Assembly (NCBI RefSeq): GCF_014694385.1
Contig: NZ_JAAOCA010000008.1
Location: 1 to 64,000 of the forward strand
DNA: 64,000 bases
Origin: Pseudomonas typographi
GTDB lineage: Bacteria > Pseudomonadota > Gammaproteobacteria > Pseudomonadales > Pseudomonadaceae
Direction of reading: 5' to 3'
Part shown: in pieces, positions 1-64,000 of the stretch
Layout: every line of letters starts with the position of its first letter
Numbering within the stretch: the first letter of the stretch is position 1
Notes under the pieces: model-generated
Database searches by the model: none
Told to the model about the DNA's origin: nothing
What the model saw: only the letters and a program-made list of their open reading frames with translations
Program-made: the position numbers and the translations under genes

Positions 1-175
1 CGTCGATGCGGTTGACGGTGACGCCATCCCCGTACCAGTCTTCACCGATCACTCCGTAAACGGTGATGGTGTCGGAGGTGGTCTCCACGGCGGCCCGGAG
101 CGCCGGATTCCATTTTTCGAGCGCGCGAGGGCTCAGCTCGCAGCGGAAGCTGCCAGCCTTGACGTTCAGTTGCAT
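1..175 (-). CDS. Phage head maturation protease, N-terminal part
   Basis: Only the first 58 codons are inside the window; the gene continues past the left edge. The visible residues contain ITVYGVIGEDWYGDGVTVNR, typical of the start of ClpP-like phage head proteases, which cleave the scaffold part of the capsid protein during prohead maturation. The ATG at 175 follows an AAGGAG ribosome site that overlaps the end of the portal gene, so the two are translationally linked. Position after terminase and portal is the HK97-type order. The family is inferred from a short stretch and context. Confidence 0.72.
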   Translation of the reverse strand, partial: MQLNVKAGSFRCELSPRALEKWNPALRAAVETTSDTITVYGVIGEDWYGDGVTVNRID

Positions 176-178
176 GGA

Positions 179-1486
179 TTACTCCTTGGGAGGTTCCGGC
201 TGGTTGAGCCAGTTCTGCAGAGCAGCCCTTGCGGCTTGCCCATCGGTGCTTTGGCCAAGTTGGTCAATCGGCGAAAGGTTGGTTTGGACAGTCAGCACGT
301 CGGCGTTGCCGCCGCGGCGCGGCAGGTTTTCCCTGATGCGGCAATCGTCCCGGGTATAGATACCGTTTTGGACCATCTGCGAGTAAAAGGCCGATCTCGC
401 CGCGCTATCCGCCCGGAGCAGGCCCTCGATGGCGAACTCCGGGTAGATCAGGCGCCTATCGCTGGCAGACAGCAGGCTGCGGCTAATACCCTCTTCAATG
501 CGGCGCATGTAGGAACGCAAGGTGAAGGTGAGGAAGCGCAACAGCTTCTGTTCGAGCCCGGTGCCCCAGTTGGATGCCTTGTCGCTGTATCCGACCAGCG
601 TCGGGTCGACCATGAAAAACCGGCAGATGTCCTCCGCGCTGTATTCGCGTGACTCGAGCAGTTGCGCGTCGACAGGGTTGATGCCGATGGTCTTGGCGCT
701 GACGCCCTTTTCGAGAACCGGCGACACACCCGCGTTCATGGCCCCCGAGATGCGTTGCACGTAATCCCGGAACTCATCGCGCTGCTGTTTGTTCAACGTG
801 GCATCCACCTCGAATGCCACGGTCTGGTGCATGCCATTCTTGAAGGTTGCCCCGGCGACGTCCTCGGCCGACATCGCTGAACCAAAGACATCGGAGCCGT
901 ATGCGATGGGAGACAGACCCACCTGCCCATCCAGCGAGAACGCCGGAATGTGCATCATGTTCGTCCGGGCGATTTGCCTTCTTTCGCCCTTGGGTGGCCG
1001 GTACCAATAGAGCAGATTGCCTTTGTCGTCCGCGTCCAGCTCAACCCGATGCGGCATGAGAAAGTCAAGTGCAACGATACGGGCACCCATGCGTTGAATC
1101 TCAACGAACGCATTGCCACGAAGCAGCATCGACGCAACCACTGCCTCCCAGAACTGCACTGCGGTCATGCGGCTATTCGGGCTGTTTCGCAACAACCAAT
1201 GTAGGTCGTTCCCACTTTCGGTCTGGCGGCCTCCGTCTTCCATCTTTCGATAGAGACCCAGGGGTAAAGTGGCAATGGTTTCGGATATCAGCCGCACGCA
1301 CGCCCAGCAGGCCGTAAGGCGCATCGCCTTGTTTACTGTTACGGACTTGCCGCTGGCCGAAGTGCCGAAGTACTGCCCCCAAAACCCTCCGTCAGTCATG
1401 CGGATCGTTTTCCCAACCCATTCGGTGAGGGATGCGCGTGGCGCGGTGATGGCTGAGTTCACGACGGAGGTTAGAGATTTACGCAT
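179..1486 (-). CDS. Phage portal protein, HK97 family
   Basis: This 435-aa protein forms the dodecameric ring through which DNA enters the capsid. Length and sequence fit the HK97-type portal family: an N-terminal stretch LTACWACVRLISETIATLPL followed by LYRK, and a central SAEDICRFFMVDPTLVG segment typical of the family. The gene starts GTG-ATG; the ATG at 1486 sits 8 nt after an AGAGG site and is preferred, while GTG at 1489 is possible. It overlaps the small membrane gene upstream by a few bases and is followed four bases on by the head protease. Confidence 0.93.
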   Translation of the reverse strand: MRKSLTSVVNSAITAPRASLTEWVGKTIRMTDGGFWGQYFGTSASGKSVTVNKAMRLTACWACVRLISETIATLPLGLYRKMEDGGRQTESGNDLHWLLRNSPNSRMTAVQFWEAVVASMLLRGNAFVEIQRMGARIVALDFLMPHRVELDADDKGNLLYWYRPPKGERRQIARTNMMHIPAFSLDGQVGLSPIAYGSDVFGSAMSAEDVAGATFKNGMHQTVAFEVDATLNKQQRDEFRDYVQRISGAMNAGVSPVLEKGVSAKTIGINPVDAQLLESREYSAEDICRFFMVDPTLVGYSDKASNWGTGLEQKLLRFLTFTLRSYMRRIEEGISRSLLSASDRRLIYPEFAIEGLLRADSAARSAFYSQMVQNGIYTRDDCRIRENLPRRGGNADVLTVQTNLSPIDQLGQSTDGQAARAALQNWLNQPEPPKE

Positions 1487-1643
1487 CACTCAGACCTCTT
1501 CGAAGGAACGCGGCCGTCACGAAACAACACGTGGCGCCCGCTATGCATGCCCAGCCCAGCCCGGCCAATAAATAAACGCCCGTAACCAGCAAGATGAAGC
1601 CGAGTAGCGCACATACGAGGTAAATAATCGTGGGGGCATTCAT
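1479..1643 (-). CDS. Small two-helix membrane protein between terminase and portal
   Basis: A 54-aa reading frame fills the gap between terminase large subunit and portal. It starts with an ATGA overlap on the terminase stop and its own stop overlaps the portal start. It encodes two hydrophobic segments, about residues 5-28 (IIYLVCALLGFILLVTGVYL) and 29-46, and a basic end FLRRG. Function is unknown. Overlap at both ends argues strongly that it is translated. Confidence 0.7.
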   Translation of the reverse strand: MNAPTIIYLVCALLGFILLVTGVYLLAGLGWACIAGATCCFVTAAFLRRGLSDA

Positions 1644-3325
1644 TGATAAATAGGGTCTCGAATGGCGGCCATGAGCTGGTCAACTCCGCGCTGACCGCCG
1701 GGATTTAGTGAGATCAGGGATACGGCGTTGAACAGCGCCATGAGCGGATCGATCTTTGCCGAGCCGCTGGCCTGCTTGGTGATCAGAATCGAGTTCGCGC
1801 GGGGCTCGACCCGGGCGTTACCGCAGCACCAAGCCATCATTGGCTGGCCACCGTGGATCATCTCGCCCTCGGCGAGGCGCCGTTCGGCCGTTTTGATCGC
1901 CCCGCCCAACTTCCAGCCCTGGGAGATACCCACTATCTTGTCTTCTGGGATGCCGGACTCTTCCAGCGCATCGCGTATCGCGCCGATACCTGCAGGGTCA
2001 ACACCTATCTGATCGAGCAGGCCTGATTCCTCGACCGAGAACGCCAGCTTGGCAACATCGTCGATGTCGTCGCCAATATGCTCGACCAAAGTGAGGTGGC
2101 CATCTCTTGCGAAATCCCTGAAGCGCGGCGCTTCTGCCTTACGACGTTCCAGCACCGATGGGTGCGCCCACGCATGTGTCCAAACCAGCCACCGGCGAGT
2201 ACCGGACTCACGACCGACGGCCGCAACACCCAGCAAGTCATCCAGGCCGCCGCCATCGATGCCGAGGTCAATCACCTCACAGCGCTTGATCAGATCTTCC
2301 AGAGCGGCGCAGAAGCCCACTGCTTGCCGCTCCCAGAATTCAGCGCCCGCCCAACGATCCGACATCAGCGCCAGGCCGATCTCAACGTTCAGGTGTTTGG
2401 CGAGGAAGCCGCGGAACGACTCCTCACCATCCAATTGAGCTTGGCTGTATCCCCGCTCTATGAACGCCTCATCCACCGATATGCCCAAGTTCGGGTTGGT
2501 GATGTAGGCGTTCGAGGCGTCGCGGTGCAAGCCTGCGTCAAGCATGTGCTTCGGAAACTCATAGAGCACCGGCAAGAATGATTTGTCATCGATCTTGCCG
2601 TCACGGACCTGGCGAGCGTACAGGAGCTTCTGCCGAAAGACCCCAGCCGGCGGCGCATCGGACTGGGTAGTTGCCCAGATAATGAAGCCCTCAGGCCGGG
2701 ATGCCAGCCCGCCAGTAGCTTCGCGCAGCATTGCTTCGGCGTTCGCGCGCTTGCCGAAGACCCAAAGCTCATCGATGAACACACCGATGGCCTTCTTGCC
2801 TGACACGGTATCACTGTCGGCCGCTACGACTTTCAGTGTGGCGCCAGTCTGGTAGTGGGTGACGGTGCGAAGGTGATCCTGAACTTTCAGCAGTGCGGAT
2901 AGCTCTTCATCTGCCCTAACCATGTCCCGAATCGGGATGTAGGAGTTGTCGGCAATTTCCTTGGTTGGCGCCAGAATGATGAATTCGCCAGAGGTGCGCC
3001 AATTCAAGACCAAGGCGGTAAGCATGATGCCGGCAGCGATGGTGGATTTCCCGTTTTTCTTGCTGATTAGCAGCATGAACTCGCTGATCAGACGGCGGCC
3101 GGTATCGGGATCGTAGGCGCCGAAGATGGCGGCGACGAATTCGTTGACCCAAGGCCGCACCGTCTCGCACATCAGCGGGCTGCCGGTGGCATCCACCATG
3201 CGAAGCGCACCGAACACCTCCAGCGCTTCTGCAGCTTGATCCGGGAAGAGCGGCGCGAAGGGGATCAAACTCTGGCGAGCGACAATCCTATGCTCCCAAT
3301 CGAGGCAAGCCGTCGACCACTTCAA
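1640..3325 (-). CDS. Terminase large subunit (TerL)
   Basis: The 561-aa packaging motor cuts concatemeric DNA and pumps it into the prohead. The N-terminal ATPase domain shows a Walker A variant SKKNGKST near residue 90 and a Walker B VFIDELW near residue 180; the C-terminal half has the acidic nuclease pattern (DLGIDGGGLDDLLG). Length is normal for the HK97/P27-like terminases. Its start overlaps the small subunit stop by 4 bases (ATGA) and its stop overlaps the membrane protein start, so all are one late operon. Confidence 0.95.
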   Translation of the reverse strand: MKWSTACLDWEHRIVARQSLIPFAPLFPDQAAEALEVFGALRMVDATGSPLMCETVRPWVNEFVAAIFGAYDPDTGRRLISEFMLLISKKNGKSTIAAGIMLTALVLNWRTSGEFIILAPTKEIADNSYIPIRDMVRADEELSALLKVQDHLRTVTHYQTGATLKVVAADSDTVSGKKAIGVFIDELWVFGKRANAEAMLREATGGLASRPEGFIIWATTQSDAPPAGVFRQKLLYARQVRDGKIDDKSFLPVLYEFPKHMLDAGLHRDASNAYITNPNLGISVDEAFIERGYSQAQLDGEESFRGFLAKHLNVEIGLALMSDRWAGAEFWERQAVGFCAALEDLIKRCEVIDLGIDGGGLDDLLGVAAVGRESGTRRWLVWTHAWAHPSVLERRKAEAPRFRDFARDGHLTLVEHIGDDIDDVAKLAFSVEESGLLDQIGVDPAGIGAIRDALEESGIPEDKIVGISQGWKLGGAIKTAERRLAEGEMIHGGQPMMAWCCGNARVEPRANSILITKQASGSAKIDPLMALFNAVSLISLNPGGQRGVDQLMAAIRDPIYQ

Positions 3326-3822
3326 GGTTTACCGCCCGACACGGCTTTCAGATTGGGCGGCTGCCGGGGGCCGAATCTGCCCTGCCCGACCTGCGCTGCT
3401 TTCTCCTTCGCCTGCTCCTTCTTGCCGCCCTCCCCTTTGCGCTGGTGTACGAATGGCATCAGCGCTTTGGCGGCATCAACCCGCAGCTTTGGCTCAGTGC
3501 CAAGGTCATTCATTACAGCGAGGAGGAAGTCTTTCGGATCGCGGTGTGAGAGCGCCGCGTCCAGATCAAAACCGGCAGGTTCCGCGTCTTCAGGCGCGCT
3601 GTCGGTACGATCCTCCGCTTTAACACCCTTAACATCGCTGTTAACAGGCTGTAGGGCGTTCAATTTATGCAGTTCGGCAACCACGTCGGGATCTTTCGCA
3701 AGCCGCGAACCGGCTGCAGAAGCCGATTTCTCGGGGCATCCAGCTGCTATGGCTGCGTCTTTGTTGGATGCACCTTCCCTCACCGCCTTGATGAAAGCGC
3801 GTTTTTTGGGTGTTAAAGCCAT
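3322..3822 (-). CDS. Terminase small subunit (TerS)
   Basis: A 166-aa protein directly before TerL with a 4-base overlap. The N-terminus ALTPKKRAFIKAVREGASNK with DAAIAAGCPE is the helix-turn-helix DNA-recognition region of terminase small subunits, which bind the packaging site and load TerL. The C-terminus is rich in Lys/Glu/Gly. The ATG at 3822 is chosen because homologous proteins begin at this motif; the longer frame upstream is arginine-rich and has no family likeness. Confidence 0.85.
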   Translation of the reverse strand: MALTPKKRAFIKAVREGASNKDAAIAAGCPEKSASAAGSRLAKDPDVVAELHKLNALQPVNSDVKGVKAEDRTDSAPEDAEPAGFDLDAALSHRDPKDFLLAVMNDLGTEPKLRVDAAKALMPFVHQRKGEGGKKEQAKEKAAQVGQGRFGPRQPPNLKAVSGGKP

Positions 3823-3981
3823 TAACAAAAACCTGTGGAGGGGAAAAAATCTGCGAATGCGGTCGGGCGCGGTGTCCGAGCCAAAAGGCCTTAAGGTTTC
3901 AACCCGCCCCCGCCCATGCCGCGCCATCCTGGTGCGATTCCGACGAGCGGTATGAATTTGACGTGCTACAAGGCGGCTCGC

Positions 3982-4287
3982 CTAACTGCGGCCCTCTACG
4001 GACTCCTGAGCAGTCTTGGCCTTGTGGCAAGGGACACATAGCGATTGCAGGTTGGCATCATCATCGCTGCCGCCTTGCGCGACGTTGACTATGTGGTCGA
4101 CCTCAAGGTCTTGGGTGATCTGTCCGCAGCCTTGGCAGGTGTACTGATCACGAAGTAGGATTCTCTCGCGTATCCGGCGCCATGGGCGGCCGCCACGGCC
4201 TGAACCCCACTCAGAGGGCTTACTCACCTTCACCTTGGAGGTGTCGAGCATCTTGATCCTGGGCTTCAGCATCTTGAGCTTGGCCAT
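3982..4287 (-). CDS. HNH endonuclease
   Basis: A 101-aa HNH nuclease. Visible are CQGCG, the catalytic segment LEVDHIVNVAQGG, and LCVPCHKAK, giving the two zinc-binding CxxC pairs and the His-Asn-His core. In HK97-like phages an HNH protein next to the terminase is needed for specific cos cleavage, which fits its place just before TerS. The start overlaps the upstream gene's end by one base. Confidence 0.9.
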   Translation of the reverse strand: MAKLKMLKPRIKMLDTSKVKVSKPSEWGSGRGGRPWRRIRERILLRDQYTCQGCGQITQDLEVDHIVNVAQGGSDDDANLQSLCVPCHKAKTAQESVEGRS

Positions 4288-4481
4288 CAGCGCCGGCCCA
4301 CCACAGGCGTTCCATCCAGGTAGGTTGTGGGCTCTTGGTCATCACCCTCTCCCTGCTGGTCAGCCAGATAGTCGATCATGTCCCGGTTGCTCTGGGCCAA
4401 TTCGCTTACCGCCTGGGTCAGCGCCTGCATCGCCTGGGTCTGCTGGTGCAGGGCCGCCAACAATTGTTCGTGCTCGCTCAT
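4287..4481 (-). CDS. Small phage protein, unknown function
   Basis: A 64-aa protein, mainly helical, with a Gln-rich heptad-like stretch LLAALHQQTQAMQALTQAV that could form a coiled coil. It overlaps the HNH gene by one base and the gene upstream by four (ATGA), so it belongs to the same late operon. No catalytic motif is visible and I do not assign a function. Confidence 0.65.
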   Translation of the reverse strand: MSEHEQLLAALHQQTQAMQALTQAVSELAQSNRDMIDYLADQQGEGDDQEPTTYLDGTPVVGRR

Positions 4482-4768
4482 GGCGACGTCGCCGCGTACT
4501 GCCGCGCATCATCAACCAACGTGGTCACGTCGATCTCGACCACTTCGGCATTAGCCACTACTGGCTGGATGATCTGGGGCAGCACGCTGATGGTCGCTTC
4601 CCACACACCACCGGCTGCCGCCTTCAGGCTCACAGCAGTAACACCGGCCAACTCACTCCCGTCGCTCAAGATCACCTTGGTTCCCATGGCCAACTGAACG
4701 CTGCCGGGGTGCTGGTTGGGCGGCGGCAGTATCGTCACCACCTGCAATGATTTTGCTTGCTCGCTCAT
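4478..4768 (-). CDS. Phage protein of unknown function
   Basis: A 96-aa protein without recognisable motif; hydrophobic and beta-rich in the middle (GVTAVSLKAAAGGVWEATIS). It starts after a GGAG site about 11 bases upstream and overlaps the next gene by four bases. The DNA around its start is also covered by the end of the CxxC mini-gene in another frame. Confidence 0.65.
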   Translation of the reverse strand: MSEQAKSLQVVTILPPPNQHPGSVQLAMGTKVILSDGSELAGVTAVSLKAAAGGVWEATISVLPQIIQPVVANAEVVEIDVTTLVDDARQYAATSP

Positions 4769-4829
4769 ATGCGATTCGACTCCACTTGGCCGCCCACTCT
4801 CTGGTTCGGGCGCAGGTTGAACAGGCCAT
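4653..4829 (-). CDS. Short CxxC protein nested over the next gene
   Basis: A 58-aa frame begins ATG at 4829, six bases after a strong GGAGG site, and runs 116 bases into the following gene in another frame. Its start MACSTCARTREWAAKW has a CxxC pair followed by a basic, aromatic helix, a pattern seen in many short uncharacterised phage proteins. The ribosome site is the main support. The last third may be read-over sequence; function unknown. Confidence 0.5.
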   Translation of the reverse strand: MACSTCARTREWAAKWSRIAYERASKIIAGGDDTAAAQPAPRQRSVGHGNQGDLERRE

Positions 4830-4936
4830 CACCAACCTCCGGCTATCTTGGTTCCGATGGCTACTCCGGCCAGGAACACGAACCACACAAGCATCAAACC
4901 CATGATTGGGGCGTGATCACCAGTGAACGTTCGCAT
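4829..4936 (-). CDS. Possible tiny membrane peptide
   Basis: A 35-codon frame contains one clear membrane helix (IMGLMLVWFVFLAGVAIG) and ends in a TGATG overlap with the CxxC gene start. Start choice is uncertain: ATG at 4936 has no good ribosome site, and ATG at 4903 would give 24 aa. It may be translated by coupling within a chain of mini-frames. Confidence 0.35.
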   Translation of the reverse strand: MRTFTGDHAPIMGLMLVWFVFLAGVAIGTKIAGGW

Positions 4937-5306
4937 TGACGGTGGTACTGATGGCGGCTGCCGCCCAGGCGGACGGCCTCGCCATTTGTTCTTTCACTCA
5001 ATTGTGCAGGTCGGCCACTTGCAGCGCGCGAATGCCAGCGCACCTGCATGGTCGTGGTCGTCCTGCATGATCATGGGGAATGGTGGATAGCCCGGCACTG
5101 TGACGAGCCAGGACCTTTTGATTTGATAATTCGCCTGCACCCCAGTCCGAACATACATCTTAAAGCCGGCCCGTCGTCTACGCTTATGTCGTCGCCAATA
5201 TATTCACTACGACTGGCTCAAGCACTTCTTGGGGGGCCGCCAAATCGCAAGGTGAGGCATCAGATGCGAGCGTCATAAACCACTGCATACACCTGAGGGA
5301 TCCAAC
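4937..5306. other. Intergenic stretch before the plus-strand cargo pair
   Basis: No convincing gene is seen. Two overlapping minus-strand mini-frames, 4994-5074 (26 codons, with CKWPTC) and a GTG-started one after it, could be phage micro-genes but lack ribosome sites. The right part (5100-5300) is more AT-rich than the prophage around it and should hold the plus-strand promoter for the gene at 5307, whose ribosome site is GAGGGA just before the ATG. Confidence 0.5.
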
Positions 5307-5546
5307 ATGAAAAATGACCAACTCGATCAGCTTTCCCAGGACTTCAAATTACTTTCGCGCAAGCTTGCTGAGATGGAGCCAGGCACGGACACAAAGGATC
5401 CTGTCCTTAGAAGTGCGCTGCTGGATCTAGCTGAGGCTGCCCGTATTTTAAAAAACAAGCTGGAAGAATTTACACGTGCTCAAGCTGGCCAAAGCTCTTC
5501 GACGCAGAAGAAGGCCAGTCTTCGATCAGTAAAACGGAATGACTGA
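5307..5546 (+). CDS. Small helical protein, first gene of inserted cargo pair
   Basis: A 79-aa protein on the strand opposite to the late operon around it. It is charged and likely all-helical (LSQDFKLLSRKLAEMEPGT, then LLDLAEAARILKNKLEEF), with a basic tail. A GAGGGA site precedes the ATG. It overlaps the next gene by 8 bases, so both are co-translated. Opposite orientation, lower GC and placement in the late region mark it as a moron-type cargo gene that can be expressed in the lysogen. Function unknown; a two-gene toxin-antitoxin or exclusion role is possible but not shown. Confidence 0.7.
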   Translation: MKNDQLDQLSQDFKLLSRKLAEMEPGTDTKDPVLRSALLDLAEAARILKNKLEEFTRAQAGQSSSTQKKASLRSVKRND

Positions 5547-6036
5547 CTCACCAGGTCATTTGCTCTTGCTCCGCTGGTCTGAGCATCGACCTGATCAGCG
5601 CATGTATCGAGCAGTTGACCGGGGAAGTTTTGCGAAGCTCTTCGAATCGTTCCCGATGCCCGCGGATCTGGAATACCACGACTATACAAAAATGATCGTG
5701 CCAGACCCAATTGAAACTCCAGAAGGCGAAAGGCAGCTAGTGGAAGGAACGGAGTTCTTCCGGGCCTCCATCAATTGGCTTGTTGCTAGTGGCTACATAG
5801 TTCAGGGCAACCAAAACCTCAATTCCAACACAATCCGGGAATGCGTGCTCACCGCCAAGGCGCTTGCCGTCCTTAAAGCCACTCCAGACAGTCTGTCAGG
5901 TGAGAGCATCGGATCTAGACTTCAGGATGCTGCAAAGGGCGGGATGCTAGATGCTGTGAAGTCCCTTACTGGAAAAGCCCTTGGAATCGGAGCGACCATG
6001 GGGTACTCAGCAGCCGCGACCTGGATCAACTTTTGA
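5539..6036 (+). CDS. Unknown protein, second gene of inserted cargo pair
   Basis: A 165-aa protein that overlaps the preceding gene. The middle (EGTEFFRASINWLVASGYIV) looks like a winged-helix-type segment, and the C-terminus is Gly/Ala-rich and weakly hydrophobic (LTGKALGIGATMGYSAAATW), possibly membrane-interacting. No known motif is recognised. Being independently oriented in the phage late region, it is a good candidate for a lysogenic conversion or superinfection exclusion factor, but this rests only on position. Confidence 0.7.
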   Translation: MTDSPGHLLLLRWSEHRPDQRMYRAVDRGSFAKLFESFPMPADLEYHDYTKMIVPDPIETPEGERQLVEGTEFFRASINWLVASGYIVQGNQNLNSNTIRECVLTAKALAVLKATPDSLSGESIGSRLQDAAKGGMLDAVKSLTGKALGIGATMGYSAAATWINF

Positions 6037-6084
6037 TCAAAGCCAGCCCCCCGCATAATGGACGCTCAAGGATACGATGTGCAG

Positions 6085-6303
6085 TTACGCCGCTTTCTTC
6101 GCCAACGCCACCAGATGCTCCCACTCGGCCTCAATGTCGTGGCCCAGGGTGATCAGCAGAGCCTTCAGCTTGTCGGTGTCGATCGCCGTGGTTTCAACAA
6201 CGGCTGCGGTTTCGGGGACGGCTGTGGTAGATGCGGTATCGGCCATGGTTGGCTCCTCAGTGGTTTTGGTAAAAAACGATTTGATCTTGGTCAGAATGCT
6301 CAT
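6085..6303 (-). CDS. Small phage protein, unknown
   Basis: A 72-aa protein beginning MSILTKIKSFFTK, an amphipathic basic helix, followed by a Thr/Ala/Glu-rich linker and an acidic C-terminal helix (LGHDIEAEWEHLVALAKKAA). It starts with an ATGA overlap on the upstream gene and a GGAGAAGG site. It closes the set of small membrane and lysis-region genes. Function unknown; the basic amphipathic start suggests membrane association. Confidence 0.6.
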   Translation of the reverse strand: MSILTKIKSFFTKTTEEPTMADTASTTAVPETAAVVETTAIDTDKLKALLITLGHDIEAEWEHLVALAKKAA

Positions 6304-6485
6304 GAGCAGGCCTTCTCCAGCCACGCGTTGATGATGCTTTGCAATACGGGCTCGGTCAGGACGGAGCTGGGCTTCTGGCCCCGTATTACCGCTTGCAGGA
6401 GCAACACCGGGATGACATGCACCCCATCTGCGGCTTCGAGTGCCACGTGCGGCGTGTGATCTGCGAACTCTGTGACATTGCTCAT
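6300..6485 (-). CDS. Small phage protein, unknown
   Basis: A 61-aa protein starting MSNVTEFADHTPHVALEAAD. The ATG at 6485 overlaps the end of the upstream gene by four bases, so this start is favoured over the longer frame. No motif or membrane helix is clear. It lies in the block of short, overlapping genes between the holin and the cargo pair. Confidence 0.6.
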   Translation of the reverse strand: MSNVTEFADHTPHVALEAADGVHVIPVLLLQAVIRGQKPSSVLTEPVLQSIINAWLEKACS

Positions 6486-6733
6486 GGGTATCCCTCCAAT
6501 GGCTCGCGATCCCCACCCCACTGCTCAGGCAGCGCGCAGCGGGTCACCTGCAGGGCATAGAGCTTTTCCGGCAGCGTTCCAGCCAGGGCCTCATAGCCGG
6601 GGGCGGCGACGTAGACCCGCACCTCATCGTTCTGACACAGGTAGGTCCGGCCCACATAGCCGATGCCGTTGCCCGTGAGGAATATGATCAGCCCACCGAC
6701 TGCCCAGCGGGCCAGGCCCTTGGCATATCTCAT
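6482..6733 (-). CDS. Small membrane-anchored phage protein
   Basis: An 83-aa protein with an N-terminal signal anchor (WAVGGLIIFLTGNGIGYVG) followed by a soluble part with two cysteines. The topology, one helix and a periplasmic tail, resembles Rz-type or lysis-accessory proteins, but no family is recognised. It overlaps both neighbours by four bases, next to holin-like genes. Confidence 0.6.
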   Translation of the reverse strand: MRYAKGLARWAVGGLIIFLTGNGIGYVGRTYLCQNDEVRVYVAAPGYEALAGTLPEKLYALQVTRCALPEQWGGDREPLEGYP

Positions 6734-7086
6734 TCGACCGGCCTCCGAACGCGGCGCTCGGTTCCATCGTCTTCAGCGCGGCGGAATTGTTTGCGCCGCT
6801 CACGTCCGTTGATCAACGCACCGATGCGTCGGAAGAAGTAACCAGCGTTGAAAATGGTAAAGCCCACGAAAATGGTGCTGGCCGGCGTGTTTGCCGTCAG
6901 CTTCCAGGGTTCGTACATCCATAGGCACACGAACGACATCACGTAGCAGAACGAGGCGGCCATGATGAACGCGACCTCGCAGCTATCGGCTTGACGGTGG
7001 TGCCCGGCCTGGACCGCGAACACCGCGCCATGGATGAACACCATCAGGAAGCTGATCAAGGCCAGGATGGACACGATAAGCATCAC
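6730..7086 (-). CDS. Multi-helix membrane protein, holin-like
   Basis: A 118-aa protein with three hydrophobic segments: about residues 2-26, 40-60 and 70-90, and a strongly basic C-terminal tail (RRIGALINGRERRKQFRR). Small size, three helices and a charged tail are holin traits. Which of this gene and the next one is the real pore-former cannot be decided from sequence; phages often encode a holin and a second membrane protein side by side. Confidence 0.6.
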   Translation of the reverse strand: MMLIVSILALISFLMVFIHGAVFAVQAGHHRQADSCEVAFIMAASFCYVMSFVCLWMYEPWKLTANTPASTIFVGFTIFNAGYFFRRIGALINGRERRKQFRRAEDDGTERRVRRPVE

Positions 7087-7388
7087 GGCGGACCTCTTGG
7101 GTTGTAGTTCTCAACCCAGCCCTTCACCTTGACTTCGAGTACTGCCAGGACCGGATAGGCGAAAAAGCCGAGCAACATCACGTAGCCAGACTTGTAGGTG
7201 TTGGCGTCGGGGATGAATTCGCCGGCCACCTTCCCGACGAAGAACGCCAGGACCAGCTTCGAAATGAACATGCGCGCAGTGAAGCGCGGATCAGTGGAGC
7301 CGCTGTAGAAGTAGCTGGCAATGCCGCCAACCACGCCCAGGACGCCGAACTGGGTCCAGGCGATAGGCTGGATCAGGTAATCGGGCAC
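7083..7388 (-). CDS. Putative phage holin
   Basis: A 101-aa protein with three predicted membrane segments (QFGVLGVVGGIASYF, ISKLVLAFFVGKVAGEF, GYVMLLGFFAYPVLAVLEV). Arrangement and length fit holins common in Pseudomonas siphophages, which perforate the inner membrane at the end of the lytic cycle. It leads a chain of overlapping membrane genes. No endolysin is found nearby; it probably lies beyond the left edge. Confidence 0.7.
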   Translation of the reverse strand: MPDYLIQPIAWTQFGVLGVVGGIASYFYSGSTDPRFTARMFISKLVLAFFVGKVAGEFIPDANTYKSGYVMLLGFFAYPVLAVLEVKVKGWVENYNPRGPP

Positions 7389-7438
7389 TGGTCGATCCTC
7401 TACTTCGCCTCCTAAAGGGGCCGGGCTTGATACGGGGG

Positions 7439-7948
7439 TTAGGCGGATCGGCCCAGCGCGCCACGGAGTAAAGCCAGGCCGCGTTGCAGATCATTCGATG
7501 CAAAACCTTTGGTGTCTTGATCGCACGCCGAGTGGGAACCGACCACTTGGAGCAATTCCTGGGCATGGTTGGATAACTGGCGGATCAAATCTTCGATCCG
7601 GGCGTCATGCTCTTTCCTGGCCTCAGCCACTGCTTGCTGGACGTCGGCCAGTTCCAGGCCGGTACCCGAAGCATGTGGATCTTTGGTGAGCCACTGTGCG
7701 CCTGTGTACACAATCGCGTAGACCCGCCCATCCCGGTGAAAGAACTCCAGCGGGGTGGAGTAAAATTGCAGGCCAACGGTGCATATTGGCCGGGGCTCCG
7801 TAGCCGTACTCAACGCGCTTGCCACCTTTACGAAGGCGTCAGGATCGACGGCGGCCAGTTCCAGCAGCGTCCGCTTCAGACCTTCGGCGTTCCCGCTCAC
7901 AACGACCTGATTAACGCGCTCAACAGCCTGCTCATAGGCATCGGACAT
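7439..7948 (-). CDS. Phage protein of unknown function
   Basis: A 169-aa soluble protein with a mixed central part (FYSTPLEFFHRDGRVYAIVY) and a long helical C-terminal region. It is separated by 50 bases from the holin and by about 350 bases from the aquaporin gene. No motif is recognised. Confidence 0.6.
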   Translation of the reverse strand: MSDAYEQAVERVNQVVVSGNAEGLKRTLLELAAVDPDAFVKVASALSTATEPRPICTVGLQFYSTPLEFFHRDGRVYAIVYTGAQWLTKDPHASGTGLELADVQQAVAEARKEHDARIEDLIRQLSNHAQELLQVVGSHSACDQDTKGFASNDLQRGLALLRGALGRSA

Positions 7949-8301
7949 GATGGCTCCGCAAATGATAAAGGCCCGCCGGAATGGCGAGCCTCTGAATTTG
8001 TGCTGTCTTCCCAGCTGCCCACCAAATCAACCCCAGGAGTCTTGAGAGCAAGGGCCTTCGGCTGCCGACGTTTTACGCAATCGCCGCACTGATCGGCTAG
8101 CGGCGTCCTGGCTCTCCCCGAAGGGTCCACCCAGGCAGTGGCACACCACAAAGTAAAAACCCCGCACTTGGCGGGGTCGGCCTGCATCACTGATACAGGG
8201 GCTGTACGTCATCCGTTGATCAACCTGAATGCGCTGCCAAAGCAGGACGTTACATGAAAATGAGGAAAGTTGGGATTGAAGAAACCGTCCCAGGGGATCA
8301 G
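7949..8301. other. Intergenic stretch with terminators
   Basis: No gene is supported. It holds the terminator of the aquaporin gene (listed separately) and a short hairpin just upstream of the 7948 start. The late promoter for the genes to the left may lie here, but I cannot point to a clear -35/-10 pair. Confidence 0.5.
8152..8178 (-). terminator. Rho-independent terminator after aqpZ
   Basis: Read on the minus strand, a GC-rich stem (ACCCCGCC / GCGGGGTT) with a short loop is followed by a T-run. It lies about 125 bases past the aquaporin stop and would insulate that cargo gene from the late operon. Confidence 0.75.
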
Positions 8302-8994
8302 TTAACGATCATCAGCCAGCAAGCATCGATGAATCAATCCTCCAGCCGCACCTCCAAGCAGAGGGACGACCCAGAACACCCAGAGCTGCGAGAGCGCCCA
8401 ACCTCCCTGAAAAATGGCTACCCCTGTACTGCGGGCTGGGTTTACTGACGTATTAGTCACGGGAATACTGATCAAGTGAATCAAGGTTAGCGCAAGACCG
8501 ATAGCGAGCGGGGCAAAGCCTGGTGGCGCCTTTTTATCGGTAACCCCGAGGATGACCAACAGGAAAAAAGCCGTCAGGACAAACTCTGTGACGACCGCCG
8601 ACAGCAGGGAAAATCCACCCGGAGAATGCTCTCCGTAGCCATTGGTAGCAAACCCAGCAGTGACGTCAAAGCCAGCCTTGCCACTGGCAATCAAGTACAG
8701 GACAGCACCCGCAGCAATAGCACCAACAACCTGACTCACGACATAGGGAACAACATCTTTGACATTGATCCGCCCACCCGCAAGAAGGCCGATGGTGACC
8801 GCTGGATTAAAGTGCCCCCCGGATATATGGCCGACAGCATAAGCCATGGTTAGTACGGTCAAGCCAAATGCTAAAGCGACCCCCACAAAACCAATACCAA
8901 GCTCTGGAAATGCTGCAGCAAGAACGGCGCTACCACAACCACCTAACACGAGCCAAAAGGTGCCGAAAAACTCGGCAGCCAAACGCTTAGCCAT
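8302..8994 (-). CDS. aqpZ: Aquaporin Z, cargo gene inside the prophage
   Basis: A 230-aa water channel of the MIP family. Both pore motifs are present, FNPAVT near residue 63 and VNPARST near residue 184, and there are six membrane helices; length equals E. coli AqpZ (231 aa). The ATG at 8994 has an AAGGAG site; earlier TTG/GTG codons are less likely. It has its own leader and terminator and lies between a phage tRNA and the late genes, so it behaves as an independent cargo unit. Aquaporins are not normal phage genes; in the inner membrane it would speed osmotic water flow. Capture from a bacterial chromosome is inferred. Confidence 0.95.
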
Positions 8995-9187
8995 CACCAA
9001 TCTCCTTAGATTAATACCAAGGAGAGAAGACTAGCATTGCTTATTGATTGATGGGGTTTTTTACTATGCGGACTGACATAGACGCCCAGTCCTCGACTCG
9101 CACCGCTTTATGCCCGCAGAGCAAGGAGCCGGGGCTTTCGCCTTGATTCGCAGAGCGAACCCTTGCTGTATCTGCCGCATGCGTAAC

Positions 9188-9263
9188 TGGTTGCAAGAGA
9201 TAGATTCGAACCACCGACCTCCGGGTTATGAGCCCGGCGAGGTGACCACTGCGCTACCATGCA
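9188..9263 (-). tRNA. tRNA with CAU anticodon, initiator-like
   Basis: A 76-nt cloverleaf with encoded CCA. The anticodon arm has loop CTCATAA and a stem with three consecutive G:C pairs (GGG/CCC), the hallmark of bacterial initiator tRNA-fMet; the arm CGGGCTCATAACCCG is the same as in the E. coli initiator as I recall it. Position 72 is A, as in initiators, but position 1 is T, giving a weak U-A pair, not the usual C-A mismatch. The acceptor stem has a U-U mismatch. An elongator Met or lysidine-Ile role is less likely. Confidence 0.88.
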
Positions 9264-9270
9264 ATGAAAC

Positions 9271-9296
9271 AAAAAGCCCAGCGCTATGGCTGGGCT
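9271..9296 (-). terminator. Rho-independent terminator upstream of tRNA
   Basis: On the minus strand an 8-bp stem AGCCCAGC/GCTGGGCT with a 6-base loop is followed by TTTTTG. It ends the early operon after the gene at 9369-9911 and just before the tRNA, a place where a Q-type antiterminator would act. Confidence 0.85.
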
Positions 9297-9368
9297 CTTA
9301 TGTCCGGCCGTGTACCTTCTCACGCACCGAACCGCAGGTTAGAAGTTATCGCGGTCACTCGGTCACTG

Positions 9369-9911
9369 TCAAGCCGCTTCGCTCAAACGTAGGCCATGCT
9401 CCGTAAGAATCCCCTCCACCGCCAGGTGGGCCGCGTTTACTTGATCATCGAGCCACCGCTTGGTGATCGCGCGCCAGCGCCGCAGCGTCCGGTCGGGCGT
9501 ACCGTCTACGTCCCAAGTGTGGATCTCGTAGAACGCTGGCGGTAAGCGATTCCGCCGCTCAGGAACGATCCACGCCATCACACACTTCGTTCGGAACAGG
9601 AAATGCGCCGGTGTGACAACGCGGGGCGTCAGGTAGGCCGCAGCATCCCGAACCTCATTGTCGTTGATGCTGAACTTCGCCACCAGCACCTGCCATTGTA
9701 CCTCGGGCAACAGGCGCTTGAGCATCGCCCGGGTCATCGCGTCCTGGGTGGTGCGTTCCTCGGGTGACATACCGTCGTCGACGACATCCCGATCAAGCTC
9801 CGCGAACCCGGCCTTGTACTTGCGCTGCCAAGGCGCCTTGGCGGTACCGTCGTGCATCTCGATCGACATTATCCGCCCAATGCAGTGTCCTGCATCCTTG
9901 TAGATGGTCAT
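9369..9911 (-). CDS. Late-region regulator candidate (position of antiterminator Q)
   Basis: A 180-aa protein, last gene of the replication operon. The C-terminal part (TLRRWRAITKRWLDDQV) looks like a helix-turn-helix recognition region. The place, after DnaB and directly before a terminator and the late genes, is where lambdoid phages encode Q-type antiterminators, so a role in late gene activation is inferred from position only. It overlaps its upstream neighbour by four bases. Confidence 0.5.
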   Translation of the reverse strand: MTIYKDAGHCIGRIMSIEMHDGTAKAPWQRKYKAGFAELDRDVVDDGMSPEERTTQDAMTRAMLKRLLPEVQWQVLVAKFSINDNEVRDAAAYLTPRVVTPAHFLFRTKCVMAWIVPERRNRLPPAFYEIHTWDVDGTPDRTLRRWRAITKRWLDDQVNAAHLAVEGILTEHGLRLSEAA

Positions 9912-10207
9912 GCGGCCCTCCGAATGCGCCGGGGTGGTGGGTTGTCGTCAAGACCGAGCATGGAACGCAGCAGCTCCTCAGCCGCCCTGTTCTTGCAATT
10001 GCCCTCTGTGACCCAGCGCTTGCAATACTCACCGAACTCAATATCACCGCGGAAGCCGTGCCAACTGGCGACCATATCCAGCAACGCGGCCATGGCCTGA
10101 GCGCCGCCGGCGGGCTCACCGATCAAGCCCTCACCAGCACGCTTCAGGAATTGGCGCTCATGCGGCAGCATGTCCTTTCGTGGTACAGCAGATCTAACCT
10201 TGCTCAT
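9908..10207 (-). CDS. Small phage protein, unknown
   Basis: A 99-aa basic protein. The start at 10207 overlaps the upstream stop (ATGA). It contains RKDMLPHERQFLKRAG and ends with an Arg-rich tail (PPPRRIRRAA), suggesting nucleic-acid binding. In lambdoid phages this interval carries nin-region genes. Function unknown. Confidence 0.6.
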   Translation of the reverse strand: MSKVRSAVPRKDMLPHERQFLKRAGEGLIGEPAGGAQAMAALLDMVASWHGFRGDIEFGEYCKRWVTEGNCKNRAAEELLRSMLGLDDNPPPRRIRRAA

Positions 10208-10776
10208 GGCTTCGCACTCCAAACCGTCAAAACTAAATCCTTGGGCAGTCGCTTTCGGGCCTGCACCGATATCGCAGCTAGCCAGGACCAGTAAGCGTTT
10301 TCAGGGGTATGCCCGAATCCGCGCCACGGGAGCTGCGCTGACTCGCAGAAATAGCAGCCCTCGAACCGAGTGATTCGTGGCTTCGCTGGCCGGCCGCTGA
10401 ACCCGACCTTGCTCCGCGCCAGCCAGCCCTCGACGGCCGGCCAGATGATGGCCTGCTCGGGCTTGCTGAATTCGCTCTTGCCGCCATTGGCCCAGACCTC
10501 CTTGAGCCCATAGTCTTGATTTGCCACCCACAGCACAAAGCCGGTGGGGAAGTGCTTCAGCTCGTACCCCTTGTGATGCCAGCCCCAGTCCTCTGGGAAG
10601 TCCCTGAGGCTATTGGCAATGCGCTCGGCTTCTGGGTAGCGCGGGTCCAGCGGGGCCTTTGGCGGGTCGCTCGGCATCTGCACAGGTGGGTGGCCGCTAT
10701 TCACGTTCAGGTATTCGCGCTCGGTGGCTGGTGCACGCCGGCGCCAGCTTTTGAGGAAATTCGGCTGCCAGCTCAT
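10204..10776 (-). CDS. Phage protein, unknown, nin-like region
   Basis: A 190-aa protein. The N-terminal 50 residues are Pro/Arg-rich and probably disordered; the rest is rich in Trp (DWGWHHKGYELKHFPTGFVL) and compact. Start at 10776 is coupled (ATGA) to the 43-aa gene upstream. No known family is recognised. Confidence 0.6.
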   Translation of the reverse strand: MSWQPNFLKSWRRRAPATEREYLNVNSGHPPVQMPSDPPKAPLDPRYPEAERIANSLRDFPEDWGWHHKGYELKHFPTGFVLWVANQDYGLKEVWANGGKSEFSKPEQAIIWPAVEGWLARSKVGFSGRPAKPRITRFEGCYFCESAQLPWRGFGHTPENAYWSWLAAISVQARKRLPKDLVLTVWSAKP

Positions 10777-10904
10777 TTTGAAGCCTCCGCAGTAACAATT
10801 TCGCCTACAGCTTCGCATCCCACGGCAGACGCGGCCTGCAAAGGATTTTGCGAATCTTCGTATTGGGTGTATGTCAGGTCGCCAAACGGATTCTTCGAGG
10901 CCAT
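10773..10904 (-). CDS. Very small coupled gene after dnaB
   Basis: A 43-codon frame starts in a TAATG overlap with the helicase stop and ends in an ATGA overlap with the next gene. The peptide starts MASKNPFGDLTYTQYEDSQN. Overlap at both ends and the otherwise empty gap support translation. Function unknown. Confidence 0.5.
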   Translation of the reverse strand: MASKNPFGDLTYTQYEDSQNPLQAASAVGCEAVGEIVTAEASK

Positions 10905-12274
10905 TAGGCGTGCCCCATCCTGTGATACTTCGCCGAAAATGGACGACCCATTTCGACTTCTTCGTCGCTGGGCACCGCGCCTTTGAAGTCTACGAACCGG
11001 CCGTACTGCCCCTCCTGCTGGAGCAGGCAATCGCCAACCTTCGCGTGCCGGCACTTAGTCATCAGGATCTGCGTGACGCCGTTTTGGCCTTCCTCGGTGT
11101 CCATGTCGCGGTGCACCATCAAGATGCAGCTGGCGTCCGCCTCGATCTCGCCGGAGTCGCGCAGGTCGCTGGACTGAGGCTTCTTGCCCACGCGCTTGGT
11201 TGAATCGCGGTTGAGTTGCGCCAGCTCGGTCACCGGGATATCCAGCTCTTTGGCCAGCCGGAGCATGGCCTTGCTGATCTGGCCAACCTCTTCGGAGCGG
11301 CTGCGGCCGCGGGCGTCACCCTTGACCAGGCCCAGGTAGTCCACGACCACGCCGGCCAGGCCGTGTTCGCGCTGGCACTTGCGAGCTATGGAGCGAATCC
11401 GGGAAGGTGTGAGCCCTGGATCGTCGCTGATGTACAGGGGCGCCTCACTTACCCGCGTAGCAACCGCCGTCATGCGCGCCCAGTCGTCATCCGCCAGTTT
11501 GGCCGGGTTGTCCAGGCGGCGCAGGTGCACACCGCCAAGCGACGCGATGGTACGCACACCAAGTTCTTCTCCGGGCATTTCCAGGCTGAACACCAACCAC
11601 GGTTTCCCGGCCTGGACCGCATTGTGCTGGGCGATCTGCAGGCCCAAGGTGGTCTTGCCGCTCCCTGGCAGCCCGGCAATGACCGTCACTTTTTTCGGGC
11701 GCAGGCCCTGCATCAACTGATCAAGGTCCGATAGGCCAGTGGTCTGCCACACCGGCGCGCGACCCTCGCGCTTGGCGTCGATGTTGTTCACCGCCGCCAG
11801 CACGTAGTGGCTCACCGGCTGGTAGTCCGGCATCTCGCCGTCCAGGTCGCGCAGATCGGCGGTGGCCTGCTGGGCCATGGCAATGATCTCGGCCACCGGC
11901 CGGTCATCGTGCGCGCTGTCGCGGATGACGTCGGCGACCGCCACCACCCTGCGCAGCGCCGAGCGCTCGAGCACAACGCGCACGAAGGCGTCAATGTTCG
12001 CCGCGCTGGGCGTGTTCTTCGCGATGTCGCCGGCGTAGGCCAGCATGCTGTCGCCATTAGGCAGCGTCGGGTGTTCAATACCGACCGTCACCGCATCCAC
12101 AGCCAACCCTGCGGCATGAGTCGCCAGAATGGCGTTGTACAGCGCCGCATTCGCCAGGTCGTGAAAGTCACGGGTCTGCACCATGGCCAGCACATCGTCG
12201 ACGTGCTGCGGGTACTGCATCACCACACCAAGCACCGCGTATTCAGCATCGATGCTGTAAAGCTCGCGACTCAT
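10904..12274 (-). CDS. Replicative DNA helicase, DnaB-like
   Basis: A 456-aa hexameric helicase for phage replication. The N-terminal DnaB domain begins at SIDAEYAVLGVVMQYPQ; the RecA-like core has Walker A AGLPGSGKTTLGLQ (about residue 200), Walker B VVVDYLGLV and the DLRDSGEIEADA motif. The C-terminus of about 40 residues is degenerate compared with cellular DnaB. It overlaps the loader gene by four bases, forming a replication module with loader and O-like protein. Confidence 0.93.
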   Translation of the reverse strand: MSRELYSIDAEYAVLGVVMQYPQHVDDVLAMVQTRDFHDLANAALYNAILATHAAGLAVDAVTVGIEHPTLPNGDSMLAYAGDIAKNTPSAANIDAFVRVVLERSALRRVVAVADVIRDSAHDDRPVAEIIAMAQQATADLRDLDGEMPDYQPVSHYVLAAVNNIDAKREGRAPVWQTTGLSDLDQLMQGLRPKKVTVIAGLPGSGKTTLGLQIAQHNAVQAGKPWLVFSLEMPGEELGVRTIASLGGVHLRRLDNPAKLADDDWARMTAVATRVSEAPLYISDDPGLTPSRIRSIARKCQREHGLAGVVVDYLGLVKGDARGRSRSEEVGQISKAMLRLAKELDIPVTELAQLNRDSTKRVGKKPQSSDLRDSGEIEADASCILMVHRDMDTEEGQNGVTQILMTKCRHAKVGDCLLQQEGQYGRFVDFKGAVPSDEEVEMGRPFSAKYHRMGHA

Positions 12275-13059
12275 TCGCCACCCCGCTTGGACTCACCGCG
12301 CAGCAGCCCGACAATGCCGCCACGATCACGCAGACGGTCGACGGCACGGTCACCCATACACTGGCGAAGGTCGACGACGCCGAGGTTGCTCACAACGATC
12401 GTAGGCAGGACACGCTCATAGCGCCCGTTGATCACCTCGAACAGCACCTGCCGCTCGAAGTCCGTGCCGTGCTGGGCGCCAATCTCGTCGATTACCAACA
12501 GGGTGGGTTCCATCAGGCCGGAATACACCTGCGCCTCGGTTTTGCCCTGGCCACCGAATGTTTCCTTGATCGACCGGATTACATCGCCGGCCGAAATGTA
12601 CAGGCCGGTGGCGCCCTGGGCGGCGAAATTGCGAATAACCGCCTGCAGGATCCCGCAGGCCAGGTGCGTTTTTCCGGTGCCGACGGTGCCCAAGAGCATC
12701 ACGCCGCGGCCGGCTTCGAAGTTCTCGGCGAAAGTCTCGACGTAACCGGAGGCCATGCTCCAGGTCTGGGCCTTAGCAACATCACTGTATGCATGCCAGG
12801 TATCCAGAGACTCGAGCTGAAAGCGTAGCGGGATCTGAGCATCAAGCAGCCGCTCGTTCAGCAGCCGCTGGCTATGATCCAAAGCGCCAGCAGAGCGGAC
12901 CGTAATGTCCGCAGCGTGGCGGCGGTCGAAGTGGCAGCGCGGGCAGCCGTACCAGGCTGGTGCTGCGCCGAATTGCTCTACCAGCGCATCACCGTATTGG
13001 CCATGATCAGCGCAATCGCCGGCGCGGGCTTCGATTGTGTAGCGTGGTCGTGTGGTCAT
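12271..13059 (-). CDS. DnaC-like helicase loader ATPase
   Basis: A 262-aa AAA+ protein that loads the DnaB helicase. Walker A GTVGTGKTHLACG (about residue 123) and Walker B LLVIDEIGAQHG are clear, and the sensor region IVVSNLG follows. An N-terminal Cys/His cluster (CADHG, CPRCHFDRRH) suggests a zinc ribbon, as in many phage DnaC relatives. It overlaps both neighbours by four bases. Confidence 0.92.
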   Translation of the reverse strand: MTTRPRYTIEARAGDCADHGQYGDALVEQFGAAPAWYGCPRCHFDRRHAADITVRSAGALDHSQRLLNERLLDAQIPLRFQLESLDTWHAYSDVAKAQTWSMASGYVETFAENFEAGRGVMLLGTVGTGKTHLACGILQAVIRNFAAQGATGLYISAGDVIRSIKETFGGQGKTEAQVYSGLMEPTLLVIDEIGAQHGTDFERQVLFEVINGRYERVLPTIVVSNLGVVDLRQCMGDRAVDRLRDRGGIVGLLRGESKRGGE

Positions 13060-13814
13060 TGGCCAGCCCCTGCTATCCGGTAATTGCCATCGGCGCCCAG
13101 CTCAAGGCCGGCGGTATGGTCTATCAGGTGCAAGTCTGTATGCCGGGATGGCTTGTCAGTCCCAGCGCCAGCAGGAGGCCCCACGTCATCGTTCCACTTC
13201 TCACCATTGAGCCAGGTCGACGCCAGCGGCACGTATTGGCCATCGCTCTTGGTCCAGTCGTGCTGGAGGCGTTGTCTGCCGAGAGCAGTTATCAGGGTTT
13301 GGCGTAACTCTGCGTCCGGCTTCAGCTTCGCCCAGGCCTTCTTGGCGTCTTTGAGCGATCGCTTTTTCGGGTACAGCTTCCAGAACTGATCGAACCCTTC
13401 CATGGGGTCTGGTTTGCACAAAGGTGTAGGTTCATTGACTGGTTCAAAAGAGTGACTGGTTCTGGGGGCAGCTGCCGCCCTACCCCCTGGGTTTTCTGAC
13501 GCCCCAGGTGGGTTTTCTGACGCCCCACCCCGGGCATCTGCCGCCCCATTCTCAAGGGTCAGATGAAAGACGTTTGATTGGTTCAGCTCACCGTTGCGAC
13601 GAAACTCACGACGTAGCAACCCGGCCTTTTCCAACTCTCGAATATGAACCTTCACTGTCGAGCGGCTTATCTCGCATTGGTCGGCAATGTGCTGGTATGA
13701 CGGCCAGCACTCGCCCTGGTCGCTGGCATTGTCTGCAAGCTTGATCAGCACCAACTTGCGCAGCGGATTGCCGACTTGTGTTTTCATAGCCTTGACCATC
13801 AATTCCATACTCAT
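13056..13814 (-). CDS. Replication initiator, lambda O-like
   Basis: A 252-aa protein with an N-terminal winged helix (CWPSYQHIADQCEISRSTVK) and a C-terminal domain (FDQFWKLYPKKRSLKDAKKA ... ASTWLNGEKW) typical of phage O-type initiators. The linker between them is Gly/Ala/Ser/Pro-rich and encoded by repeated DNA that looks like origin iterons. It binds the origin and recruits the loader/helicase pair encoded directly downstream. Start ATG at 13814 overlaps the previous gene. Confidence 0.85.
   Translation of the reverse strand: MSMELMVKAMKTQVGNPLRKLVLIKLADNASDQGECWPSYQHIADQCEISRSTVKVHIRELEKAGLLRREFRRNGELNQSNVFHLTLENGAADARGGASENPPGASENPGGRAAAAPRTSHSFEPVNEPTPLCKPDPMEGFDQFWKLYPKKRSLKDAKKAWAKLKPDAELRQTLITALGRQRLQHDWTKSDGQYVPLASTWLNGEKWNDDVGPPAGAGTDKPSRHTDLHLIDHTAGLELGADGNYRIAGAGQ
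13464..13548. repeat. Iteron-like repeats inside the O-like gene, probable phage origin
   Basis: Two perfect copies of TGGGTTTTCTGACGCCCCA lie at 13488-13506 and 13509-13527. Related copies start at 13464 and 13530 (about 12-13 of 19 matching). Spacing is 24, 21 and 21 bases, multiples of three inside the coding frame. Lambda places its origin iterons in the linker part of gene O in the same way. The role as origin is inferred. Confidence 0.6.
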
Positions 13815-14212
13815 TGCAGCGTCACCCCACGGGCATTCACACGGCGCACCGCCTTCAACTGCGGGCGCTTGGCTGGCGCTTCGTCAGGCACGGCAAAACT
13901 GGCGCCGGTGAGGATCATCAACCGGCGTATTGCCAAATCCAGCCGGCGCTTGGCGCTGTAGCGCCGTTGCTTGGCCTTGCAGAGCCGTCCATAGGCTTCG
14001 TCGGTGAACGCCACGACACCGGCATAGCGCTCGTCGTGCGGCTTGATGCCGCGGAACCCCGGCTCCACCTCTCCGTGAATGGCGAAGTAACGCTCGTACT
14101 CGTGATTCAGCTCGCCACGGCGGCGTTTCACCACCAGGTGGGCTTGGGCGTGCAGGATGGAAAGCTCAATGATCAGCGACTGGAGCTGGGCCTTGATGTG
14201 CCTCGGTTTCAT
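13811..14212 (-). CDS. Phage protein, paralogue of the next gene
   Basis: A 133-aa basic helical protein. It shares the pattern YxxYFAxxG, a run of 10-15 residues, then GVxxFTDxAxxR and a Lys/Arg-rich helix with the gene at 14209-14523, so the two arose by duplication. They overlap by four bases. No function is recognised; the high charge suggests nucleic acid or protein binding in early infection. Confidence 0.65.
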   Translation of the reverse strand: MKPRHIKAQLQSLIIELSILHAQAHLVVKRRRGELNHEYERYFAIHGEVEPGFRGIKPHDERYAGVVAFTDEAYGRLCKAKQRRYSAKRRLDLAIRRLMILTGASFAVPDEAPAKRPQLKAVRRVNARGVTLQ

Positions 14213-14523
14213 AGCGAACGCTCCAGACGCTGAATCAGCGTGCGCATCTTGCGTTTGGTATTGGTGGTCAGATAGCGGGCTGCCAACCAGCGGCTAAACG
14301 CAGCATCCGTGAAGCGCAGAACGCCACTGAACGCGGGGTCTTCCGGGTCGATGCGTTTGCGTGGCTCCTCGGGGTACGGGCGCCCGTATGCGGCGAAGTA
14401 AGTCGCGTACAGGGCATTCAATTCGCGGCGCAGGGAGTTGCGCTGAGTCTCAGCCTGCTGATATTTCACAGCGGCTTCGGCGATCTGCCCCATGATTTCT
14501 TCGTGGGTAAATTTCTTGCTCAT
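14209..14523 (-). CDS. Phage protein, paralogue of the previous gene
   Basis: A 104-aa protein with the shared core YATYFAAYGRPYP ... GVLRFTDAAFSR and basic C-terminal helix (KRKMRTLIQRLERSL). It overlaps the antirepressor-like gene upstream by four bases. Function unknown. Confidence 0.65.
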   Translation of the reverse strand: MSKKFTHEEIMGQIAEAAVKYQQAETQRNSLRRELNALYATYFAAYGRPYPEEPRKRIDPEDPAFSGVLRFTDAAFSRWLAARYLTTNTKRKMRTLIQRLERSL

Positions 14524-15287
14524 AGGGGCGTCTCCGGATTGAATTTTTCGTAAAAGAACTGACCGTCCCAGGTCTTTTTCATGGGCAGTTTTTCGGCGAT
14601 GTAGAGGTCAAAAAGCTTCTTGGTGCCTTCCTCAAGCATCACTGGGGCGTACTTAATGAAGGATTTGATTCCCTCGCCACTCACCGTGACCGGCTTCTCT
14701 GTGAGCCAATGCTTTTCGCGCGCGATGTAGTACACGCGATACTTGATTGATCGCTCAGGGTCGCGCTCAGCGTTGAAAATCCATTTGTTCTCAAGCAGGA
14801 AGGTGAGCATCAGTTGGGAGTTGACGCCGTTCAGACGTTTGGCGAACTGAGGAACCGTCTCGCCAGGCATGAACAGGTGCTCAAGCGCCTCGATCTTCTT
14901 GGCCTGCTGTTGGTTCTCCAGCGCCAGCGCAGCCTTCTGCTCGGCAAGATCGGCGGCGAGGCGGAGCGCACCGGGGAGGTCTTCGGGCAACATGACGCGG
15001 GGGCGGCCTTCCAGTTCTTGCCAGCGGTCGACCAGCGCGCCGGTGAACTCTGGACTGAGCTGAGCGACCACGACGAAGCTATCGCGCTTGCCCTTTTCGC
15101 CTGAGAAAACGTACTGCTCTACCGTCTGACCAAGGTGGTTTTTAACTTCCACCAATGGTGGGAGTTGAATCGCACCTTTCTCGGACAGTCGCTCAATGGT
15201 CCTCTTAACGCTGTCGTGACGAGCGTTAACCAGATCGGCGATTTCCTGCGACGACATCGTCAGGGCTTTGGTGGTGATCAAGTTCAT
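14520..15287 (-). CDS. Rha-family regulatory protein with antirepressor-type C-terminus
   Basis: A 255-aa protein. The N-terminal 80 residues match the Rha domain (MSSQEIADLVNARHDSVKRT, later YVFSGEKGKRDSFVVVAQLS). A coiled-coil linker (LAEQKAALALENQQQAKKIE) follows, then a phage C-terminal module (FMPGETVPQFAKRLNGVNSQ) like that of KilA/Ant-type proteins. Such proteins interfere with repressors or host regulation. The ATG at 15287 has a GGAGGTG site. Confidence 0.85.
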   Translation of the reverse strand: MNLITTKALTMSSQEIADLVNARHDSVKRTIERLSEKGAIQLPPLVEVKNHLGQTVEQYVFSGEKGKRDSFVVVAQLSPEFTGALVDRWQELEGRPRVMLPEDLPGALRLAADLAEQKAALALENQQQAKKIEALEHLFMPGETVPQFAKRLNGVNSQLMLTFLLENKWIFNAERDPERSIKYRVYYIAREKHWLTEKPVTVSGEGIKSFIKYAPVMLEEGTKKLFDLYIAEKLPMKKTWDGQFFYEKFNPETPL

Positions 15288-15625
15288 CGGCCACCTCCGA
15301 CGAGTACTGCGTTGTGTGCAGCACCTGAGTGACGGTGTGGCCAAAGGAAGTTACGGCTGGCAAAGGTGACCGCTTCCAAACGGCTTTCGATTTCCGTAGC
15401 CATCGGGTTGGTCCAGCCGCCAAGCGCGGGAACGACCTGAGACAGTAGGATCGATCGCAGTTCGTTAAACACAGATCGGGCCTCGTTCATGCGAGCCATT
15501 TCTTCGGTGCTAACGACTACATCGCTGAGAATTTCGCCCTCGATGATTTCGTGCGCGCCACGATTCGATGACATCGCATTTCGCGGCGCGCGCTTTCCTT
15601 GAATTACTGCAGGAGACAGATTCAT
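15284..15625 (-). CDS. Early phage protein, unknown
   Basis: A 113-aa protein overlapping both neighbours by four bases. The first 30 residues are poorly structured; the middle (VVSTEEMARMNEARSVFNEL) is helical. No family is recognised. An internal ATG at 15574 (MSSNRGAHEII) is an alternative start. Confidence 0.55.
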   Translation of the reverse strand: MNLSPAVIQGKRAPRNAMSSNRGAHEIIEGEILSDVVVSTEEMARMNEARSVFNELRSILLSQVVPALGGWTNPMATEIESRLEAVTFASRNFLWPHRHSGAAHNAVLVGGGR

Positions 15626-16344
15626 GCGAAGGCCCTCGACCGGGTGTCGCGGCGATAAACGCGGCGGCGGGTACGGGCACGCTCAACCAATCCCGCGGCT
15701 ACGCCGGGGCCGACGTATGCCAGATGCGCGTTTGTCATGAGCATGCTTTTGGGCACCCATGCGTACTGGCCAGCGGGCAATGCGCGAGGCGCGCGACGGG
15801 TACGCGGGATGTGCAGGTCCAGCAGTGCCATGGATTCGGCTGCTTCTTCCTGAAGCCGTTTGCCGTTCTCGCAAAGCGGGACCGGCTCGCCTGGACGGAT
15901 CTGATTCCAAGCAAAACGATCTGCCAGGATCTCGTTGACGAAAGAGAGGACCCGATAACACTTGTCGTGAACTTCCGGGTCCTTAATGGCCCACAAGTCG
16001 AAACCGAAGTGGTTGTCGACCTTGTGTCCAATCTCGTGCTGAACGATGAATGGATAGATTTCATCGTCGCGGAGCTGGGACCAGTCGATCTCTGGACGCT
16101 GGACAGCGCGGAGCCGGCCTGCATCTACACTGGCCGCGAGTTGGATGACTATCCTCTCCTGCAGGTGTGGCGTATCGACAGAGGCGTCTTCGTGCACGGC
16201 AAGGCCGAAGGGGTTAAACATTCCCCAAGCGCCGCCTAATTGTTCGAAGGTCGAAAGGCCAAGACAGCAGCCCGCCTGCTTAGCGAGTTCAGCGAGTTGA
16301 CGGTATTGAATGCGGCCCAGCCGCAGGGTGGTGTCGGTCCTCAT
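15622..16344 (-). CDS. Zinc metallopeptidase-like protein, ImmA/IrrE-like pattern
   Basis: A 240-aa protein with a zinc-binding HExxH motif (FIVQHEIGHKVDNHFG, about residue 103) and, some 35 residues on, NEILADRFAW, which could supply the third ligand as in ImmA/IrrE peptidases. Those enzymes cleave phage-type repressors; here it is an early gene downstream of the Cro-like regulators, which would suit a role in repressor control. The C-terminus is Arg-rich. Assignment is by motif only. Confidence 0.5.
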   Translation of the reverse strand: MRTDTTLRLGRIQYRQLAELAKQAGCCLGLSTFEQLGGAWGMFNPFGLAVHEDASVDTPHLQERIVIQLAASVDAGRLRAVQRPEIDWSQLRDDEIYPFIVQHEIGHKVDNHFGFDLWAIKDPEVHDKCYRVLSFVNEILADRFAWNQIRPGEPVPLCENGKRLQEEAAESMALLDLHIPRTRRAPRALPAGQYAWVPKSMLMTNAHLAYVGPGVAAGLVERARTRRRVYRRDTRSRAFA

Positions 16345-16412
16345 TGCGCCGACTCCTTTTTAAAGCTGTGTTGCATCCGGCGTGAACCGGTGGTATTTTC
16401 TGGCTGCGACAT
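16341..16412 (-). CDS. Possible leader peptide
   Basis: A 23-codon frame begins ATG at 16412 after a strong AGGAGG site and ends in an overlap with the start of the metallopeptidase-like gene. The peptide begins MSQPENTTGSRR. The strong ribosome site with no other gene to serve supports translation, perhaps as a coupling leader. Confidence 0.45.
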   Translation of the reverse strand: MSQPENTTGSRRMQHSFKKESAQ

Positions 16413-16690
16413 TATTTCGTCCTCCTAAGACGAATGCAGTGCTAAGCTCTTGCTCTAACAAGTGCTATTGAAAACCCGCCCCTATAGCGGGTTTTCTGCT
16501 TTCTGGGATTCAGAAAGTCAGAATGGGGGTGGTCGCGCTAAGGCGGTCCTGTGATTCGAATGTTCGTGCAGTTATCGATATTCAAAATTTCATCCTTTCA
16601 AAAACACTGTTCGTGCAGCCAGTGGTTTAAAGATATCTGTAGTATCACAGCAAACGTGCGCCAGAGAGCGACCAGCCCTACCGAAACACC
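16413..16690. other. Early leader with terminator
   Basis: This gap downstream of the Cro-like gene has a strong terminator at 16470-16496 and no credible gene. It contains two copies of GTTCGTGCAG (16564-16573 and 16610-16619), 46 bases apart. A phage antitermination step would be needed for the replication genes to be read. Confidence 0.5.
16470..16496 (-). terminator. Terminator after the Cro-like gene
   Basis: A perfect 10-bp stem GAAAACCCGC / GCGGGTTTTC with a 7-base loop. It works in either direction by symmetry and lies where lambda has tR1, between cro and the replication genes. Confidence 0.85.
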
Positions 16691-16888
16691 CTAGCGGCCA
16701 GGAAACTTGCTTAATTCCACGGCTTTAACTGAACCGTCTTCCGCCTGTTCCACAAAAATGGTCCTACCCGCTCTCAGCGCATTCGCCAGCGCCGGGCCAG
16801 TGCATCCCATCAGCTTCGCAGTGGGAAGGCGGCCGTTCTCGGCTATGAATTCCGAAAGCGGGAATACGCGCACCGGCGGCATAGTCAT
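16691..16888 (-). CDS. Cro-like repressor
   Basis: A 65-aa protein beginning MTMPPVRVFPLSEFIAENGR and containing the helix-turn-helix LPTAKLMGCTGPALANALRA; basic C-terminus. Size and layout match the short lambda Cro type. The ATG at 16888 is six bases after GGAGG. It would bind the operators in the divergent region and favour the lytic state. Confidence 0.75.
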   Translation of the reverse strand: MTMPPVRVFPLSEFIAENGRLPTAKLMGCTGPALANALRAGRTIFVEQAEDGSVKAVELSKFPGR

Positions 16889-16914
16889 CACACCCCTCCA
16901 GAAACACTGGATGC

Positions 16915-17223
16915 CTAAACAGCGGAACCAACCACCTGAACTGATCGTGATGATCGGCGTATCGTTTGATTCATGGTCGCAGCGAGCTGCGCCGACTCCC
17001 TCGGCTTCTGCTTCCTGGAAACGCTCCACGGAAGGTCAGGACGAACGTCAAACCGAGTTACGGCTCCGCCGGTCGCCTCCTCAATCGCCAGCGCTCGTTC
17101 CGCAGTTATTGATCGATCACCAGCGAGTAGCCGCGACAGATACGACGCGCTGATCCCCAGTTGAATGGCTAAACGCTTTCTGCCACCTCGGGGAAGCTCG
17201 TCTACGTAGTTCGAGAGCTCCAT
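16915..17223 (-). CDS. Cro/YdaS-type transcriptional regulator
   Basis: A 102-aa protein with the N-terminal helix-turn-helix MELSNYVDELPRGGRKRLAI and LGISASYLSRLLAGDRSIT, typical of YdaS/Cro proteins. It is divergent from the CI-type repressor across a 72-base control region. With the following gene it makes two Cro-like proteins in a row; one of them may instead act like CII. Confidence 0.8.
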   Translation of the reverse strand: MELSNYVDELPRGGRKRLAIQLGISASYLSRLLAGDRSITAERALAIEEATGGAVTRFDVRPDLPWSVSRKQKPRESAQLAATMNQTIRRSSRSVQVVGSAV

Positions 17224-17295
17224 TGATGTTTACCTATTGGAATACTTGGTACGTAGATTAACCAGTTTACTTACCAAATCAAGGTAATTTCCCTC
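17224..17295. promoter_or_regulatory. Divergent immunity control region with operators
   Basis: Between the divergent regulators lie a dyad TTACCAAATCAAGGTAA (17271-17287, 5-bp arms) and TACCTATTGGAATA (17231-17244). The reverse complement of the latter matches 12 of 14 bases of the sites found at the rightward early promoter near 18150. These are probable repressor/Cro operators. Confidence 0.6.
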
Positions 17296-18072
17296 ATGGG
17301 AAACAAAAGGTATAGTTTTGGTATGGACATCAAAGAAATACGCAAGCTACGGCTCAAACAGCTGATCAACCTGAAATTCGGCGGGGTCATGGCTCGCCTC
17401 GCTGAGGCGATCGGGCGGCAGTCGTCATATGTCGCGAGGATTCTTTCGGACAATCCCGATCACGGTAGGAATATCGGGGAAAAGCTTGCTCGCCAGATTG
17501 AAGAAGCTTGTGATTTGCCCTACAGATATCTCGATGCGCCTTTTGACGCTGAATTCTTTCCTGACGGAAATGGGTGGTCGGTGACGGGCGCGACGGACCA
17601 AAACACCCACGCACATCTCGATACGAATACCCCCGAGGCTGCCGATGCATCGCTCCTAATCCCTAAGATGGATGTCAGGATGGACATGAGCGAGTGGGAG
17701 CAGCGGCCCAATTTCGACAGGATGATCAGTTCAATTGGCCTTCATAAGAACTGGATTCGGATGAATCTGCAGGTTTCGGACCCAGGAAACCTCCGGGTAA
17801 TAACGGCTACAGGCAATAGCATGGAGCCCATGATCATGCACGGGGATCTCCTCCTCATTGATATCGGGGTTCGGTCGTTCAAGCAGGACGGCGTCTACGT
17901 GCTGGGCATCGACGGGCAGAGAATGGTGAAGCGGGTTCAAAAGGTGCTGGACGGCTTGCGCATCCTTTCTGACAACCGCATCTATCCGGAAATGATTATT
18001 CCAGAGGGTCGTCGGGACGAGATTGAGTTCTATGGCCGGGCTGTTTACACATGGACCGGAACGAACCTTTAG
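17296..18072 (+). CDS. CI-type phage repressor with S24 autoprotease domain
   Basis: A 258-aa repressor. The N-terminal helix-turn-helix region (KEIRKLRLKQLINLKFGGVM, then GRQSSYVARILSD) binds operators; the C-terminal S24/LexA-type domain has the catalytic serine in ATGNSMEPMIMHGD and the lysine in QRMVKRVQ, so RecA-stimulated self-cleavage and SOS induction are expected. An inner ATG at 17323 (MDIKEIRK) is also possible and is the more usual family start. A terminator follows. Confidence 0.93.
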   Translation: MGNKRYSFGMDIKEIRKLRLKQLINLKFGGVMARLAEAIGRQSSYVARILSDNPDHGRNIGEKLARQIEEACDLPYRYLDAPFDAEFFPDGNGWSVTGATDQNTHAHLDTNTPEAADASLLIPKMDVRMDMSEWEQRPNFDRMISSIGLHKNWIRMNLQVSDPGNLRVITATGNSMEPMIMHGDLLLIDIGVRSFKQDGVYVLGIDGQRMVKRVQKVLDGLRILSDNRIYPEMIIPEGRRDEIEFYGRAVYTWTGTNL

Positions 18073-18097
18073 CAGTCCTGATTACTTTCCTGACAAA

Positions 18098-18122
18098 AAT
18101 CCCGCTTCGGCGGTTTTTTTTT
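18098..18122 (+). terminator. Terminator after the repressor gene
   Basis: CCGC-TTCG-GCGG stem-loop followed by eight T residues, 30 bases after the repressor stop. It separates repressor transcription from the early operon to the right. Confidence 0.92.
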
Positions 18123-18131
18123 GCGTGGCAC

Positions 18132-18175
18132 TTTTCCAAAAGGTATTGACGTAAGTTTTCCATTTGGTACTCTCT
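18132..18175 (+). promoter_or_regulatory. Rightward early promoter with paired operators
   Basis: TTTTCCAAAAGGTA (18132-18145) and TTTTCCATTTGGTA (18156-18169) are near-identical 14-mers, 24 bases apart, on both sides of a -35 hexamer TTGACG (18146-18151). A weak -10 TACTCT follows at the right distance. The layout is that of a repressor-controlled early promoter, the counterpart of lambda PL. Confidence 0.65.
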
Positions 18176-18207
18176 GCTCCATCGCATTCACGCATGGAGC
18201 TTCAAGC

Positions 18208-18528
18208 ATGAACCTCACCACCATCACCGCAGGCGCCTGGACTGGGTTTCTCGGGAAAGGTCTTGCCCCTCGCGAACTGGAGGCTACTGCCTACGCAGCC
18301 AGCGATCTAACCGCAAAGGAAATCGCACGCCTGATGGGGATCACTCCGAAATCAGTTTCGAAGCGACTGGATGATGCGCGTTTCAAACTCGGCGCCCGAA
18401 CTGTTCGTGGCTTGGTCATGGAAGCCTTCAAGAGCGGACTTATAGCGGCGGTTTCCTGCGCGGCGCCAGCAGATCCTGACCCACAACAGGACCGTGATCA
18501 GGACCATCAGGGCGTGTTCCTCGCCTGA
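18208..18528 (+). CDS. Small LuxR-type helix-turn-helix protein
   Basis: A 106-aa protein with a GerE/LuxR-like DNA-binding helix set (LTAKEIARLMGITPKSVSKR, then LDDARFKLGA) and an acidic, Asp/Gln-rich tail. The ATG at 18208 follows GGAGC. It is the first gene of the rightward early operon and lies directly before the repeat array, so it may regulate the operon. No partner is known. Confidence 0.75.
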   Translation: MNLTTITAGAWTGFLGKGLAPRELEATAYAASDLTAKEIARLMGITPKSVSKRLDDARFKLGARTVRGLVMEAFKSGLIAAVSCAAPADPDPQQDRDQDHQGVFLA

Positions 18529-18530
18529 AT

Positions 18531-19431
18531 GCCAAGGCAGCGGCGAGCCCTTTCGCGGAGAGGGTTGTCCGGTGCTAAGCACCATAGGGCCAGGATTGGT
18601 TGGGCGGGGCCAGGCTGGGTTCGGCCAGGCAAGGCAAGGGCTGTTTACAGCGGTCTGCCCGTTCGATGAGCCGGCTTTCCGGTGGCGATAGCTGCCATGA
18701 GGCGGGTCGAGGTCCGGCTGGGCTTGGCGTGGCGGGACAAGGCGAGGCGTGGCAAGGGCTGTAATCAGCGTTCAGCCACTTCTCGCGAGGTGGTTGAGCG
18801 GTGCGGAAGCACTACGCGGCAGTGTCCGGCGCGGTCGGCTAGGGCTCGGCGCGGTAGGGCATGGTGTGGCACGGCAGTGTTTGGCCGGGCAAGGGCTGAT
18901 ATCAGCGTAATGCCCCTTCGCAGAGGGGGTATTGCGGTGCGAAAGCAACATCCCGACGAGTCTCGGCAAGGCTGGGCGTGGTTCGGCAAGCGGGGTATGG
19001 CCGGGTCCGGCGTGCCAAGGGCTGCAAAGCAGCGTTGAGCCGCTTCTCTGAGGCGGTTCAGCGGTGACAGCGGTCATCATTGGGCTAGGTGAGGCGGGGC
19101 TTGGCACGGCAAGGCATGGGCTACAGCGTAGCGGCCAGCACCTTCGTAGAGGGTGCTTTCCGGTACTGAGTACCTTGGCGCGCAGAGGCGAGCAGAGGCT
19201 AGGCAAGGCGGTGCCAGGTTAGGCAAGGGCTGAAACAGCGTAATGCTCATTCCCAGAGTGGGCATTACGGTGCGAAGGCGCCATTTCGAGAGGCTATGTT
19301 GGGCTCGGTAGTGCTCGGCCAGGCAAGGCAAGGCAAGGCAAGGCAAGGTTAGGCAAGGGCTGGATGTTCCAGCGCACTGTCCACCAATCCGTGGGCAGTG
19401 CAGTAAAACAACCATCAGTGGAGACATCGCA
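18531..19431 (+). repeat. Tandem array of three-hairpin units with pentanucleotide spacers
   Basis: Eight units fill this 0.9 kb. P1 (GCTG/CAGC type) starts at 18640, 18758, 18895, 19021, 19120, 19229 and 19359; the unit before 18640 has only a weak P1. P2 has apical TTC-N3-GAG (N4 in the third unit); P3 is of GGTGC/GCACC type with GNRA-like loops (GAAA, GGAA, GATA). Pairs change together: P1 GCTG/CAGC, GCTAC/GTAGC, GCTGGA/TCCAGC; P3 GGTGC/GCACC, GGTAC/GTACC, GGTGAC/GTCATC. Spacers are KGYNN pentamers in phase with the next GGGCTG: 11, 12, 16, about 12, 8, 11 and 14 of them. GNRA-type loops favour plus-strand RNA. The role is unknown; a structured RNA array is inferred. Confidence 0.85.
19359..19401 (+). 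promoter_or_regulatory. Variant last unit of the array, leader hairpins of the next gene
   Basis: P1 is extended to six pairs (GCTGGA/TCCAGC) and P2 to an 11-bp stem (19374-19384 with 19391-19401) with a CAATCC loop in place of TTC-N3-GAG. P3 is missing. The hairpins end 30 bases before the GTG start, so they could time translation or RNA release. Confidence 0.65.
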
Positions 19432-20016
19432 GTGCAAACCATCAAACTGAAACTCATTGGGCAATCGCCCCTTCTGATGCACTCTGATCGCTTCAGCAAT
19501 CCGCTGGATAAAGCGACCAAGGAACACAAGGTTCTCACCAGCAAGCGCAAAAAACTTGATGAAGACCACGAACTGATTGCCAAGTCAGAATGGATGGGTT
19601 CGCTGTATCACGATGCCGAACTGGGTCCTTTCGTGCCCGGCCAGAACATCAAGTCCGCCTTGGTCGGTGCTGCCAAAATCCAACGGCTCGGTGCAAGTTT
19701 CAAGCGCGCGGTACTGGTGCTCGACGACCGTTGCAAGTTGGATTACTTTGGCCCCAAAGATCCCGAAGGAATGTTCGCTAATCCTCGGTTCGTGGACTCA
19801 CGCAGTGTAGTGGTGGGCACTTCTCGATTGATCCGCTATCGCCCTAAGTTCCAAGACTGGTCGACAACCGTCGATGTGATGTTTTCGCCTGAAATGATCG
19901 AGCGCGACGATGTTATCCGGGCCGCCGAGAACGCAGGTCTGTTCGTGGGGCTTTGCGATTATCGTCCCGAGAAAGGCGGCTCCTTTGGCCGCTTCAGCGT
20001 CGAGGTGATCGAATGA
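19432..20016 (+). CDS. Conserved-type phage protein, possible RAMP/Cas7-like fold
   Basis: A 194-aa protein starting at GTG, eight bases after GGAG. It opens with a strand then LIGQSPLLMHSDR, a Lys-rich stretch (TSKRKKLDEDHELIAKSEW), FVPGQNIKSALVGAAK, and ends in GLCDYRPEKGGSFGRFSVEV. A Gly-rich loop before the last strand and the N-terminal strand/PLL pattern recall RAMP proteins such as Cas7, but similarity is by eye and weak. It directly follows the hairpin array and is coupled (ATGA) to the next gene, so RNA binding is a sensible guess. In many phages this operon site holds recombination genes, so an annealing or DNA-repair role is an alternative. Confidence 0.35.
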   Translation: MQTIKLKLIGQSPLLMHSDRFSNPLDKATKEHKVLTSKRKKLDEDHELIAKSEWMGSLYHDAELGPFVPGQNIKSALVGAAKIQRLGASFKRAVLVLDDRCKLDYFGPKDPEGMFANPRFVDSRSVVVGTSRLIRYRPKFQDWSTTVDVMFSPEMIERDDVIRAAENAGLFVGLCDYRPEKGGSFGRFSVEVIE

Positions 20017-20483
20017 GCCGTCCTACCCTACTGCCGGAGTGGCGCCAGGCCGCCAACGATATTGCCGAGGGCTTCAAGTACGGCGATCTGATCACGCTCG
20101 ATTGGTTGCGGGAAGCCTTCCACCTGGATGAGCCGAAGACGATCGAAGGGTTTCGCGCATTCCAGTTTGCGTTCCTCAGCAACATGGATTCTCTGCGCCA
20201 GGAACTGCTTCAAGAACACCGCCTGCTATTGACCAGTGTTCGCGGCGTTGGATATGAGCTGATCGAGCCGAACGAACAAGTTGAAACAGCCTGGCAATCA
20301 ACCTTCGTCAAAGTGAAGCGGGAACTTACCAAACTGGCCGGCGCCATTCGCCATATTCGTTATGACGAACTGAGCGATGACAAGCGACGCGAACATGCAG
20401 ATGCACAAGCAAAACTTTCGGGCATTCATGCTTTTGTTCAGCGCGAAGGCAAACGCAAGCAGAGCCTACTGAAAATTAGCTGA
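20013..20483 (+). CDS. Partner of the array-linked protein, unknown
   Basis: A 156-aa protein coupled by ATGA to the preceding gene. The middle has LLLTSVRGVGYELIEPNEQ, like the wing of an OmpR-type winged helix (typical VRGxGYxL), within a helical region; the C-terminal half is basic and helical (KVKRELTKLAGAIRHIRY, EGKRKQSLLK). Nucleic-acid binding is likely, though the exact fold is not established. The fixed coupling suggests a two-protein complex. Confidence 0.55.
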   Translation: MSRPTLLPEWRQAANDIAEGFKYGDLITLDWLREAFHLDEPKTIEGFRAFQFAFLSNMDSLRQELLQEHRLLLTSVRGVGYELIEPNEQVETAWQSTFVKVKRELTKLAGAIRHIRYDELSDDKRREHADAQAKLSGIHAFVQREGKRKQSLLKIS

Positions 20484-20556
20484 TGTAGTAACCAAATTTA
20501 TTGGACTGCCAAGTTATCCGGCCGGGCGGAGCCTTGCCTAAAGGATGGAGGTGTAC

Positions 20557-20964
20557 ATGCTTCTTTTAACACGTCGCCCAGGCGAGAAAGTTGTTATCGG
20601 TGGTGAAATCACCGTAGTCGTGGCCGGGGTGAATGGGCATCAAGTACGACTGGGTATCCAGGCGCCGGCGGGAGCGACCGTCGACCGTGAAGAGATTCAT
20701 CTGCGCCGCACGGCCTCATTGGTTCCGCTTGAACCGGTGCCAGCCAGCCAGGCCGAAGACTTCGATATCGACGAGCACATACGCCTTGCTGCCGATGCCC
20801 GCCGGTACCGCTGGCTTCGTGACGTGGCCTGGGATACCACTCGCCAGGATCTGGCGCTGCGCGACCGGCATCAAAACATGCTGATCGAGGATGAACTCGA
20901 CGCCGAGATCGACCGCGCAATGGCGGCCTACCCTGGCGAATCCGTGGGGGTGGCGAATGCCTAA
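20557..20964 (+). CDS. csrA: CsrA/RsmA homologue with C-terminal extension
   Basis: A 135-aa protein. Residues 1-50 are a full CsrA domain ([20 protein letters not shown], then [10 protein letters not shown] and REEIHLRR), including the RNA-contacting LTRR and the REEI element. Normal CsrA ends near residue 62; here a further 75 residues follow ([20 protein letters not shown] ...), helical and charged. ATG at 20557 is five bases after GGAGG; the leader has GGATGGAGG, a likely CsrA site for autocontrol. A phage-encoded CsrA could retune host mRNA use during infection. Confidence 0.9.
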
Positions 20965-21319
20965 CAGCACCTATAACTCCCGCTCGGCGGACAAATTTGT
21001 CGTTCGGCTACCAGACGGCTTGCGTGAGCAAGTCGAGCATCTGGCGCGCGAGGATGCCACCAGCATGAACACGCTGTTCATCCAGGCCACCAAGCTGCTG
21101 GTCAGCGGGCGAGCACGCCAGGCCCTACTGCTTGACGCACTCGAGCAAGCGGTCATGTCCGGCAAAGATCCCGTCAAGGCGTATATCCAAGCCAATCCAG
21201 AAGGCTACCCGGCAGAACTTCTAGCCCGGGGCCGCGGCACCTTCGTGGATGAAGGTGTGCGGGCATCGTATCTGGTGTTCTTAAGCGGTTTCCGGGCAGC
21301 CCAGGGGATCGAGCCATGA
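20957..21319 (+). CDS. Arc-like ribbon-helix-helix protein
   Basis: A 120-aa protein. [20 protein letters not shown] followed by [19 protein letters not shown] is the ribbon-helix-helix pattern of Arc/MetJ-type DNA-binding proteins. A longer C-terminal part of unknown role follows. It overlaps the CsrA-like gene by 8 bases and the next gene by four. Confidence 0.8.
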
Positions 21320-21486
21320 CCCTCGCCCAACGCCTGCTTGCCCTATGGGCCGCCCTGCAACGCCGGGAAACGACCTTCACCCAGGTCATGGCCATGGCGG
21401 CCGAATGTGGCATCGATGGCCGGCAGGTGCTGGTCGACCACTTCCTGCGCCAGCCTGATCTTTCGCTGGCCGGTCTGGAGGCCTGA
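21316..21486 (+). CDS. Small phage protein, unknown
   Basis: A 56-aa helical protein ([20 protein letters not shown] ...) starting in an ATGA overlap with the Arc-like gene and ending three bases before the next start. Good coupling and correct codon use support it. Function unknown. Confidence 0.6.
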
Positions 21487-21489
21487 CCC

Positions 21490-21693
21490 ATGTCCATCAT
21501 CTTCCCGCAGGGCGCCACCATCATGCTCAAAAAAACCGACGTCGAAATCCTGGACGAGCGCTTCGTAGAGCTTGGCCAGGCCCTGCAATCGAATGCCACC
21601 ATCGGCGAACTGACGAAGCTGGCCATGGCCTGCGGCCTTCGCCTGCAAGTGCGTATCGTGCCAGAAGGAGGCGCCGATGATGAGCAAGAATAA
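21490..21693 (+). CDS. Small phage protein, unknown
   Basis: A 67-aa protein with helical core (VEILDERFVELGQALQSN ATIGELTKLAMACGLRL, split here) and an acidic tail. An inner ATG at 21523 (MLKKTDVEIL) is an alternative start. It overlaps the following gene by 17 bases. Function unknown. Confidence 0.6.
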   Translation: MSIIFPQGATIMLKKTDVEILDERFVELGQALQSNATIGELTKLAMACGLRLQVRIVPEGGADDEQE

Positions 21694-22153
21694 TTCCGTG
21701 ACGCCCAGCCGTGACACCAAACCGAGCGGCATGGTCGTGCTGCCATTGGCCCTAGTCGTGCGCTGGCGCGCCGGAAATTTGACCGCCACCGACAGCGCCG
21801 TGATCGGCAAGGCGATTGATGATCCGCTTGCTCCCCTGCCCCTCATGTCCGACCTGAACGTCGAGCTCGAGGAGGAAGTGGAGCGGCTGCATCAAGACCT
21901 TGGCCGACTGCGCGAGCAGGCAACGAATCTGGACGCGGTACCCGCCCATCTGGCCCTGTATGCCCAGGACATGTTCGACCTGCTTCGCCTGATCAACGTC
22001 AAGTGCGGCGGGCTGGCTGCTGTCGTCTCCCACGGCGGCGAACCCTCAGACCAAATGTGGGCTGAGCATGACGATGCCCTGGATGCGATCTGGCCTTTGA
22101 TGGCGAAGGTGCGCAAGGCCGAGAAGGCCGCCGGCGGGAGCGTACGGCCATGA
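21677..22153 (+). CDS. Phage protein with coiled coil, unknown
   Basis: A 158-aa protein with a disordered N-terminus and a coiled-coil-like helix (LNVELEEEVERLHQDLGRLR). The start is ATG-ATG at 21677/21680. Overlaps its neighbours at both ends, so it is part of the early operon running to the integrase. Function unknown. Confidence 0.6.
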   Translation: MMSKNNSVTPSRDTKPSGMVVLPLALVVRWRAGNLTATDSAVIGKAIDDPLAPLPLMSDLNVELEEEVERLHQDLGRLREQATNLDAVPAHLALYAQDMFDLLRLINVKCGGLAAVVSHGGEPSDQMWAEHDDALDAIWPLMAKVRKAEKAAGGSVRP

Positions 22154-22398
22154 GCGACGACAAAGCCCACTTTGCCGGCCCCTGGTTTTGGATCTGCGTG
22201 CGCGAGTCCATCGAGGCCGGGCTCATTCAGGAATGGCTGCGCTTGACCGGGCACCGCCTGGCGCGCAGCGATATCGAGCGCATGGTCGATGAAGCCACCG
22301 GCTACGCCGATGATGTGGCCCGCGAATACTTGGCGCACGTAAAGCAGGTGATTTACGACATCGTGCCGCATCCGGCGGCGCCAGGGGTGACGCCATGA
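22150..22398 (+). CDS. Small phage protein, unknown
   Basis: An 82-aa protein, helical, with FAGPWFWICVRESIEAGLIQ at the start. Four-base overlaps on both sides. No motif is recognised. Confidence 0.6.
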   Translation: MSDDKAHFAGPWFWICVRESIEAGLIQEWLRLTGHRLARSDIERMVDEATGYADDVAREYLAHVKQVIYDIVPHPAAPGVTP

Positions 22399-22640
22399 AA
22401 ACGCACACTGCCCACACCAACATCACGACCTACACCGCCACGGTGTCCGAAGCGGATGTCACGCGCGCCTTGTGCGGCCTGCTGGCCCAACTGCACGGGT
22501 TGAACTTGGACGAGCCAGGCGTGCGTATCCGTGGCTATCACAGCTCGGAAGATACCTCGACTGGCTACAAGCACTTCTGGAAGATCGAGGTGATCGTGGA
22601 CCATTCTCTGGAGGCACGCCCACATGCAGATGAAGCCTAA
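22395..22640 (+). CDS. Small phage protein, unknown
   Basis: An 81-aa protein, N-terminus Thr-rich, with a central helix and a strand-rich end (VRIRGYHSSEDTSTGYKHFW). It overlaps the previous gene by four bases and the next by 17. No function is seen. Confidence 0.6.
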   Translation: MKTHTAHTNITTYTATVSEADVTRALCGLLAQLHGLNLDEPGVRIRGYHSSEDTSTGYKHFWKIEVIVDHSLEARPHADEA

Positions 22641-23376
22641 GCATGCCGAACGGTTGCAAGAGATCGCTGCGCTTCCCCACTTGAGCCCACGAAGCCAACT
22701 GATCATTGCTCGGCGGATGGCCAGGGTGTACGTGGCCGAAACAGAGTGGGGCAGCAGCCTGCTTAACGCCGCCCTGAGGAAGGCAAAAGCTGGGTTGCCA
22801 TTCACCGAGAAGCGAGTGGCGCACCTCAAAGAAATGCGCGAAGAGCTGCGTGACGACTATGGGAGCAGCATGGTCGACCTGGCCGACTGGCTGTATTCGG
22901 TCGACCGCGACATCACAGCCCTTTATGGTTTCGATGGGATATGCGACCTATTGGAGGTGAACCCTGTACACCGGGCGGAAGTGCTCGAGTACGCCGAGGA
23001 CAAATCCAGGGCGATATCGGCGATTGCCTTCGTTTCCGGCCTTGAGGAAAGCGCCAGCAGGCAGTCGGGCCGTCATCCCGCTGATTGGAAGGATGGCCCA
23101 CTGTTCAACCTCTTCATGCGCAAATTCCAGCAACTGATGCTGGATGAGACCAACGCGCTCCCCGACCCATTCGCGCCCGGCGGGCCGTTCTACGGCGTGC
23201 CGACCTATCACCAGCACCCGGACGGCACCATGGTACGCGCTACGCCAGCACTGACAGTGCATGACGGTGCCGACAGCAAGGTGGTGGCCAGCAGGTCGGG
23301 GCGGCGAAGCAAGTCAGAATCGGGCGCTGGCGCGACAGTTTCTAGCATCAACCACAACCTGACGCGTCAGGACTGA
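22624..23376 (+). CDS. Early phage protein, unknown
   Basis: A 250-aa soluble protein. Residues 1-130 are mostly helical, with basic patches (AALRKAKAGLPFTEKRVAHL); the C-terminal 50 residues are Gly/Ser/Arg-rich and probably flexible. It is the largest unknown of this operon. No catalytic motif is visible. Confidence 0.65.
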   Translation: MQMKPKHAERLQEIAALPHLSPRSQLIIARRMARVYVAETEWGSSLLNAALRKAKAGLPFTEKRVAHLKEMREELRDDYGSSMVDLADWLYSVDRDITALYGFDGICDLLEVNPVHRAEVLEYAEDKSRAISAIAFVSGLEESASRQSGRHPADWKDGPLFNLFMRKFQQLMLDETNALPDPFAPGGPFYGVPTYHQHPDGTMVRATPALTVHDGADSKVVASRSGRRSKSESGAGATVSSINHNLTRQD

Positions 23377-23384
23377 GGTTCACC

Positions 23385-23618
23385 ATGGCAAAAGTGATCG
23401 CCGAAATTACCATGCGCCTACCTCGGCTGATGGAGGTCAGCGAGTACCGCAAGCTCCGGTACGCCGGCGGAAAGCCCAGTGTTCAGCAGATCAAGAAGTG
23501 GATTGATGAAGGCGAGCTGGTTGGCGAGGTCCGGGGCGGGATGTACTTTGTTGATCTTCACGCGGCCTGCCTCGGCTCCAACGACCCACTACTGGCCCAG
23601 ATGCTGGATATAGGTTGA
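23385..23618 (+). CDS. Excisionase-like protein
   Basis: A 77-aa protein beginning MAKVIAEITMRLPRLMEVSE with YAGGKPSVQQIKKWIDEGEL and VGEVRGGMYFVDL, the winged-helix pattern of phage excisionases that bend DNA and steer the integrase towards excision. It lies one base before the integrase start. The match is by pattern and context. Confidence 0.7.
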   Translation: MAKVIAEITMRLPRLMEVSEYRKLRYAGGKPSVQQIKKWIDEGELVGEVRGGMYFVDLHAACLGSNDPLLAQMLDIG

Positions 23619-23619
23619 T

Positions 23620-24756
23620 ATGTCACCGCGCCCACGCAAACCGACCAATCGGAAGCTGCCGCCGAACCTGTACCCGAACGGCAAGTATTTCCGGTACAAG
23701 AACCCCATCACGGGGAAGATGACGAGCATCAACGAGTCGCTGGACCGCGCCATTCACTTGGCCAAGGCCGCCAACGCCAAGCTGGCCCCACTAATGACTG
23801 ACAACGGGGCCATGCTGGAGACGATCACGGGCGACCGCCTGCCGAACATGAAGCTACTTATTGACCGGTTCGAGGTTGAATGGCTGCCTGAGCGGGGTTA
23901 TGCGAAGGGCACGCTCGGTGAGATCGGCTACAAGATCGAGCGGTATCGCAAGGACCTGGGCGACCGGCTAGTGGGCCAGATCGATGTAATGGAGGTGGCC
24001 AAGTATCTGGATCAGTTCAGCAACAACGCCTACACCAAGCATCGCGGCTTGCTGGTGAACGTCTTCGCCTTCGCGGTAGCAAAAGGTATGGCCGAGCGGA
24101 ACGTGGCCGAGCTTACCTTAGTGAAGAAGGAAGGCGAGAAGAAGCGCCAGCGGCACACCATGGAGGGGGTTCAAAAGATCCTCGATGCCGAAACCACGCC
24201 CGAATGGCTCAAGCGCGCGATCAAGCTGGGTCTGACCAGCCTCCAGCGCCGTGAAGATATCGTGACCTGGAAGAAGTCTGCGGTGGATCTGGAGGCGAAC
24301 ACTATCAAGGTGTCGCCCGGGAAGACTGAAGCCTACGGAAACCCCGTACACCTAAAGATCACCATGGGTAAGGCGCTGCGCGAAGTAGTGATGGAGTGCA
24401 TGAAGTCTCCGATCCTGTCGCCCTACCTGATCCACTATCGGCCCCGGGCGCGGCGGAAGGAACAGGTGGACGCGAAAGAGCACTGGACGGCTGTCACCCC
24501 CGACTATCTATCGAAAGGCTTCCGAAAAGCCAGGGATGAGGCACATGCCTACGACTACCTGCCAGCCCACGAACGACCAACTTTTCACGAGATACGGGCG
24601 TTGGGTTCCTGGCTCTATGAGCAGCAGAAATTCTCTACCGACTATGTTCAGGCGCTCATGGGGCACGCAACTCCCGAAATGACCGAGAGGTACCAGGACG
24701 GGCACGTAGTGAAGGAAATCCGGTACGTCGAGGTGAAGGCAGATCTGGCAATCTGA
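23620..24756 (+). CDS. int: Tyrosine-family phage integrase
   Basis: A 378-aa site-specific recombinase. The first 60 residues form a lambda-like arm-binding domain; a core-binding SAM-like domain follows; the catalytic domain shows Arg in LTSLQRREDIVTWKK, HEIR near residue 325, GHATPEM and the nucleophile tyrosine in MTERYQDG. It catalyses integration at the tRNA-Val site next to it and, with the excisionase-like partner, excision. The start lies just after the partner's stop. Confidence 0.96.
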   Translation: MSPRPRKPTNRKLPPNLYPNGKYFRYKNPITGKMTSINESLDRAIHLAKAANAKLAPLMTDNGAMLETITGDRLPNMKLLIDRFEVEWLPERGYAKGTLGEIGYKIERYRKDLGDRLVGQIDVMEVAKYLDQFSNNAYTKHRGLLVNVFAFAVAKGMAERNVAELTLVKKEGEKKRQRHTMEGVQKILDAETTPEWLKRAIKLGLTSLQRREDIVTWKKSAVDLEANTIKVSPGKTEAYGNPVHLKITMGKALREVVMECMKSPILSPYLIHYRPRARRKEQVDAKEHWTAVTPDYLSKGFRKARDEAHAYDYLPAHERPTFHEIRALGSWLYEQQKFSTDYVQALMGHATPEMTERYQDGHVVKEIRYVEVKADLAI

Positions 24757-24797
24757 CGGGCGGTAGGAGACGCGTTGACAGCGTCTGCGCGGTGGGG

Positions 24798-24830
24798 GTT
24801 TTGCAAAAGTTTTGCAAAAGTTTTGCAAAA
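24798..24830. repeat. Three tandem GTTTTGCAAAA repeats beside the attachment site
   Basis: Three exact 11-bp copies follow each other without gap at 24798, 24809 and 24820; each contains the palindrome TTTTGCAAAA. They lie between integrase stop and tRNA-Val. Arm-type integrase or excisionase binding sites are a reasonable reading. Confidence 0.8.
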
Positions 24831-24832
24831 AC

Positions 24833-24862
24833 AAAAGGGCGACCAGTTGGGATCGCCCTTCA
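24833..24862 (-). terminator. Terminator downstream of tRNA-Val
   Basis: AAGGGCGA / TCGCCCTT stem with a 10-base loop; on the minus strand it is followed by TTTTGTTTTT. It ends tRNA-Val transcription and may also block the integrase message from the other side. Confidence 0.8.
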
Positions 24863-24888
24863 ATCGCCCGGAAACCGGGGCTTTAAGC

Positions 24889-24965
24889 TGGTAGGCACAA
24901 TTGGACTCGAACCAACGACCCCCACCATGTCAAGGTGGTGCTCTAACCAACTGAGCTATGTGCCT
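24889..24965 (-). tRNA. tRNA-Val (GAC)
   Basis: A complete 77-nt cloverleaf: acceptor AGGCACA / TGTGCCT, D-arm GCTC-GAGC, anticodon loop TTGACAT, T-arm with TTCGAGT, encoded CCA. Its 3' end points to the prophage integrase, so the 3' half is the likely attB target. Confidence 0.96.
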
Positions 24966-25026
24966 GCTGTGGCGCGGCATTCTACGGCTTTTTCGGGCGC
25001 TGTCAACGAGCAGTTGCGCCAGGGGG

Positions 25027-25695
25027 CTATTGGGTGTGCTGGGCGTTCAGTGAACTGAACAACACCTCGCCCCCTTCGCTGCTGTAACCGGTGTTGTCCT
25101 GGGTATACACACCAGCCTTGAAGTACAGCGCTTCACTTTTCCAAGTTGAATTAAGGCGCGTACGGTAGGCCTCGCCATGTGCTCCCACAGACAAATCGCC
25201 GGCAGTGCCGAGGTGGATCATGTACTGGAAACGGCTGTTCATCGGTACGTCGTCAGCGACGGTAATTACCTGCGCTTCCGACTGGCTGGGCGAGCGCCGC
25301 AGTTTGGCGACGACTTTGCCGGTCTGGCGGCTGTCGCTGTATTGGTACTCGAGCTTTAGCAGCGGCTTGGTGCTTTCATAACAGTGGATTTGCCCGATCA
25401 CCACCCTGCCCGAAGACGGCACTTTACTCACTTTCACGGTGGCGCGTAGCAGGTTGTTGGCCTGAGTGAATTTCCAGTTGCGCAGGGAGCCATCTTCGAA
25501 GGTTTCGCGTAATTCGGTGCGCGGGTATATGGCATTGGCCGTTTTGCTCCCAGTGACGGGTGCCCAGAAAAACAGTTTGCCTTCTTTCGAGTTGAAGTAT
25601 TTATCGCTGTAACCCGACACCAACCGGGACGTGGCGATCGTTTTCGGAGGGCTGCCAACTGGGATGCTGAGGTTCCAAACCGCGAGGTCGATCAT
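25027..25695 (-). CDS. Alginate lyase, polysaccharide lyase family 7
   Basis: A 222-aa protein of the PL7 type. The three family motifs are present: RTELRE near residue 79, QIHCY, and YFKAGVYTQDN near the C-terminus; they hold the Arg, Gln, His and Tyr that act in beta-elimination of alginate. No signal peptide is seen, so it may be cytoplasmic or use another export route. It is a single gene next to tRNA-Val. Substrate (poly-M or poly-G) cannot be read from sequence. Confidence 0.93.
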   Translation of the reverse strand: MIDLAVWNLSIPVGSPPKTIATSRLVSGYSDKYFNSKEGKLFFWAPVTGSKTANAIYPRTELRETFEDGSLRNWKFTQANNLLRATVKVSKVPSSGRVVIGQIHCYESTKPLLKLEYQYSDSRQTGKVVAKLRRSPSQSEAQVITVADDVPMNSRFQYMIHLGTAGDLSVGAHGEAYRTRLNSTWKSEALYFKAGVYTQDNTGYSSEGGEVLFSSLNAQHTQ

Positions 25696-26099
25696 GGGTG
25701 AGCGATGCCTTGTATAAGAGCTGTATAAGGTATCCCTTTAAAATGGGGGCGGTCATCCAGATCAAACGAGACAGGTTTTATAGAAGCTGGGCTCAAAATT
25801 TAAAAACTATTTTTCATCTCCGAGTAAAAGCCTTTTGCCACCCTGGCAAAAGGCTTTTACGCTCCAGGCCTCTGGCCATCGCGCTTTGCTGGGCAAATAC
25901 CGTTCGTCGGCAATGCGGTGAGGTTTTCTGAACGGGCACACACATGCCGGGCTAGAGCGCTTTTTTGCGAAGCGTTCACCCCTGCGCCGGGCCACGTATA
26001 CAGGCCAAGCCGGTAATGAACAGCGATACCAGGCGGTGGGCGCAACTGAGTCGCAGCCATTGGGCAGGCCATAGCCGTGGCGAGGTTGCCCCCGGGGCG
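25696..26099. other. Intergenic stretch with a long perfect hairpin
   Basis: No gene is convincing; a 143-codon minus-strand frame here lacks a ribosome site and family likeness. The left third is AT-rich and should carry the alginate lyase promoter. A 16-bp perfect inverted repeat at 25824-25860 is the only marked structure. Confidence 0.5.
25824..25860. repeat. Perfect 16-bp inverted repeat with 5-base loop
   Basis: GTAAAAGCCTTTTGCC, loop ACCCT, then the exact complement. No T-run follows on either strand, so it is not a standard terminator. It lies 130-170 bases upstream of the alginate lyase start and 240 bases after lpxO. Confidence 0.85.
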
Positions 26100-27038
26100 T
26101 CAGCCGAAAAGCCAATACCCCACAAGGGTGAACACCAGCACGGCCAGCACCGGGCGGGCGATGCGATACCCCTTGGGGTACTTGCGCTTGAACTGCTTGA
26201 CATGGCCGCTGATGCGGTCGCTGGAGCGCTTGCTCCAAGCGTAGGCCTGGTTGATGCCACCCACGCGCTCGTCGTCGAGGTTCTGCGGGGCCGTGGCACG
26301 GCCAAGAAACGCGCTGACGCGGCGGTTGAGGCGGGTTATCAGGCGGTTCGACAACGGCCGCTCGATGTCACAGAACAAAATCACGCGGGTGTGCTCGGTT
26401 TCGTTCTTTACCCAATGCACGAACGTCTCGTCGAACATGACGTCTTCACCGTCGCGCCAGGCATAGGCCTGGCCGTCCACATAGATACGGCAGGCATCTG
26501 AGTTCGGTGTGCTCAGGCCCAGGTGGTAGCGCAACGAACCGGCGAATGGGTCGCGATGTGGGTTCAGGTGGCTGCCACCGGGCAACAAGGCGAACATCGC
26601 GCCCTTCACATTGGGAATCGAGTTCACCAGCTCGACGGTTTTCGGGCATAGGGCCTCGGCGGAAGGCAGCGCCTTGTCATACCACTTCAGGTAAAAACGC
26701 TTCCATCCCTTCTTGAAAAACGAACCGAAACCAGCATCGTTGTTTTTTTCCGCGGCGCGAATATAGCCTTCGTCGAACAAATGCATGGCTTCTTCACGAA
26801 TCACTTGCCAGTTGTTCTTGAGCACGTCGAGTTCGGGAAAGCGCGCGCGGTCCAGGTAAGGCTTGGATGGCACCCCGGAAAACACATACATCAGGGTGTT
26901 ATAAGGCGCGAACAACGCCGAATGGTTGACGAATTGACGCAAAACCGGCAAGCGTGCCTTACCGCGCAAGTGCACGTACAGGATGCTGCCGACGAACAGC
27001 AACAGCACCAGGGCCTTGGCGGCGAACGAGAGGGTCAT
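26100..27038 (-). CDS. lpxO: Lipid A 2-hydroxylase, LpxO family
   Basis: A 312-aa Fe(II)/2-oxoglutarate dioxygenase of the aspartyl/asparaginyl hydroxylase type that adds an OH to a secondary acyl chain of lipid A at the inner membrane. There is an N-terminal membrane helix (AAKALVLLLFVGSILYV) and a C-terminal one (PVLAVLVFTLVGYWLFG); the iron site shows as HRDPFAG and, later, FVHWVKNET. The ATG at 27038 is preceded by GGAGGAG; an upstream TTG is less likely. Membrane anchors at both ends fit LpxO. Confidence 0.93.
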   Translation of the reverse strand: MTLSFAAKALVLLLFVGSILYVHLRGKARLPVLRQFVNHSALFAPYNTLMYVFSGVPSKPYLDRARFPELDVLKNNWQVIREEAMHLFDEGYIRAAEKNNDAGFGSFFKKGWKRFYLKWYDKALPSAEALCPKTVELVNSIPNVKGAMFALLPGGSHLNPHRDPFAGSLRYHLGLSTPNSDACRIYVDGQAYAWRDGEDVMFDETFVHWVKNETEHTRVILFCDIERPLSNRLITRLNRRVSAFLGRATAPQNLDDERVGGINQAYAWSKRSSDRISGHVKQFKRKYPKGYRIARPVLAVLVFTLVGYWLFG

Positions 27039-27126
27039 GCGGGGCTCCTCCAAATGGGCAGTGCGGCATCATAAACCTGAAACGCCCTCGCCAAAACCTG
27101 CCATTGAGCACTGCAATTGCTCCAGC

Positions 27127-28425
27127 TCATGGTTTTTCCTCTTCTTGGTCCAAAGCCGCGCCCCCTGGCCCGCCAAGGTACCAGCCCAGCACTGCCCAAA
27201 GGGCGGCGCACCCAGCACCGATCAATGCCACCAGCCAGGCGCCCTCGCCAAGCGAGTCGAGTAGCGTCTTGGCCCAACCGCTGAGCGCATCGCCGGCGCG
27301 GTATACCACGGTATCGATGAAGTTCTTGGCCTTGTATTTGGTCTGTGCATTCAACGGCGCGAAGAGCATTTCCCGCCCCGGGCGGATGAACGCATACTCG
27401 CCGATGCGGCGCACGATCATCAAGCCGGCCAGCATGCCGAACGTGGGCAGCAGCGCAAGGCCGATAAAACCTACGCACATCACCACGGGCACCCCTGCCA
27501 GCAATATCCGCGGCCCCAGCCGCTGGGCGAGGCGGCCAGTGAGGAACAACTGCGAGAGCAGCGCACCGGCCTGCACGATCACATCGAGCACACCGAACAC
27601 ACGCACTTGTTGGTCACGGCTGGCGAAGCGCTCGGCGACCACCCTGGCCTGCTCGAAATACAAGAACGTGCTTACGCTGGCCAGCAACACCACGAACGCG
27701 CACATCGCCAGCAAATACGGCGAAGCCAACACGGTGGCCACACCACTGAACGGGTTGCCTGCCACCGGCTGCCGGGGGCTCTGCGCCGGCGCAGCGCCAG
27801 GCCGCCCTGCCCCGCCGGTTTCGCGCCAGCGCATCAGATACTGTTTAAGCCACAACGCCAACCCCAATAGCACGGCACTGCCCAGCGCCAGCCCGCTGGC
27901 ATCGAGCAGGCCCACCAGCGCTGTGCTCAAGGCCGGCCCGCACAAACCGCCCACACTGGCGCCGGCGGCGATGAAGGCAAACAACCGGCGGGCCTGGGCG
28001 GCGTCGAACACATCGGCCATCAAGCTCCAGGCCACCGACACCACGAACAGGTTGTACACCGAAACCCATACGTAAAATGTGCGCGCCAACGTCACATCGC
28101 CGCCACGCCAGGCGAATAGGGCGGCGAACCCCACCAGGTTCAGGCAGAAGAACCCGTAGGCCCAGTCGATGAAGCGCAAGCGCGGCACCACCGAATTGAG
28201 CCAAGCGAACAGCGGCACCGCCACCAGCATGGCGACGAAAGTGGCGGTGAACAGCCACTGCAGGTTCTGCACCCCCGCCTGCACGCCCATGGCCTCGCGA
28301 ACCGGGCGCAGCATGAAGTACCCGCTGAACAGGCAGAAAAACAACGTGAAGCCGGCCAGTGCCGGGGTGAGCTCTTCGCTGCGGGCGCCCATCGCACGCG
28401 CCAGGCGAGTAGCAATAACCGCCAT
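27127..28425 (-). CDS. MFS/NTP-translocase-like membrane transporter
   Basis: A 432-aa protein with about 12 membrane helices. The first segment FTLFFCLFSGYFMLRPVREA and the motif YFEQARVVAERF with RRIGEYAFIRPGREMLFAPL in the second half are features of the NTP/NDP exchange-type and related MFS proteins of proteobacteria. Substrate is unknown. It is followed upstream on the same strand by an aldo/keto reductase 12 bases away, so the two may share an operon. Confidence 0.8.
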   Translation of the reverse strand: MAVIATRLARAMGARSEELTPALAGFTLFFCLFSGYFMLRPVREAMGVQAGVQNLQWLFTATFVAMLVAVPLFAWLNSVVPRLRFIDWAYGFFCLNLVGFAALFAWRGGDVTLARTFYVWVSVYNLFVVSVAWSLMADVFDAAQARRLFAFIAAGASVGGLCGPALSTALVGLLDASGLALGSAVLLGLALWLKQYLMRWRETGGAGRPGAAPAQSPRQPVAGNPFSGVATVLASPYLLAMCAFVVLLASVSTFLYFEQARVVAERFASRDQQVRVFGVLDVIVQAGALLSQLFLTGRLAQRLGPRILLAGVPVVMCVGFIGLALLPTFGMLAGLMIVRRIGEYAFIRPGREMLFAPLNAQTKYKAKNFIDTVVYRAGDALSGWAKTLLDSLGEGAWLVALIGAGCAALWAVLGWYLGGPGGAALDQEEEKP

Positions 28426-28436
28426 GGCCGGGCCCC

Positions 28437-29348
28437 TCAGGCGAACACCTGGACGATGCGCGCACGCTGGGCGGCATCGGGCAACGCCCCCTGCCCAGCC
28501 AGCAGGTTGTCGAGCATGTAGCGAGGGTTCGAAGTGGCCGGAATCACTACCGTCACCGCCGGGTTAGCCAGCACGAACTTAAGCATCAACTGGGCCCACG
28601 AACTGGCTTGCAGCTCAACCTGGGCCCACGCGGGCACCGGCTGGCCCTGCACCTTAGGGAACAGGCGCCCGGCGCCGAACGGGCGGTTGGCGAGCACGGC
28701 GATGCCTTTGTCGGCGCACAACGGCAACAGGCGCTTCTCGGCATTGCGCTCGCTCACCGAGTAATTGAACTGCACGAAATCCACCGGCTCCTGGCGCAGC
28801 AGCTCGGCCAGCCTGTCCTGGGCCGACTCCAGGTAATGGGTGACGCCGATGTATCGGACCCGCCCCGCGGCCTTCAACGCACGCAAGGTCGCCAGGTGGG
28901 TTGCCGTATCGACAAGGTTGTGCACTTGGACCAGGTCGATGCGCTCGGTTTGCAGCGCCTCGAAGCTAGCCTCGATTTGCCTCGCGCCAGCCTCCTGCCC
29001 ACTGGCGGACACTTTGGTCGCTAGGAATACCCGGTCGCGCAGCCCAGCGCTGTGCACCAATTCGCCGCTGGCCGCTTCGGCCTGGCCGTAGCTGGGGGCG
29101 GTGTCGATCAGCCGCGCGCCACCACCGACGAAGGCTTGCATCACCTCCCGCAGCGGTGCCATGGCCGGGCCATCGTTGGGGTTCACATCGAAGGTTCGCG
29201 AAGTACCCAGGCCGATGATCGGCAGGCGCTCGCCGCTGGTCGGTATCGGCCGCTGGATCAATTCGGCCCCCCAAGCCGCGCGCGATAACAAAGGGTGGAG
29301 GGCGGCCGTGGCGGTAGCCATCTGGATAAGCTGGCGGCGGGTGGGCAT
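28437..29348 (-). CDS. Tat-exported aldo/keto reductase
   Basis: A 303-aa protein. The N-terminus MPTRRQLIQMATATAALHPL is a twin-arginine signal ending near AWGAE. The AKR barrel follows: GLGTSRTFDVNP, the catalytic Asp/Tyr in IDTAPSYGQAE, the Lys in FLATKVSA and the His in LVQVHN. It would be folded with NADPH and moved to the periplasm. Substrate unknown. Start ATG at 29348 is six bases after GAGG; GTG at 29351 is an alternative. Confidence 0.88.
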   Translation of the reverse strand: MPTRRQLIQMATATAALHPLLSRAAWGAELIQRPIPTSGERLPIIGLGTSRTFDVNPNDGPAMAPLREVMQAFVGGGARLIDTAPSYGQAEAASGELVHSAGLRDRVFLATKVSASGQEAGARQIEASFEALQTERIDLVQVHNLVDTATHLATLRALKAAGRVRYIGVTHYLESAQDRLAELLRQEPVDFVQFNYSVSERNAEKRLLPLCADKGIAVLANRPFGAGRLFPKVQGQPVPAWAQVELQASSWAQLMLKFVLANPAVTVVIPATSNPRYMLDNLLAGQGALPDAAQRARIVQVFA

Positions 29349-29369
29349 CACGGGCCTCGCGGGGTCAAT

Positions 29370-30341
29370 TCAGGGCTGAAGCTCCTGCTCGGTGAACAGG
29401 TCGGCGAATAGCATACTGCTCAGGTAACGCTCGCCGGAATCCGGCAGGATCACCACCAGGGTCTTGCCCTGCATCTCAGGTTTTTCCGCCAGGCGCACCG
29501 CGGCGGCCATGGCCGCGCCGCAGGAGATGCCGCATAGAATGCCCTCTTCGCGCATCAACCGCAGGGCCATGCTCTTCGCATCCTCATCAGTCACTTGCTC
29601 GACACGGTCGACCAGCGACAAGTCGAGGTTTTTCGGTACGAAGCCGGCCCCGATGCCCTGGATTTTATGTGGGGCGGGCTTGACCTCAAGCCCCGCCAAG
29701 GTTTGGCTGATCACCGGCGAGCCCACCGGTTCCACCGCCACCGACACGATCGACTTGCCGCAGGTGTGCTTGATATAGCGCGACACCCCAGTGATCGTGC
29801 CGCCGGTGCCGACACCGGCGACCAGCACATCCACCGCGCCGTCGGTGTCCCGCCAGATTTCCGGGCCCGTGGTTTTCTCGTGGATGGCCGGGTTGGCCGG
29901 GTTGTCGAATTGGCCCGGCAAGAAGTACCGCTCGCTGTCACGGGCCAACTCCTCGGCCTTTTCGATCGCGCCCTTCATGCCCTTGGCAGGCTCGGTCAGC
30001 ACCAACTCCGCACCCAACGCCTTGAGCACCTGGCGCCGCTCCAGGCTCATCGAAGCGGGCATGGTCAGCACCAGTTTATAACCACGGGCGGCAGCTACGA
30101 ACGCCAAGCCAATGCCGGTGTTGCCCGAAGTGGGCTCGACGATGGTCATGCCAGGCTTGAGGCGGCCGCTGCTTTCGGCGTCCCAGATCATGTTCGCGCC
30201 GATCCGGCACTTGACCGAATACCCAGGGTTACGCCCCTCTATCTTGGCCAGAATGGTGACGCCACGTGGCGCGATGCGGTTGATCTGCACCAATGGGGTA
30301 TTGCCGATGGAGTGGGCGTTGTCGGCATAGATGCGGCTCAT
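29370..30341 (-). CDS. cysK: Cysteine synthase A (O-acetylserine sulfhydrylase)
   Basis: A 323-aa PLP enzyme making L-cysteine from O-acetylserine and sulfide in the cytoplasm. The PLP lysine lies in [11 protein letters not shown], the substrate loop is [12 protein letters not shown], and the phosphate-binding loop is [16 protein letters not shown] near the C-terminus is typical. Length equals E. coli CysK (323). The ATG at 30341 has AAGGA upstream; the longer frame has no family match. Divergent from the DUF748-like gene. Confidence 0.96.
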
Positions 30342-30467
30342 GAAGAGGTCCTTGTGCGTTGTGCGGTTCGTTGCAAAAGGGTAAGCCCGCGCCGAGCCGG
30401 GCGTCCAGTGGTCGAACGTCTGACACGCCGCGTAGTCCATCTATCCATATAACCTGGAAGCTCGCCG

Positions 30468-31544
30468 ATGAAACGTCGCTATAGCTGGCCGTTGTGGACC
30501 CTCGCCCTGATCGTCGTGTTACTGGTCGTGCTGCACCTGACATTGCCTATACTGGTGCGTAACTATCTCAACGATAAACTCGCCGACATGGGCGCCTACT
30601 CCGGCCATGTCACCGACGTAGACCTCGCGCTGTGGCGTGGGGCCTACCGCATCAATGGGCTGAAGATCGTCAAGCGCGACGGCCAGGTACCCGTGCCGCT
30701 GCTCGATGTGCCGATGATCGACCTTTCGGTAAGCTGGCACTCGCTGTGGTACGACCATGCCGTGGTGGCGGAAGTCACCTTCGCCAGCCCGGTGCTGAAT
30801 TTCGTCGACGGCGGCAAGAACAACGAAAAGGACAGCCAAACCGGTGAAGGCACCGACTGGCGGGCGCAGATGGACAAGCTGGTGCCCTTTACCCTCAACG
30901 AGGTTCGGGTGAACAACGGCACCATCGCCTTTCGTAACTTTCACTCCAAACCGCCGGTGGACCTGAAAGCCACCGAGATCAACGCCAGCCTGTTCAACCT
31001 GACCAACGTGGAGAACCCCAAAGGCTCGCGCGATGCGCGCTTCGAAGGCAACGCGAAGTTGTTCGGGCCCGCAGCCTTGGATGCCCGCGCCACCTTCGAC
31101 CCGATGAATAATTTCGAAGACTTCGACTTCCGCCTGCGTGTCACCGGTGTCGAGTTGCGCCGGCTCAACGATTTCGCCAGCGCCTATGGCAAATTCGACT
31201 TCAACGCAGGCTCCGGCGATGTGGTGGTCGAAGCCCAGGCGCGCAAGGGCATGCTCACCGGTTACATCAAGCCCCTGTTGCACGATGTGGACGTATTCAA
31301 CTGGCAGCAAGACGTCGAGGACCGTGACAAAAGCTGGTTCCGCTCGGTTTGGGAAGCGTTGGTCGGCGGCTCGGAAACCCTGCTGAAAAACCAGCGCAAA
31401 AACCAGTTCGCCACCCGCGTAGACCTGTCTGGCAGCGTGCACCAGCAAAACATCAGTGCGTTCGAAGCGGTTCTACAAATATTGCGCAATGGTTTTGTCC
31501 AAGCCTTCAATGCACGCTACGAGCAGGCACCGCCGCAACCGTGA
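30468..31544 (+). CDS. DUF748-type AsmA-like membrane-anchored protein
   Basis: A 358-aa protein with an N-terminal membrane helix (LWTLALIVVLLVVLHLTLPI) and a periplasmic beta-rich part typical of AsmA/DUF748 proteins (GHVTDVDLALWRGAYRINGL, then KLVPFTLNEVRVNNGTIAFR). Relatives are linked to outer-membrane lipid transport or envelope integrity; the role of this one is not known. It is followed by the MoxR/VWA pair. Confidence 0.82.
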   Translation: MKRRYSWPLWTLALIVVLLVVLHLTLPILVRNYLNDKLADMGAYSGHVTDVDLALWRGAYRINGLKIVKRDGQVPVPLLDVPMIDLSVSWHSLWYDHAVVAEVTFASPVLNFVDGGKNNEKDSQTGEGTDWRAQMDKLVPFTLNEVRVNNGTIAFRNFHSKPPVDLKATEINASLFNLTNVENPKGSRDARFEGNAKLFGPAALDARATFDPMNNFEDFDFRLRVTGVELRRLNDFASAYGKFDFNAGSGDVVVEAQARKGMLTGYIKPLLHDVDVFNWQQDVEDRDKSWFRSVWEALVGGSETLLKNQRKNQFATRVDLSGSVHQQNISAFEAVLQILRNGFVQAFNARYEQAPPQP

Positions 31545-31641
31545 CGGGCGTGCAGCTTGGCCAGGCCACCAGGCGGCGCTGAAATCCCCCCCGGCAGGGG
31601 TTATCATCGCAGCCATTACCGGTACCGCATGAGGACGAGCA

Positions 31642-32487
31642 ATGAAATTCGAAGGCACCCCAGCCTACGTCGCCACCGATGATCTGAAGCTTGCGGTAAA
31701 CGCGGCCATCACTTTGCAACGGCCGCTGTTGGTCAAGGGTGAACCGGGCACCGGCAAAACCCTGTTGGCCGAGCAGTTGGCCCAGGCCCTTGGCACCCGG
31801 CTGATCACATGGCACATCAAATCAACCACTAAGGCCCACCAGGGCCTGTACGAGTACGACGCGGTAAGCCGCCTGCGTGACTCGCAGCTGGGCATAGAGC
31901 GCGTGCACGACGTGCGCAACTACCTCAAAAAAGGCAAGCTGTGGGAAGCATTCGAAGCCCCAGAGCGCGTGGTGCTGTTGATCGATGAGATCGACAAGGC
32001 CGATATCGAATTCCCCAACGACCTGTTGCAGGAGCTCGACCGCATGGAGTTCTACGTCTACGAAACCGACGAGACCGTGCGCGCGCGCCACCGGCCGATC
32101 ATCATCATTACCTCGAACAACGAGAAGGAACTACCGGACGCATTCCTGCGCCGGTGTTTTTTCCATTACATCGCGTTCCCCGACCGCAGCACCCTGCAAA
32201 AAATCGTCGACGTGCATTTTCCGGGCATCAAGGCCACGCTGGTCAGCGAGGCGCTGGACGTATTCTTTGACGTGCGCAAGGTGCCGGGGCTCAAGAAAAA
32301 GCCTTCCACCTCCGAACTGGTGGATTGGCTCAAGCTGCTGATGGCCGATGACATCGGCGAGGCCGTGTTGCGCGAACGCGACCCAACCAAAGCCATTCCC
32401 CCGCTGGCAGGTGCCCTGGTGAAGAACGAGCAGGATGTACAGTTGCTCGAACGCTTGGCCTTCATGAGCCGGCGTGGCAACCGCTGA
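31642..32487 (+). CDS. MoxR-type AAA+ ATPase
   Basis: A 281-aa AAA+ protein. Walker A GEPGTGKTLLAEQ near residue 36, Walker B VVLLIDEIDKAD near residue 115, sensor 1 IIITSNNEKELPDAF, and arginine finger LRRCFFHYI are present. MoxR ATPases work as chaperones with a VWA partner to insert cofactors or activate complexes; that partner is encoded directly downstream. Confidence 0.93.
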   Translation: MKFEGTPAYVATDDLKLAVNAAITLQRPLLVKGEPGTGKTLLAEQLAQALGTRLITWHIKSTTKAHQGLYEYDAVSRLRDSQLGIERVHDVRNYLKKGKLWEAFEAPERVVLLIDEIDKADIEFPNDLLQELDRMEFYVYETDETVRARHRPIIIITSNNEKELPDAFLRRCFFHYIAFPDRSTLQKIVDVHFPGIKATLVSEALDVFFDVRKVPGLKKKPSTSELVDWLKLLMADDIGEAVLRERDPTKAIPPLAGALVKNEQDVQLLERLAFMSRRGNR

Positions 32488-32497
32488 GGGTGTGCCC

Positions 32498-33679
32498 ATG
32501 TTGCTGACCCTGTTCAACGAAATGCGCGTGGCCAAGGTGCCCGTATCCCTGCGCGAGCTGCTCGATTTGGTCGAAGCCCTGCAGCAGCATGTAACATTCG
32601 CCGACATGGACGAATTCTACTACCTGGCCCGGGCCATTCTGGTCAAGGACGAGCGCCACTTCGACAAGTTCGACCGCGCCTTCGGCGCCTACTTCGACGG
32701 CCTCGAACAACTCGATGAGCACCTCCAGGCGCTGATCCCCGAAGACTGGCTACGCCAGGAGTTCGAACGTGCCCTCAGCGCTGAAGAGCGGGCACGCATT
32801 CAAACCCTCGGTGGCCTCGAGGCACTTATCGACGTGTTCAAACAACGCCTGCAAGAGCAAAAAGGCCGCCATGCCGGTGGCAACAAGTGGATTGGCACCG
32901 GCGGCACCAGCCCATTCGGCTCCGGCGGCTTCAACCCAGAAGGCATGCGCCTGGGCGATGCCGGTAAACGCCAGGGCAAGGCCGTGAAGGTGTGGGAGCA
33001 ACGCGACTACAAGAACCTTGACGATCACGTTGAGCTGGGCACGCGCAACATGAAAATCGCCTTGCGTCGCCTGCGCAAGTTCGCCCGCCAAGGGGCAGCC
33101 GACGAGTTCGACATCGACGGCACCATCGACCACACCGCCCGTGATGGGGGCCTGCTTAATATCCAAATGCGCCCCGAGCGGCGCAACCGGGTCAAATTGC
33201 TGCTATTGCTCGATATCGGCGGCTCGATGGACGCCCACGTAAAAGTCTGTGAGGAATTGTTCTCGGCGTGCAAAACCGAGTTCAAGCACCTGGAATACTT
33301 TTACTTTCACAATTTCATCTATGAGTCGGTGTGGACCAACAATTTACGCCGCAGCACTGAGCGCACGGCGACCTTCGACGTGCTGCGCACCTATGGCGAT
33401 GACTACAAGGTGGTATTCGTCGGCGACGCGGCCATGGCGCCTTACGAAATCACCCACCCCGGCGGCAGCGTCGAACACTGGAACGAGGAATCCGGCTACG
33501 TGTGGATGCAGCGCTTCATGGGCAAGTTCCGCAAGCTTATCTGGATCAACCCCTACCCCAAGGACGCCTGGCACTATACGGCGTCTACCGGGTTGGTCAG
33601 GGAATTGGTGGGTAACAACATGTACCCGCTCAGCGTGGCCGGGCTTGAGGAAGGGATGAAGTACCTGGCGCGGGCGTAA
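32498..33679 (+). CDS. VWA-domain protein, CoxE-like partner of MoxR
   Basis: A 393-aa protein beginning MLLTLFNEMRVAKVPVSLRE, the usual start of CoxE-type VWA proteins. The metal-site motif is LLDIGGSMDAHV near residue 235, a DxGGSM variant in place of DxSxS, and VFVGDAAMAPYEI follows. The ATG at 32498 is chosen for its GAGGG site and family start. Works with the MoxR ATPase next to it; client unknown. Confidence 0.9.
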   Translation: MLLTLFNEMRVAKVPVSLRELLDLVEALQQHVTFADMDEFYYLARAILVKDERHFDKFDRAFGAYFDGLEQLDEHLQALIPEDWLRQEFERALSAEERARIQTLGGLEALIDVFKQRLQEQKGRHAGGNKWIGTGGTSPFGSGGFNPEGMRLGDAGKRQGKAVKVWEQRDYKNLDDHVELGTRNMKIALRRLRKFARQGAADEFDIDGTIDHTARDGGLLNIQMRPERRNRVKLLLLLDIGGSMDAHVKVCEELFSACKTEFKHLEYFYFHNFIYESVWTNNLRRSTERTATFDVLRTYGDDYKVVFVGDAAMAPYEITHPGGSVEHWNEESGYVWMQRFMGKFRKLIWINPYPKDAWHYTASTGLVRELVGNNMYPLSVAGLEEGMKYLARA

Positions 33680-33681
33680 CG

Positions 33682-33703
33682 GCCCAGCCGCACCGGGCTG
33701 GGC
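33682..33703. terminator. Hairpin between convergent genes
   Basis: Perfect 8-bp stem GCCCAGCC/GGCTGGGC with a 6-base loop between the convergent VWA gene and fleQ. No long T-run on either side, so termination is likely but not certain. Confidence 0.6.
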
Positions 33704-33727
33704 TTCGAGCTACGGTGAGGCTGGCGG

Positions 33728-35209
33728 TCAGTCCTCGCCGAGTTCGTCCCCTTCCCCGCCCTGGCGGCTCATGCCATATTTGCGCATTTTTTCCACCAAG
33801 GTGGTGCGGCGGATGCGCAAGCGTTCGGCGGCGCGGGCCACCACGCCATTGGCATCGTCCAACGCCTGTTGGATCAAGCCTTGTTCCAGGCCGCCCAGGT
33901 AATCTTTGAGGTCCAGCCCCTCGGGCGGCAACATTGCGCTGGAGGCGAAATCTGGCGCATGGCCGTTGATCGCCACGCGCTCTTCCAGGTCGCTGCGCAG
34001 GCTGTCGACCAGTTGCTCGTCTTCGTCGTCTACATAGCGGAATTTCTTCGGCAACTCCGACACGCCAATCACCCCATAGGGGTGCATGATCGCCATACGC
34101 TCAACCAGGTTGGCCAGCTCACGCACGTTGCCGGGCCAGCCGTGGCGACACAGGGACATGATCGCCGCGGAGTTGAAGCGGATCGAACCGCGCTTCTCGT
34201 GCTCCATCCTCGAGATGAGTTCGTTCATCAGCAGGGGGATGTCTTCGACGCGTTCGCGCAGCGGCGCCATCTCGATGGGGAACACATTCAAGCGATAGTA
34301 GAGGTCTTCGCGAAAGGTCCCGACTTCGATCATGCTTTCAAGGTTTTTGTGGGTCGCGGCGATGATGCGCACATCGATGCTCTGGGTTTTGTTGCTACCC
34401 ACCCGCTCGAAGGTACGCTCCTGCAGCACACGCAGCAATTTGACCTGCATCGGCAACGGCATGTCGCCGATTTCATCGAGAAACAGGGTGCCGCCATTGG
34501 CCAGTTCGAAACGCCCGGCACGGCTGGTGATCGCCCCGGTGAAGGCGCCTTTCTCATGGCCGAACAGCTCGCTTTCGAGCAATTCGGCAGGTATCGCCCC
34601 GCAGTTGACCGGCACGAACGGTGCCTCGCGGCGCTTGGAATGATAATGCAGATTACGCGCGACCACCTCTTTGCCGGTACCGGATTCACCCAGAATCAGC
34701 ACGCTGGCGTCGGTGTCGGCCACCTGTTGCATCATCTGCCGTATATGCTGGATGGCGCGGCTGGTGCCGACCAGGCTGCGGAACAGGTTGGGCTCACGTT
34801 GGCGGCCCCGCTCCCGGGCTTGGTCGTACATTTCGCGGTACACCTGGGCACGGTGCAACGAATCGAGCAGCTTGCTATAGCTGGGCGGCATCTCAAGGTT
34901 CGACAATACACGCCGGCGCAAGTCGTCAGGCAGGTCAGGCAGGCTGGTATCACCCAACAGCAGCACCGGCAGGTATTGATCCCAGGCCGACAAGGTTTTC
35001 AGCAAACCCAGCAGATGGCCTGGTGTGTTCACAGTGCCGACCAACACGCAAAGGACTTCACGGCTGGAGGCCAGCGAATCGACCACGGCCTGCCAATCGG
35101 CGCTGGCACAGGGTAGGTTGTCCTCACCGAGGAAATTCAGGATGACCGCCAAGTCACGGCGGCGCACGCTATCGTCATCGATCAGCAGAATCTTGGTTTC
35201 ACGCCACAT
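33728..35209 (-). CDS. fleQ: Flagellar master regulator FleQ
   Basis: A 493-aa sigma-54 enhancer-binding protein. It has an N-terminal FleQ/REC-like domain ([20 protein letters not shown]), an AAA+ core with Walker [14 protein letters not shown], the sigma-54 contact GAFTGA, Walker [12 protein letters not shown] and a Fis-type helix-turn-helix end. It activates class II flagellar operons and, with c-di-GMP, switches exopolysaccharide genes. The sigma-54 sites in this window are its targets. The genes normally next to it, fleS and fleR, are absent downstream. Confidence 0.97.
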
Positions 35210-35381
35210 GCAATAGCAACTTCCCTAGTCAACCAGATGCCCTTCGGGCGCGTGAGAGATGAAGTGGTATTGTATCGCCATCCCTGCGCCGAATGTGAAC
35301 TTCGTCACTAGTAAAGTCAAAAATACCGCTACAGTCAAATTTATGGCGCAACATTTCTATCACCGCTTGCAGCTTCGGCCG

Positions 35382-35675
35382 TTAGCGGAAAAGCCGGTAA
35401 ACCTTGGCGGCGTTGCTGGCTTGTTTGACGTGGCGGATCTCGCTGGCGGTGTCGTCGCGCACCTGGCGGGTGGCGCTGAGCAACTGCCGGTAAACACCCA
35501 TCAGCGCTTCAAGGTTTTCGCGCAGGCCGGCGTGGTCGGCGCTGGTCTCAACGAGTACCGACTCGACGCAGGCGCGGCATTCCAGGTCGAGCCGGCCGAT
35601 GGCGTCCCAGTCTTGCAAGGCCAACGCATCCACCAGCGCATAGCGTGTGGCTTCGATTTTCTGCAATGCGCTCAT
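35382..35675 (-). CDS. fliT: Flagellar chaperone FliT
   Basis: A 97-aa cytosolic export chaperone candidate, helical (SALQKIEATRYALVDALALQ). The ATG at 35675 follows GGAGGG. It lies after fliS, the standard order; FliT binds the cap protein FliD before export. Sequence similarity in this family is low, so identity rests on size and place. Confidence 0.8.
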   Translation of the reverse strand: MSALQKIEATRYALVDALALQDWDAIGRLDLECRACVESVLVETSADHAGLRENLEALMGVYRQLLSATRQVRDDTASEIRHVKQASNAAKVYRLFR

Positions 35676-35734
35676 GGTGCCCTCCACGGGCGGCGATACG
35701 GGCGAATGGTACATGGCGACCTCGTTGGAAAACG

Positions 35735-36148
35735 TTATGGCGTCTTGGCCAGGGCTTGGGCGGCCAACTGCGGATCGATGCTGTCCCAACCTTGCTTGAG
35801 GGTGCCGAGCAAGCGGCTGGTTTCATCAAGGATGCGCACATCGTTGCTACGGTTGGCTTCGACCAGGCGGCGGCTGATGTAGTCGTACAGCCGGGCGTAG
35901 TTCTGCGCGATATCACCGCCCCGCTGGAAATCCAACCCTTCGCGCAGCCCACTGATGATCGCCACGGCCTTGCCGATCAGCACACCCTTGTCAGCCAACT
36001 CCCCACGCTCCATCTTGCCGCGGGCCTGGGCGATACGGTTGAGGCCACCGTCCATCAGCATTTGAATCAAACGGTGGGGCGATGCATCCTCAAGGGCTGC
36101 TTGGGTGTTCACGTTTCGGTATTGGCGAAGCGCGGCCATGCGATTCAT
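35735..36148 (-). CDS. fliS: Flagellin export chaperone FliS
   Basis: A 137-aa helical protein with the FliS core ASPHRLIQMLMDGGLNRIAQ and the ARLYDYISRRLVEAN segment. It holds flagellin monomeric until export. Start ATG with GAGGAAAG upstream. Part of flaG-fliD-fliS-fliT. Confidence 0.94.
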   Translation of the reverse strand: MNRMAALRQYRNVNTQAALEDASPHRLIQMLMDGGLNRIAQARGKMERGELADKGVLIGKAVAIISGLREGLDFQRGGDIAQNYARLYDYISRRLVEANRSNDVRILDETSRLLGTLKQGWDSIDPQLAAQALAKTP

Positions 36149-36240
36149 CGAAGGCTTTCCTCATCAGTGGTCAGCGGCTGCTGTTACCTTTATATCGGCG
36201 CGCAGCGCTGTTCCTTTAACGCCCCGCGCACCGGCGCAGG

Positions 36241-37659
36241 TCAATCGTCCGAGCTGTTGTTGAGGGCGTCGAGCGTCGTCAATACGCTGCTGCTGGTCGC
36301 GTTCAACTGTGCCACCAAGGTATCCATCGCGTTGTATTTGGCATACAAGGTGGTTTCCAGTTTATCCATACGCCGGTCAAGGGTGTCTTGCTGGTCCGAG
36401 AGGCTCGACAAGGTATCGTTGAGCGTATCTTCGCGCTGGTCGAGCAGGCCGTTGGTTTGGGTATAGATGTCCATCGAATCGGACATGCGGGTAAGCAAGC
36501 TGCCGGTACCGGTGAAAAAGCCGGCCACCGATGAGGCATTGGTTTCCAAGGCCGTCGTAAGCTTGTCATCATCGACCGCCAAGGTGCCGTCGCTCTGGGT
36601 AGACACACCCAATTGGGACAGAATGGAGATCGTGCCACCATTGGTGGACGAACTCACCAGTTGGTTGCGCAGCGTCGACAGAATCGTGCGGGTGGTGGCA
36701 TCACTGGTCAACGCCGCAGCCGTGGTCGTGGTGGCACCGTCATCATCGGTGCTGCTGGTAACCGAGGTCAGCGATTTGATTGATGTAACCAACGTGTTGT
36801 AGGCGTCGACGAAGCTTTGCACCGAAGTTTTCAGGCCGTCGGTGTTGGTATCGACGGTCAGGGTCGATTTGCCCGTATCGACCAGCGTAAACGAAACGCC
36901 TTCGATCGCGCTGTCGATGGTATTGCTGGCACTGCTCATGGTCAGGCCGTCGATCGTGTAGGACGCATTGGCCGACTGGATAACGTAACCACCCGTGGTG
37001 GACGTGGCCGCGGCGCTCGGGTCGATGCTGAGCTTGGCCAGGTCCGAATCCGTCAGCGACGAACCGCTGTTGCCGTCGCTGTCGGTCACCGTCATGGTGA
37101 TGTCGTTGCCCGAGCCGGTGGTGGTCGACGACAGCACCAGGCGCTGGCCGGAGTCGTCCGAGATGATCGAGGCCGTGACGCCGCTGTCTTTGAGCGCGGT
37201 ATTGAGGCTGTCCTTGATGGTCGACAGGCTGGCGCCGGCCGCCACGCTAACGCTCACCGGCGTGCCGCTGCCCACGCTGACCTTCAACGTGCTGGCCGAA
37301 AACGTGGTGCCGGAGGTGATGTACGCCGAAGACACTTTGGAGGCAGCCGCCAGGCTGGTGGTGTTGATCGTATAGGTGCCACTGGTCGCACCGGTGCCCA
37401 GCGTGGTGGTGAGTTTGGTCGTGTCCGACGAACTGGCGGCCAAGCCGGTGAAAGAATCGCTGGTATTGAGGTCGGCCAGGGCAGTTTGGAACGTATCCAG
37501 CGCGCTTTTGAGGGTACCGATGGCCGAGAGCTTGGTGGTCGCCTCGGTCTTGGCGGTATCAATTTGGTTTTGCTTTGGCGTTTTCGAGGCCGAAACCATG
37601 GAAGACACGATTGAGTCGATGTCGATGCCCGACCCGACGCCATTAACCGATGTAGACAT
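36241..37659 (-). CDS. fliD: Flagellar cap protein FliD
   Basis: A 472-aa filament cap that folds flagellin at the tip. N-terminus VNGVGSGIDIDSIVSSMVSA and C-terminus with coiled coil (LSSLSDQQDTLDRRMDKLET, then YNAMDTLVAQLNATSSSVLT) are conserved. The central part is Ser/Thr/Asp-rich and variable. A sigma-54 site lies 64 bases upstream. Confidence 0.96.
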   Translation of the reverse strand: MSTSVNGVGSGIDIDSIVSSMVSASKTPKQNQIDTAKTEATTKLSAIGTLKSALDTFQTALADLNTSDSFTGLAASSSDTTKLTTTLGTGATSGTYTINTTSLAAASKVSSAYITSGTTFSASTLKVSVGSGTPVSVSVAAGASLSTIKDSLNTALKDSGVTASIISDDSGQRLVLSSTTTGSGNDITMTVTDSDGNSGSSLTDSDLAKLSIDPSAAATSTTGGYVIQSANASYTIDGLTMSSASNTIDSAIEGVSFTLVDTGKSTLTVDTNTDGLKTSVQSFVDAYNTLVTSIKSLTSVTSSTDDDGATTTTAAALTSDATTRTILSTLRNQLVSSSTNGGTISILSQLGVSTQSDGTLAVDDDKLTTALETNASSVAGFFTGTGSLLTRMSDSMDIYTQTNGLLDQREDTLNDTLSSLSDQQDTLDRRMDKLETTLYAKYNAMDTLVAQLNATSSSVLTTLDALNNSSDD

Positions 37660-37722
37660 GCAGTGTCACTCCCACAAAATTCTGGCGCGGTGCGCCACCC
37701 AATGGCGAATGCGGACCTTACT

Positions 37723-37738
37723 TGCAACGTCCGCGCCA
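37723..37738 (-). promoter_or_regulatory. Sigma-54 promoter of fliD
   Basis: On the minus strand TGGCGCGGACGTTGCA matches the consensus TGGCACG-N4-TTGCA with correct spacing. It lies between flaG and fliD, so fliDST can be transcribed apart from flaG under FleQ. Confidence 0.75.
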
Positions 37739-37742
37739 TCAA

Positions 37743-38096
37743 TTAGGCCCAATCGTTGAATAGCAAGCTGTCGCCGTCTTTCAGGCTTTGGGCAAGCTTC
37801 AGCGCCACTTCCGACGGCATCTGCCGAACCACTTCGCCGGTTTGCGTGGCGATCACCTTGACCACCGTTTCACCGGTGCCCTCGTCGACCGAGAACTCAA
37901 GGTTGCGTTGGTTGGCGGCCACATAAGCCTGCAGGCTACCGATCGCTTCATCCAGGGAAGGGTCACGGCTGTCGTTATCGGCCTTTTTCCGGGCCGACAG
38001 CTCGGAGGTCACCGCCTGCTGGGTAACGGTCGTGCCTGCCGTGCTGGCCTGGGCCGTGGCGACGGCGGCTTGCATCACATTGAGATTGATATCCAT
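37743..38096 (-). CDS. flaG: FlaG family protein
   Basis: A 117-aa protein with the FlaG core NQRNLEFSVDEGTGETVVKV and TQTGEVVRQMPSEVALKLAQ. It affects filament length. It lies between fliC and fliD, separated from fliC by a strong terminator. Confidence 0.93.
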   Translation of the reverse strand: MDINLNVMQAAVATAQASTAGTTVTQQAVTSELSARKKADNDSRDPSLDEAIGSLQAYVAANQRNLEFSVDEGTGETVVKVIATQTGEVVRQMPSEVALKLAQSLKDGDSLLFNDWA

Positions 38097-38120
38097 CGTT
38101 CAAACCTCTTTTGCGAACGC

Positions 38121-38147
38121 AAGAAAGGGCGCGGGGCGCCCTTTCTT
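38121..38147 (-). terminator. Terminator of fliC
   Basis: Perfect 12-bp stem AAGAAAGGGCGC/GCGCCCTTTCTT with a 3-base loop, 24 bases after the fliC stop. The A/T ends supply the T-run. Confidence 0.92.
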
Positions 38148-38170
38148 TACGGTAGGCCGTCAGGCCCCTC

Positions 38171-39304
38171 TTATTGCAGCAGCTTCAGTACAGCCGAAGG
38201 CAACTGGTTGGCTTGGGCCAGTACAGCAGTGGCCGCCGATTGCAGGGTTTGCTGCTTGGTCATCTCGGCCGTTTCCGCCGCGAAGTCCACATCCTGAATG
38301 GTCGAACGTGCCGCGGTGGCGCTTTCGGAAACGTTCTGCAGGTTCGAGATGGTGCTGTCCAGACGGTTCTGGATGGCGCCGAGCGACGAGCGCTGAGTAT
38401 CGATTTGCTTGAGCGCGGCATCGATAACCTGGGTGGCCTTCTGTGCAGACGTGGCGTCGGAGACGTTCAGGTCTTGAACGGTGAAGGAAGAGCTGACTAT
38501 GACGGTCGAATCCGCACCGCCGGACAGATCACCCGTACCGGTAACGGCTTTTATGTCGCTGCCGGACGTCAGCACGATACCAGTGCCTGCACTGTTCAGG
38601 GTAGCCGTTACACCGCTTACTTGGGTGTTGATCGCGCTGACCATGTCAGAAGCGGTAGAACCTGAAGCCAGGGTGATAGTGGTACCGGCGATCGTCAGGC
38701 TCGACGAAGCCAGAGCAGCACCGGCACTTGCGCCGCCGGTGCTAATGCTGACACTGGCCAAACCTGCCGTACCCTTGAGCGCGGTAGCGCCCATGTCGCT
38801 GAGGCTGAAGCTCACGGTTTCGTTGGCGTTTGCACCCACTTGGAAGGTCAGGGTGCCCTTGTTGCCAGCGGTGCCGTCGAGCAACTTGATACCCGAAGTA
38901 CCACCACCGAAGGTGGTGGTATCGGAGATACGGGTCAGTTCGGCGGTCAGCGATTTGAATTCTTGGTTCAGCGAGCTCTGGTCTTCAGAGCTGTTGCTAC
39001 CGTTGGCCGACTGCAGGGACAGTTCACGCATACGCTGCAGGATGTTGGTGGACTCTTGCAGCGCGCCTTCAGCGGCGGTCGCGATGGAGTTGGCATCCTG
39101 GGCGTTCTTCACAGCCACATCCAAGCCGTTGACCTGACTGGTCAGGCGGTTGGAGATCTGCGAGCCGGCGGCGTCATCTTTGGCGCTGTTGATACGCAGG
39201 CCAGTCGACAGGCGAGTCATCGAGGTGGTGAGCGCGTCGGAAGATTTCGTCAGGTTCTTTTGAACCGACAGGGAGGCGATGTTGGTGTTGACGGTAAGAG
39301 CCAT
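38171..39304 (-). CDS. fliC: Flagellin FliC
   Basis: A 377-aa filament subunit. N-terminus [20 protein letters not shown] and C-terminus [20 protein letters not shown] with a final SAVLKLLQ are the conserved D0/D1 parts; the centre is short and Ser/Thr/Gly-rich, suiting glycosylation by the enzymes encoded upstream. Own FliA promoter and terminator make it a single-gene unit. Confidence 0.97.
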
Positions 39305-39394
39305 GACAAGATCCTTGCATTAGGGCTAGACGGTGTAGTGGGTTCTGCGGCCCAGCGTGGCGGCTTTAGTGGCCGTGCAGAACCGTCATAAGGG

Positions 39395-39421
39395 TTATCG
39401 TCGCAGGGCGCTTCCGCTTGA
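39395..39421 (-). promoter_or_regulatory. FliA (sigma-28) promoter of fliC
   Basis: On the minus strand a -10 GACGATAA (consensus GCCGATAA) with an 11-base spacer to TCAAGCGG at -35. It lies about 90 bases before the fliC start. Confidence 0.75.
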
Positions 39422-39545
39422 ATTTTTTTTCGAATATTTTTCATGCGCCTTGGCATTGTGAGGCCGCGTGGCTGGGCGATGGCCCTCTTCTTGCACCCTG
39501 GCAGTACATCGTCAATTCGACGTCACTCTTTAACGGACGTGCTTC

Positions 39546-41183
39546 ATGCATAAGCAGAGCCCTCAGGTTGACATCCAGCGGATCGCCACAGCGCTAGCGC
39601 AAGCTGAAAAAACCGGAAACACCGAGGCGCAGATTCGCCTGTATGAAAAGCTCACCGCGTTGGTACCCGACACGGCGTTAGCCCACGCTCAGCTCGCTCA
39701 CTTGTACTTTGACCAGAACGACGTGGCCAATGCCGGCGGCCACGCCCGCCAGGCGCTGGCCTTGCCGCAAGAGGACAAGGTCGACGCCTTGCTGTTCGAT
39801 CACTTGTGCACGGTGCCAGCATTCATCGACGACCTCGCCCAAGCCCGCCAATGGTACCGGCAGGCGCCGAACCTATGGCGCTTCAAGCTGCTGCACGAGG
39901 CCCTGGAAAAAGTCGAAGCGTACGATGAAATGGAAAGTACCCTGCATAGCCTGCTTGGGACCACTTCCCAACGAGATTACCGCTCACAGTTGCTGACCGT
40001 ACTGGCCCAGGTGTATTACGCCATGGGGCGCTTTCATGATGCGATTGCCTGCTACCAGTTAGGGTTGGAAATCACCCCGCAGGATCGTAAACAACTGTTC
40101 AATATTGGCGCCGCGCTCGAGCACGTAGGCCGCTACCAAGACGCTTATGGCTACTATCAGCGGGTGTTAGAGGTAGACCCCCAGCACGCGGGGGTCCATA
40201 ACAATATTGCATTGCTCATGTTGCGCCTCGGTGAGTTCGAAAGCGGCTGGCAGCATTACGAGTGGCGCTGGCAAGCCACACAGAAAGAACACGAGCAGCA
40301 TTTCAATATCCCACGTTGGTCAGGCGACCCGCTGGCCGGGCGAACATTGCTGGTGTGGGGCGAGCAAGGGATCGGCGACCACATCATGTTCGCCAGCCAA
40401 CTGAATGAACTGATGGCGCTTGACGGCGCACTCCATTACGAAATCTACGCGCGCCTCGACCGTCTGTTCGAGCGCAGCTTTCCAGCCGTGAGCTTCATTC
40501 GACGCGAACAAAGCGGTGCAGTCGCAAGCCCTGAGGACGTGGTATTCAAACAAACTTGGCCGCAGGCCGACGTGCAGATTCCGGCTGGTAGCCTGCCGGC
40601 TTTGTTACGCAAAAGCCGAGAAGCGTTCGGCGCCGGCGCCGCCTATTTGAAGGCAGATGCAAACGCGGTAGCGGCTTACCGAACAAAATATCGTGAACAG
40701 TTCCCGGGCAAGAAACTGATTGGCCTGTCTTGGCGGGGCGGTGCCAGCATTCGCACCGAACGCCAAAGCCGGCGCCTGTCGCAAGCCGACCTGCTACACC
40801 TGCGCGCCTTGCAAAACGTGCAATTCATAGACCTTCAATACAACAGCACGCCTGAAGAATTAGCGGAATTACGTGCCAAAGGCCTGGATATTTTCCATGA
40901 CGATAGCGTGAATGCGATGGAAGACATGGACCCTTTGGCCACCCAACTGTGTGCGTTGGATGCCGTGCTGAGTGTCGATAACACCAATGTCCACCTGGCC
41001 GGCGCGCTCGGCGTTCGCACCTATGCGCTCATTCAGCTCAACCCTAATTGGCGCTGGGGCCTGAATGAAGGGCCCAGCTATTGGTACAACAGCGTCCGGC
41101 TATTTCGTAACCGCGAACTGAGTGACTGGAAGGTAGTGTTGGAGCGGGTCATGGCCGCCATGAAAGACGATGGCGTCGCCTAG
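39546..41183 (+). CDS. TPR-containing glycosyltransferase, flagellin modification
   Basis: A 545-aa protein. The first 260 residues are tetratricopeptide repeats (e.g. YEKLTALVPDTALAHAQLAH; YYAMGRFHDAIACYQLGLEI); the rest resembles GT9/heptosyltransferase-type enzymes, with WGEQGIGDHIMFASQLNE and ALDAVLSVDNTNVHLAGALG. Its place beside fliC suggests transfer of sugars to flagellin Ser/Thr. It runs opposite to fliC and ahead of another transferase-like gene. Donor sugar unknown. Confidence 0.87.
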   Translation: MHKQSPQVDIQRIATALAQAEKTGNTEAQIRLYEKLTALVPDTALAHAQLAHLYFDQNDVANAGGHARQALALPQEDKVDALLFDHLCTVPAFIDDLAQARQWYRQAPNLWRFKLLHEALEKVEAYDEMESTLHSLLGTTSQRDYRSQLLTVLAQVYYAMGRFHDAIACYQLGLEITPQDRKQLFNIGAALEHVGRYQDAYGYYQRVLEVDPQHAGVHNNIALLMLRLGEFESGWQHYEWRWQATQKEHEQHFNIPRWSGDPLAGRTLLVWGEQGIGDHIMFASQLNELMALDGALHYEIYARLDRLFERSFPAVSFIRREQSGAVASPEDVVFKQTWPQADVQIPAGSLPALLRKSREAFGAGAAYLKADANAVAAYRTKYREQFPGKKLIGLSWRGGASIRTERQSRRLSQADLLHLRALQNVQFIDLQYNSTPEELAELRAKGLDIFHDDSVNAMEDMDPLATQLCALDAVLSVDNTNVHLAGALGVRTYALIQLNPNWRWGLNEGPSYWYNSVRLFRNRELSDWKVVLERVMAAMKDDGVA

Positions 41184-41222
41184 TCAAAACCATTGAAAAT
41201 ATCAACGCGCTAGGGAACTCAT

Positions 41223-42065
41223 GTGAACATCAACATCGCCCACATCGGCAACAACGACTGGTTCGACTTCAAGGCCGATATTCTCTATGGCCTGTACCAT
41301 ACGCTCACGGCGTTGGGCCATCACGTCAGCATGAGCCACAACCAGTTTTTCAGCGGTTATCACAACCTGGTGGTCGGCGCCGATTGGCTGGTGGAGGAAG
41401 CGCACCTGCAGCACATCAAAACCACCCATATCGAATATTCCATCTTTGATGTAGAGAGTTTCGACGGCAAGACGATCAACCAACGCGCAGGCTTCAAGAT
41501 AGACAACTATCTAGAGCTGCTGAACCGCAGCACGATGATCATCACCCCTTACAAGTACAACTTCAGGGCCTATGCCAACTGCGGCCTAGCGGAGAAGGCC
41601 GTGTATGCGCCTTGGGGGTACTTTGAGCAATTGGTCGACCCGAACATCAACCGCCAGGCCGCTACGCACTTCGACGCGGTCTTCTTCGGGCTCGTCAAAG
41701 GCGTGCGCAAGCAAAAGATCGACCAGCTTGCCGATATCGCGGGAATGCGCTTGAAAACGGTCAGCACGCAAGACCCACACCTGAGCCGTGCCTATTACCT
41801 GTCAGCCAGCCGCTTTGGTTTGTCGCTGGGCGCAGGCCCCGAAGAACAGTTCGTCAACCCGTTCCGCATCTACCTGATGACCGCCAACGGTATTCCGGTA
41901 TTGGCCGATAACGCTAACGATGAAGACGGTTATCTCAAATACACCGCACGCGGCAGCCTGGACGACATTCACGCGTTTTTCAGCGACCCTCATGCTGAGT
42001 TCACCCTGAGCGGCGCATTAGCGGATGGCCACCGGCTAACGGCCAGTTTTGCTTCCGTGTTCTGA
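41223..42065 (+). CDS. Glycosyltransferase-like protein, flagellin modification
   Basis: A 280-aa protein with GTG start at 41223 preceded by AGGGAA. The N-terminal half (NIAHIGNNDWFDFKADILYG) and the C-terminal LGAGPEEQFVNPFRIYLMTA with NGIPVLADNANDEDGY look like a GT-B enzyme of the CgeB/GT1-like sort. An ATG two bases earlier is followed by TGA, so GTG is the start. Probably works with the preceding gene. Confidence 0.7.
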   Translation: MNINIAHIGNNDWFDFKADILYGLYHTLTALGHHVSMSHNQFFSGYHNLVVGADWLVEEAHLQHIKTTHIEYSIFDVESFDGKTINQRAGFKIDNYLELLNRSTMIITPYKYNFRAYANCGLAEKAVYAPWGYFEQLVDPNINRQAATHFDAVFFGLVKGVRKQKIDQLADIAGMRLKTVSTQDPHLSRAYYLSASRFGLSLGAGPEEQFVNPFRIYLMTANGIPVLADNANDEDGYLKYTARGSLDDIHAFFSDPHAEFTLSGALADGHRLTASFASVF

Positions 42066-42072
42066 ATGCAGA

Positions 42073-42088
42073 GGGCCGCACGCGGCCT
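42073..42088. terminator. Short hairpin between convergent genes
   Basis: GGCCG-CACG-CGGCC stem-loop right after the transferase-like gene, between it and the convergent KASIII gene. No T-run; weak as a terminator. Confidence 0.4.
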
Positions 42089-42124
42089 ATGGGTTCGAAG
42101 GCGCACGCCCTTATAGCAGCACGC

Positions 42125-43057
42125 TCATGCTCGCTCGATCAACGCTGAACCCCACGATAACCCTACCCCGAACCCACTGATCGCCACCCGCTTCCACTTC
42201 GGGTCGTTCAGGTGTTTTTCCAGCAGCAGCGGCACGCTGGAAGACACCGTATTGCCGGTTTCGAGCATGTCTTTGACGAACTTGTGCGCCGAGGCGCCCT
42301 CTTCGAAACGCCGTGCCACGGCGTCGACGATGGCGGCGCTACCTTGGTGGATGCAGAAGGCATCGACCTCGGCCGTGGTCAGGCCGGCATCCTCGAGCAA
42401 CTCGTTCAGGTGCGCCGGCACCTTGACCAAAGCGAAGTTGAACACCTGGCGGCCATTCATGAAAAAGCTACCGTTGGTGACCTTCAGGTGCTCGGCACCG
42501 GCACCGTCGGTGCCGAACTTGGCCTTGCCCAACTGCCACAAGGGGCCCTCGCCCATCCAGGTGGCGGTGGCCGCATCGCCGAACAACATGGTGGTGTTAC
42601 GGTCTTGCGGGTCGACGATCTTCGAGTAAGGGTCAGCGGTGATCAACAAGCCGTTCTTCAGCCCCGCCGCTTCCATGAAGCCCTTGATGGCATACAGGCC
42701 ATACACGTAGCCTGAGCAACCCAGCGACACGTCGAACGCGGCCACGTGAGTGCCCAGCCCAAGCTTGTGCTGCACAATGGCAGCAGTGTGCGGCAGGCCT
42801 TCTTCGTCGCCGTTCTGGGTCACGACGATCAGGGCATCGATGTGCCCACGTTGCAACTCTGGGTGGGCGCCGAACAGCGCGTTGGCCGCTTCTACGCACA
42901 GGTCGGAGGTTTCCTGGGTATCGGCCTTGCGAGGCAAAAAGGCCGAACCGATCTTGCCGAGGATGAAGTTTTCGTCTTTACCGAAGCGGGCGCCTTGGGC
43001 GTAGTTGTCGACGCCGGCGCTAGGCACGTAGCTGGCGATGCTTTTGATGCCAATCAT
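42125..43057 (-). CDS. 3-oxoacyl-ACP synthase III homologue
   Basis: A 310-aa condensing enzyme of the FabH type. The triad is visible: Cys in FDVSLGCSGYVYG (near residue 117), His in AFCIHQGSAA and Asn in ETGNTVSSSVPLLLE. FabH starts fatty acid synthesis, but copies in flagellar clusters of Pseudomonas are thought to supply acyl groups for flagellin glycan; that link is context only. Start ATG after GGGAAG. Confidence 0.9.
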   Translation of the reverse strand: MIGIKSIASYVPSAGVDNYAQGARFGKDENFILGKIGSAFLPRKADTQETSDLCVEAANALFGAHPELQRGHIDALIVVTQNGDEEGLPHTAAIVQHKLGLGTHVAAFDVSLGCSGYVYGLYAIKGFMEAAGLKNGLLITADPYSKIVDPQDRNTTMLFGDAATATWMGEGPLWQLGKAKFGTDGAGAEHLKVTNGSFFMNGRQVFNFALVKVPAHLNELLEDAGLTTAEVDAFCIHQGSAAIVDAVARRFEEGASAHKFVKDMLETGNTVSSSVPLLLEKHLNDPKWKRVAISGFGVGLSWGSALIERA

Positions 43058-43215
43058 TCTGGCTTCCCAATCTGTATACGCTTTGAACGGGCTGCGCCGT
43101 GCAGGCCAGGGCGGCGGAGCGCCTCAGGCGCCATTGTGGCCCGTTATGACAATAGAATGAAGATGCGCGTTTCGACCCAGAGGTCACATTAAGACTGCAA
43201 GCAGGCAAAAAAACC

Positions 43216-43263
43216 AGCGTGGTGTTTCACAGGTTGGCTGCACACTATTGGCGGTGCCTTTGG
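43216..43263 (+). repeat. Truncated copy of the TIR element
   Basis: Begins AGCGTGGTGTTTCACAGG and continues with GTTGGCTGCAC and GCGGTGCCTTT, matching the first 48 bases of the element at 44268 with several changes. The rest is missing. It directly adjoins the GNAT gene stop. Confidence 0.65.
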
Positions 43264-43267
43264 CCAC

Positions 43268-44203
43268 CTAACGCCAGTCATCCAGCACCCAGCATTCCGG
43301 CCTGTCGTAACTGCCGCTGCCGCGGTGCAGCGTGATGCCGAGTATTCGAATGGCAAAACCCCGGTTCAGTAACCGTGCATACGCCGGCTGGCGGGCGGTA
43401 TTCACCCCAAGCATCAGGCGCCGTTGCCCCGTTGTGCGGGCCACGCCTTCACAGGCTTCGATCAGCCGGTCGAAACGGACCTCTACCCCTTCACCACCGC
43501 GTACCGCCCCGAACTTCACGTAACACACCTCGGCGCCTGCTTCGCTACGGGGGCCGAAATGGCACGCGGCAAAACTATCAAGCTGGCCGCCTTCGCCATA
43601 GAGCAGCAGGTTACTGCCCAGGCCGAGCACCTCCACGGCTTGTAGTTCACCACGAACGTCCAGCCCCTCGGCCAGCCCGCCGGTGAGCACGGCACAGTCT
43701 GCCAATGCTTGCTCGCTCAAGGCGGGCAGGCCATGTGGTTCATCGAGGGGCGCCGAGCCAGGCACCACCTCACGGTCCAACACGGCGGTCAGCGCCCGAG
43801 GCCAGAAACCAAAGCGTTGGTACAAGCCTATATGGCGTGGGCTGTCCGGGAAGGTGAACAACCCGGCGTGGCGCACCCCCCAGGCATCGAGCTGGGCAAC
43901 GATGCGGCCCATCAATGCTTTGGCCAGTTTACGGTCCCAATACGCCGGAAGCACCGCCACAGGCCCTACCACGGCATGGCTGCCCCAGCGCGCAACGCCG
44001 GCAACCGCGGCAATACGCCCCTGTTGAACAATCTTGAACCAGGCGGTATGCGGCGCTCGCCAGCGGCCCTCCACGTAGTCGCGGTCTGCCCAGAACTCGC
44101 CTGGCGCCGGTACGCCCATAAAAGTGGCGAAGGCAATGCGTACCACTTCGCGGGCTTCGGGCAGGTCCGCCTCGCCTAGGTCTTCGATGGGAAATTCCAG
44201 CAT
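43268..44203 (-). CDS. GNAT-family N-acetyltransferase
   Basis: A 311-aa protein. The N-terminal half is a GNAT fold (DLGEADLPEAREVVRIAFAT; VGPVAVLPAYWDRKLAKALM, the acetyl-CoA loop region); the second half is less clear and may be a degenerate second GNAT domain. In flagellar loci such enzymes acetylate the amino sugar of the flagellin glycan. The AAGGAGA site precedes the ATG at 44203. Confidence 0.82.
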   Translation of the reverse strand: MLEFPIEDLGEADLPEAREVVRIAFATFMGVPAPGEFWADRDYVEGRWRAPHTAWFKIVQQGRIAAVAGVARWGSHAVVGPVAVLPAYWDRKLAKALMGRIVAQLDAWGVRHAGLFTFPDSPRHIGLYQRFGFWPRALTAVLDREVVPGSAPLDEPHGLPALSEQALADCAVLTGGLAEGLDVRGELQAVEVLGLGSNLLLYGEGGQLDSFAACHFGPRSEAGAEVCYVKFGAVRGGEGVEVRFDRLIEACEGVARTTGQRRLMLGVNTARQPAYARLLNRGFAIRILGITLHRGSGSYDRPECWVLDDWR

Positions 44204-44267
44204 TTACGTTCTCCTTAACCCGGATAGGACCGCAACGTGACCGCCGACGGCGGCTCCGGAGGCGAGT

Positions 44268-44433
44268 GTGTGTGGTGTTTCAGAAGTTGGCTGCACCATT
44301 TTAACGGTGCCTTTTACTGCTGCTGGGCGGCGTTGCCGCTCCTCGCCATAGCCGTCTGTGACAGGTCACGGCGCCGTGCCGAACTACAACATTCACGCGT
44401 CCATTGCTGTGCGAACTTCTGAAACACCACACT
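44268..44433 (+). mobile_element. MITE-like element with 19-bp perfect terminal inverted repeats
   Basis: Left end GTGTGGTGTTTCAGAAGTT at 44270-44288 and its exact complement at 44414-44432 bound 125 bases with no gene. A second copy lies in opposite orientation at 56648-56808 and partial ones at 43216 and 60487. Non-autonomous element; the mobilising transposase is unknown. Confidence 0.8.
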
Positions 44434-44528
44434 AGGCTTCCCGCCCGCTCAAGCAAAGGGCCCTTACGGTTATTGCAGCAAACGCCTACTGCTGGAGATC
44501 AAGGGGACGTTTGCGGGTGGGTGTGATG

Positions 44529-44553
44529 AAAAAAGCCCGGCACAAAGCCGGGC
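44529..44553 (-). terminator. Terminator of the flgL operon
   Basis: On the minus strand GCCCGGC/GCCGGGC stem with a 5-base loop, followed by TTTTTT. It lies 25 bases after the flgL stop. Confidence 0.95.
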
Positions 44554-44577
44554 GCTAAAAGTAAAGCGACCTACCCG

Positions 44578-46152
44578 TCAAATTTTGTCGAACAGGCTCA
44601 ATTGCGAGATTTTCGCGAACGCCAACTGCGATGCTTCCAGCATGGTTTGTTGCAAGGTCAACTGCGCCGTGGCGCTGGCCAGGTCCGTATCGCCAATGGC
44701 CGACTGGGTCGCATCGTTGGCCAGGCTCAAGCTGCTGTTCTCCGACGACTGCACGTCGATGGCGTTTTCACGCGCACCGATGGAGCCCCGTGTGGTGTCG
44801 ATCTGCTGCATGGACGAATCGATGTTGCCGATGGCCGAAGCCACGGCATTTTTCACGTTCACCGAAGTTTCGGTGTCGGTGACCGGCGTGTTCAGTGCGG
44901 TACGAAGGTCCGCCAAGGTTTGCAGGATGTTCTGCGAGTTATTGGTGTTGCTGCTGACACTGAACTGGTCACCGGCCTCTGGGCTACCGGAGATGTCGAA
45001 GGTGACCCCCGCGGCGGTGAGGGTGCTGCCGCTGAGCGTGCCGCTGGCGATAGCCTTGCTGGTCGAACTGTAAGGCTGTGCGTACACCTGATACTCAGTG
45101 GCACTGGTGAACGTGATCAGCGCCCCAGTGCTGGGGAAGGTGCTGGTGTAGGCCGTGCTGTCGCTGATGCTGGCGGAGGTGATCTGCGCCGTGGAGGTAT
45201 TCGACGCGGTACGCGAGGTGCTGATGCTGTCTGGCTTGGACGACAGCGTGAAGCTGTGGCCGGCCACCAGCGCATCGGCGTCGCTGCTTTCGTCGTCGCT
45301 CACGCTTACGTCGACGTTGAACGCCACGCCGTACAAGCTGATCGATGAGCTGTCGTCGTCGCTGGTGTCGATGGTGCCGTTGCCAGCGCTCTGCGCGGTC
45401 ACGTCGTTGCCGTCCTTGTCGGTGAGGGTGTATTGCGTGCTGCTGGTGAAGGTCAGCGTATAGGGTTCGCCGGCGGTGAAACTTTTGTTGTACGACGTCG
45501 ATGAGGTCATCTCGCCGCTGGACACATACACCCGACCATCGTCGGTCGCGGGCGAGATCAGCGTGCTCTGGGTACGGCTGACGTTGGCAGCCGAGTCGAA
45601 AATGCTGTAGCCGGTATCATTGCTAGCCAGGCTAAGGGTGTCGGACACCTGCAGGCTCAGCTGGGTCTGGTCACCCTGGTAGGTGTAGGAACCGTCGCTG
45701 TTGCGCACATAGGGCTGCACGTCGCTCTTGGCTCCGGCGAAGATGTAATTGCCGCTGGAGTCTTTGGAGTTCATCAAGCCATACACGGTGTCTTCGATTT
45801 CACCCAGTTCACTGGCAATGGATTGCCGGTCGGCGTCGCTCAACCCGCCGTTACCGGCCTCGATGGTCAGCTCGCGGGCACGTTGCAAGGAATCGTTCAC
45901 GCTCGAAAGAATGCTTTCTTCGTTATTGAGCGAGTTGGTGATGCTGGTCATGTTGTTGCTGTACTGGGTCAGCAACGATTTCTGCTGATCGAGCTTGAGC
46001 AGCTTAGAGGCGCCGACGGGGTCATCGGCGGCAGTTTGGATGCGTTCGCCGGAGCTGATTTGCTCTTGGGTCTTGGCGGTATCGGCAAAGCCCTTGGCGT
46101 ACGTCGACACACTATTGGCGTAGTATTGGCTAGTGGAAATACGCATGGTCAA
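44578..46152 (-). CDS. flgL: Hook-filament junction protein FlgL (HAP3)
   Basis: A 524-aa junction protein. N-terminus MRISTSQYYANSVSTYAKGF with EQISSGERIQTAADDPVGAS and flagellin-like C-terminus (DLASATAQLTLQQTMLEASQ) are typical. The centre is long, Ser/Thr/Asp-rich and variable. Ten bases after flgK and last gene of the flgF-L operon. Confidence 0.96.
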   Translation of the reverse strand: MTMRISTSQYYANSVSTYAKGFADTAKTQEQISSGERIQTAADDPVGASKLLKLDQQKSLLTQYSNNMTSITNSLNNEESILSSVNDSLQRARELTIEAGNGGLSDADRQSIASELGEIEDTVYGLMNSKDSSGNYIFAGAKSDVQPYVRNSDGSYTYQGDQTQLSLQVSDTLSLASNDTGYSIFDSAANVSRTQSTLISPATDDGRVYVSSGEMTSSTSYNKSFTAGEPYTLTFTSSTQYTLTDKDGNDVTAQSAGNGTIDTSDDDSSSISLYGVAFNVDVSVSDDESSDADALVAGHSFTLSSKPDSISTSRTASNTSTAQITSASISDSTAYTSTFPSTGALITFTSATEYQVYAQPYSSTSKAIASGTLSGSTLTAAGVTFDISGSPEAGDQFSVSSNTNNSQNILQTLADLRTALNTPVTDTETSVNVKNAVASAIGNIDSSMQQIDTTRGSIGARENAIDVQSSENSSLSLANDATQSAIGDTDLASATAQLTLQQTMLEASQLAFAKISQLSLFDKI

Positions 46153-46161
46153 AGGCTCCTT

Positions 46162-48210
46162 TTACAGCGCGTTGAGCAGGGCGGAAAACACTTCCTGCGC
46201 TGTTTTGATGATCTGCGAAGAGGCTGTGTAGTACTGCTGGAACTTGACCAGATCGGCGGCTTCTTCATCCAGGTTTACACCGGCCACCGAGTCACGGCTG
46301 GTGGTGGCCGAATCCAGCACCGTGGCGGTGGCAGTCGCATCGCTGGAGGCTTGCGCGGCGGTAGCGCCCACCCCTTCCACCAATTTGGCATAGGCGTCGG
46401 TCAGGCTGATGCCGTTACCACTGCTGCTACCGACCGTTTTCGCGGTCTGCAGGGTGAGCAGGCTGCTGGCATTTCGGTTGTCGGTCGCGCCATCGCTGTT
46501 GAAGGCTACCGACAGGGTGTCGTTGGCCTGCGGCGAGCCGCTGACGGACATTTCGAACGTCGCGTTCATGGCGTTACCGTCAGCGTCGTACAGGGCCGCG
46601 CCGTCGCTGTCGAGCATCGGCACGCTGATGCTCAGGGTATTTTCCTGCCCGGGCACGATGGTGCCGGTGCCGATGCTGTTGCCCTGGGCACCGTAAACGG
46701 TGTAACCCTGACTACCGCTGCTGGCCGAGCCGAATACCAGCTTGACCGGCATGGCGTTCTCGATGCCTTCCTGGCTGGTGGCAAGGTCGCTGCCACTGTA
46801 AATATCCAGTTCGCTGGTCAGGGTGGCCTGGGAGCTGATACTCAGGGTGCCGCTATTGCTTGAGCCGAGCGTACCGGTCAATGCGCCGGCAAATGCCAAC
46901 TTGTCGACGTCGGTCAGCGTGGTGCTGATCGCCTGCGCGCCGTTGCGGGTGGGCGTGATGGTAAACGAATCGCCGGCGGCCACGGCGTTACCGTCGAGCG
47001 ACAGGCTAAAGCCGTCGAAACTGGTGGCCGGGTCGTCGCTGAGCTTGGCACTGCCCAACACCGTGCCGTCGGAGCGGGTGACGGTGTAAGTGTCGGCGTC
47101 GGTAAACTTGACCGTGTAGTTGTAAGTGGTCAGGGCATTGGCGTCGTCGATGGTCACATCGAGGTTGCCAGAGCCGTCACTGTTGCGCGACGACGCCAAG
47201 CTGCGCGAGGCGATCGCACTGTCGCTGTTGATGCTGGAGAACAGATTGCTGCCAAAATCGCCGTTAGCGTCCAGGCCCTGGCCCAATTGGCTGTTGATGC
47301 TGTCACTGACCACCATGGCCATGCGCCCCAGCTCGTTCTCTGCCGGCTGTAGCACGTCGGTGCGATAGCTGAGCAGGCCACCGATCTGGCCACCGGTCAC
47401 CACCGAGGTGACATCGGTGCTGTAGTTCGCATAGTTGACCGTGAGGCTGTACTGGGTGGGGTCGGTGCCGCTCGGTTGCGCACTCAGGGTGTTGGCGTTA
47501 TTGCCGGTCACCAATGCCTGGCCGCTACCGAGGTACACATCATAGTTGCCGTCACGCTCTTGCACCGTCACGCCCACCAAGCCGTTAAGCTCGACCACAG
47601 CTTGGTCGCGGGCGTCGAGCAGGCTGTTGGGCGAGGTGCCGTTGGCGCTGAGGGCTACGATCTGCTGGTTGAGGCTGGCGATCGACTGGCTCAGGGTGTT
47701 GACCTGGTCAGACAACGATGACAACTCGCTGTTGATGTCGCTGTTTTGTTGGTCCATCTGGGAATAGATGGAGTTGAAGCGGCTGCTCAGGGTTTGCGCG
47801 CTGGTCACCAACAGTTGCCGCGCCGAGGTGTCGTCCGGCGACGCGGCGGACGTCTGCAGTGCCGAGAAAAAGTCCGAGAGCACCGTGGTAACCCCCGTGG
47901 TGCTGTCTGACAACAGCGAATCGAGCGAGGCCACCTGGTCGGAATAGGTGCTGGCCTGAGAATCGAGCGCGGTGCTGCTGCTCACTTGGTTTTGCAGGTA
48001 TGAGCTGTAGATACGGCGCACCTCAGCCAGCGTGGTCCCGGTACCCACATACCCTGCCCCGCCGATGCTCTGCAAGGCCCCGGCGTTGCTGATGGTCGAC
48101 TGGCGCGAGTAGCCGGCGGTGGATACGTTGGTGATGTTGTTACTGGTCGTAGCCAACGCAGTCTGGGTGGCAGCCAGCCCGGACAGCCCGATGTTGATCA
48201 GATTCGCCAT
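46162..48210 (-). CDS. flgK: Hook-filament junction protein FlgK (HAP1)
   Basis: A 682-aa protein. N-terminus NIGLSGLAATQTALATTSNN with ITNVSTAGYSRQS and C-terminus SVAGVNLDEEAADLVKFQQYY with QIIKTAQEVFSALLNAL are conserved; the middle is a long beta-rich insert as usual in Pseudomonas. Forms the first junction ring on the hook. Confidence 0.97.
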   Translation of the reverse strand: MANLINIGLSGLAATQTALATTSNNITNVSTAGYSRQSTISNAGALQSIGGAGYVGTGTTLAEVRRIYSSYLQNQVSSSTALDSQASTYSDQVASLDSLLSDSTTGVTTVLSDFFSALQTSAASPDDTSARQLLVTSAQTLSSRFNSIYSQMDQQNSDINSELSSLSDQVNTLSQSIASLNQQIVALSANGTSPNSLLDARDQAVVELNGLVGVTVQERDGNYDVYLGSGQALVTGNNANTLSAQPSGTDPTQYSLTVNYANYSTDVTSVVTGGQIGGLLSYRTDVLQPAENELGRMAMVVSDSINSQLGQGLDANGDFGSNLFSSINSDSAIASRSLASSRNSDGSGNLDVTIDDANALTTYNYTVKFTDADTYTVTRSDGTVLGSAKLSDDPATSFDGFSLSLDGNAVAAGDSFTITPTRNGAQAISTTLTDVDKLAFAGALTGTLGSSNSGTLSISSQATLTSELDIYSGSDLATSQEGIENAMPVKLVFGSASSGSQGYTVYGAQGNSIGTGTIVPGQENTLSISVPMLDSDGAALYDADGNAMNATFEMSVSGSPQANDTLSVAFNSDGATDNRNASSLLTLQTAKTVGSSSGNGISLTDAYAKLVEGVGATAAQASSDATATATVLDSATTSRDSVAGVNLDEEAADLVKFQQYYTASSQIIKTAQEVFSALLNAL

Positions 48211-48220
48211 GGTTCAAACC

Positions 48221-49519
48221 TTACAAAGTCGAAGTGGTGGCACTGCTGGCCGCGTAGTTCTGGTAGTTTTGCAGTTGCTTGGCGATCGCCGTGATCTTGC
48301 TGGCGTAGTTCGGATCGGTCGCGTACCCAGCCTTTTGCAACTCTTTTACAAACTGTTCAGGGTTATCGGCCGACTTGAGCACACCTTGATAACGATCGTT
48401 GTTTTGCAGCAGGTTGACCAAGTCGTGGAAGCTGTCGGCGTAGGAACCGTAAGCGCGGAACTGCGCCGTTTCCTTGACCATCTGGCCTCCTTCGTACTCG
48501 CTGGTGACCGCCCGTGCCGATTGGCCTTGCCAACTGCCACTGGCCTTGATGTTGAACAGGTTGAAGCTGCTCGAACCGTCGTCCTGGCGCAGGATCGATT
48601 TACCCCAGCCGGTTTCCAGCGCGGCCTGGGCCACCAACACGCTTGGGCTAACGCCAATGCGTGCAGCGGCATCCTGGGCCATGGGCAGCATGGTCGCGAC
48701 GAACTCATCCGGCGAGCTGAACGCTGCCTTGTTCGGCGCCAGTGGCACCTGCGAATAGCTACGGCCAGCCTGTTGCGCCTCGCCGGTGCTGCCGAAGCCT
48801 TCGGTCCAGTCGCCGTAGCTGCCGTCGCTGCCCGGCGTGGCTTGGCCTTGGGCAGTGGCACTCGCCACCGCGGCGGCTACTCCCGATGGTGCGCTGCCAG
48901 GGACGCTGATGCGGTGGCCGGCGGTGCTGGGGTGCAACTGGGTGTATTGGGCAACGGTGGTGCCGTCACGGGCGAGCTTGGACGCATCGGCAGCGGGCAC
49001 GATGCCGGCCAGCAGGCGGTCGGCCGCCTTACTGGGCAGCGAAAGCCGGCGCTGGTTGAGTTTGGCCATGTCGTTGTGCGCGAGGGTACCGTCGCTGTCG
49101 GCGGCGGCGTTGCGCTGTGCGCCCAGGGCGTGCTGGCCAGTGTCAACGCTGCGGTTGAACGGGTTATGGCCATCGCCCACGCTGTGGCCGGCGGTTTTCG
49201 AAAGCTGGCGCATCAGTACACTTTGCAGGCCAATGCCGTTGCCTTGGTGCGACAGGCTCACGGCCAACTGCTGGTCGTACATGTCTTGGTATTGCTTGAC
49301 CGTCGAGCTGTTCATGGGGTCGTCCTTGCCCAGCACGTCGTTGGCCGAGCGCATGGACTTAAGCATTTCGCCGACGAACACCGACTCGAACTCTTGGGCT
49401 ACCTTGCGCAGGTTGGCCTCGCTGTCGCGATCACCGTACTTCAGCGAGCTCAAGCGGTTAAGGTCGGTGTAGGCACCGGAGTCGGTGCCGGATGAAACGC
49501 CGCCGTTAGGCATGTCCAT
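48221..49519 (-). CDS. flgJ: Rod cap and peptidoglycan hydrolase FlgJ
   Basis: A 432-aa protein. The N-terminal rod-cap part has LRKVAQEFESVFVGEMLKSM and MNSSTVKQYQDMYDQQLAVS; the C-terminal muramidase part has AARIGVSPSVLVAQAALETG with catalytic Glu and GKSILRQDDGSSSFNLFNIK. It opens the wall for the growing rod. The linker is a little long. Confidence 0.96.
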   Translation of the reverse strand: MDMPNGGVSSGTDSGAYTDLNRLSSLKYGDRDSEANLRKVAQEFESVFVGEMLKSMRSANDVLGKDDPMNSSTVKQYQDMYDQQLAVSLSHQGNGIGLQSVLMRQLSKTAGHSVGDGHNPFNRSVDTGQHALGAQRNAAADSDGTLAHNDMAKLNQRRLSLPSKAADRLLAGIVPAADASKLARDGTTVAQYTQLHPSTAGHRISVPGSAPSGVAAAVASATAQGQATPGSDGSYGDWTEGFGSTGEAQQAGRSYSQVPLAPNKAAFSSPDEFVATMLPMAQDAAARIGVSPSVLVAQAALETGWGKSILRQDDGSSSFNLFNIKASGSWQGQSARAVTSEYEGGQMVKETAQFRAYGSYADSFHDLVNLLQNNDRYQGVLKSADNPEQFVKELQKAGYATDPNYASKITAIAKQLQNYQNYAASSATTSTL

Positions 49520-49531
49520 GCTGCTGCCCCT

Positions 49532-50644
49532 TTAGATAACGATCAGGTCGGCTTGCAACGCGCCAGCCTGTTTCAAAGCTTCAAGGATGGCCATCAGGTC
49601 ACTGGGCGCGGCCCCCACTTGGTTGACCGCACGCACAATCTCATCAAGCGTGGTTCCCGGGCCAAACTTGAACATCGGCTTGGCTTCCTGCTCGGCGTTG
49701 ACCTTCGACCGCGGCACCACGGCTGTCTGCCCATTGGAGAATGGGCCGGGTTGGCTGACGATCGGGTCTTCGGTGATGGTCACCGTCAGGCTGCCGTGGG
49801 TGACCGCCGCGGGCGACACCTTGACGTTCTGGCCGATCACGATGGTGCCGGTGCGAGAGTTGATAATGACCTTGGCGATGGCTTGGCCAGGGTCTACCTC
49901 AAGGTTTTCCAGGATCGACAGGTAGTCGACGCGCTGGTTCGGGTCCAACGGCGCGGTAACGCGCACCGAGCCGCCGTCCAAGGCCATCGCAACACCTGGG
50001 CCAAGCAGTTCGTTCACTTTGTCCACGATGTGCTTGGCGGTAGTGAAGTCCGGCCGGTTGAGGTTCAGCGTCAGGTAATTGCCTTGGTCGAAGCCACTGG
50101 GCACCGAACGCTCGACCGTCGCGCCGCCGGGAATGCGCCCAGCCGATGGTACGTTGACGGTGATCTTCGAACCATCACGGCCTTCGGCGTCAAAACCACC
50201 CACCACCAGGTTACCCTGGGCAATCGCATACACGTTGCCGTCGATACCCTTGAGCGGAGTCATCAGCAAGCTGCCGCCGCGCAAGCTCTTGGAGTTACCG
50301 ATCGACGACACGGTGATATCGATGGTCTGGCCCGGCTTGGAGAACGGGGGCAAATCCGCATGGATCGACACCGCCGCCACGTTCTTGAGCTGGGTGGTAC
50401 TGGTGCTGGCCGGCACCTTTATGCCGAACTGCGCCAACATGTTGTTGAAGGTTTGCAGGGTGAACGGCGTCTGGGTGGTCTGGTCGCCCGTGCCGTCCAA
50501 CCCCACCACCAGGCCGTACCCGATCAATTGGTTGCTACGTACGCCCTGGACGCTGGCGATGTCCTTAAGGCGCTCGGCCTGGGCTACCCCGCCTACCCCC
50601 ATGAACAAGCAAGCCGCGACCATCAACTGTTTGAATTTCGACAT
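49532..50644 (-). CDS. flgI: Flagellar P-ring protein FlgI
   Basis: A 370-aa periplasmic ring subunit. It has a signal peptide ([20 protein letters not shown]), then [20 protein letters not shown] and [13 protein letters not shown], invariant in FlgI. The ATG at 50644 gives the normal signal; a GTG at 50656 is possible. Next to flgH, its outer-ring partner. Confidence 0.97.
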
Positions 50645-50656
50645 GTTCGTGCGCAC

Positions 50657-51352
50657 TCAGAAGGGGTAGTACGGGCTGGAGAAGAACCGATCCAACCAGC
50701 CGGGCTGGCTTGCCTCGGCGAACGACCCGGTACCGGAGTAGGTAATCCGAGCGTCGGCCACACGGGTCGACGACACGGTATTGTCGGTTGCGATGTCATC
50801 GGCACGGATCAGGCCGGCGATGCGCACCAGTTCCTCGCCGGTATTAAGGGTCATCCACTTCTCGCCACGCACGGCGATGATGCCGTTGGGTAGCACATCG
50901 GCTACGGTGACGGTGATCGACCCCGTTAAACTGTTGGCTTGGTCACCTTTTGCCTGGCCGTCGGTGGCGCGATTACCGGTGTACCCCACACCCAAGCTCG
51001 CCTTGCCACCGGTGATCGGGTTGGTGCCCGACACGCCGCCGCCGAACAGCGAGGTCAGCCCCATGCTGTTGCTGCTGTCTTTGCTGACCTTGGAGTTAGC
51101 ACTCTTGGATGCCGACATTTTCTCGTTGAGGGTCACGGTGATGATGTCGCCTACACGGAATGCCTTGCGGTCGGTGTACAGGTTCTGGTCGAAGCCGGCC
51201 TGGTAGATTGACCCGTTGGTGGCCGCGGCAGGCAGCGGGGTACGCGGCAGCACCGGCGAATAATACGGGTCGTTGGGCTTGGGCGGCGGCGCCATGCAGC
51301 CCCCCAGAACGGTGGCCGCGGCCAGCGACAGTGCGATAGGCAGACGTTTCAT
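50657..51352 (-). CDS. flgH: Flagellar L-ring lipoprotein FlgH
   Basis: A 231-aa outer-membrane ring subunit. Lipoprotein signal with lipobox VLGGC at residue 19; [20 protein letters not shown] and the C-terminal [20 protein letters not shown] are family motifs. GTG-ATG start pair at 51355/51352. Confidence 0.96.
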
Positions 51353-51404
51353 CACAGCTTCGACCTCACGGAGTAACTGATCCTTCAGCCAATTGAAAAC
51401 AGGG

Positions 51405-52190
51405 TTAAAGGTTTTGCGTCACAAAGCCCAACATCGCGTCGGCGGTGGAGATGACCTTGGAGTTCATCTCGTAGGCGCGCTGGGTGGTGATCATGTTCAC
51501 CAGCTCTTCCACAGTGCTGACGTTGGAGTTTTCCAGGGTGTTCTGCAGCACCGTGCCAAAGCCGTTCAGGCCCGGCGTACCCACGTTCGGCGCACCGCTG
51601 GCGGCGGTTTCCAGAAACAGGTTGCTGCCGATCGCCTGCAACCCGGTCGAGTTCACGAAGTCGGCGGTCTGGATGTTGCCGATCACTTGAGAAGCGGCGT
51701 TGCCCGCGGTAGTGATCGACACGGTGCCGTCAGTGCCCACGGTGAACGTCTGGGCTTCGGCCGGCACCACAATCGCGGGCTGCAGCGCCAAGCCTTGGCT
51801 GGTCACGATCTGGCCGTCGGAGTTCAGGTGGAAAGTCCCGTCACGGGTATAGGCGATGGTGCCGTCCGGCTGGGTGATCTGAAAGAAACCATGGCCATTG
51901 ACCGCCATGTCGAGCGGCTGGTCGGTGGTCTGCAGGCTACCTTCGGTGAAATTCTTTTGGGTGCCGACGATACGCACACCGGTACCGAGCTGCAGGCCCG
52001 ACGGCAATTGGCTGTCCTGGGTCGACTGCGCACCGGGCTGGCGACGGGTTTGGTACAGCAGGTCCTGGAATTCGGCGCGGTCTTTTTTGAAACCGGTGGT
52101 CGAGACGTTGGCCAGGTTGTTCGAAATGGTGGTCAGGTTCATGTCCTGAGCCGCCAGGCCGGTTTTACTGACCCAAAGAGCTGGAAGCAT
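51405..52190 (-). CDS. flgG: Distal rod protein FlgG
   Basis: A 261-aa rod protein, normal length. [20 protein letters not shown] with [20 protein letters not shown] and the end [20 protein letters not shown] are diagnostic. Outermost rod segment. Confidence 0.98.
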
Positions 52191-52247
52191 CGTGTTCTCC
52201 TAGGCCGCCGCATGCGGCGCCCATACTGTCAATAAAGCGGTGGTTTA

Positions 52248-52988
52248 TCAGCTCATTTGCAGGACGCGTGCCATCGACTCATCGTCTTCCTTGGCAGTGG
52301 TCATCATCTTGATCTGCATTTCGAACTGCTTGGAAAGCGCCATCACGTCGGTCATCTCTTCAACGGCATTGACGTTGCTGCCCTGCAAGAACCCGGAGGT
52401 GACTTGCACATTGGCATCCGCCGCCGCGGGCTGGCCGCTCTTGGTGTGGATCAGCCCGTCGCTGCCCTTGGTCAAGTCGGTATCCTTGGCGCTCACCAAC
52501 TTCAACCGGTCGACCACCGCCATCACCGCTGGGCTCTGGCCCAACGAGCGAATGGTGACGGTGCCGTCCTGGCCGATTTCGATTTTTTCATCCGGCGGCA
52601 CGGCAATTTGCCCGCCATTGCCCAGCACCGGCATGCCGGTGCTGGTGCGCAGCACGCCCAGCGCGTCGATGTTCAGGCTGGCGGTTTTGGTATAGGCCTC
52701 GGACCCGTCCGGGGCCTGCACGGCGATCCACCCTTCGCCACCGATGGCCACGTCCAGGTCACGGCCGGTTTCGATCATGGGGCCAGCGTCCATGTCGGTG
52801 GCCGGGTTCTCGGTCATGGCATAGGCGCGCGACGGAAACGTATCGCCGAACACCGGCATGGAACGGGCCTGTTCCAGGTCTTTCTGAAAGCCATTGGTTG
52901 AAACGTTGGCCAGGTTGTTGGCATGGGCCTTTTGCGCGTAGGCGTTTTGGCTGGCCCCGGTCATGGCCACGAAAAGCATCTTGTCCAC
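52248..52988 (-). CDS. flgF: Proximal rod protein FlgF
   Basis: A 246-aa rod protein: MDKMLFVAMTGASQNAYAQK and [20 protein letters not shown] at the start, VTSGFLQGSNVNAVEEMTDV and FEMQIKMMTTAKEDDESMAR at the end. First gene of the flgF-L operon, behind its own sigma-54 site. Confidence 0.97.
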   Translation of the reverse strand: MDKMLFVAMTGASQNAYAQKAHANNLANVSTNGFQKDLEQARSMPVFGDTFPSRAYAMTENPATDMDAGPMIETGRDLDVAIGGEGWIAVQAPDGSEAYTKTASLNIDALGVLRTSTGMPVLGNGGQIAVPPDEKIEIGQDGTVTIRSLGQSPAVMAVVDRLKLVSAKDTDLTKGSDGLIHTKSGQPAAADANVQVTSGFLQGSNVNAVEEMTDVMALSKQFEMQIKMMTTAKEDDESMARVLQMS

Positions 52989-53042
52989 TGGTGGTCTCCC
53001 TCGACGAACCCTTGCCGCTTGACTGTAAGTTGCTATGGCTTT

Positions 53043-53058
53043 AGCAAGGGCCGGGCCA
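53043..53058 (-). promoter_or_regulatory. Sigma-54 promoter of flgF operon
   Basis: On the minus strand TGGCCCGGCCCTTGCT: -24 TGGC and -12 TTGCT in correct spacing, about 55 bases before the flgF start. Confidence 0.7.
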
Positions 53059-53191
53059 ACTTCAGGTTTATTCCTAAAGGCCTTGTATCACGGGGGCTAC
53101 AGCCGGGCGGGAGAAAATTGACGCGAGCAAGGCGCCGAAAAGTCGGCGCGGATTTGCCGCTGTAAGGCAATGGCGTAAGGCAGGAGGTTCG

Positions 53192-53449
53192 TCAGCGCCG
53201 GCAACCGGCATTGCGGAAGGGGCCGGCAAAACGAATAAATGGCGGCCCAGGGTCGGTCTGGGCGCAGATCACATGGTTATCGGCCAGGCTGCGGTAGCTG
53301 TACCAAGGCGCGGGAGCAGCCTGAACGGTAGCGGCGGCCAGTGCCAGGGCAATGGCCGCTAATCGACGAAGAAATAACCCGGCGACCACCCTAAAACCTC
53401 CCCCGCCGCGTGCCACACCGTCGGCGATGCGGCATCCTTGCCGCGTCAC
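53192..53449 (-). CDS. Small secreted protein between flgE and flgF
   Basis: An 85-aa frame with a signal peptide (LRRLAAIALALAAATVQA) and a mature part of about 40 residues with two cysteines, HVICAQTDPGPPFIRFAGPF and NAGC, likely a disulfide. The first 25 residues may not be translated; start is unclear. Similar small secreted proteins are known to me in pseudomonads, but no role is known. Lies downstream of flgE on the same strand. Confidence 0.55.
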   Translation of the reverse strand: MTRQGCRIADGVARGGGGFRVVAGLFLRRLAAIALALAAATVQAAPAPWYSYRSLADNHVICAQTDPGPPFIRFAGPFRNAGCRR

Positions 53450-53453
53450 GGCA

Positions 53454-54752
53454 TCAGGTCATCTGGATGATGGTTTGCATGATGGTGCTTTCGGTGGAAA
53501 TGGTCTTGGCGTTCGCTTGGTAGTTGCTCTGCGCCTTGATCAAGTTCACCAGCTCCGCGGTCAGGTCGACGTTGGAGTCCTCCAGGGAGCCCGCGGTCAA
53601 GCTACCGAGGGTGCCGCTGCTCGGCGTGCCGACCACCGGCACACCTGAAGCACTCGACTCACGCCAACCGGTATCGCCGGCGGGGGTCAGGCCTTGCACG
53701 TTGGCGAAGTTAGCCAACGCGACTTGGCCGATGTTCTTCGACTCGCCATTGCTATAGGTGCCAAACAAATTACCTTGGTCGTCGATGCTCAGCGACGACA
53801 GGGTGCCGGTGGCATAGCCGTTCTGGGTTTTGGCGGTGACCGCCGACGTGGTGTTGTACGAGGTGGTGCCGGTCATGTCCAGCGTGACCCCGGCGCTCGC
53901 CGCGACGGCACCGTTGCTGGCCATGACGCCACTGGCATTCTGCGCCGCCGGCACCCAGTTGGTCAGGGTGAATTTGCCGGTGTCGTCTACCGTCAAGTCG
54001 GTGCTGCTGGTACCGGTCAGCGAACCGTCCGAACCGAAACTCAAGGTAGCTGTGTAGGGCGTGGTGGACGTAGGGTCGGAGGGGTTAACGCCATCGACGG
54101 TGGTATACATCGTCCACTGGTTGGTGTCGTCCTTCACGAAGTACTGGGTCATGGTATGGGAGTTACCCTGACTGTCGTAAATGTCGGTGCTGAACGTGTA
54201 GTTGTAAGTGTCGGTGTCAGAGGCATCGAACGGGGTCACCGTGGGCGTGGTGGCGCTAGAGTTTAAGTTAAGCGTTTCGGACATCGCGTCGGTCGGGCTC
54301 GGCGCCAGGGCCGAGGTGTCGACCGTCAGATTGGTCAGCACGCCGTCGATAATGTTGCCATCTTTGTCGGCGGCATAACCCATCAGGTTGTTGCCACTGG
54401 CGTCAACGATGTTACCGGAGCTGTCCGTGCCGAATGCGCCGGCACGTGTGTACACGAGCGAGCCATTATCGCTGGTGATGAAAAAGCCATTGCCATCAAT
54501 GGCCATGTCGAGGCTGGCGCCGGTGCTGGTGATCGTGCCTTGAGTGAACTGCTGGCTCACCGCCAGGGTGTCTACGCCAGAGCCCACGCTGGCACTATTG
54601 CCACCGAGCAACAGCGAATTGGAATACACATCGCCAAACTCGGCGCGCGAAGACTTAAAGCCAGTAGTGGCCACGTTGGCAATATTGTTGCCGGTGACGT
54701 TAAGGGCGGTGTTGGCAGCATTAAGCCCGCTGAGGCCGACGTTGAACGACAT
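53454..54752 (-). CDS. flgE: Flagellar hook protein FlgE
   Basis: A 432-aa hook subunit. [20 protein letters not shown] with [20 protein letters not shown] and the end [20 protein letters not shown] with [20 protein letters not shown] are conserved. Central variable domain is of normal size. Confidence 0.97.
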
Positions 54753-54781
54753 GATTGACTCCTAGGTGCCGATAAGCCGGC

Positions 54782-55507
54782 TTACAGTCCGATAGTGGTA
54801 ACGTCCGACAGCTTCACACTGGAGCCGTCGGCTAATTTGAGGGTCATGTCACTTGCCGTACTTCCCAGGGTCACACTGGTGACGGTAGAAGGCAGGTAAG
54901 TGGTTTGCGCAACTTCGCTACCGTCGACCGTGGCATTGGCGGCAAACGTGTAGGTTCCCGAGGCCAGCGTATTGCCGTCGTTGTCGGTACCGTCCCAGGT
55001 GAAACTCACCGTCCCGGCGCTTTGCGAGCCCAAGTCGATGTTCTTGACCAGCGTGCCGTCCGCGTCATAGACGCTCACACTGGCATCGGTTGTGGCCGAA
55101 CTCACGGCCACTTGGCCGGTCAACCCGCTGCTGGTATCTACAGCGGCACTGGTCGCCTCGGCCAGCACGCTGTGGCCCACCAGCGACGAAGCCTGCAGCG
55201 CCTGCGAAGAGGTGTAGTTACTGGCCAGGCTGTCGACGGTGTCGTTGAGGGTATTGATGCCTTCCAAACTGCTGAACTGGGCCAACTGCGCGACGAATTC
55301 GGAGTTATCCTGCGGGTCGAGCGGGTTCTGGTTTTGTAGCTGGGTCACCAGAAGCTTCAGGAACGTGTCCTCGCCCAGCGAGTCGGTGCCGGTGGAAGAA
55401 GAACTCGACGAACTGGAGGTGCTCGAAGTACTCGAGGTGCTCGAGGAACTGAGCGCATACTGCGACAGTATCGACGATGCGCTGGTGCTATCAGAGGTAG
55501 TGGTCAT
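54782..55507 (-). CDS. flgD: Hook cap protein FlgD
   Basis: A 241-aa hook-assembly scaffold. It has GEDTFLKLLVTQLQNQNPLD and NSEFVAQLAQFSSLEGINTL, then FlgD Ig-like and tudor-like domains (VSFTWDGTDNDGNTLASGTY). The N-terminus has a long Ser/Thr run encoded by TCG/AGC repeats. Confidence 0.96.
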   Translation of the reverse strand: MTTTSDSTSASSILSQYALSSSSTSSTSSTSSSSSSSSTGTDSLGEDTFLKLLVTQLQNQNPLDPQDNSEFVAQLAQFSSLEGINTLNDTVDSLASNYTSSQALQASSLVGHSVLAEATSAAVDTSSGLTGQVAVSSATTDASVSVYDADGTLVKNIDLGSQSAGTVSFTWDGTDNDGNTLASGTYTFAANATVDGSEVAQTTYLPSTVTSVTLGSTASDMTLKLADGSSVKLSDVTTIGL

Positions 55508-55522
55508 GGTTTATCCGTCCGG

Positions 55523-55966
55523 TTACTGACCCAGCGTCAGTACTTTTTGCATCATGGTTTTGGCGGTGTTCATGATGTCGGCGTTGGTCTGGAAAGACCG
55601 GCTCGCCGAGATCATGTCGGCCATCTCTTCAACGGTGTTCACGTTCGGGTAATACACATACCCGTCTTTGTTCGCCGCCGGATTGCTCGGTTCGTAGCGT
55701 GCTTCGAGGTTGCTCTGGTCTTCGACGATACCGGCCACTTGCACACCCTGACCGCCATCGCCACCGTCATCGAACAGCGAGCCGCTATCACCGCTGGCCT
55801 GGCCGGCCAAAACGGTAGAAAACACCGGGTGGCGGGCACGGTAGGTCTGGTCGAGGCTCGAAGACACCGTATCGGCGTTGGCCAGGTTGCTCGCCACGGT
55901 GTTCAGGCGGGTGGTCTGGGCGCTCATGCCGCTGCCGGCGATGTTGAAAACATTGGAAAGCGACAT
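55523..55966 (-). CDS. flgC: Rod protein FlgC
   Basis: A 147-aa rod protein: MSLSNVFNIAGSGMSAQTTR with LNTVASNLANADTVSSSLDQ and NVNTVEEMADMISASRSFQT. Standard length. Between flgB and flgD. Confidence 0.97.
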   Translation of the reverse strand: MSLSNVFNIAGSGMSAQTTRLNTVASNLANADTVSSSLDQTYRARHPVFSTVLAGQASGDSGSLFDDGGDGGQGVQVAGIVEDQSNLEARYEPSNPAANKDGYVYYPNVNTVEEMADMISASRSFQTNADIMNTAKTMMQKVLTLGQ

Positions 55967-55969
55967 GGC

Positions 55970-56380
55970 TTATTCTCCTCGGATGGCCGTGACCAGCCCT
56001 TTGAACTTGCTGTTGAGCAGCGTGAAGCTGGCCTGGAAATCGACCGCGTTCTGCGCGTAGTTAGAGTTTTCGATCTGAGCATCGACGGTGTTCTGGTCGA
56101 GCGATGGCTGCGTCGGTACCCGGTACTTCAGGGTACTGTCGGCGCTGTCGTCAAAACCCTCAGCCGCGATATGCCGCGTATTGGTCCGCTCCAAGGAAAA
56201 CGAATCGCCTGCGGTTTTTTGAGCCTGGGCGGCCAGCACGGACGAAAAGTCCAGGTCGCGCGCCTTGTAGTTAGGGGTGTCAGCGTTACTGATGTTATTG
56301 GCCAGCACCTCAGCGCGCTTGGCTCTGAAGTCCAAGGCTTGCTCGTGCATACCGAGCGCCTGGTCGAAACTGATGCCCAT
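55970..56380 (-). CDS. flgB: Rod protein FlgB
   Basis: A 136-aa rod protein: MGISFDQALGMHEQALDFRA and AEVLANNISNADTPNYKARD. ATG at 56380 chosen because it lies about 50 bases after the sigma-54 site and gives the normal family start. First gene of flgBCDE. Confidence 0.97.
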   Translation of the reverse strand: MGISFDQALGMHEQALDFRAKRAEVLANNISNADTPNYKARDLDFSSVLAAQAQKTAGDSFSLERTNTRHIAAEGFDDSADSTLKYRVPTQPSLDQNTVDAQIENSNYAQNAVDFQASFTLLNSKFKGLVTAIRGE

Positions 56381-56428
56381 GGTCGGAAAACCTCTGACGG
56401 CGGAAATTCGTATCACTGCAAAAGTATT

Positions 56429-56444
56429 AGCAAAGGCTGTGCCA
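56429..56444 (-). promoter_or_regulatory. Sigma-54 promoter of flgBCDE
   Basis: On the minus strand TGGCACAGCCTTTGCT, a near-perfect -24/-12 element, about 50 bases before flgB. Confidence 0.9.
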
Positions 56445-56647
56445 TCTTTATAAGCATATTGATTAATAACGTTTTTATTGTTTATGAACGCCATATCTGC
56501 CAGAAAAGCGGCAAGGCTTTTCCGCGACGGCGGCAAAAGCGGCAATGCCTGCGCCGACCGCCCAAAGGGGGCGGCGATAAGCGCCACGGAGGTAAAGAGG
56601 GTTGCCCAGCAGGGCCCAGCCAGGCGGCGTAAAACTCAAGGCGGCGT

Positions 56648-56808
56648 AGTGTGTTGTTTCAGACATTCACGTAAGCATTGGCGGGTGAATGTTGCCGTTT
56701 AAAGGCACCGTGACGCGCCATAGCCGGGCTATGGCGAGGAGCGGCGACACCGCCCAGCAGCAAAAAGCACCGCCAAAAGGGTCCAGTTAACTTCTGAAAC
56801 ACCACACT
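56648..56808 (-). mobile_element. MITE-like element, second copy, inverted
   Basis: Ends AGTGTGTTGTTTCAGA and TCTGAAACACCACACT are inverted repeats with one mismatch. Read on the minus strand the inside shares GTTTCAGAAGTT, GCTGCTGGGCGG, CCGCTCCTCGCCATAGCC and AACATTCAC with the copy at 44268. It lies upstream of the flgB promoter, just after flgZ. No gene inside. Confidence 0.8.
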
Positions 56809-56820
56809 GGGGGCCGCCGC

Positions 56821-57567
56821 TTAGAAAACGTCTTTGTCGAACCGGCGCGCTTCACGCTGCAGTTGGTAAACGAAACGCTCGACGTTACGCCCCGCCAAAC
56901 CGCTCATGTTATGGAAGCGCACACCGGCAAACGTGGCATCCAGGCGTTCTTCAAAGTGCAAATAGCGCAGTTCGACCGCCGTGGTGATGGGGCCGAACGG
57001 CAAGGCAGCGCTAAAGCGTTCGTAGACCTGGCCTAATTGCAGGCGCTCACTGAGGTCACCGTCGAAGCGCAGCTTGCAGCCAGTGGCAGAGAGGTCGAGT
57101 AACTTGCCACGCAGGGTTTGTGCCGGCAATTTGTCGCCGGCCAGCGCCACATCGACCAGGGCCGAGAGCTTTAACGGGGCACGAAAGGCATTGCGCCGTT
57201 GGTGGTAGATAATTGCGCTGGGTAGCCGGCCTTGGTAGCCGCGGCCATTGTCGTTGTCGACCAGGGCGATGGGGCCCACGGCGTCCCAAGCAATGCGTAC
57301 CCCATCGTGAAACCCTTCGACCTTGAAGGGCTCGCCGGCGAGCAGATAACGCTCGCCCTCACGGGGGATCATTTCATCCAGCACCAAGCTCCCGGCGTCG
57401 CGGTCAATGCCGATCACGTAGCTCTGAAAACGCTGGTTTCGCTCGGCGAAGGTGATGATCAGGGGATCGCGGCCCTCCTGAAGCGAACGCAGGTTGGCGA
57501 TGATTTCCAGGGGGGTGGTCAGCACCTTGGGAGGGTGCGCAGCGTCATCGGCCGAATGGTTGAACAC
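56821..57567 (-). CDS. flgZ: Flagellar brake protein FlgZ/YcgR (PilZ domain)
   Basis: A 248-aa c-di-GMP effector that slows the motor. N-terminal YcgR domain ([20 protein letters not shown]), then the PilZ motif with [12 protein letters not shown] (RxxxR) and [13 protein letters not shown] (D/NxSxxG). GTG at 57567 after GGAG is the probable start (residues after it: FNHSADD). Stands with flgN and flgM. Confidence 0.93.
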
Positions 57568-57648
57568 GATGTAGAAACTCCAGGCTGAACGCGACGCATG
57601 CGCCCATAGCAATATGCCACCTTTGTAGCATGTGAGAGTACCGCCCCG

Positions 57649-58116
57649 TCAAGCTTGGCTGAAAGCGCGAAGGGTCCCCAGCTTGGAGGTAGCACCACGC
57701 GCGGTGTACAGCGACGGTGCCTCGCCCCCGTTGAGAATGCGCAACTGGTTGGCCGTGGCGTGCTGCTGCAGGCGGATGGCTTTGCCGTTTTCTTCATTGG
57801 CCTGCTTGCACTGGCCCAGCAGGTCATTGAGCTGGTCGCCCTTGGCCAACAATTCGGCACCTATCGGGGAGACCTTCGCCAATTGCTGCAAACCTTCGCG
57901 GTCAGTGCTCATGCCCAGTAGCGCCAGCGCCTGGCTACGCTTGCGGCCCTGTTGCTGCAACTGCACGATCAGCGATTGCTTCTGCGCCAGGATATTCTCC
58001 AGCAAGGCCATGTCCCGCCCACGCAGTGCATGGCCCTCCAGCCGCAGCCATTCAAGCAGTTGCTGGGCCGGGCCGAGGTCGCTTTCGATCAATTGAAGCA
58101 ATGCGGTGTCTTGCAT
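57649..58116 (-). CDS. flgN: Export chaperone FlgN
   Basis: A 155-aa helical protein (ALLQLIESDLGPAQQLLEWL; LENILAQKQSLIVQLQQQGR) following flgM. FlgN guards FlgK and FlgL before export. Assigned from helical pattern and place. Confidence 0.88.
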   Translation of the reverse strand: MQDTALLQLIESDLGPAQQLLEWLRLEGHALRGRDMALLENILAQKQSLIVQLQQQGRKRSQALALLGMSTDREGLQQLAKVSPIGAELLAKGDQLNDLLGQCKQANEENGKAIRLQQHATANQLRILNGGEAPSLYTARGATSKLGTLRAFSQA

Positions 58117-58167
58117 GGCGGCTTGAACTCAGTGGTGGATACCAGGAAGCCTGGCAAGGCACGCGCC

Positions 58168-58479
58168 TTAGCGGTCGGCTTCGAACTTCAGTATGTTGCC
58201 GGCAGTTTTCGTCGGGTCGACGTTATAGCTGCCATTGGCAATCTTTTCTTTAACTTCGGCCACTTTCGCGCTGTCGACCACAGGCTGGCTCTGCAGGTCA
58301 CTGCTCACCTTTTGCAGAAATTGCGCGCTGTCGCTCAGGTGCACGGTGTCACCGGCGGCGCTGCTTTTGCTTACGCTGGTGTCGGTGCTTGCCGCCTCGG
58401 TGGTGCGGGTGTTGCTGGTACCGGTAGTACCGGTAACGGGCGTGGTGCCGCCGTTCACCCGATTGAAATCGATAACCAT
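58168..58479 (-). CDS. flgM: Anti-sigma-28 factor FlgM
   Basis: A 103-aa protein: MVIDFNRVNGG at the start, Thr/Ser-rich linker, and the FliA-binding end VHLSDSAQFLQKVSSDLQSQ with VDSAKVAEVKEKIANGSYNV. It holds FliA until exported. A FliA promoter lies 40-65 bases upstream, giving autogenous feedback. Confidence 0.96.
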   Translation of the reverse strand: MVIDFNRVNGGTTPVTGTTGTSNTRTTEAASTDTSVSKSSAAGDTVHLSDSAQFLQKVSSDLQSQPVVDSAKVAEVKEKIANGSYNVDPTKTAGNILKFEADR

Positions 58480-58516
58480 GATGTAAAAACCTCTGGGATT
58501 CTGGACGCTTGCCCTG

Positions 58517-58543
58517 TTTTCGGCGCCGGGGCGAAAACCTTTA
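58517..58543 (-). promoter_or_regulatory. FliA (sigma-28) promoter of flgMN
   Basis: On the minus strand TAAAGGTT, 11-base spacer, GCCGAAAA: close to the consensus TAAAGTTT-N11-GCCGATAA. Confidence 0.88.
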
Positions 58544-58663
58544 GTTTTTTTTCGCCATAGCCTGCAACGCGGTCGAACAGGGCCAGAGTATAGTGCGAGG
58601 CGCCATACATTGGCTGCAATTTAGGCGACGCTGCCGGGTTGCGGTGCAGCCCAGCCTGCGGCT

Positions 58664-59413
58664 TTACATCGCTACCTCCACTTGCCCAGGCCCCGTTACC
58701 CGGGCTTTGACCACACGGTTTGAGCGCAAGTTGCGCACCCGTATCTGCTCACCCTCGCCGCCGTCGGCCAATGCCTCGCCCGGCATGCGCACGGCGATCC
58801 CGGCGTTACCGGCACTGATCACCACCTGGTCGCCCTTGCGGATCACCTCGGGCCGCTCCACCTGCACCGGCGACAACACCTGGTCCATCACCGCGGGCCT
58901 GGTGAGCTTCAGGCCCAGCGCTTGGTCCAACTCGGTCAGGTAACCCTGGCTGAGCGGGCCGACATCGCGCTCGCGCAGCGCCACGTCACCCTGGCCGATC
59001 ACATCGTTACGCTTCATTGGGCGCGTAGCAGTGACCACTTGGCGAAACAAATGCACCTGGGCCGGCACGAATACCGTCCAGGGTGTCGGCCCTTCACAGC
59101 GAACCTTTACCACTACCCGCCCAACGGGCGTGGCCGGGCTTTGCAACGACGCGGCCAAAGGCTGCTCGCAGCCGGGCAGGCTTAACCGCGGGTCAAGGTC
59201 GTTAACTTCCACCTGCGGCCGGCCTTCGATTTGCGCGGTGGCCAAATAATCTTCGACCGTGAACTCAAGAAACCCCTGGGTGGCACCGATAAGCTGTTCG
59301 GGTAATGTGGCTTCATCGGCGGGTAAGCGCCCAGAACCGAAGAGGCACAGGGCGGTAACCAGCCCGGACAGCGCATGTAACAGGTGTCGTGAAAATGGCG
59401 TTTTTACGTTCAT
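58664..59413 (-). CDS. flgA: P-ring assembly chaperone FlgA
   Basis: A 249-aa periplasmic protein. It has a signal peptide (LLHALSGLVTALCLFGSG), then SAF-like domain with VVTATRPMKRNDVIGQGDVA and RKGDQVVISAGNAGIAVRMP, typical for FlgA. The start ATG at 59413 lies only about 12 bases after the sigma-54 -12 element, so the message has almost no leader. Confidence 0.94.
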   Translation of the reverse strand: MNVKTPFSRHLLHALSGLVTALCLFGSGRLPADEATLPEQLIGATQGFLEFTVEDYLATAQIEGRPQVEVNDLDPRLSLPGCEQPLAASLQSPATPVGRVVVKVRCEGPTPWTVFVPAQVHLFRQVVTATRPMKRNDVIGQGDVALRERDVGPLSQGYLTELDQALGLKLTRPAVMDQVLSPVQVERPEVIRKGDQVVISAGNAGIAVRMPGEALADGGEGEQIRVRNLRSNRVVKARVTGPGQVEVAM

Positions 59414-59424
59414 GGCAGGGCCTG

Positions 59425-59440
59425 AGCAAAGCATGTGCCA
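59425..59440 (-). promoter_or_regulatory. Sigma-54 promoter of flgA
   Basis: On the minus strand TGGCACATGCTTTGCT matches the -24/-12 consensus. The expected transcription start falls at or next to the flgA ATG. Confidence 0.85.
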
Positions 59441-59505
59441 AGTTGCCCTAAGAGCTGGCCAGCGGCATACCGCCGGCCCGACAGTTTAATGCGGAGGTTT
59501 CGAAC

Positions 59506-60432
59506 ATGGCTGGTGTGATGGATGCAGTGAACCGGCGCACGCAATTAGTAGGGCAAAACCGCCTTGAACTGTTGTTGTTCCGTCTCAACGGCCAGCAGTT
59601 GTATGGTATCAACGTGTTCAAGGTCCGCGAGGTGCTGCAATGCCCCAAACTGACCCTGCTGCCCAAGGCCAACCCTGTGGTGCGCGGTATCGCCAACATA
59701 CGCGGCGCGACCATCCCGATCCTCGACCTGGCCCTCGCCACGGGCGGGTGCAGCCTCGAGAACAGCAGCAATGCGTTCGTGATAATTACCGAGTACAACA
59801 CCAAGGTTCAGGGGTTTTTGGTGCATTCGGTGGAACGTATCGTCAACATGAACTGGGAGTCGATACACCCGCCACCCAAAGGCACCGGGCGTGACCACTA
59901 CCTTACCGCGGTCACCCGGGTCGACGAGCGGCTGGTGGAAATCATCGACGTGGAGAAAATCCTTTCGGAAGTGGCGCCGATGTCCGAGAGCATCAGCGCT
60001 GGCGTGATAACCGAAGAGGTACAACGAAAAGCGGTATCGCTGCGGGTACTGACGGTCGATGACTCCGCTGTGGCGCGTAAACAGGTTACCCGCTGCCTGG
60101 AAACCGTCGGGGTTGAGGTGATCGCACTCAATGACGGCAAGCAGGCACTGGACTACCTTAACAACATGGTCGCCGAGGGGCAGGACCCTTGCCAGCAGTT
60201 TCTGATGCTGATTTCCGACATCGAGATGCCCGAAATGGACGGTTATACCCTGACCGCCGAAATACGTAATAACCCACGGCTGAAAGACCTGCACATCGTG
60301 CTGCACACCTCACTGTCGGGGGTGTTCAACCAGGCGATGGTGAAAAAAGTCGGTGCCGATGATTTTCTCGCCAAATTTCGCCCCGATGATCTCGCCTCGC
60401 GGGTTGTCGACCGCATCAAGGCACGGGGTTGA
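59506..60432 (+). CDS. cheV: Chemotaxis coupling protein CheV
   Basis: A 308-aa protein with a CheW domain (LELLLFRLNGQQLYGINVFK ... IRGATIPILDLALATGG) and a C-terminal receiver domain (VLTVDDSAVARKQVTRCLET; LISDIEMPEMDGYTLTAEIR, with phospho-Asp). Couples receptors to CheA and can be phosphorylated. Divergent from flgA, ahead of cheR. Confidence 0.96.
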   Translation: MAGVMDAVNRRTQLVGQNRLELLLFRLNGQQLYGINVFKVREVLQCPKLTLLPKANPVVRGIANIRGATIPILDLALATGGCSLENSSNAFVIITEYNTKVQGFLVHSVERIVNMNWESIHPPPKGTGRDHYLTAVTRVDERLVEIIDVEKILSEVAPMSESISAGVITEEVQRKAVSLRVLTVDDSAVARKQVTRCLETVGVEVIALNDGKQALDYLNNMVAEGQDPCQQFLMLISDIEMPEMDGYTLTAEIRNNPRLKDLHIVLHTSLSGVFNQAMVKKVGADDFLAKFRPDDLASRVVDRIKARG

Positions 60433-60486
60433 GTGCCTGGCATGGTGCTCCCGCGGCTCTCACAGGCGTTGGCGCATAATTTTTAT

Positions 60487-60547
60487 TGCCGGCCCAGCAA
60501 AAGGCGCCGCCAAAATTGGGCAGCCCGCGGTTGCAACACCACACCCG
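60487..60547 (-). repeat. Degenerate copy of the TIR element
   Basis: Contains GCCCAGCAAAAGGCGCCGCCAAAA-like sequence and the end GCAACACCACAC, matching the right third of the copy at 56648-56808. Lies between cheV and cheR. The other end is not seen. Confidence 0.5.
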
Positions 60548-60598
60548 CTTCACGCCAGGGGCTTGGCCCCGGCTACATTCACGACTCAAGGGGCACCC

Positions 60599-61429
60599 AT
60601 GTTGTCAACGGCCAACTTGGATTTCGAACACTTCCGGGTTTTCCTGGAAAAAGCCTGTGGCATTTTGCTGGGGGATAACAAACAGTACCTGGTGTCCAGC
60701 CGGCTCAATAAACTGATGGAACAAAACGGCATCCTGTCTCTGGGTGAATTGGTGCAACGCATTCAAAGCCAGCCACGCAGTGGCCTGCGCGAACAGGTGG
60801 TCGACGCCATGACGACCAACGAAACCCTTTGGTTTCGCGACACCTACCCGTTCGAAGTGATGAAAAGCCGAGTGATCCCGGAGATGCTCAAGGCATCCCC
60901 CGGCCAGCGCTTGCGGGTGTGGTCAGCCGCCTGTTCATCGGGCCAGGAACCCTATTCGTTGTCGATGACCTTCGACGAATTCGAACGCAGCAACCCGGGG
61001 CAACTGAAGGGGGGGGCCCAAATCGTCGCGACCGACTTGTCCCCCTCGATGCTCGCCAACTGCAAGAGCAGCGAGTACGACAGCCTGGCCATCGGCCGTG
61101 GCTTGTCGCCAGAACGCCTGCAACGCTACTTCGACGCCAAGCCCGGCTCACGCTGGGCGGTCAAGGCGCCGTTGCGCGCCCGGGTGGAGTTTCGCCCATT
61201 CAACCTGCTGGACAGCTACGCCGTGCTGGGCAAGTTCGACATCGTGTTTTGCCGCAATGTACTGATCTACTTTTCGGCCGACATTAAAAAAGACATCCTC
61301 ACACGCCTGCACGCTGTCCTCAAACCGGGCGGCTACCTGTTCCTTGGCGCCTCCGAGGCACTCAATGGCCTGCCGGACCTTTACCGCATGGTGCAGTGCA
61401 GCCCTGGCATCATCTACCAGGCCAAATAG
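60599..61429 (+). CDS. cheR: Chemotaxis methyltransferase CheR
   Basis: A 276-aa SAM-dependent enzyme methylating chemoreceptor glutamates. N-terminal helical domain (NLDFEHFRVFLEKACGILLG), TTNETLWFRDTYPFE, SAM site LRVWSAACSSGQEPYSLSM and FDIVFCRNVLIYF are all present. ATG at 60599 follows AAGGGG. Confidence 0.97.
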   Translation: MLSTANLDFEHFRVFLEKACGILLGDNKQYLVSSRLNKLMEQNGILSLGELVQRIQSQPRSGLREQVVDAMTTNETLWFRDTYPFEVMKSRVIPEMLKASPGQRLRVWSAACSSGQEPYSLSMTFDEFERSNPGQLKGGAQIVATDLSPSMLANCKSSEYDSLAIGRGLSPERLQRYFDAKPGSRWAVKAPLRARVEFRPFNLLDSYAVLGKFDIVFCRNVLIYFSADIKKDILTRLHAVLKPGGYLFLGASEALNGLPDLYRMVQCSPGIIYQAK

Positions 61430-61430
61430 C

Positions 61431-61449
61431 CGCAAGGCGAGCTTGCGGG
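61431..61449 (+). terminator. Hairpin after cheR
   Basis: CCGCAAG-GCGAG-CTTGCGG stem-loop directly after the cheR stop. No T-run, so strength is uncertain. Confidence 0.5.
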
Positions 61450-61504
61450 CTGGCCGCGTACAGCCGAAACTTTAGGGGCGCCCCCCTGCCCGCCGGAGCC
61501 CTCG

Positions 61505-62842
61505 ATGCCCGACCGCCCTATGCCCCCTGCCCTTCACTTCATGCTTGCCGCGCGGCGCATGGAGCTCTGCGGCCTCGAAGGCCTGGCGTTCACTTGCGAA
61601 CTGGTGACCCAGATCAGCCAATTGGTCCACGCCCTGCAACGCGAGCGTGGCTACTCCAATTTGTTTCTGGGCACCCCCGACCAGGTTCATCTGGGCCAGC
61701 TCGAACGGCTCAGCGACCAGGCGTTGGCCATCGAACAGGCGGTGTGCGCGCGTTTCGAGGCCATGGACCTGGACACCAGCAGCGCGGTAGACCGGGCGCG
61801 TTTGTTTACCCGCATCGCTTACGTGTTGCACGGGCTGCAGGAACTGCCACGGCTGCGCCGGCGCATCCGTGAACACCGCATCGTGGCGTTGCACGCCACC
61901 GCCGCCTTTACCCGGCTGATCGGCGGGCTGCTGGCGGTGGTGTTCGAAGCGGCCGACACCGCCGCGGACCCGGCGATCACCCGCTTGCTGGTGGCGATGT
62001 TCAACTTCATGCAAGGCAAGGAACTTGCCGGGCAAGAGCGTGCCACCGGGGTGGCCGGGTTCTTGGCCGGCTACTTCGACAACGGCCTGCGCCAACGTTT
62101 CGAACAGTTGGCCCATGCTCAGGACCGTTGCTTTGAAACCTTTGCCGACTTCGCGGGCAGCCACGCCCTGGCCATGTGGCAGGCGCTACTGGCCCATGAA
62201 TGTACCGGCCAGGTACAGCGCCTGCGCGCCCTGGCCAGCGGTACCCACAGCCAGGCGCAGGTAGACGCGGGGCTGTCAGAGCTGTGGTTCGAGATCACTA
62301 CCCAACGCATCGACATGATGAAGGCAATTGAAACCCATTTGGAGCAAAGCCTGCTCGATGCCTGCCAACGCAGCATCCAGGCAGCTCGCCTGGACCTGGA
62401 AAACCACCGCCGGCTGGTCAATCGCCTGGCGAGCCTGGACCCCGCTAGCGACACGGAGCAGCAGCCACAGTTGCAGCCGCACTTGCCGCCGCACTTGCCG
62501 CCGCACTTGCCGCCGCGCTTATTCAACATCCAGGCCAGCGACCTAGAAAGCACCCTGGCTGCCGACACCTTGGCACCCCACTTGGGCCGGTCGGTGCTGG
62601 ACCTTTTACAGGCGCAAACCCAGCGCCTGGCCGGCGTGACCGATGAACTTGAACAGGCACGGCAGGCCTTGAACGACCGCAAAGTGGTGGAACGGGCGAA
62701 AAAATGGCTAATGGACCAGCATCAGTTAAGCGAACCGCAGGCCTATGCACGGCTGCGCCAAGCGGCCATGGATCGGGGGCAACGGTTGGTCGAGGTGGCC
62801 CACCAACTATTGGCCCAAGCTCAGCCTACCCCGCGGGCATGA
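61505..62842 (+). CDS. NIT-ANTAR nitrate-responsive antiterminator (NasR-like)
   Basis: A 445-aa protein. The N-terminal two-thirds is a NIT sensing domain (LVHALQRERGYSNLFLG, the ligand-site start; later FNFMQGKELAGQERATG). A Pro/His-rich linker at about residues 322-338 follows, then a C-terminal ANTAR RNA-binding domain (DRKVVERAKKWLMDQHQLSE ... AYARLRQAAMD). Such proteins bind two-hairpin leader RNAs of nitrate-assimilation operons and prevent termination. The nas genes are not in the window. Confidence 0.88.
   Translation: MPDRPMPPALHFMLAARRMELCGLEGLAFTCELVTQISQLVHALQRERGYSNLFLGTPDQVHLGQLERLSDQALAIEQAVCARFEAMDLDTSSAVDRARLFTRIAYVLHGLQELPRLRRRIREHRIVALHATAAFTRLIGGLLAVVFEAADTAADPAITRLLVAMFNFMQGKELAGQERATGVAGFLAGYFDNGLRQRFEQLAHAQDRCFETFADFAGSHALAMWQALLAHECTGQVQRLRALASGTHSQAQVDAGLSELWFEITTQRIDMMKAIETHLEQSLLDACQRSIQAARLDLENHRRLVNRLASLDPASDTEQQPQLQPHLPPHLPPHLPPRLFNIQASDLESTLAADTLAPHLGRSVLDLLQAQTQRLAGVTDELEQARQALNDRKVVERAKKWLMDQHQLSEPQAYARLRQAAMDRGQRLVEVAHQLLAQAQPTPRA
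62479..62514 (+). repeat. Three tandem 12-bp repeats in the linker of the NIT-ANTAR gene
   Basis: GCACTTGCCGCC occurs three times in a row, coding for HLPP units. In-frame slippage would change linker length without breaking the gene. Confidence 0.9.
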
Positions 62843-63045
62843 CCCCCGCCGCTATCGCCGGCCCGCGGGTGGCCAGCAGCCGGCACTGCGCGTTCAAAGC
62901 ATGAGCTCATGCCGAATCGGTATTTAACGCACGCCCATGCAATCGTTTAGCGTCCCGCCCCATCCCATTCGCCCGGCACCTGGCCCCGCACACCCCGTTG
63001 CCCGGCACGCCGCTTCTTACCGATGAACAGCACGAAGGCCCGTTT

Positions 63046-64000
63046 ATGCCAGCATTTACCCCCGACTCCCCTACCGCCCAAGCCTGGGGTGCACCGCCTT
63101 CGGCACGCTATGAGCGCTTGGCCGCGCCGTTTCGGCCATTGTTCGCACGTATCGGGGCCGGGGCGGTAGAGCGCGAGGTCAGCCGCCGGCTGCCCGCGAC
63201 GGAACTGGGCTGGCTCAAGGACAGCGGCTTTACCGCGCTGCGTGTGCCGGTCGAGTTTGGCGGTGCCGGGGCAAGCCTTGCAGAACTGTTCGCCCTGCTC
63301 ACTGAACTGGGCCAGGCCGATTCGAACCTGGTGCAGGCGTTGCGCAGCCATTTCGGTTTCGCCGAAAGCATCCTCAATAGCCGCGACGTGCAGCGCCGCG
63401 AGCGCTGGCTGGAGCGCCTGGGCCGGGGTGAAACTGTGGGCCCGGCCAATAGCGAAACGGGCGATGCCAAGCGCGAGGCATTTTCCACCCGCCTGCTGGC
63501 CGATGGCGCGAACTGGCGCCTGGAAGGCAGTAAGTTCTACACCACCGGGGCGTTGTTCGCCGACTGGATCGATGTCGGCGCCACCACCCCAGACGGTGCC
63601 CGCGTCACTGCCACGGTGCGCCGTGACGCGCCGGGGGTGGAAGTGGTTGACGACTGGAACGGCTTCGGCCAAACCCTGACCGCCAGTGGTACCGCGCATT
63701 TTCGGGAGGTGGCGGTCAAAGCCGACGAGGTCATCGACAAAGACCAACGCTTCGCCTATTCGCCAGCCTTCTACCAATTGTTTCACCTGGCCAACCTGGC
63801 CGGTATCGGCCGCGCGATGAGCGATGAAGTGGCGCGGGCAGTGGCGGCGCGCACTCGCACCTTCAGTATTGGCAACGCCGACCGGGTGGCCCAAGACCCG
63901 CAGATTCTCGCCGTGGTAGGCCAGGTACGTAGCGCGGCCTATTGCGCAGGCGCCATCGCCACACAGAATGCCTTGGCCCTGGAGCGGGCCTTCGAGGCGC
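63046..64000 (+). CDS. Acyl-CoA dehydrogenase / flavin monooxygenase family protein, partial
   Basis: The first 318 codons are in the window and the frame runs off the right edge. The fold is that of acyl-CoA dehydrogenases: TALRVPVEFGGAGASLAELF, the middle domain with WRLEGSKFYTTGALFADWID, and SNLVQALRSHFGFAESILNS. This branch, with the GxKFYTTG motif, includes SfnC/DszC-type sulfur-compound monooxygenases, so an alkanesulfonate or sulfone role is possible; substrate is not certain. ATG at 63046 after GAAGG. Confidence 0.82.
   Translation, partial: MPAFTPDSPTAQAWGAPPSARYERLAAPFRPLFARIGAGAVEREVSRRLPATELGWLKDSGFTALRVPVEFGGAGASLAELFALLTELGQADSNLVQALRSHFGFAESILNSRDVQRRERWLERLGRGETVGPANSETGDAKREAFSTRLLADGANWRLEGSKFYTTGALFADWIDVGATTPDGARVTATVRRDAPGVEVVDDWNGFGQTLTASGTAHFREVAVKADEVIDKDQRFAYSPAFYQLFHLANLAGIGRAMSDEVARAVAARTRTFSIGNADRVAQDPQILAVVGQVRSAAYCAGAIATQNALALERAFEA

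Follow-up and report, generated by a model that had tools for sequence, protein, structure and literature searches.

The window, a stretch of 64,000 nucleotides of Pseudomonas typographi (contig NZ_JAAOCA010000008.1, positions 1 to 64,000), contains a prophage with an array of RNA hairpins in its regulatory region. A gene for a CI-like repressor with an S24 peptidase domain (17296..18072, + strand; PF00717, E 3.9e-18; phrog_4 and phrog_6201) lies upstream of the array, and a LuxR/sigma-like HTH gene (18208..18528, +; phrog_3282 'sigma factor', E 7.9e-35) is found directly 5' of it. The array is followed by vipr (19432..20016, +; phrog_4652), predicted to encode a RAMP (Csm3/Cas7-like) protein, and by a vap-like second gene (20013..20483, +; phrog_5926), both with open reading frames. 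A scan for promoters and terminators found nothing exceeding shuffles, and no promoter is therefore claimed. A CsrA-like gene (PF02599; 20545-20964) comes after the vipr-vap pair, and an integrase gene (23620-24756) adjoins a tRNA-Val gene (24889-24965), a junction that is likely the attachment site of the window prophage. Contig C133 of the same genome carries a second prophage with integrase, CI-like repressor, antirepressor, terminase and portal genes; a phrog_7215 gene of unknown function is located near the integrase in both prophages (window 22624-23376, C133:43346-44098). On the minus strand at 8060-8141, the window also encodes a Proteo-phage-1 RNA (RF03044, 75.5 bits).

The vipr product has no Pfam match, and phrog_4652 is a family of unknown function. 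Its structure model (pLDDT 91) matched 69 Foldseek rows at E <= 0.001, the best at E 1.5e-5, and among the rows listed 50 of 50 are chains of CRISPR effector complexes, mostly of the Csm3/Cas7 type. Alignment of the model with VIA-align gave Z scores of up to 11.0 (rmsd 3.3 over 154 residues). As modelled, the protein has a Csm3/Cas7-type RAMP fold, and no cas family was found among the ten neighbouring genes scanned. The same fold search with the second, vap-like protein returned no match at E <= 0.001, so that a DNA-binding role for it rests on the preprint describing such proteins (PMC13142463).

Eight hairpin elements, with starts 99-137 bases apart, make up the array. By our own reading, the first or leader element (18536..18584; 42.6 bits) lacks the P1 5' arm and comprises hairpins P2 and P3; the last element (19357..19405; 35.3 bits) has P1 and P2 but lacks P3. 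Between them lie six elements with P1, P2 and P3, at 18638..18694 (53.8 bits), 18756..18813 (64 bits), 18893..18949 (67.5 bits), 19019..19076 (57.1 bits), 19118..19175 (56.8 bits) and 19227..19282 (60.8 bits), all eight being on the plus strand. The 911-base array stretch folds to -452.9 kcal/mol, whereas shuffled versions average -398.7 (z = -10.4; 0 of 20 shuffles as low). The eight hairpin units of the original prediction are thus borne out at their place, its P1-P2-P3 plan holds for the middle six and not for the two ends, and its apical TTC-N3-GAG occurs in six of the eight, one element having N4 and the last lacking the motif.

That paired bases change together, also part of the original prediction, was upheld. 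Over the whole structure of the eight elements 20 cells are changed on both sides, compared with 7.9 in shuffles (0/500), and 7 of the 13 pairs of P2 are altered on both sides. The covariation claimed for P1 stands in its variable upper part, to which it is confined; the inner pairs GCT/AGC are invariant (7/7 elements with letters). The model matched 70 times, in 22 of the 33 sources searched, three of these being weak minus-strand matches; the matches give 50 distinct rows, in which 12 of the 13 P2 pairs show two-sided change. Their alignment, which was built by fitting to the model and is biased in its favour, holds 149 two-sided cells against 49.7 when shuffled (0/500). P3 is only partly captured by the alignment of the eight elements, with 54% of its cells paired.

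P1 and then P2 follow every guide as a structured 3' tail. Because the first element lacks the P1 5' arm and the last lacks P3, P3 seems tied to the following guide and P1 to the preceding one, leaving P2 between guides, where it presumably serves as a processing or spacer hairpin. The array of phage LESphi2 has the same incomplete first and last elements by our own reading, and in phage SUSP1 a hairpin with a TTC-N3-GAG apex lies directly upstream of two of the guide tracts. Searched against Rfam, the array had no match at the gathering score, the best (E 0.96) falling far under the cut-off. A model of the P1-P2-P3 element (R1) detected arrays in only two of 189 genus genomes, the window's own and G127, both with vipr. 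Other matches of the model fall in Pseudomonas and Burkholderiales loci, and SUSP1 and ECML-1 have none.

Although the hairpins are real, the original prediction, in describing the array as hairpins, missed its functional core. Between the elements lie seven tracts of GGY-NN pentamers, in register ahead of GGGCT[GA]. GG recurs at a lag of five bases 56 times, where shuffles average 20.5 (z 9.1), and at lags of 10 and 15 bases 56 and 53 times against about 20 expected (z 8.9 and 7.7). Parsed into units backwards from each GGGCT[GA], guides 1 to 7 contain 10, 11, 15, 13 (one of 4 bases), 7, 10 and 14 units. In 66 units of six guides (guide 4 excluded), G occupies position 1 in 61 and likewise position 2, a pyrimidine (C or T) stands at position 3 in 63, and positions 4-5 are mixed.

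All seven guides are on the plus strand. Guide 1 (18588..18637; 10 pentamers) reads NN = CA TT TG GG CA TG TC CA AA AA, guide 2 (18701..18755; 11 pentamers) GG GA CC TG TT GT GG AA GA GT AA, and guide 3 (18818..18892; 15 pentamers) AG CC GC CG AG TC GC AG AT GT AC AG TT CG AA. Guide 4 (18955..19018) consists of 12 pentamers and a 4-base unit (GCGG), with NN = GA TC AA TG GT TC AA GG AT CG CC GT AA. Guide 5 (19083..19117; 7 pentamers) reads TA GA GG TT AC AA AT, guide 6 (19177..19226; 10 pentamers) GC GA GA GA TA AA GG CA TA AA, and guide 7 (19287..19356; 14 pentamers) GA TA TG TC AG TC CA AA AA AA AA AA TA AA, its 3' half being mostly a GGCAA run. Runs of a single pentamer inside guides, namely GGCAA at 19317-19358 of the window and GGCGT in a guide of L003 (phage CF28b), are as slippage would give. 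It seems that guides degrade as whole pentamers are gained or lost.

This arrangement has a published counterpart. VIPR (Viral Interference Programmable Repeat), described in a preprint of April 2026, combines a RAMP-like Vipr protein with vrRNAs of alternating GGY and NN, the work there being on phage SUSP1 and on a prophage of P. fulva (PMC13142463). In a vrRNA, 9-16 YNNGG repeats keep GGY constant while NN varies; seven VIPR types exist, and the SUSP1 vrRNA has a tail with a pseudoknot (PMC13142463). The window protein is 38% identical to SUSP1 Vipr over 194 aa, and the second-gene protein is 24% identical (E 1e-14) to the second gene product of the SUSP1 locus; the SUSP1 reading frames were equated with the published vipr and vap1 on the basis of the phage and of where in it they lie. 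GGY tracts occur at 24 of 29 vipr loci, a count that excludes L003 (found via its array) and five near-duplicate loci, versus 0 of 369 control loci (3.0 Mb). This homology and the tracts at vipr loci identify array, vipr and vap as one system, and the interval is almost certainly the guide-RNA array of a phage-encoded VIPR system. Judged from sequence, the system is likely type II, the class to which its homologue in SUSP1 is assigned (PMC13142463).

The 'candidate new structured RNA system' of the original prediction therefore belongs to a kind described as VIPR in April 2026 (PMC13142463), to which the window array adds another member. Its suggestion of a guide RNA for the adjacent protein fits, given the RAMP fold, the homology to SUSP1 Vipr and tracts that decode to phage genes, with binding as a prediction. 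Published VIPR systems and the window have in common a RAMP-fold Vipr gene, a vap gene, a phage location, GGY-NN guides with structured tails, and 1-nt-skip targets whose skips fall at wobble bases and which are other phages' regulators. The window differs in having eight elements and seven guides, and six of the seven guides have 10-15 units, guide 5 with its 7 falling under the published 9-16. A closer relative is LESphi2 of P. aeruginosa LESB58 (OQ594955.1), which has the same order of cI, sigma-like gene, array, vipr and second gene. Its vipr is 87% identical to that of the window, but its array has three guide tracts, and the guides differ. A scan of genome contigs with the single vipr protein found no relative; with alignment A2 it found 17 loci. 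GGY-NN tracts also adjoin distant vipr genes in Bacteroidetes, actinomycete and acidobacterial assemblies (L402 6127-6270, L398, L399), loci at which model R1 has no match.

The published rule reads NN, skips one target base and reads NN again. It was applied to 76 distinct guide strings, taken from 63 listed loci and five window guides entered by hand. With a skip of 1, the best corpus match had 0 mismatches for 11 guides and 1 mismatch for 8; the corpus was partly fetched with window guides, and 13 of these 19 guides come from other arrays. With a skip of 0 or 2, none of the 76 guides had a match under 2 mismatches. A copy of guide 1 of the window is also found in L422, a phage of a distant VIPR lineage with a vipr 52% identical. 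Compared with the window copy (18588-18637), the eight target-specifying NN are kept and three Y differ, along with one tail-proximal NN. Retention of NN with change at Y is the prediction of a code read at NN alone. From such sequence comparisons, guides seem to move between VIPR systems.

A search for 20 of the 28 bases of guide 3 in 298 genus genomes found two exact sites (G215 and G163) and, at <=2 mismatches, 43 places against 5 for the reversed control, many of the 43 being a different conserved sequence with a fit of only 22/28 over the complete guide. In viral contigs 14 bases were searched, with L211 and L279 among the matches listed. Once the held-out bases are included, 28/28 match in four loci (L289, L290, L211 and L279). 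The target is a capsid gene (PF05065, E 2.4e-34, for the one protein scanned, the others reading as near-identical), and the sites lie on its opposite strand with the skips on wobble bases.

The 16-base core of guide 2 matched at least 120 viral stretches, compared with 15 and 17 for the 16-base skip patterns of guides 7 and 4 as controls. At 20/20 there are 46 viral matches, spelling the motif GEPWFVGKDV, which we take to be a motif of Bro-N antirepressors; a Bro-N protein from G086 has GEPWFIALEL at this position. Skipping of the wobble base lets a single guide recognise a protein motif and not just one gene. In 179 genus genomes guide 2 had 8 places at <=2 mismatches, 19/20 being the best fit, versus 4 for the control. 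Full 16/16 matches of guide 1 fall in G045, G086 and G170, in genes with a common C-terminal region. Of their products, that of G086 contains a Bro-N domain and that of G045 had no Pfam match, so that 'antirepressor' as a target of guide 1 rests on G086 and the shared C-terminal part. Its genus search at 2 mismatches found 10 places against 24 for the reversed control; the raw counts being below control, it is the exact hits within a single gene family that carry weight. Noise dominates the genus searches at 2 mismatches for guides 1, 2, 4 and 6. An exact match of guide 1 in L017 lies out of frame in an unrelated ORF and looks like chance.

Guides 4, 6 and 7 point to the co-resident prophage on C133, where they match two genes. 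Guide 6 matches the helicase gene at 17/18 (C133:53364), for which about 0.01 would be expected by chance by our own arithmetic; its genus search at 2 mismatches gave 39 places versus 23 for the control. Guide 7 matches an Lcl_C-like gene at 15/16, and at 16/16 its homolog in L314, the PF07603 match of which is below the Pfam cut-off. L314 alone was accepted among 15 viral stretches matched by guide 7, since the homolog in the own genome agrees. Guide 4 matches the same Lcl_C-like gene at 12/12 and 14/14 flanking two target codons; the pairing needs these two codons to be skipped, the guide being two units and one base short. In fixed register, guide 4 had no match in 249 genus genomes. Two exact matches were rejected: that of guide 6 in L288, which looks like chance, out of frame in an unrelated ORF, and that of guide 4 in L335 (20/20; from 17 viral stretches with 16 bases), which lies in a different gene. 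Guide 5 had no target, and the window itself had no site for any guide within 2-6 mismatches, the limit being set by guide length.

These guides also bear on whether the array is still functional. It could be a VIPR array that is no longer active, with guides decayed by pentamer slippage and by deletion and kept as debris, as the shortened guide 4, the GGCAA run of guide 7 and the 7 pentamers of guide 5 would suggest. Against this stand the perfect matches of guides 1, 2 and 3 over 16, 20 and 28 specified bases, the open frames of vipr and vap, and P2 pairs kept by compensation, which make decay an improbable account of the array as a whole. RNA expression, Vipr binding, the 1-nt-skip code and transcriptional repression are described for SUSP1 and P. 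fulva (PMC13142463), and by analogy the window copy is presumably expressed and acting on its matched targets.

For a functional VIPR array, one transcript in the same direction as cI and vipr would carry the eight elements separating seven guides, each guide being a GGY-NN run followed by a structured 3' tail of P1 and then P2. The RAMP-fold Vipr from the next gene would coat the guide, with GGY as protein-facing scaffold and NN presented. NN would pair with DNA, one target base being skipped in between, which in coding targets is the wobble base. The bound complex may then block transcription of rival phage genes (antirepressors, capsid, helicase and the Lcl_C-like gene), including genes of the second prophage in the same chromosome. 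The array also seems aimed at a prophage in the same cell, where cutting would hardly be tolerable and repression could be.

The original prediction also allowed a cis antitermination RNA like the put sites of HK022, in which hairpins after an early promoter modify RNA polymerase. The phage regulatory region and the strong hairpins would suit such an RNA, but we give it very little credence, as pentamer tracts mark vipr loci and none of the controls, lie downstream of vipr in Medea1, and decode to phage genes; put-like action explains neither the tracts nor their target matches. To our knowledge, put sites carry no pentamer tracts. A sponge for CsrA/RsmA, a form of the sponge role proposed earlier, could be imagined from the CsrA-like protein (PF02599) encoded downstream at 20545. 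GGA, the CsrA motif, is however depleted in the array (6 versus 14.0 in shuffles, with 0/500 as low), and this role is equally hard to credit. A classical CRISPR array or a TIGR-type array has next to no chance of being correct, for despite regular element spacing beside a RAMP-fold gene, the elements are on average 64% identical per column, with paired changes, and not near-identical repeats, and the guides are GGY-NN and not contiguous spacers, skip-less reading in the corpus never giving fewer than 2 mismatches among the 76 guides.

The RAMPs of class 1 CRISPR systems (Csm3, Cas7) have their protein fold in common with the window Vipr, but the window guides are non-contiguous, the elements are not conserved in sequence, and no cas family is nearby. 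Like the window array, TIGR-Tas comprises tandem guide arrays in phages with DNA targeting, and the Tas proteins are described as a different family (PMC12045711).

The VIPR array is an independent, sequence-only check of a recently published guide code, with targets found by rule and held-out bases matching. Its most valuable part lies outside the array coordinates, in phages that lack vipr and carry guides against it. The window array as query retrieved three P. aeruginosa phage records (CF28b, CF55b and BR133a), all without vipr and labelled partial genomes, whose contigs may be fragments. A leader pattern retrieved 43 viral stretches, for a total of 46 array-bearing records, of which 20 have vipr and 26 show none (20 of at least 37 kb and six shorter fragments, none stated complete). 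The vipr-less units or leaders are those of L003 (CF28b, 2892-3095), L404, L405 and 23 of L416-L458.

The orphan guide of CF28b matches the window vipr at 24/24 on the minus strand (19515..19550), read with a 1-nt skip and, by our own reading, with skips at wobble bases; in LESphi2-type viprs it matches at 23/24. In a corpus of 448 loci, 52 of them with vipr, this guide has 40 vipr matches at <=5/24 mismatches and none outside vipr. Five of the 26 orphan records carry the CF28b guide, 16 a variant of it and three guides to two other vipr motifs; the other two (L440 and L447) have no readable guide and were left out. In all 24 readable records (6 distinct guides) the guide thus points to a vipr motif.

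The commonest variant (the L419 group, 16 records) matches 19/24 over its full length in 16 vipr matches and is there tied at 5/24 mismatches with one unrelated locus, L132; it is weak over full length because two units are missing. Its best part matches at 18/20, with 15 of 15 best matches in vipr. The L426 guide is best in vipr at 21/24 (3 mismatches, versus 5 for the best elsewhere), and that of L435, missed by the script and read by hand, at 18/20 (2 mismatches of 20, versus 4 elsewhere). For L433 there are 12 vipr matches at 1-2/22 mismatches (best 21/22) and none elsewhere under 6.

An automatic procedure based on the best 10-unit part found that five of five distinct orphan guides match vipr best, compared with none of 69 guides from other arrays, 37 of which match something within 2 mismatches (5/5 versus 0/37, p = 1.2e-6). 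These five guides represent three lineages (with sites KEHKVLTSKRK, LLMHADKFANPL and YDARTVKVGTA), and counted by lineage the comparison becomes 3/3 versus 0/37, about 1e-4 by our own arithmetic. The corpus used for this comparison comprises 3.8 Mb, 0.8% of it vipr, and is not the whole of the databases.

We lean towards reading the orphan guides of vipr-less Pseudomonas prophages as an RNA anti-VIPR that turns a rival Vipr on its own gene. Such an RNA would work only once a VIPR phage supplies Vipr, which would then silence its own gene. In the reverse direction, LESphi2-type guides (L001/L452/L453/L455 and L011/L417) match CF28b at 21/22 and 18/18 (L003 2754-2785 and 2488-2513), so that both groups seem engaged in an arms race of guide against guide. 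If the orphan guides work in this way, they counter VIPR with RNA of its own kind, and the arms race is directly testable.

Racr RNA anti-CRISPRs offer a parallel, as a lone guide-like RNA in a phage set against a rival RNA-guided system, like the CF28b orphan units; Racrs are described as mimics of CRISPR repeats (PMC10651486), whereas the VIPR orphan units carry a guide matching the rival effector gene. The main text of the VIPR preprint makes no mention of orphan arrays, orphan guides or anti-VIPR, and its supplement may list such units (PMC13142463). In the literature searched, the system name appears in that preprint alone, other listed uses of 'anti-vipr', 'orphan vrRNA' or 'vrRNAs' being unrelated.

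The surroundings of the orphan units show two further features. In L426 and L433, downstream of the arrays, and in L003 (3711-4478), orphan units lie upstream of Bro-N/Rha-type antirepressor-like genes, the class of antirepressor at which window guides 1 and 2 are aimed. In L435, by our own reading, a reading frame of CsrA-like appearance is located downstream of the orphan unit.
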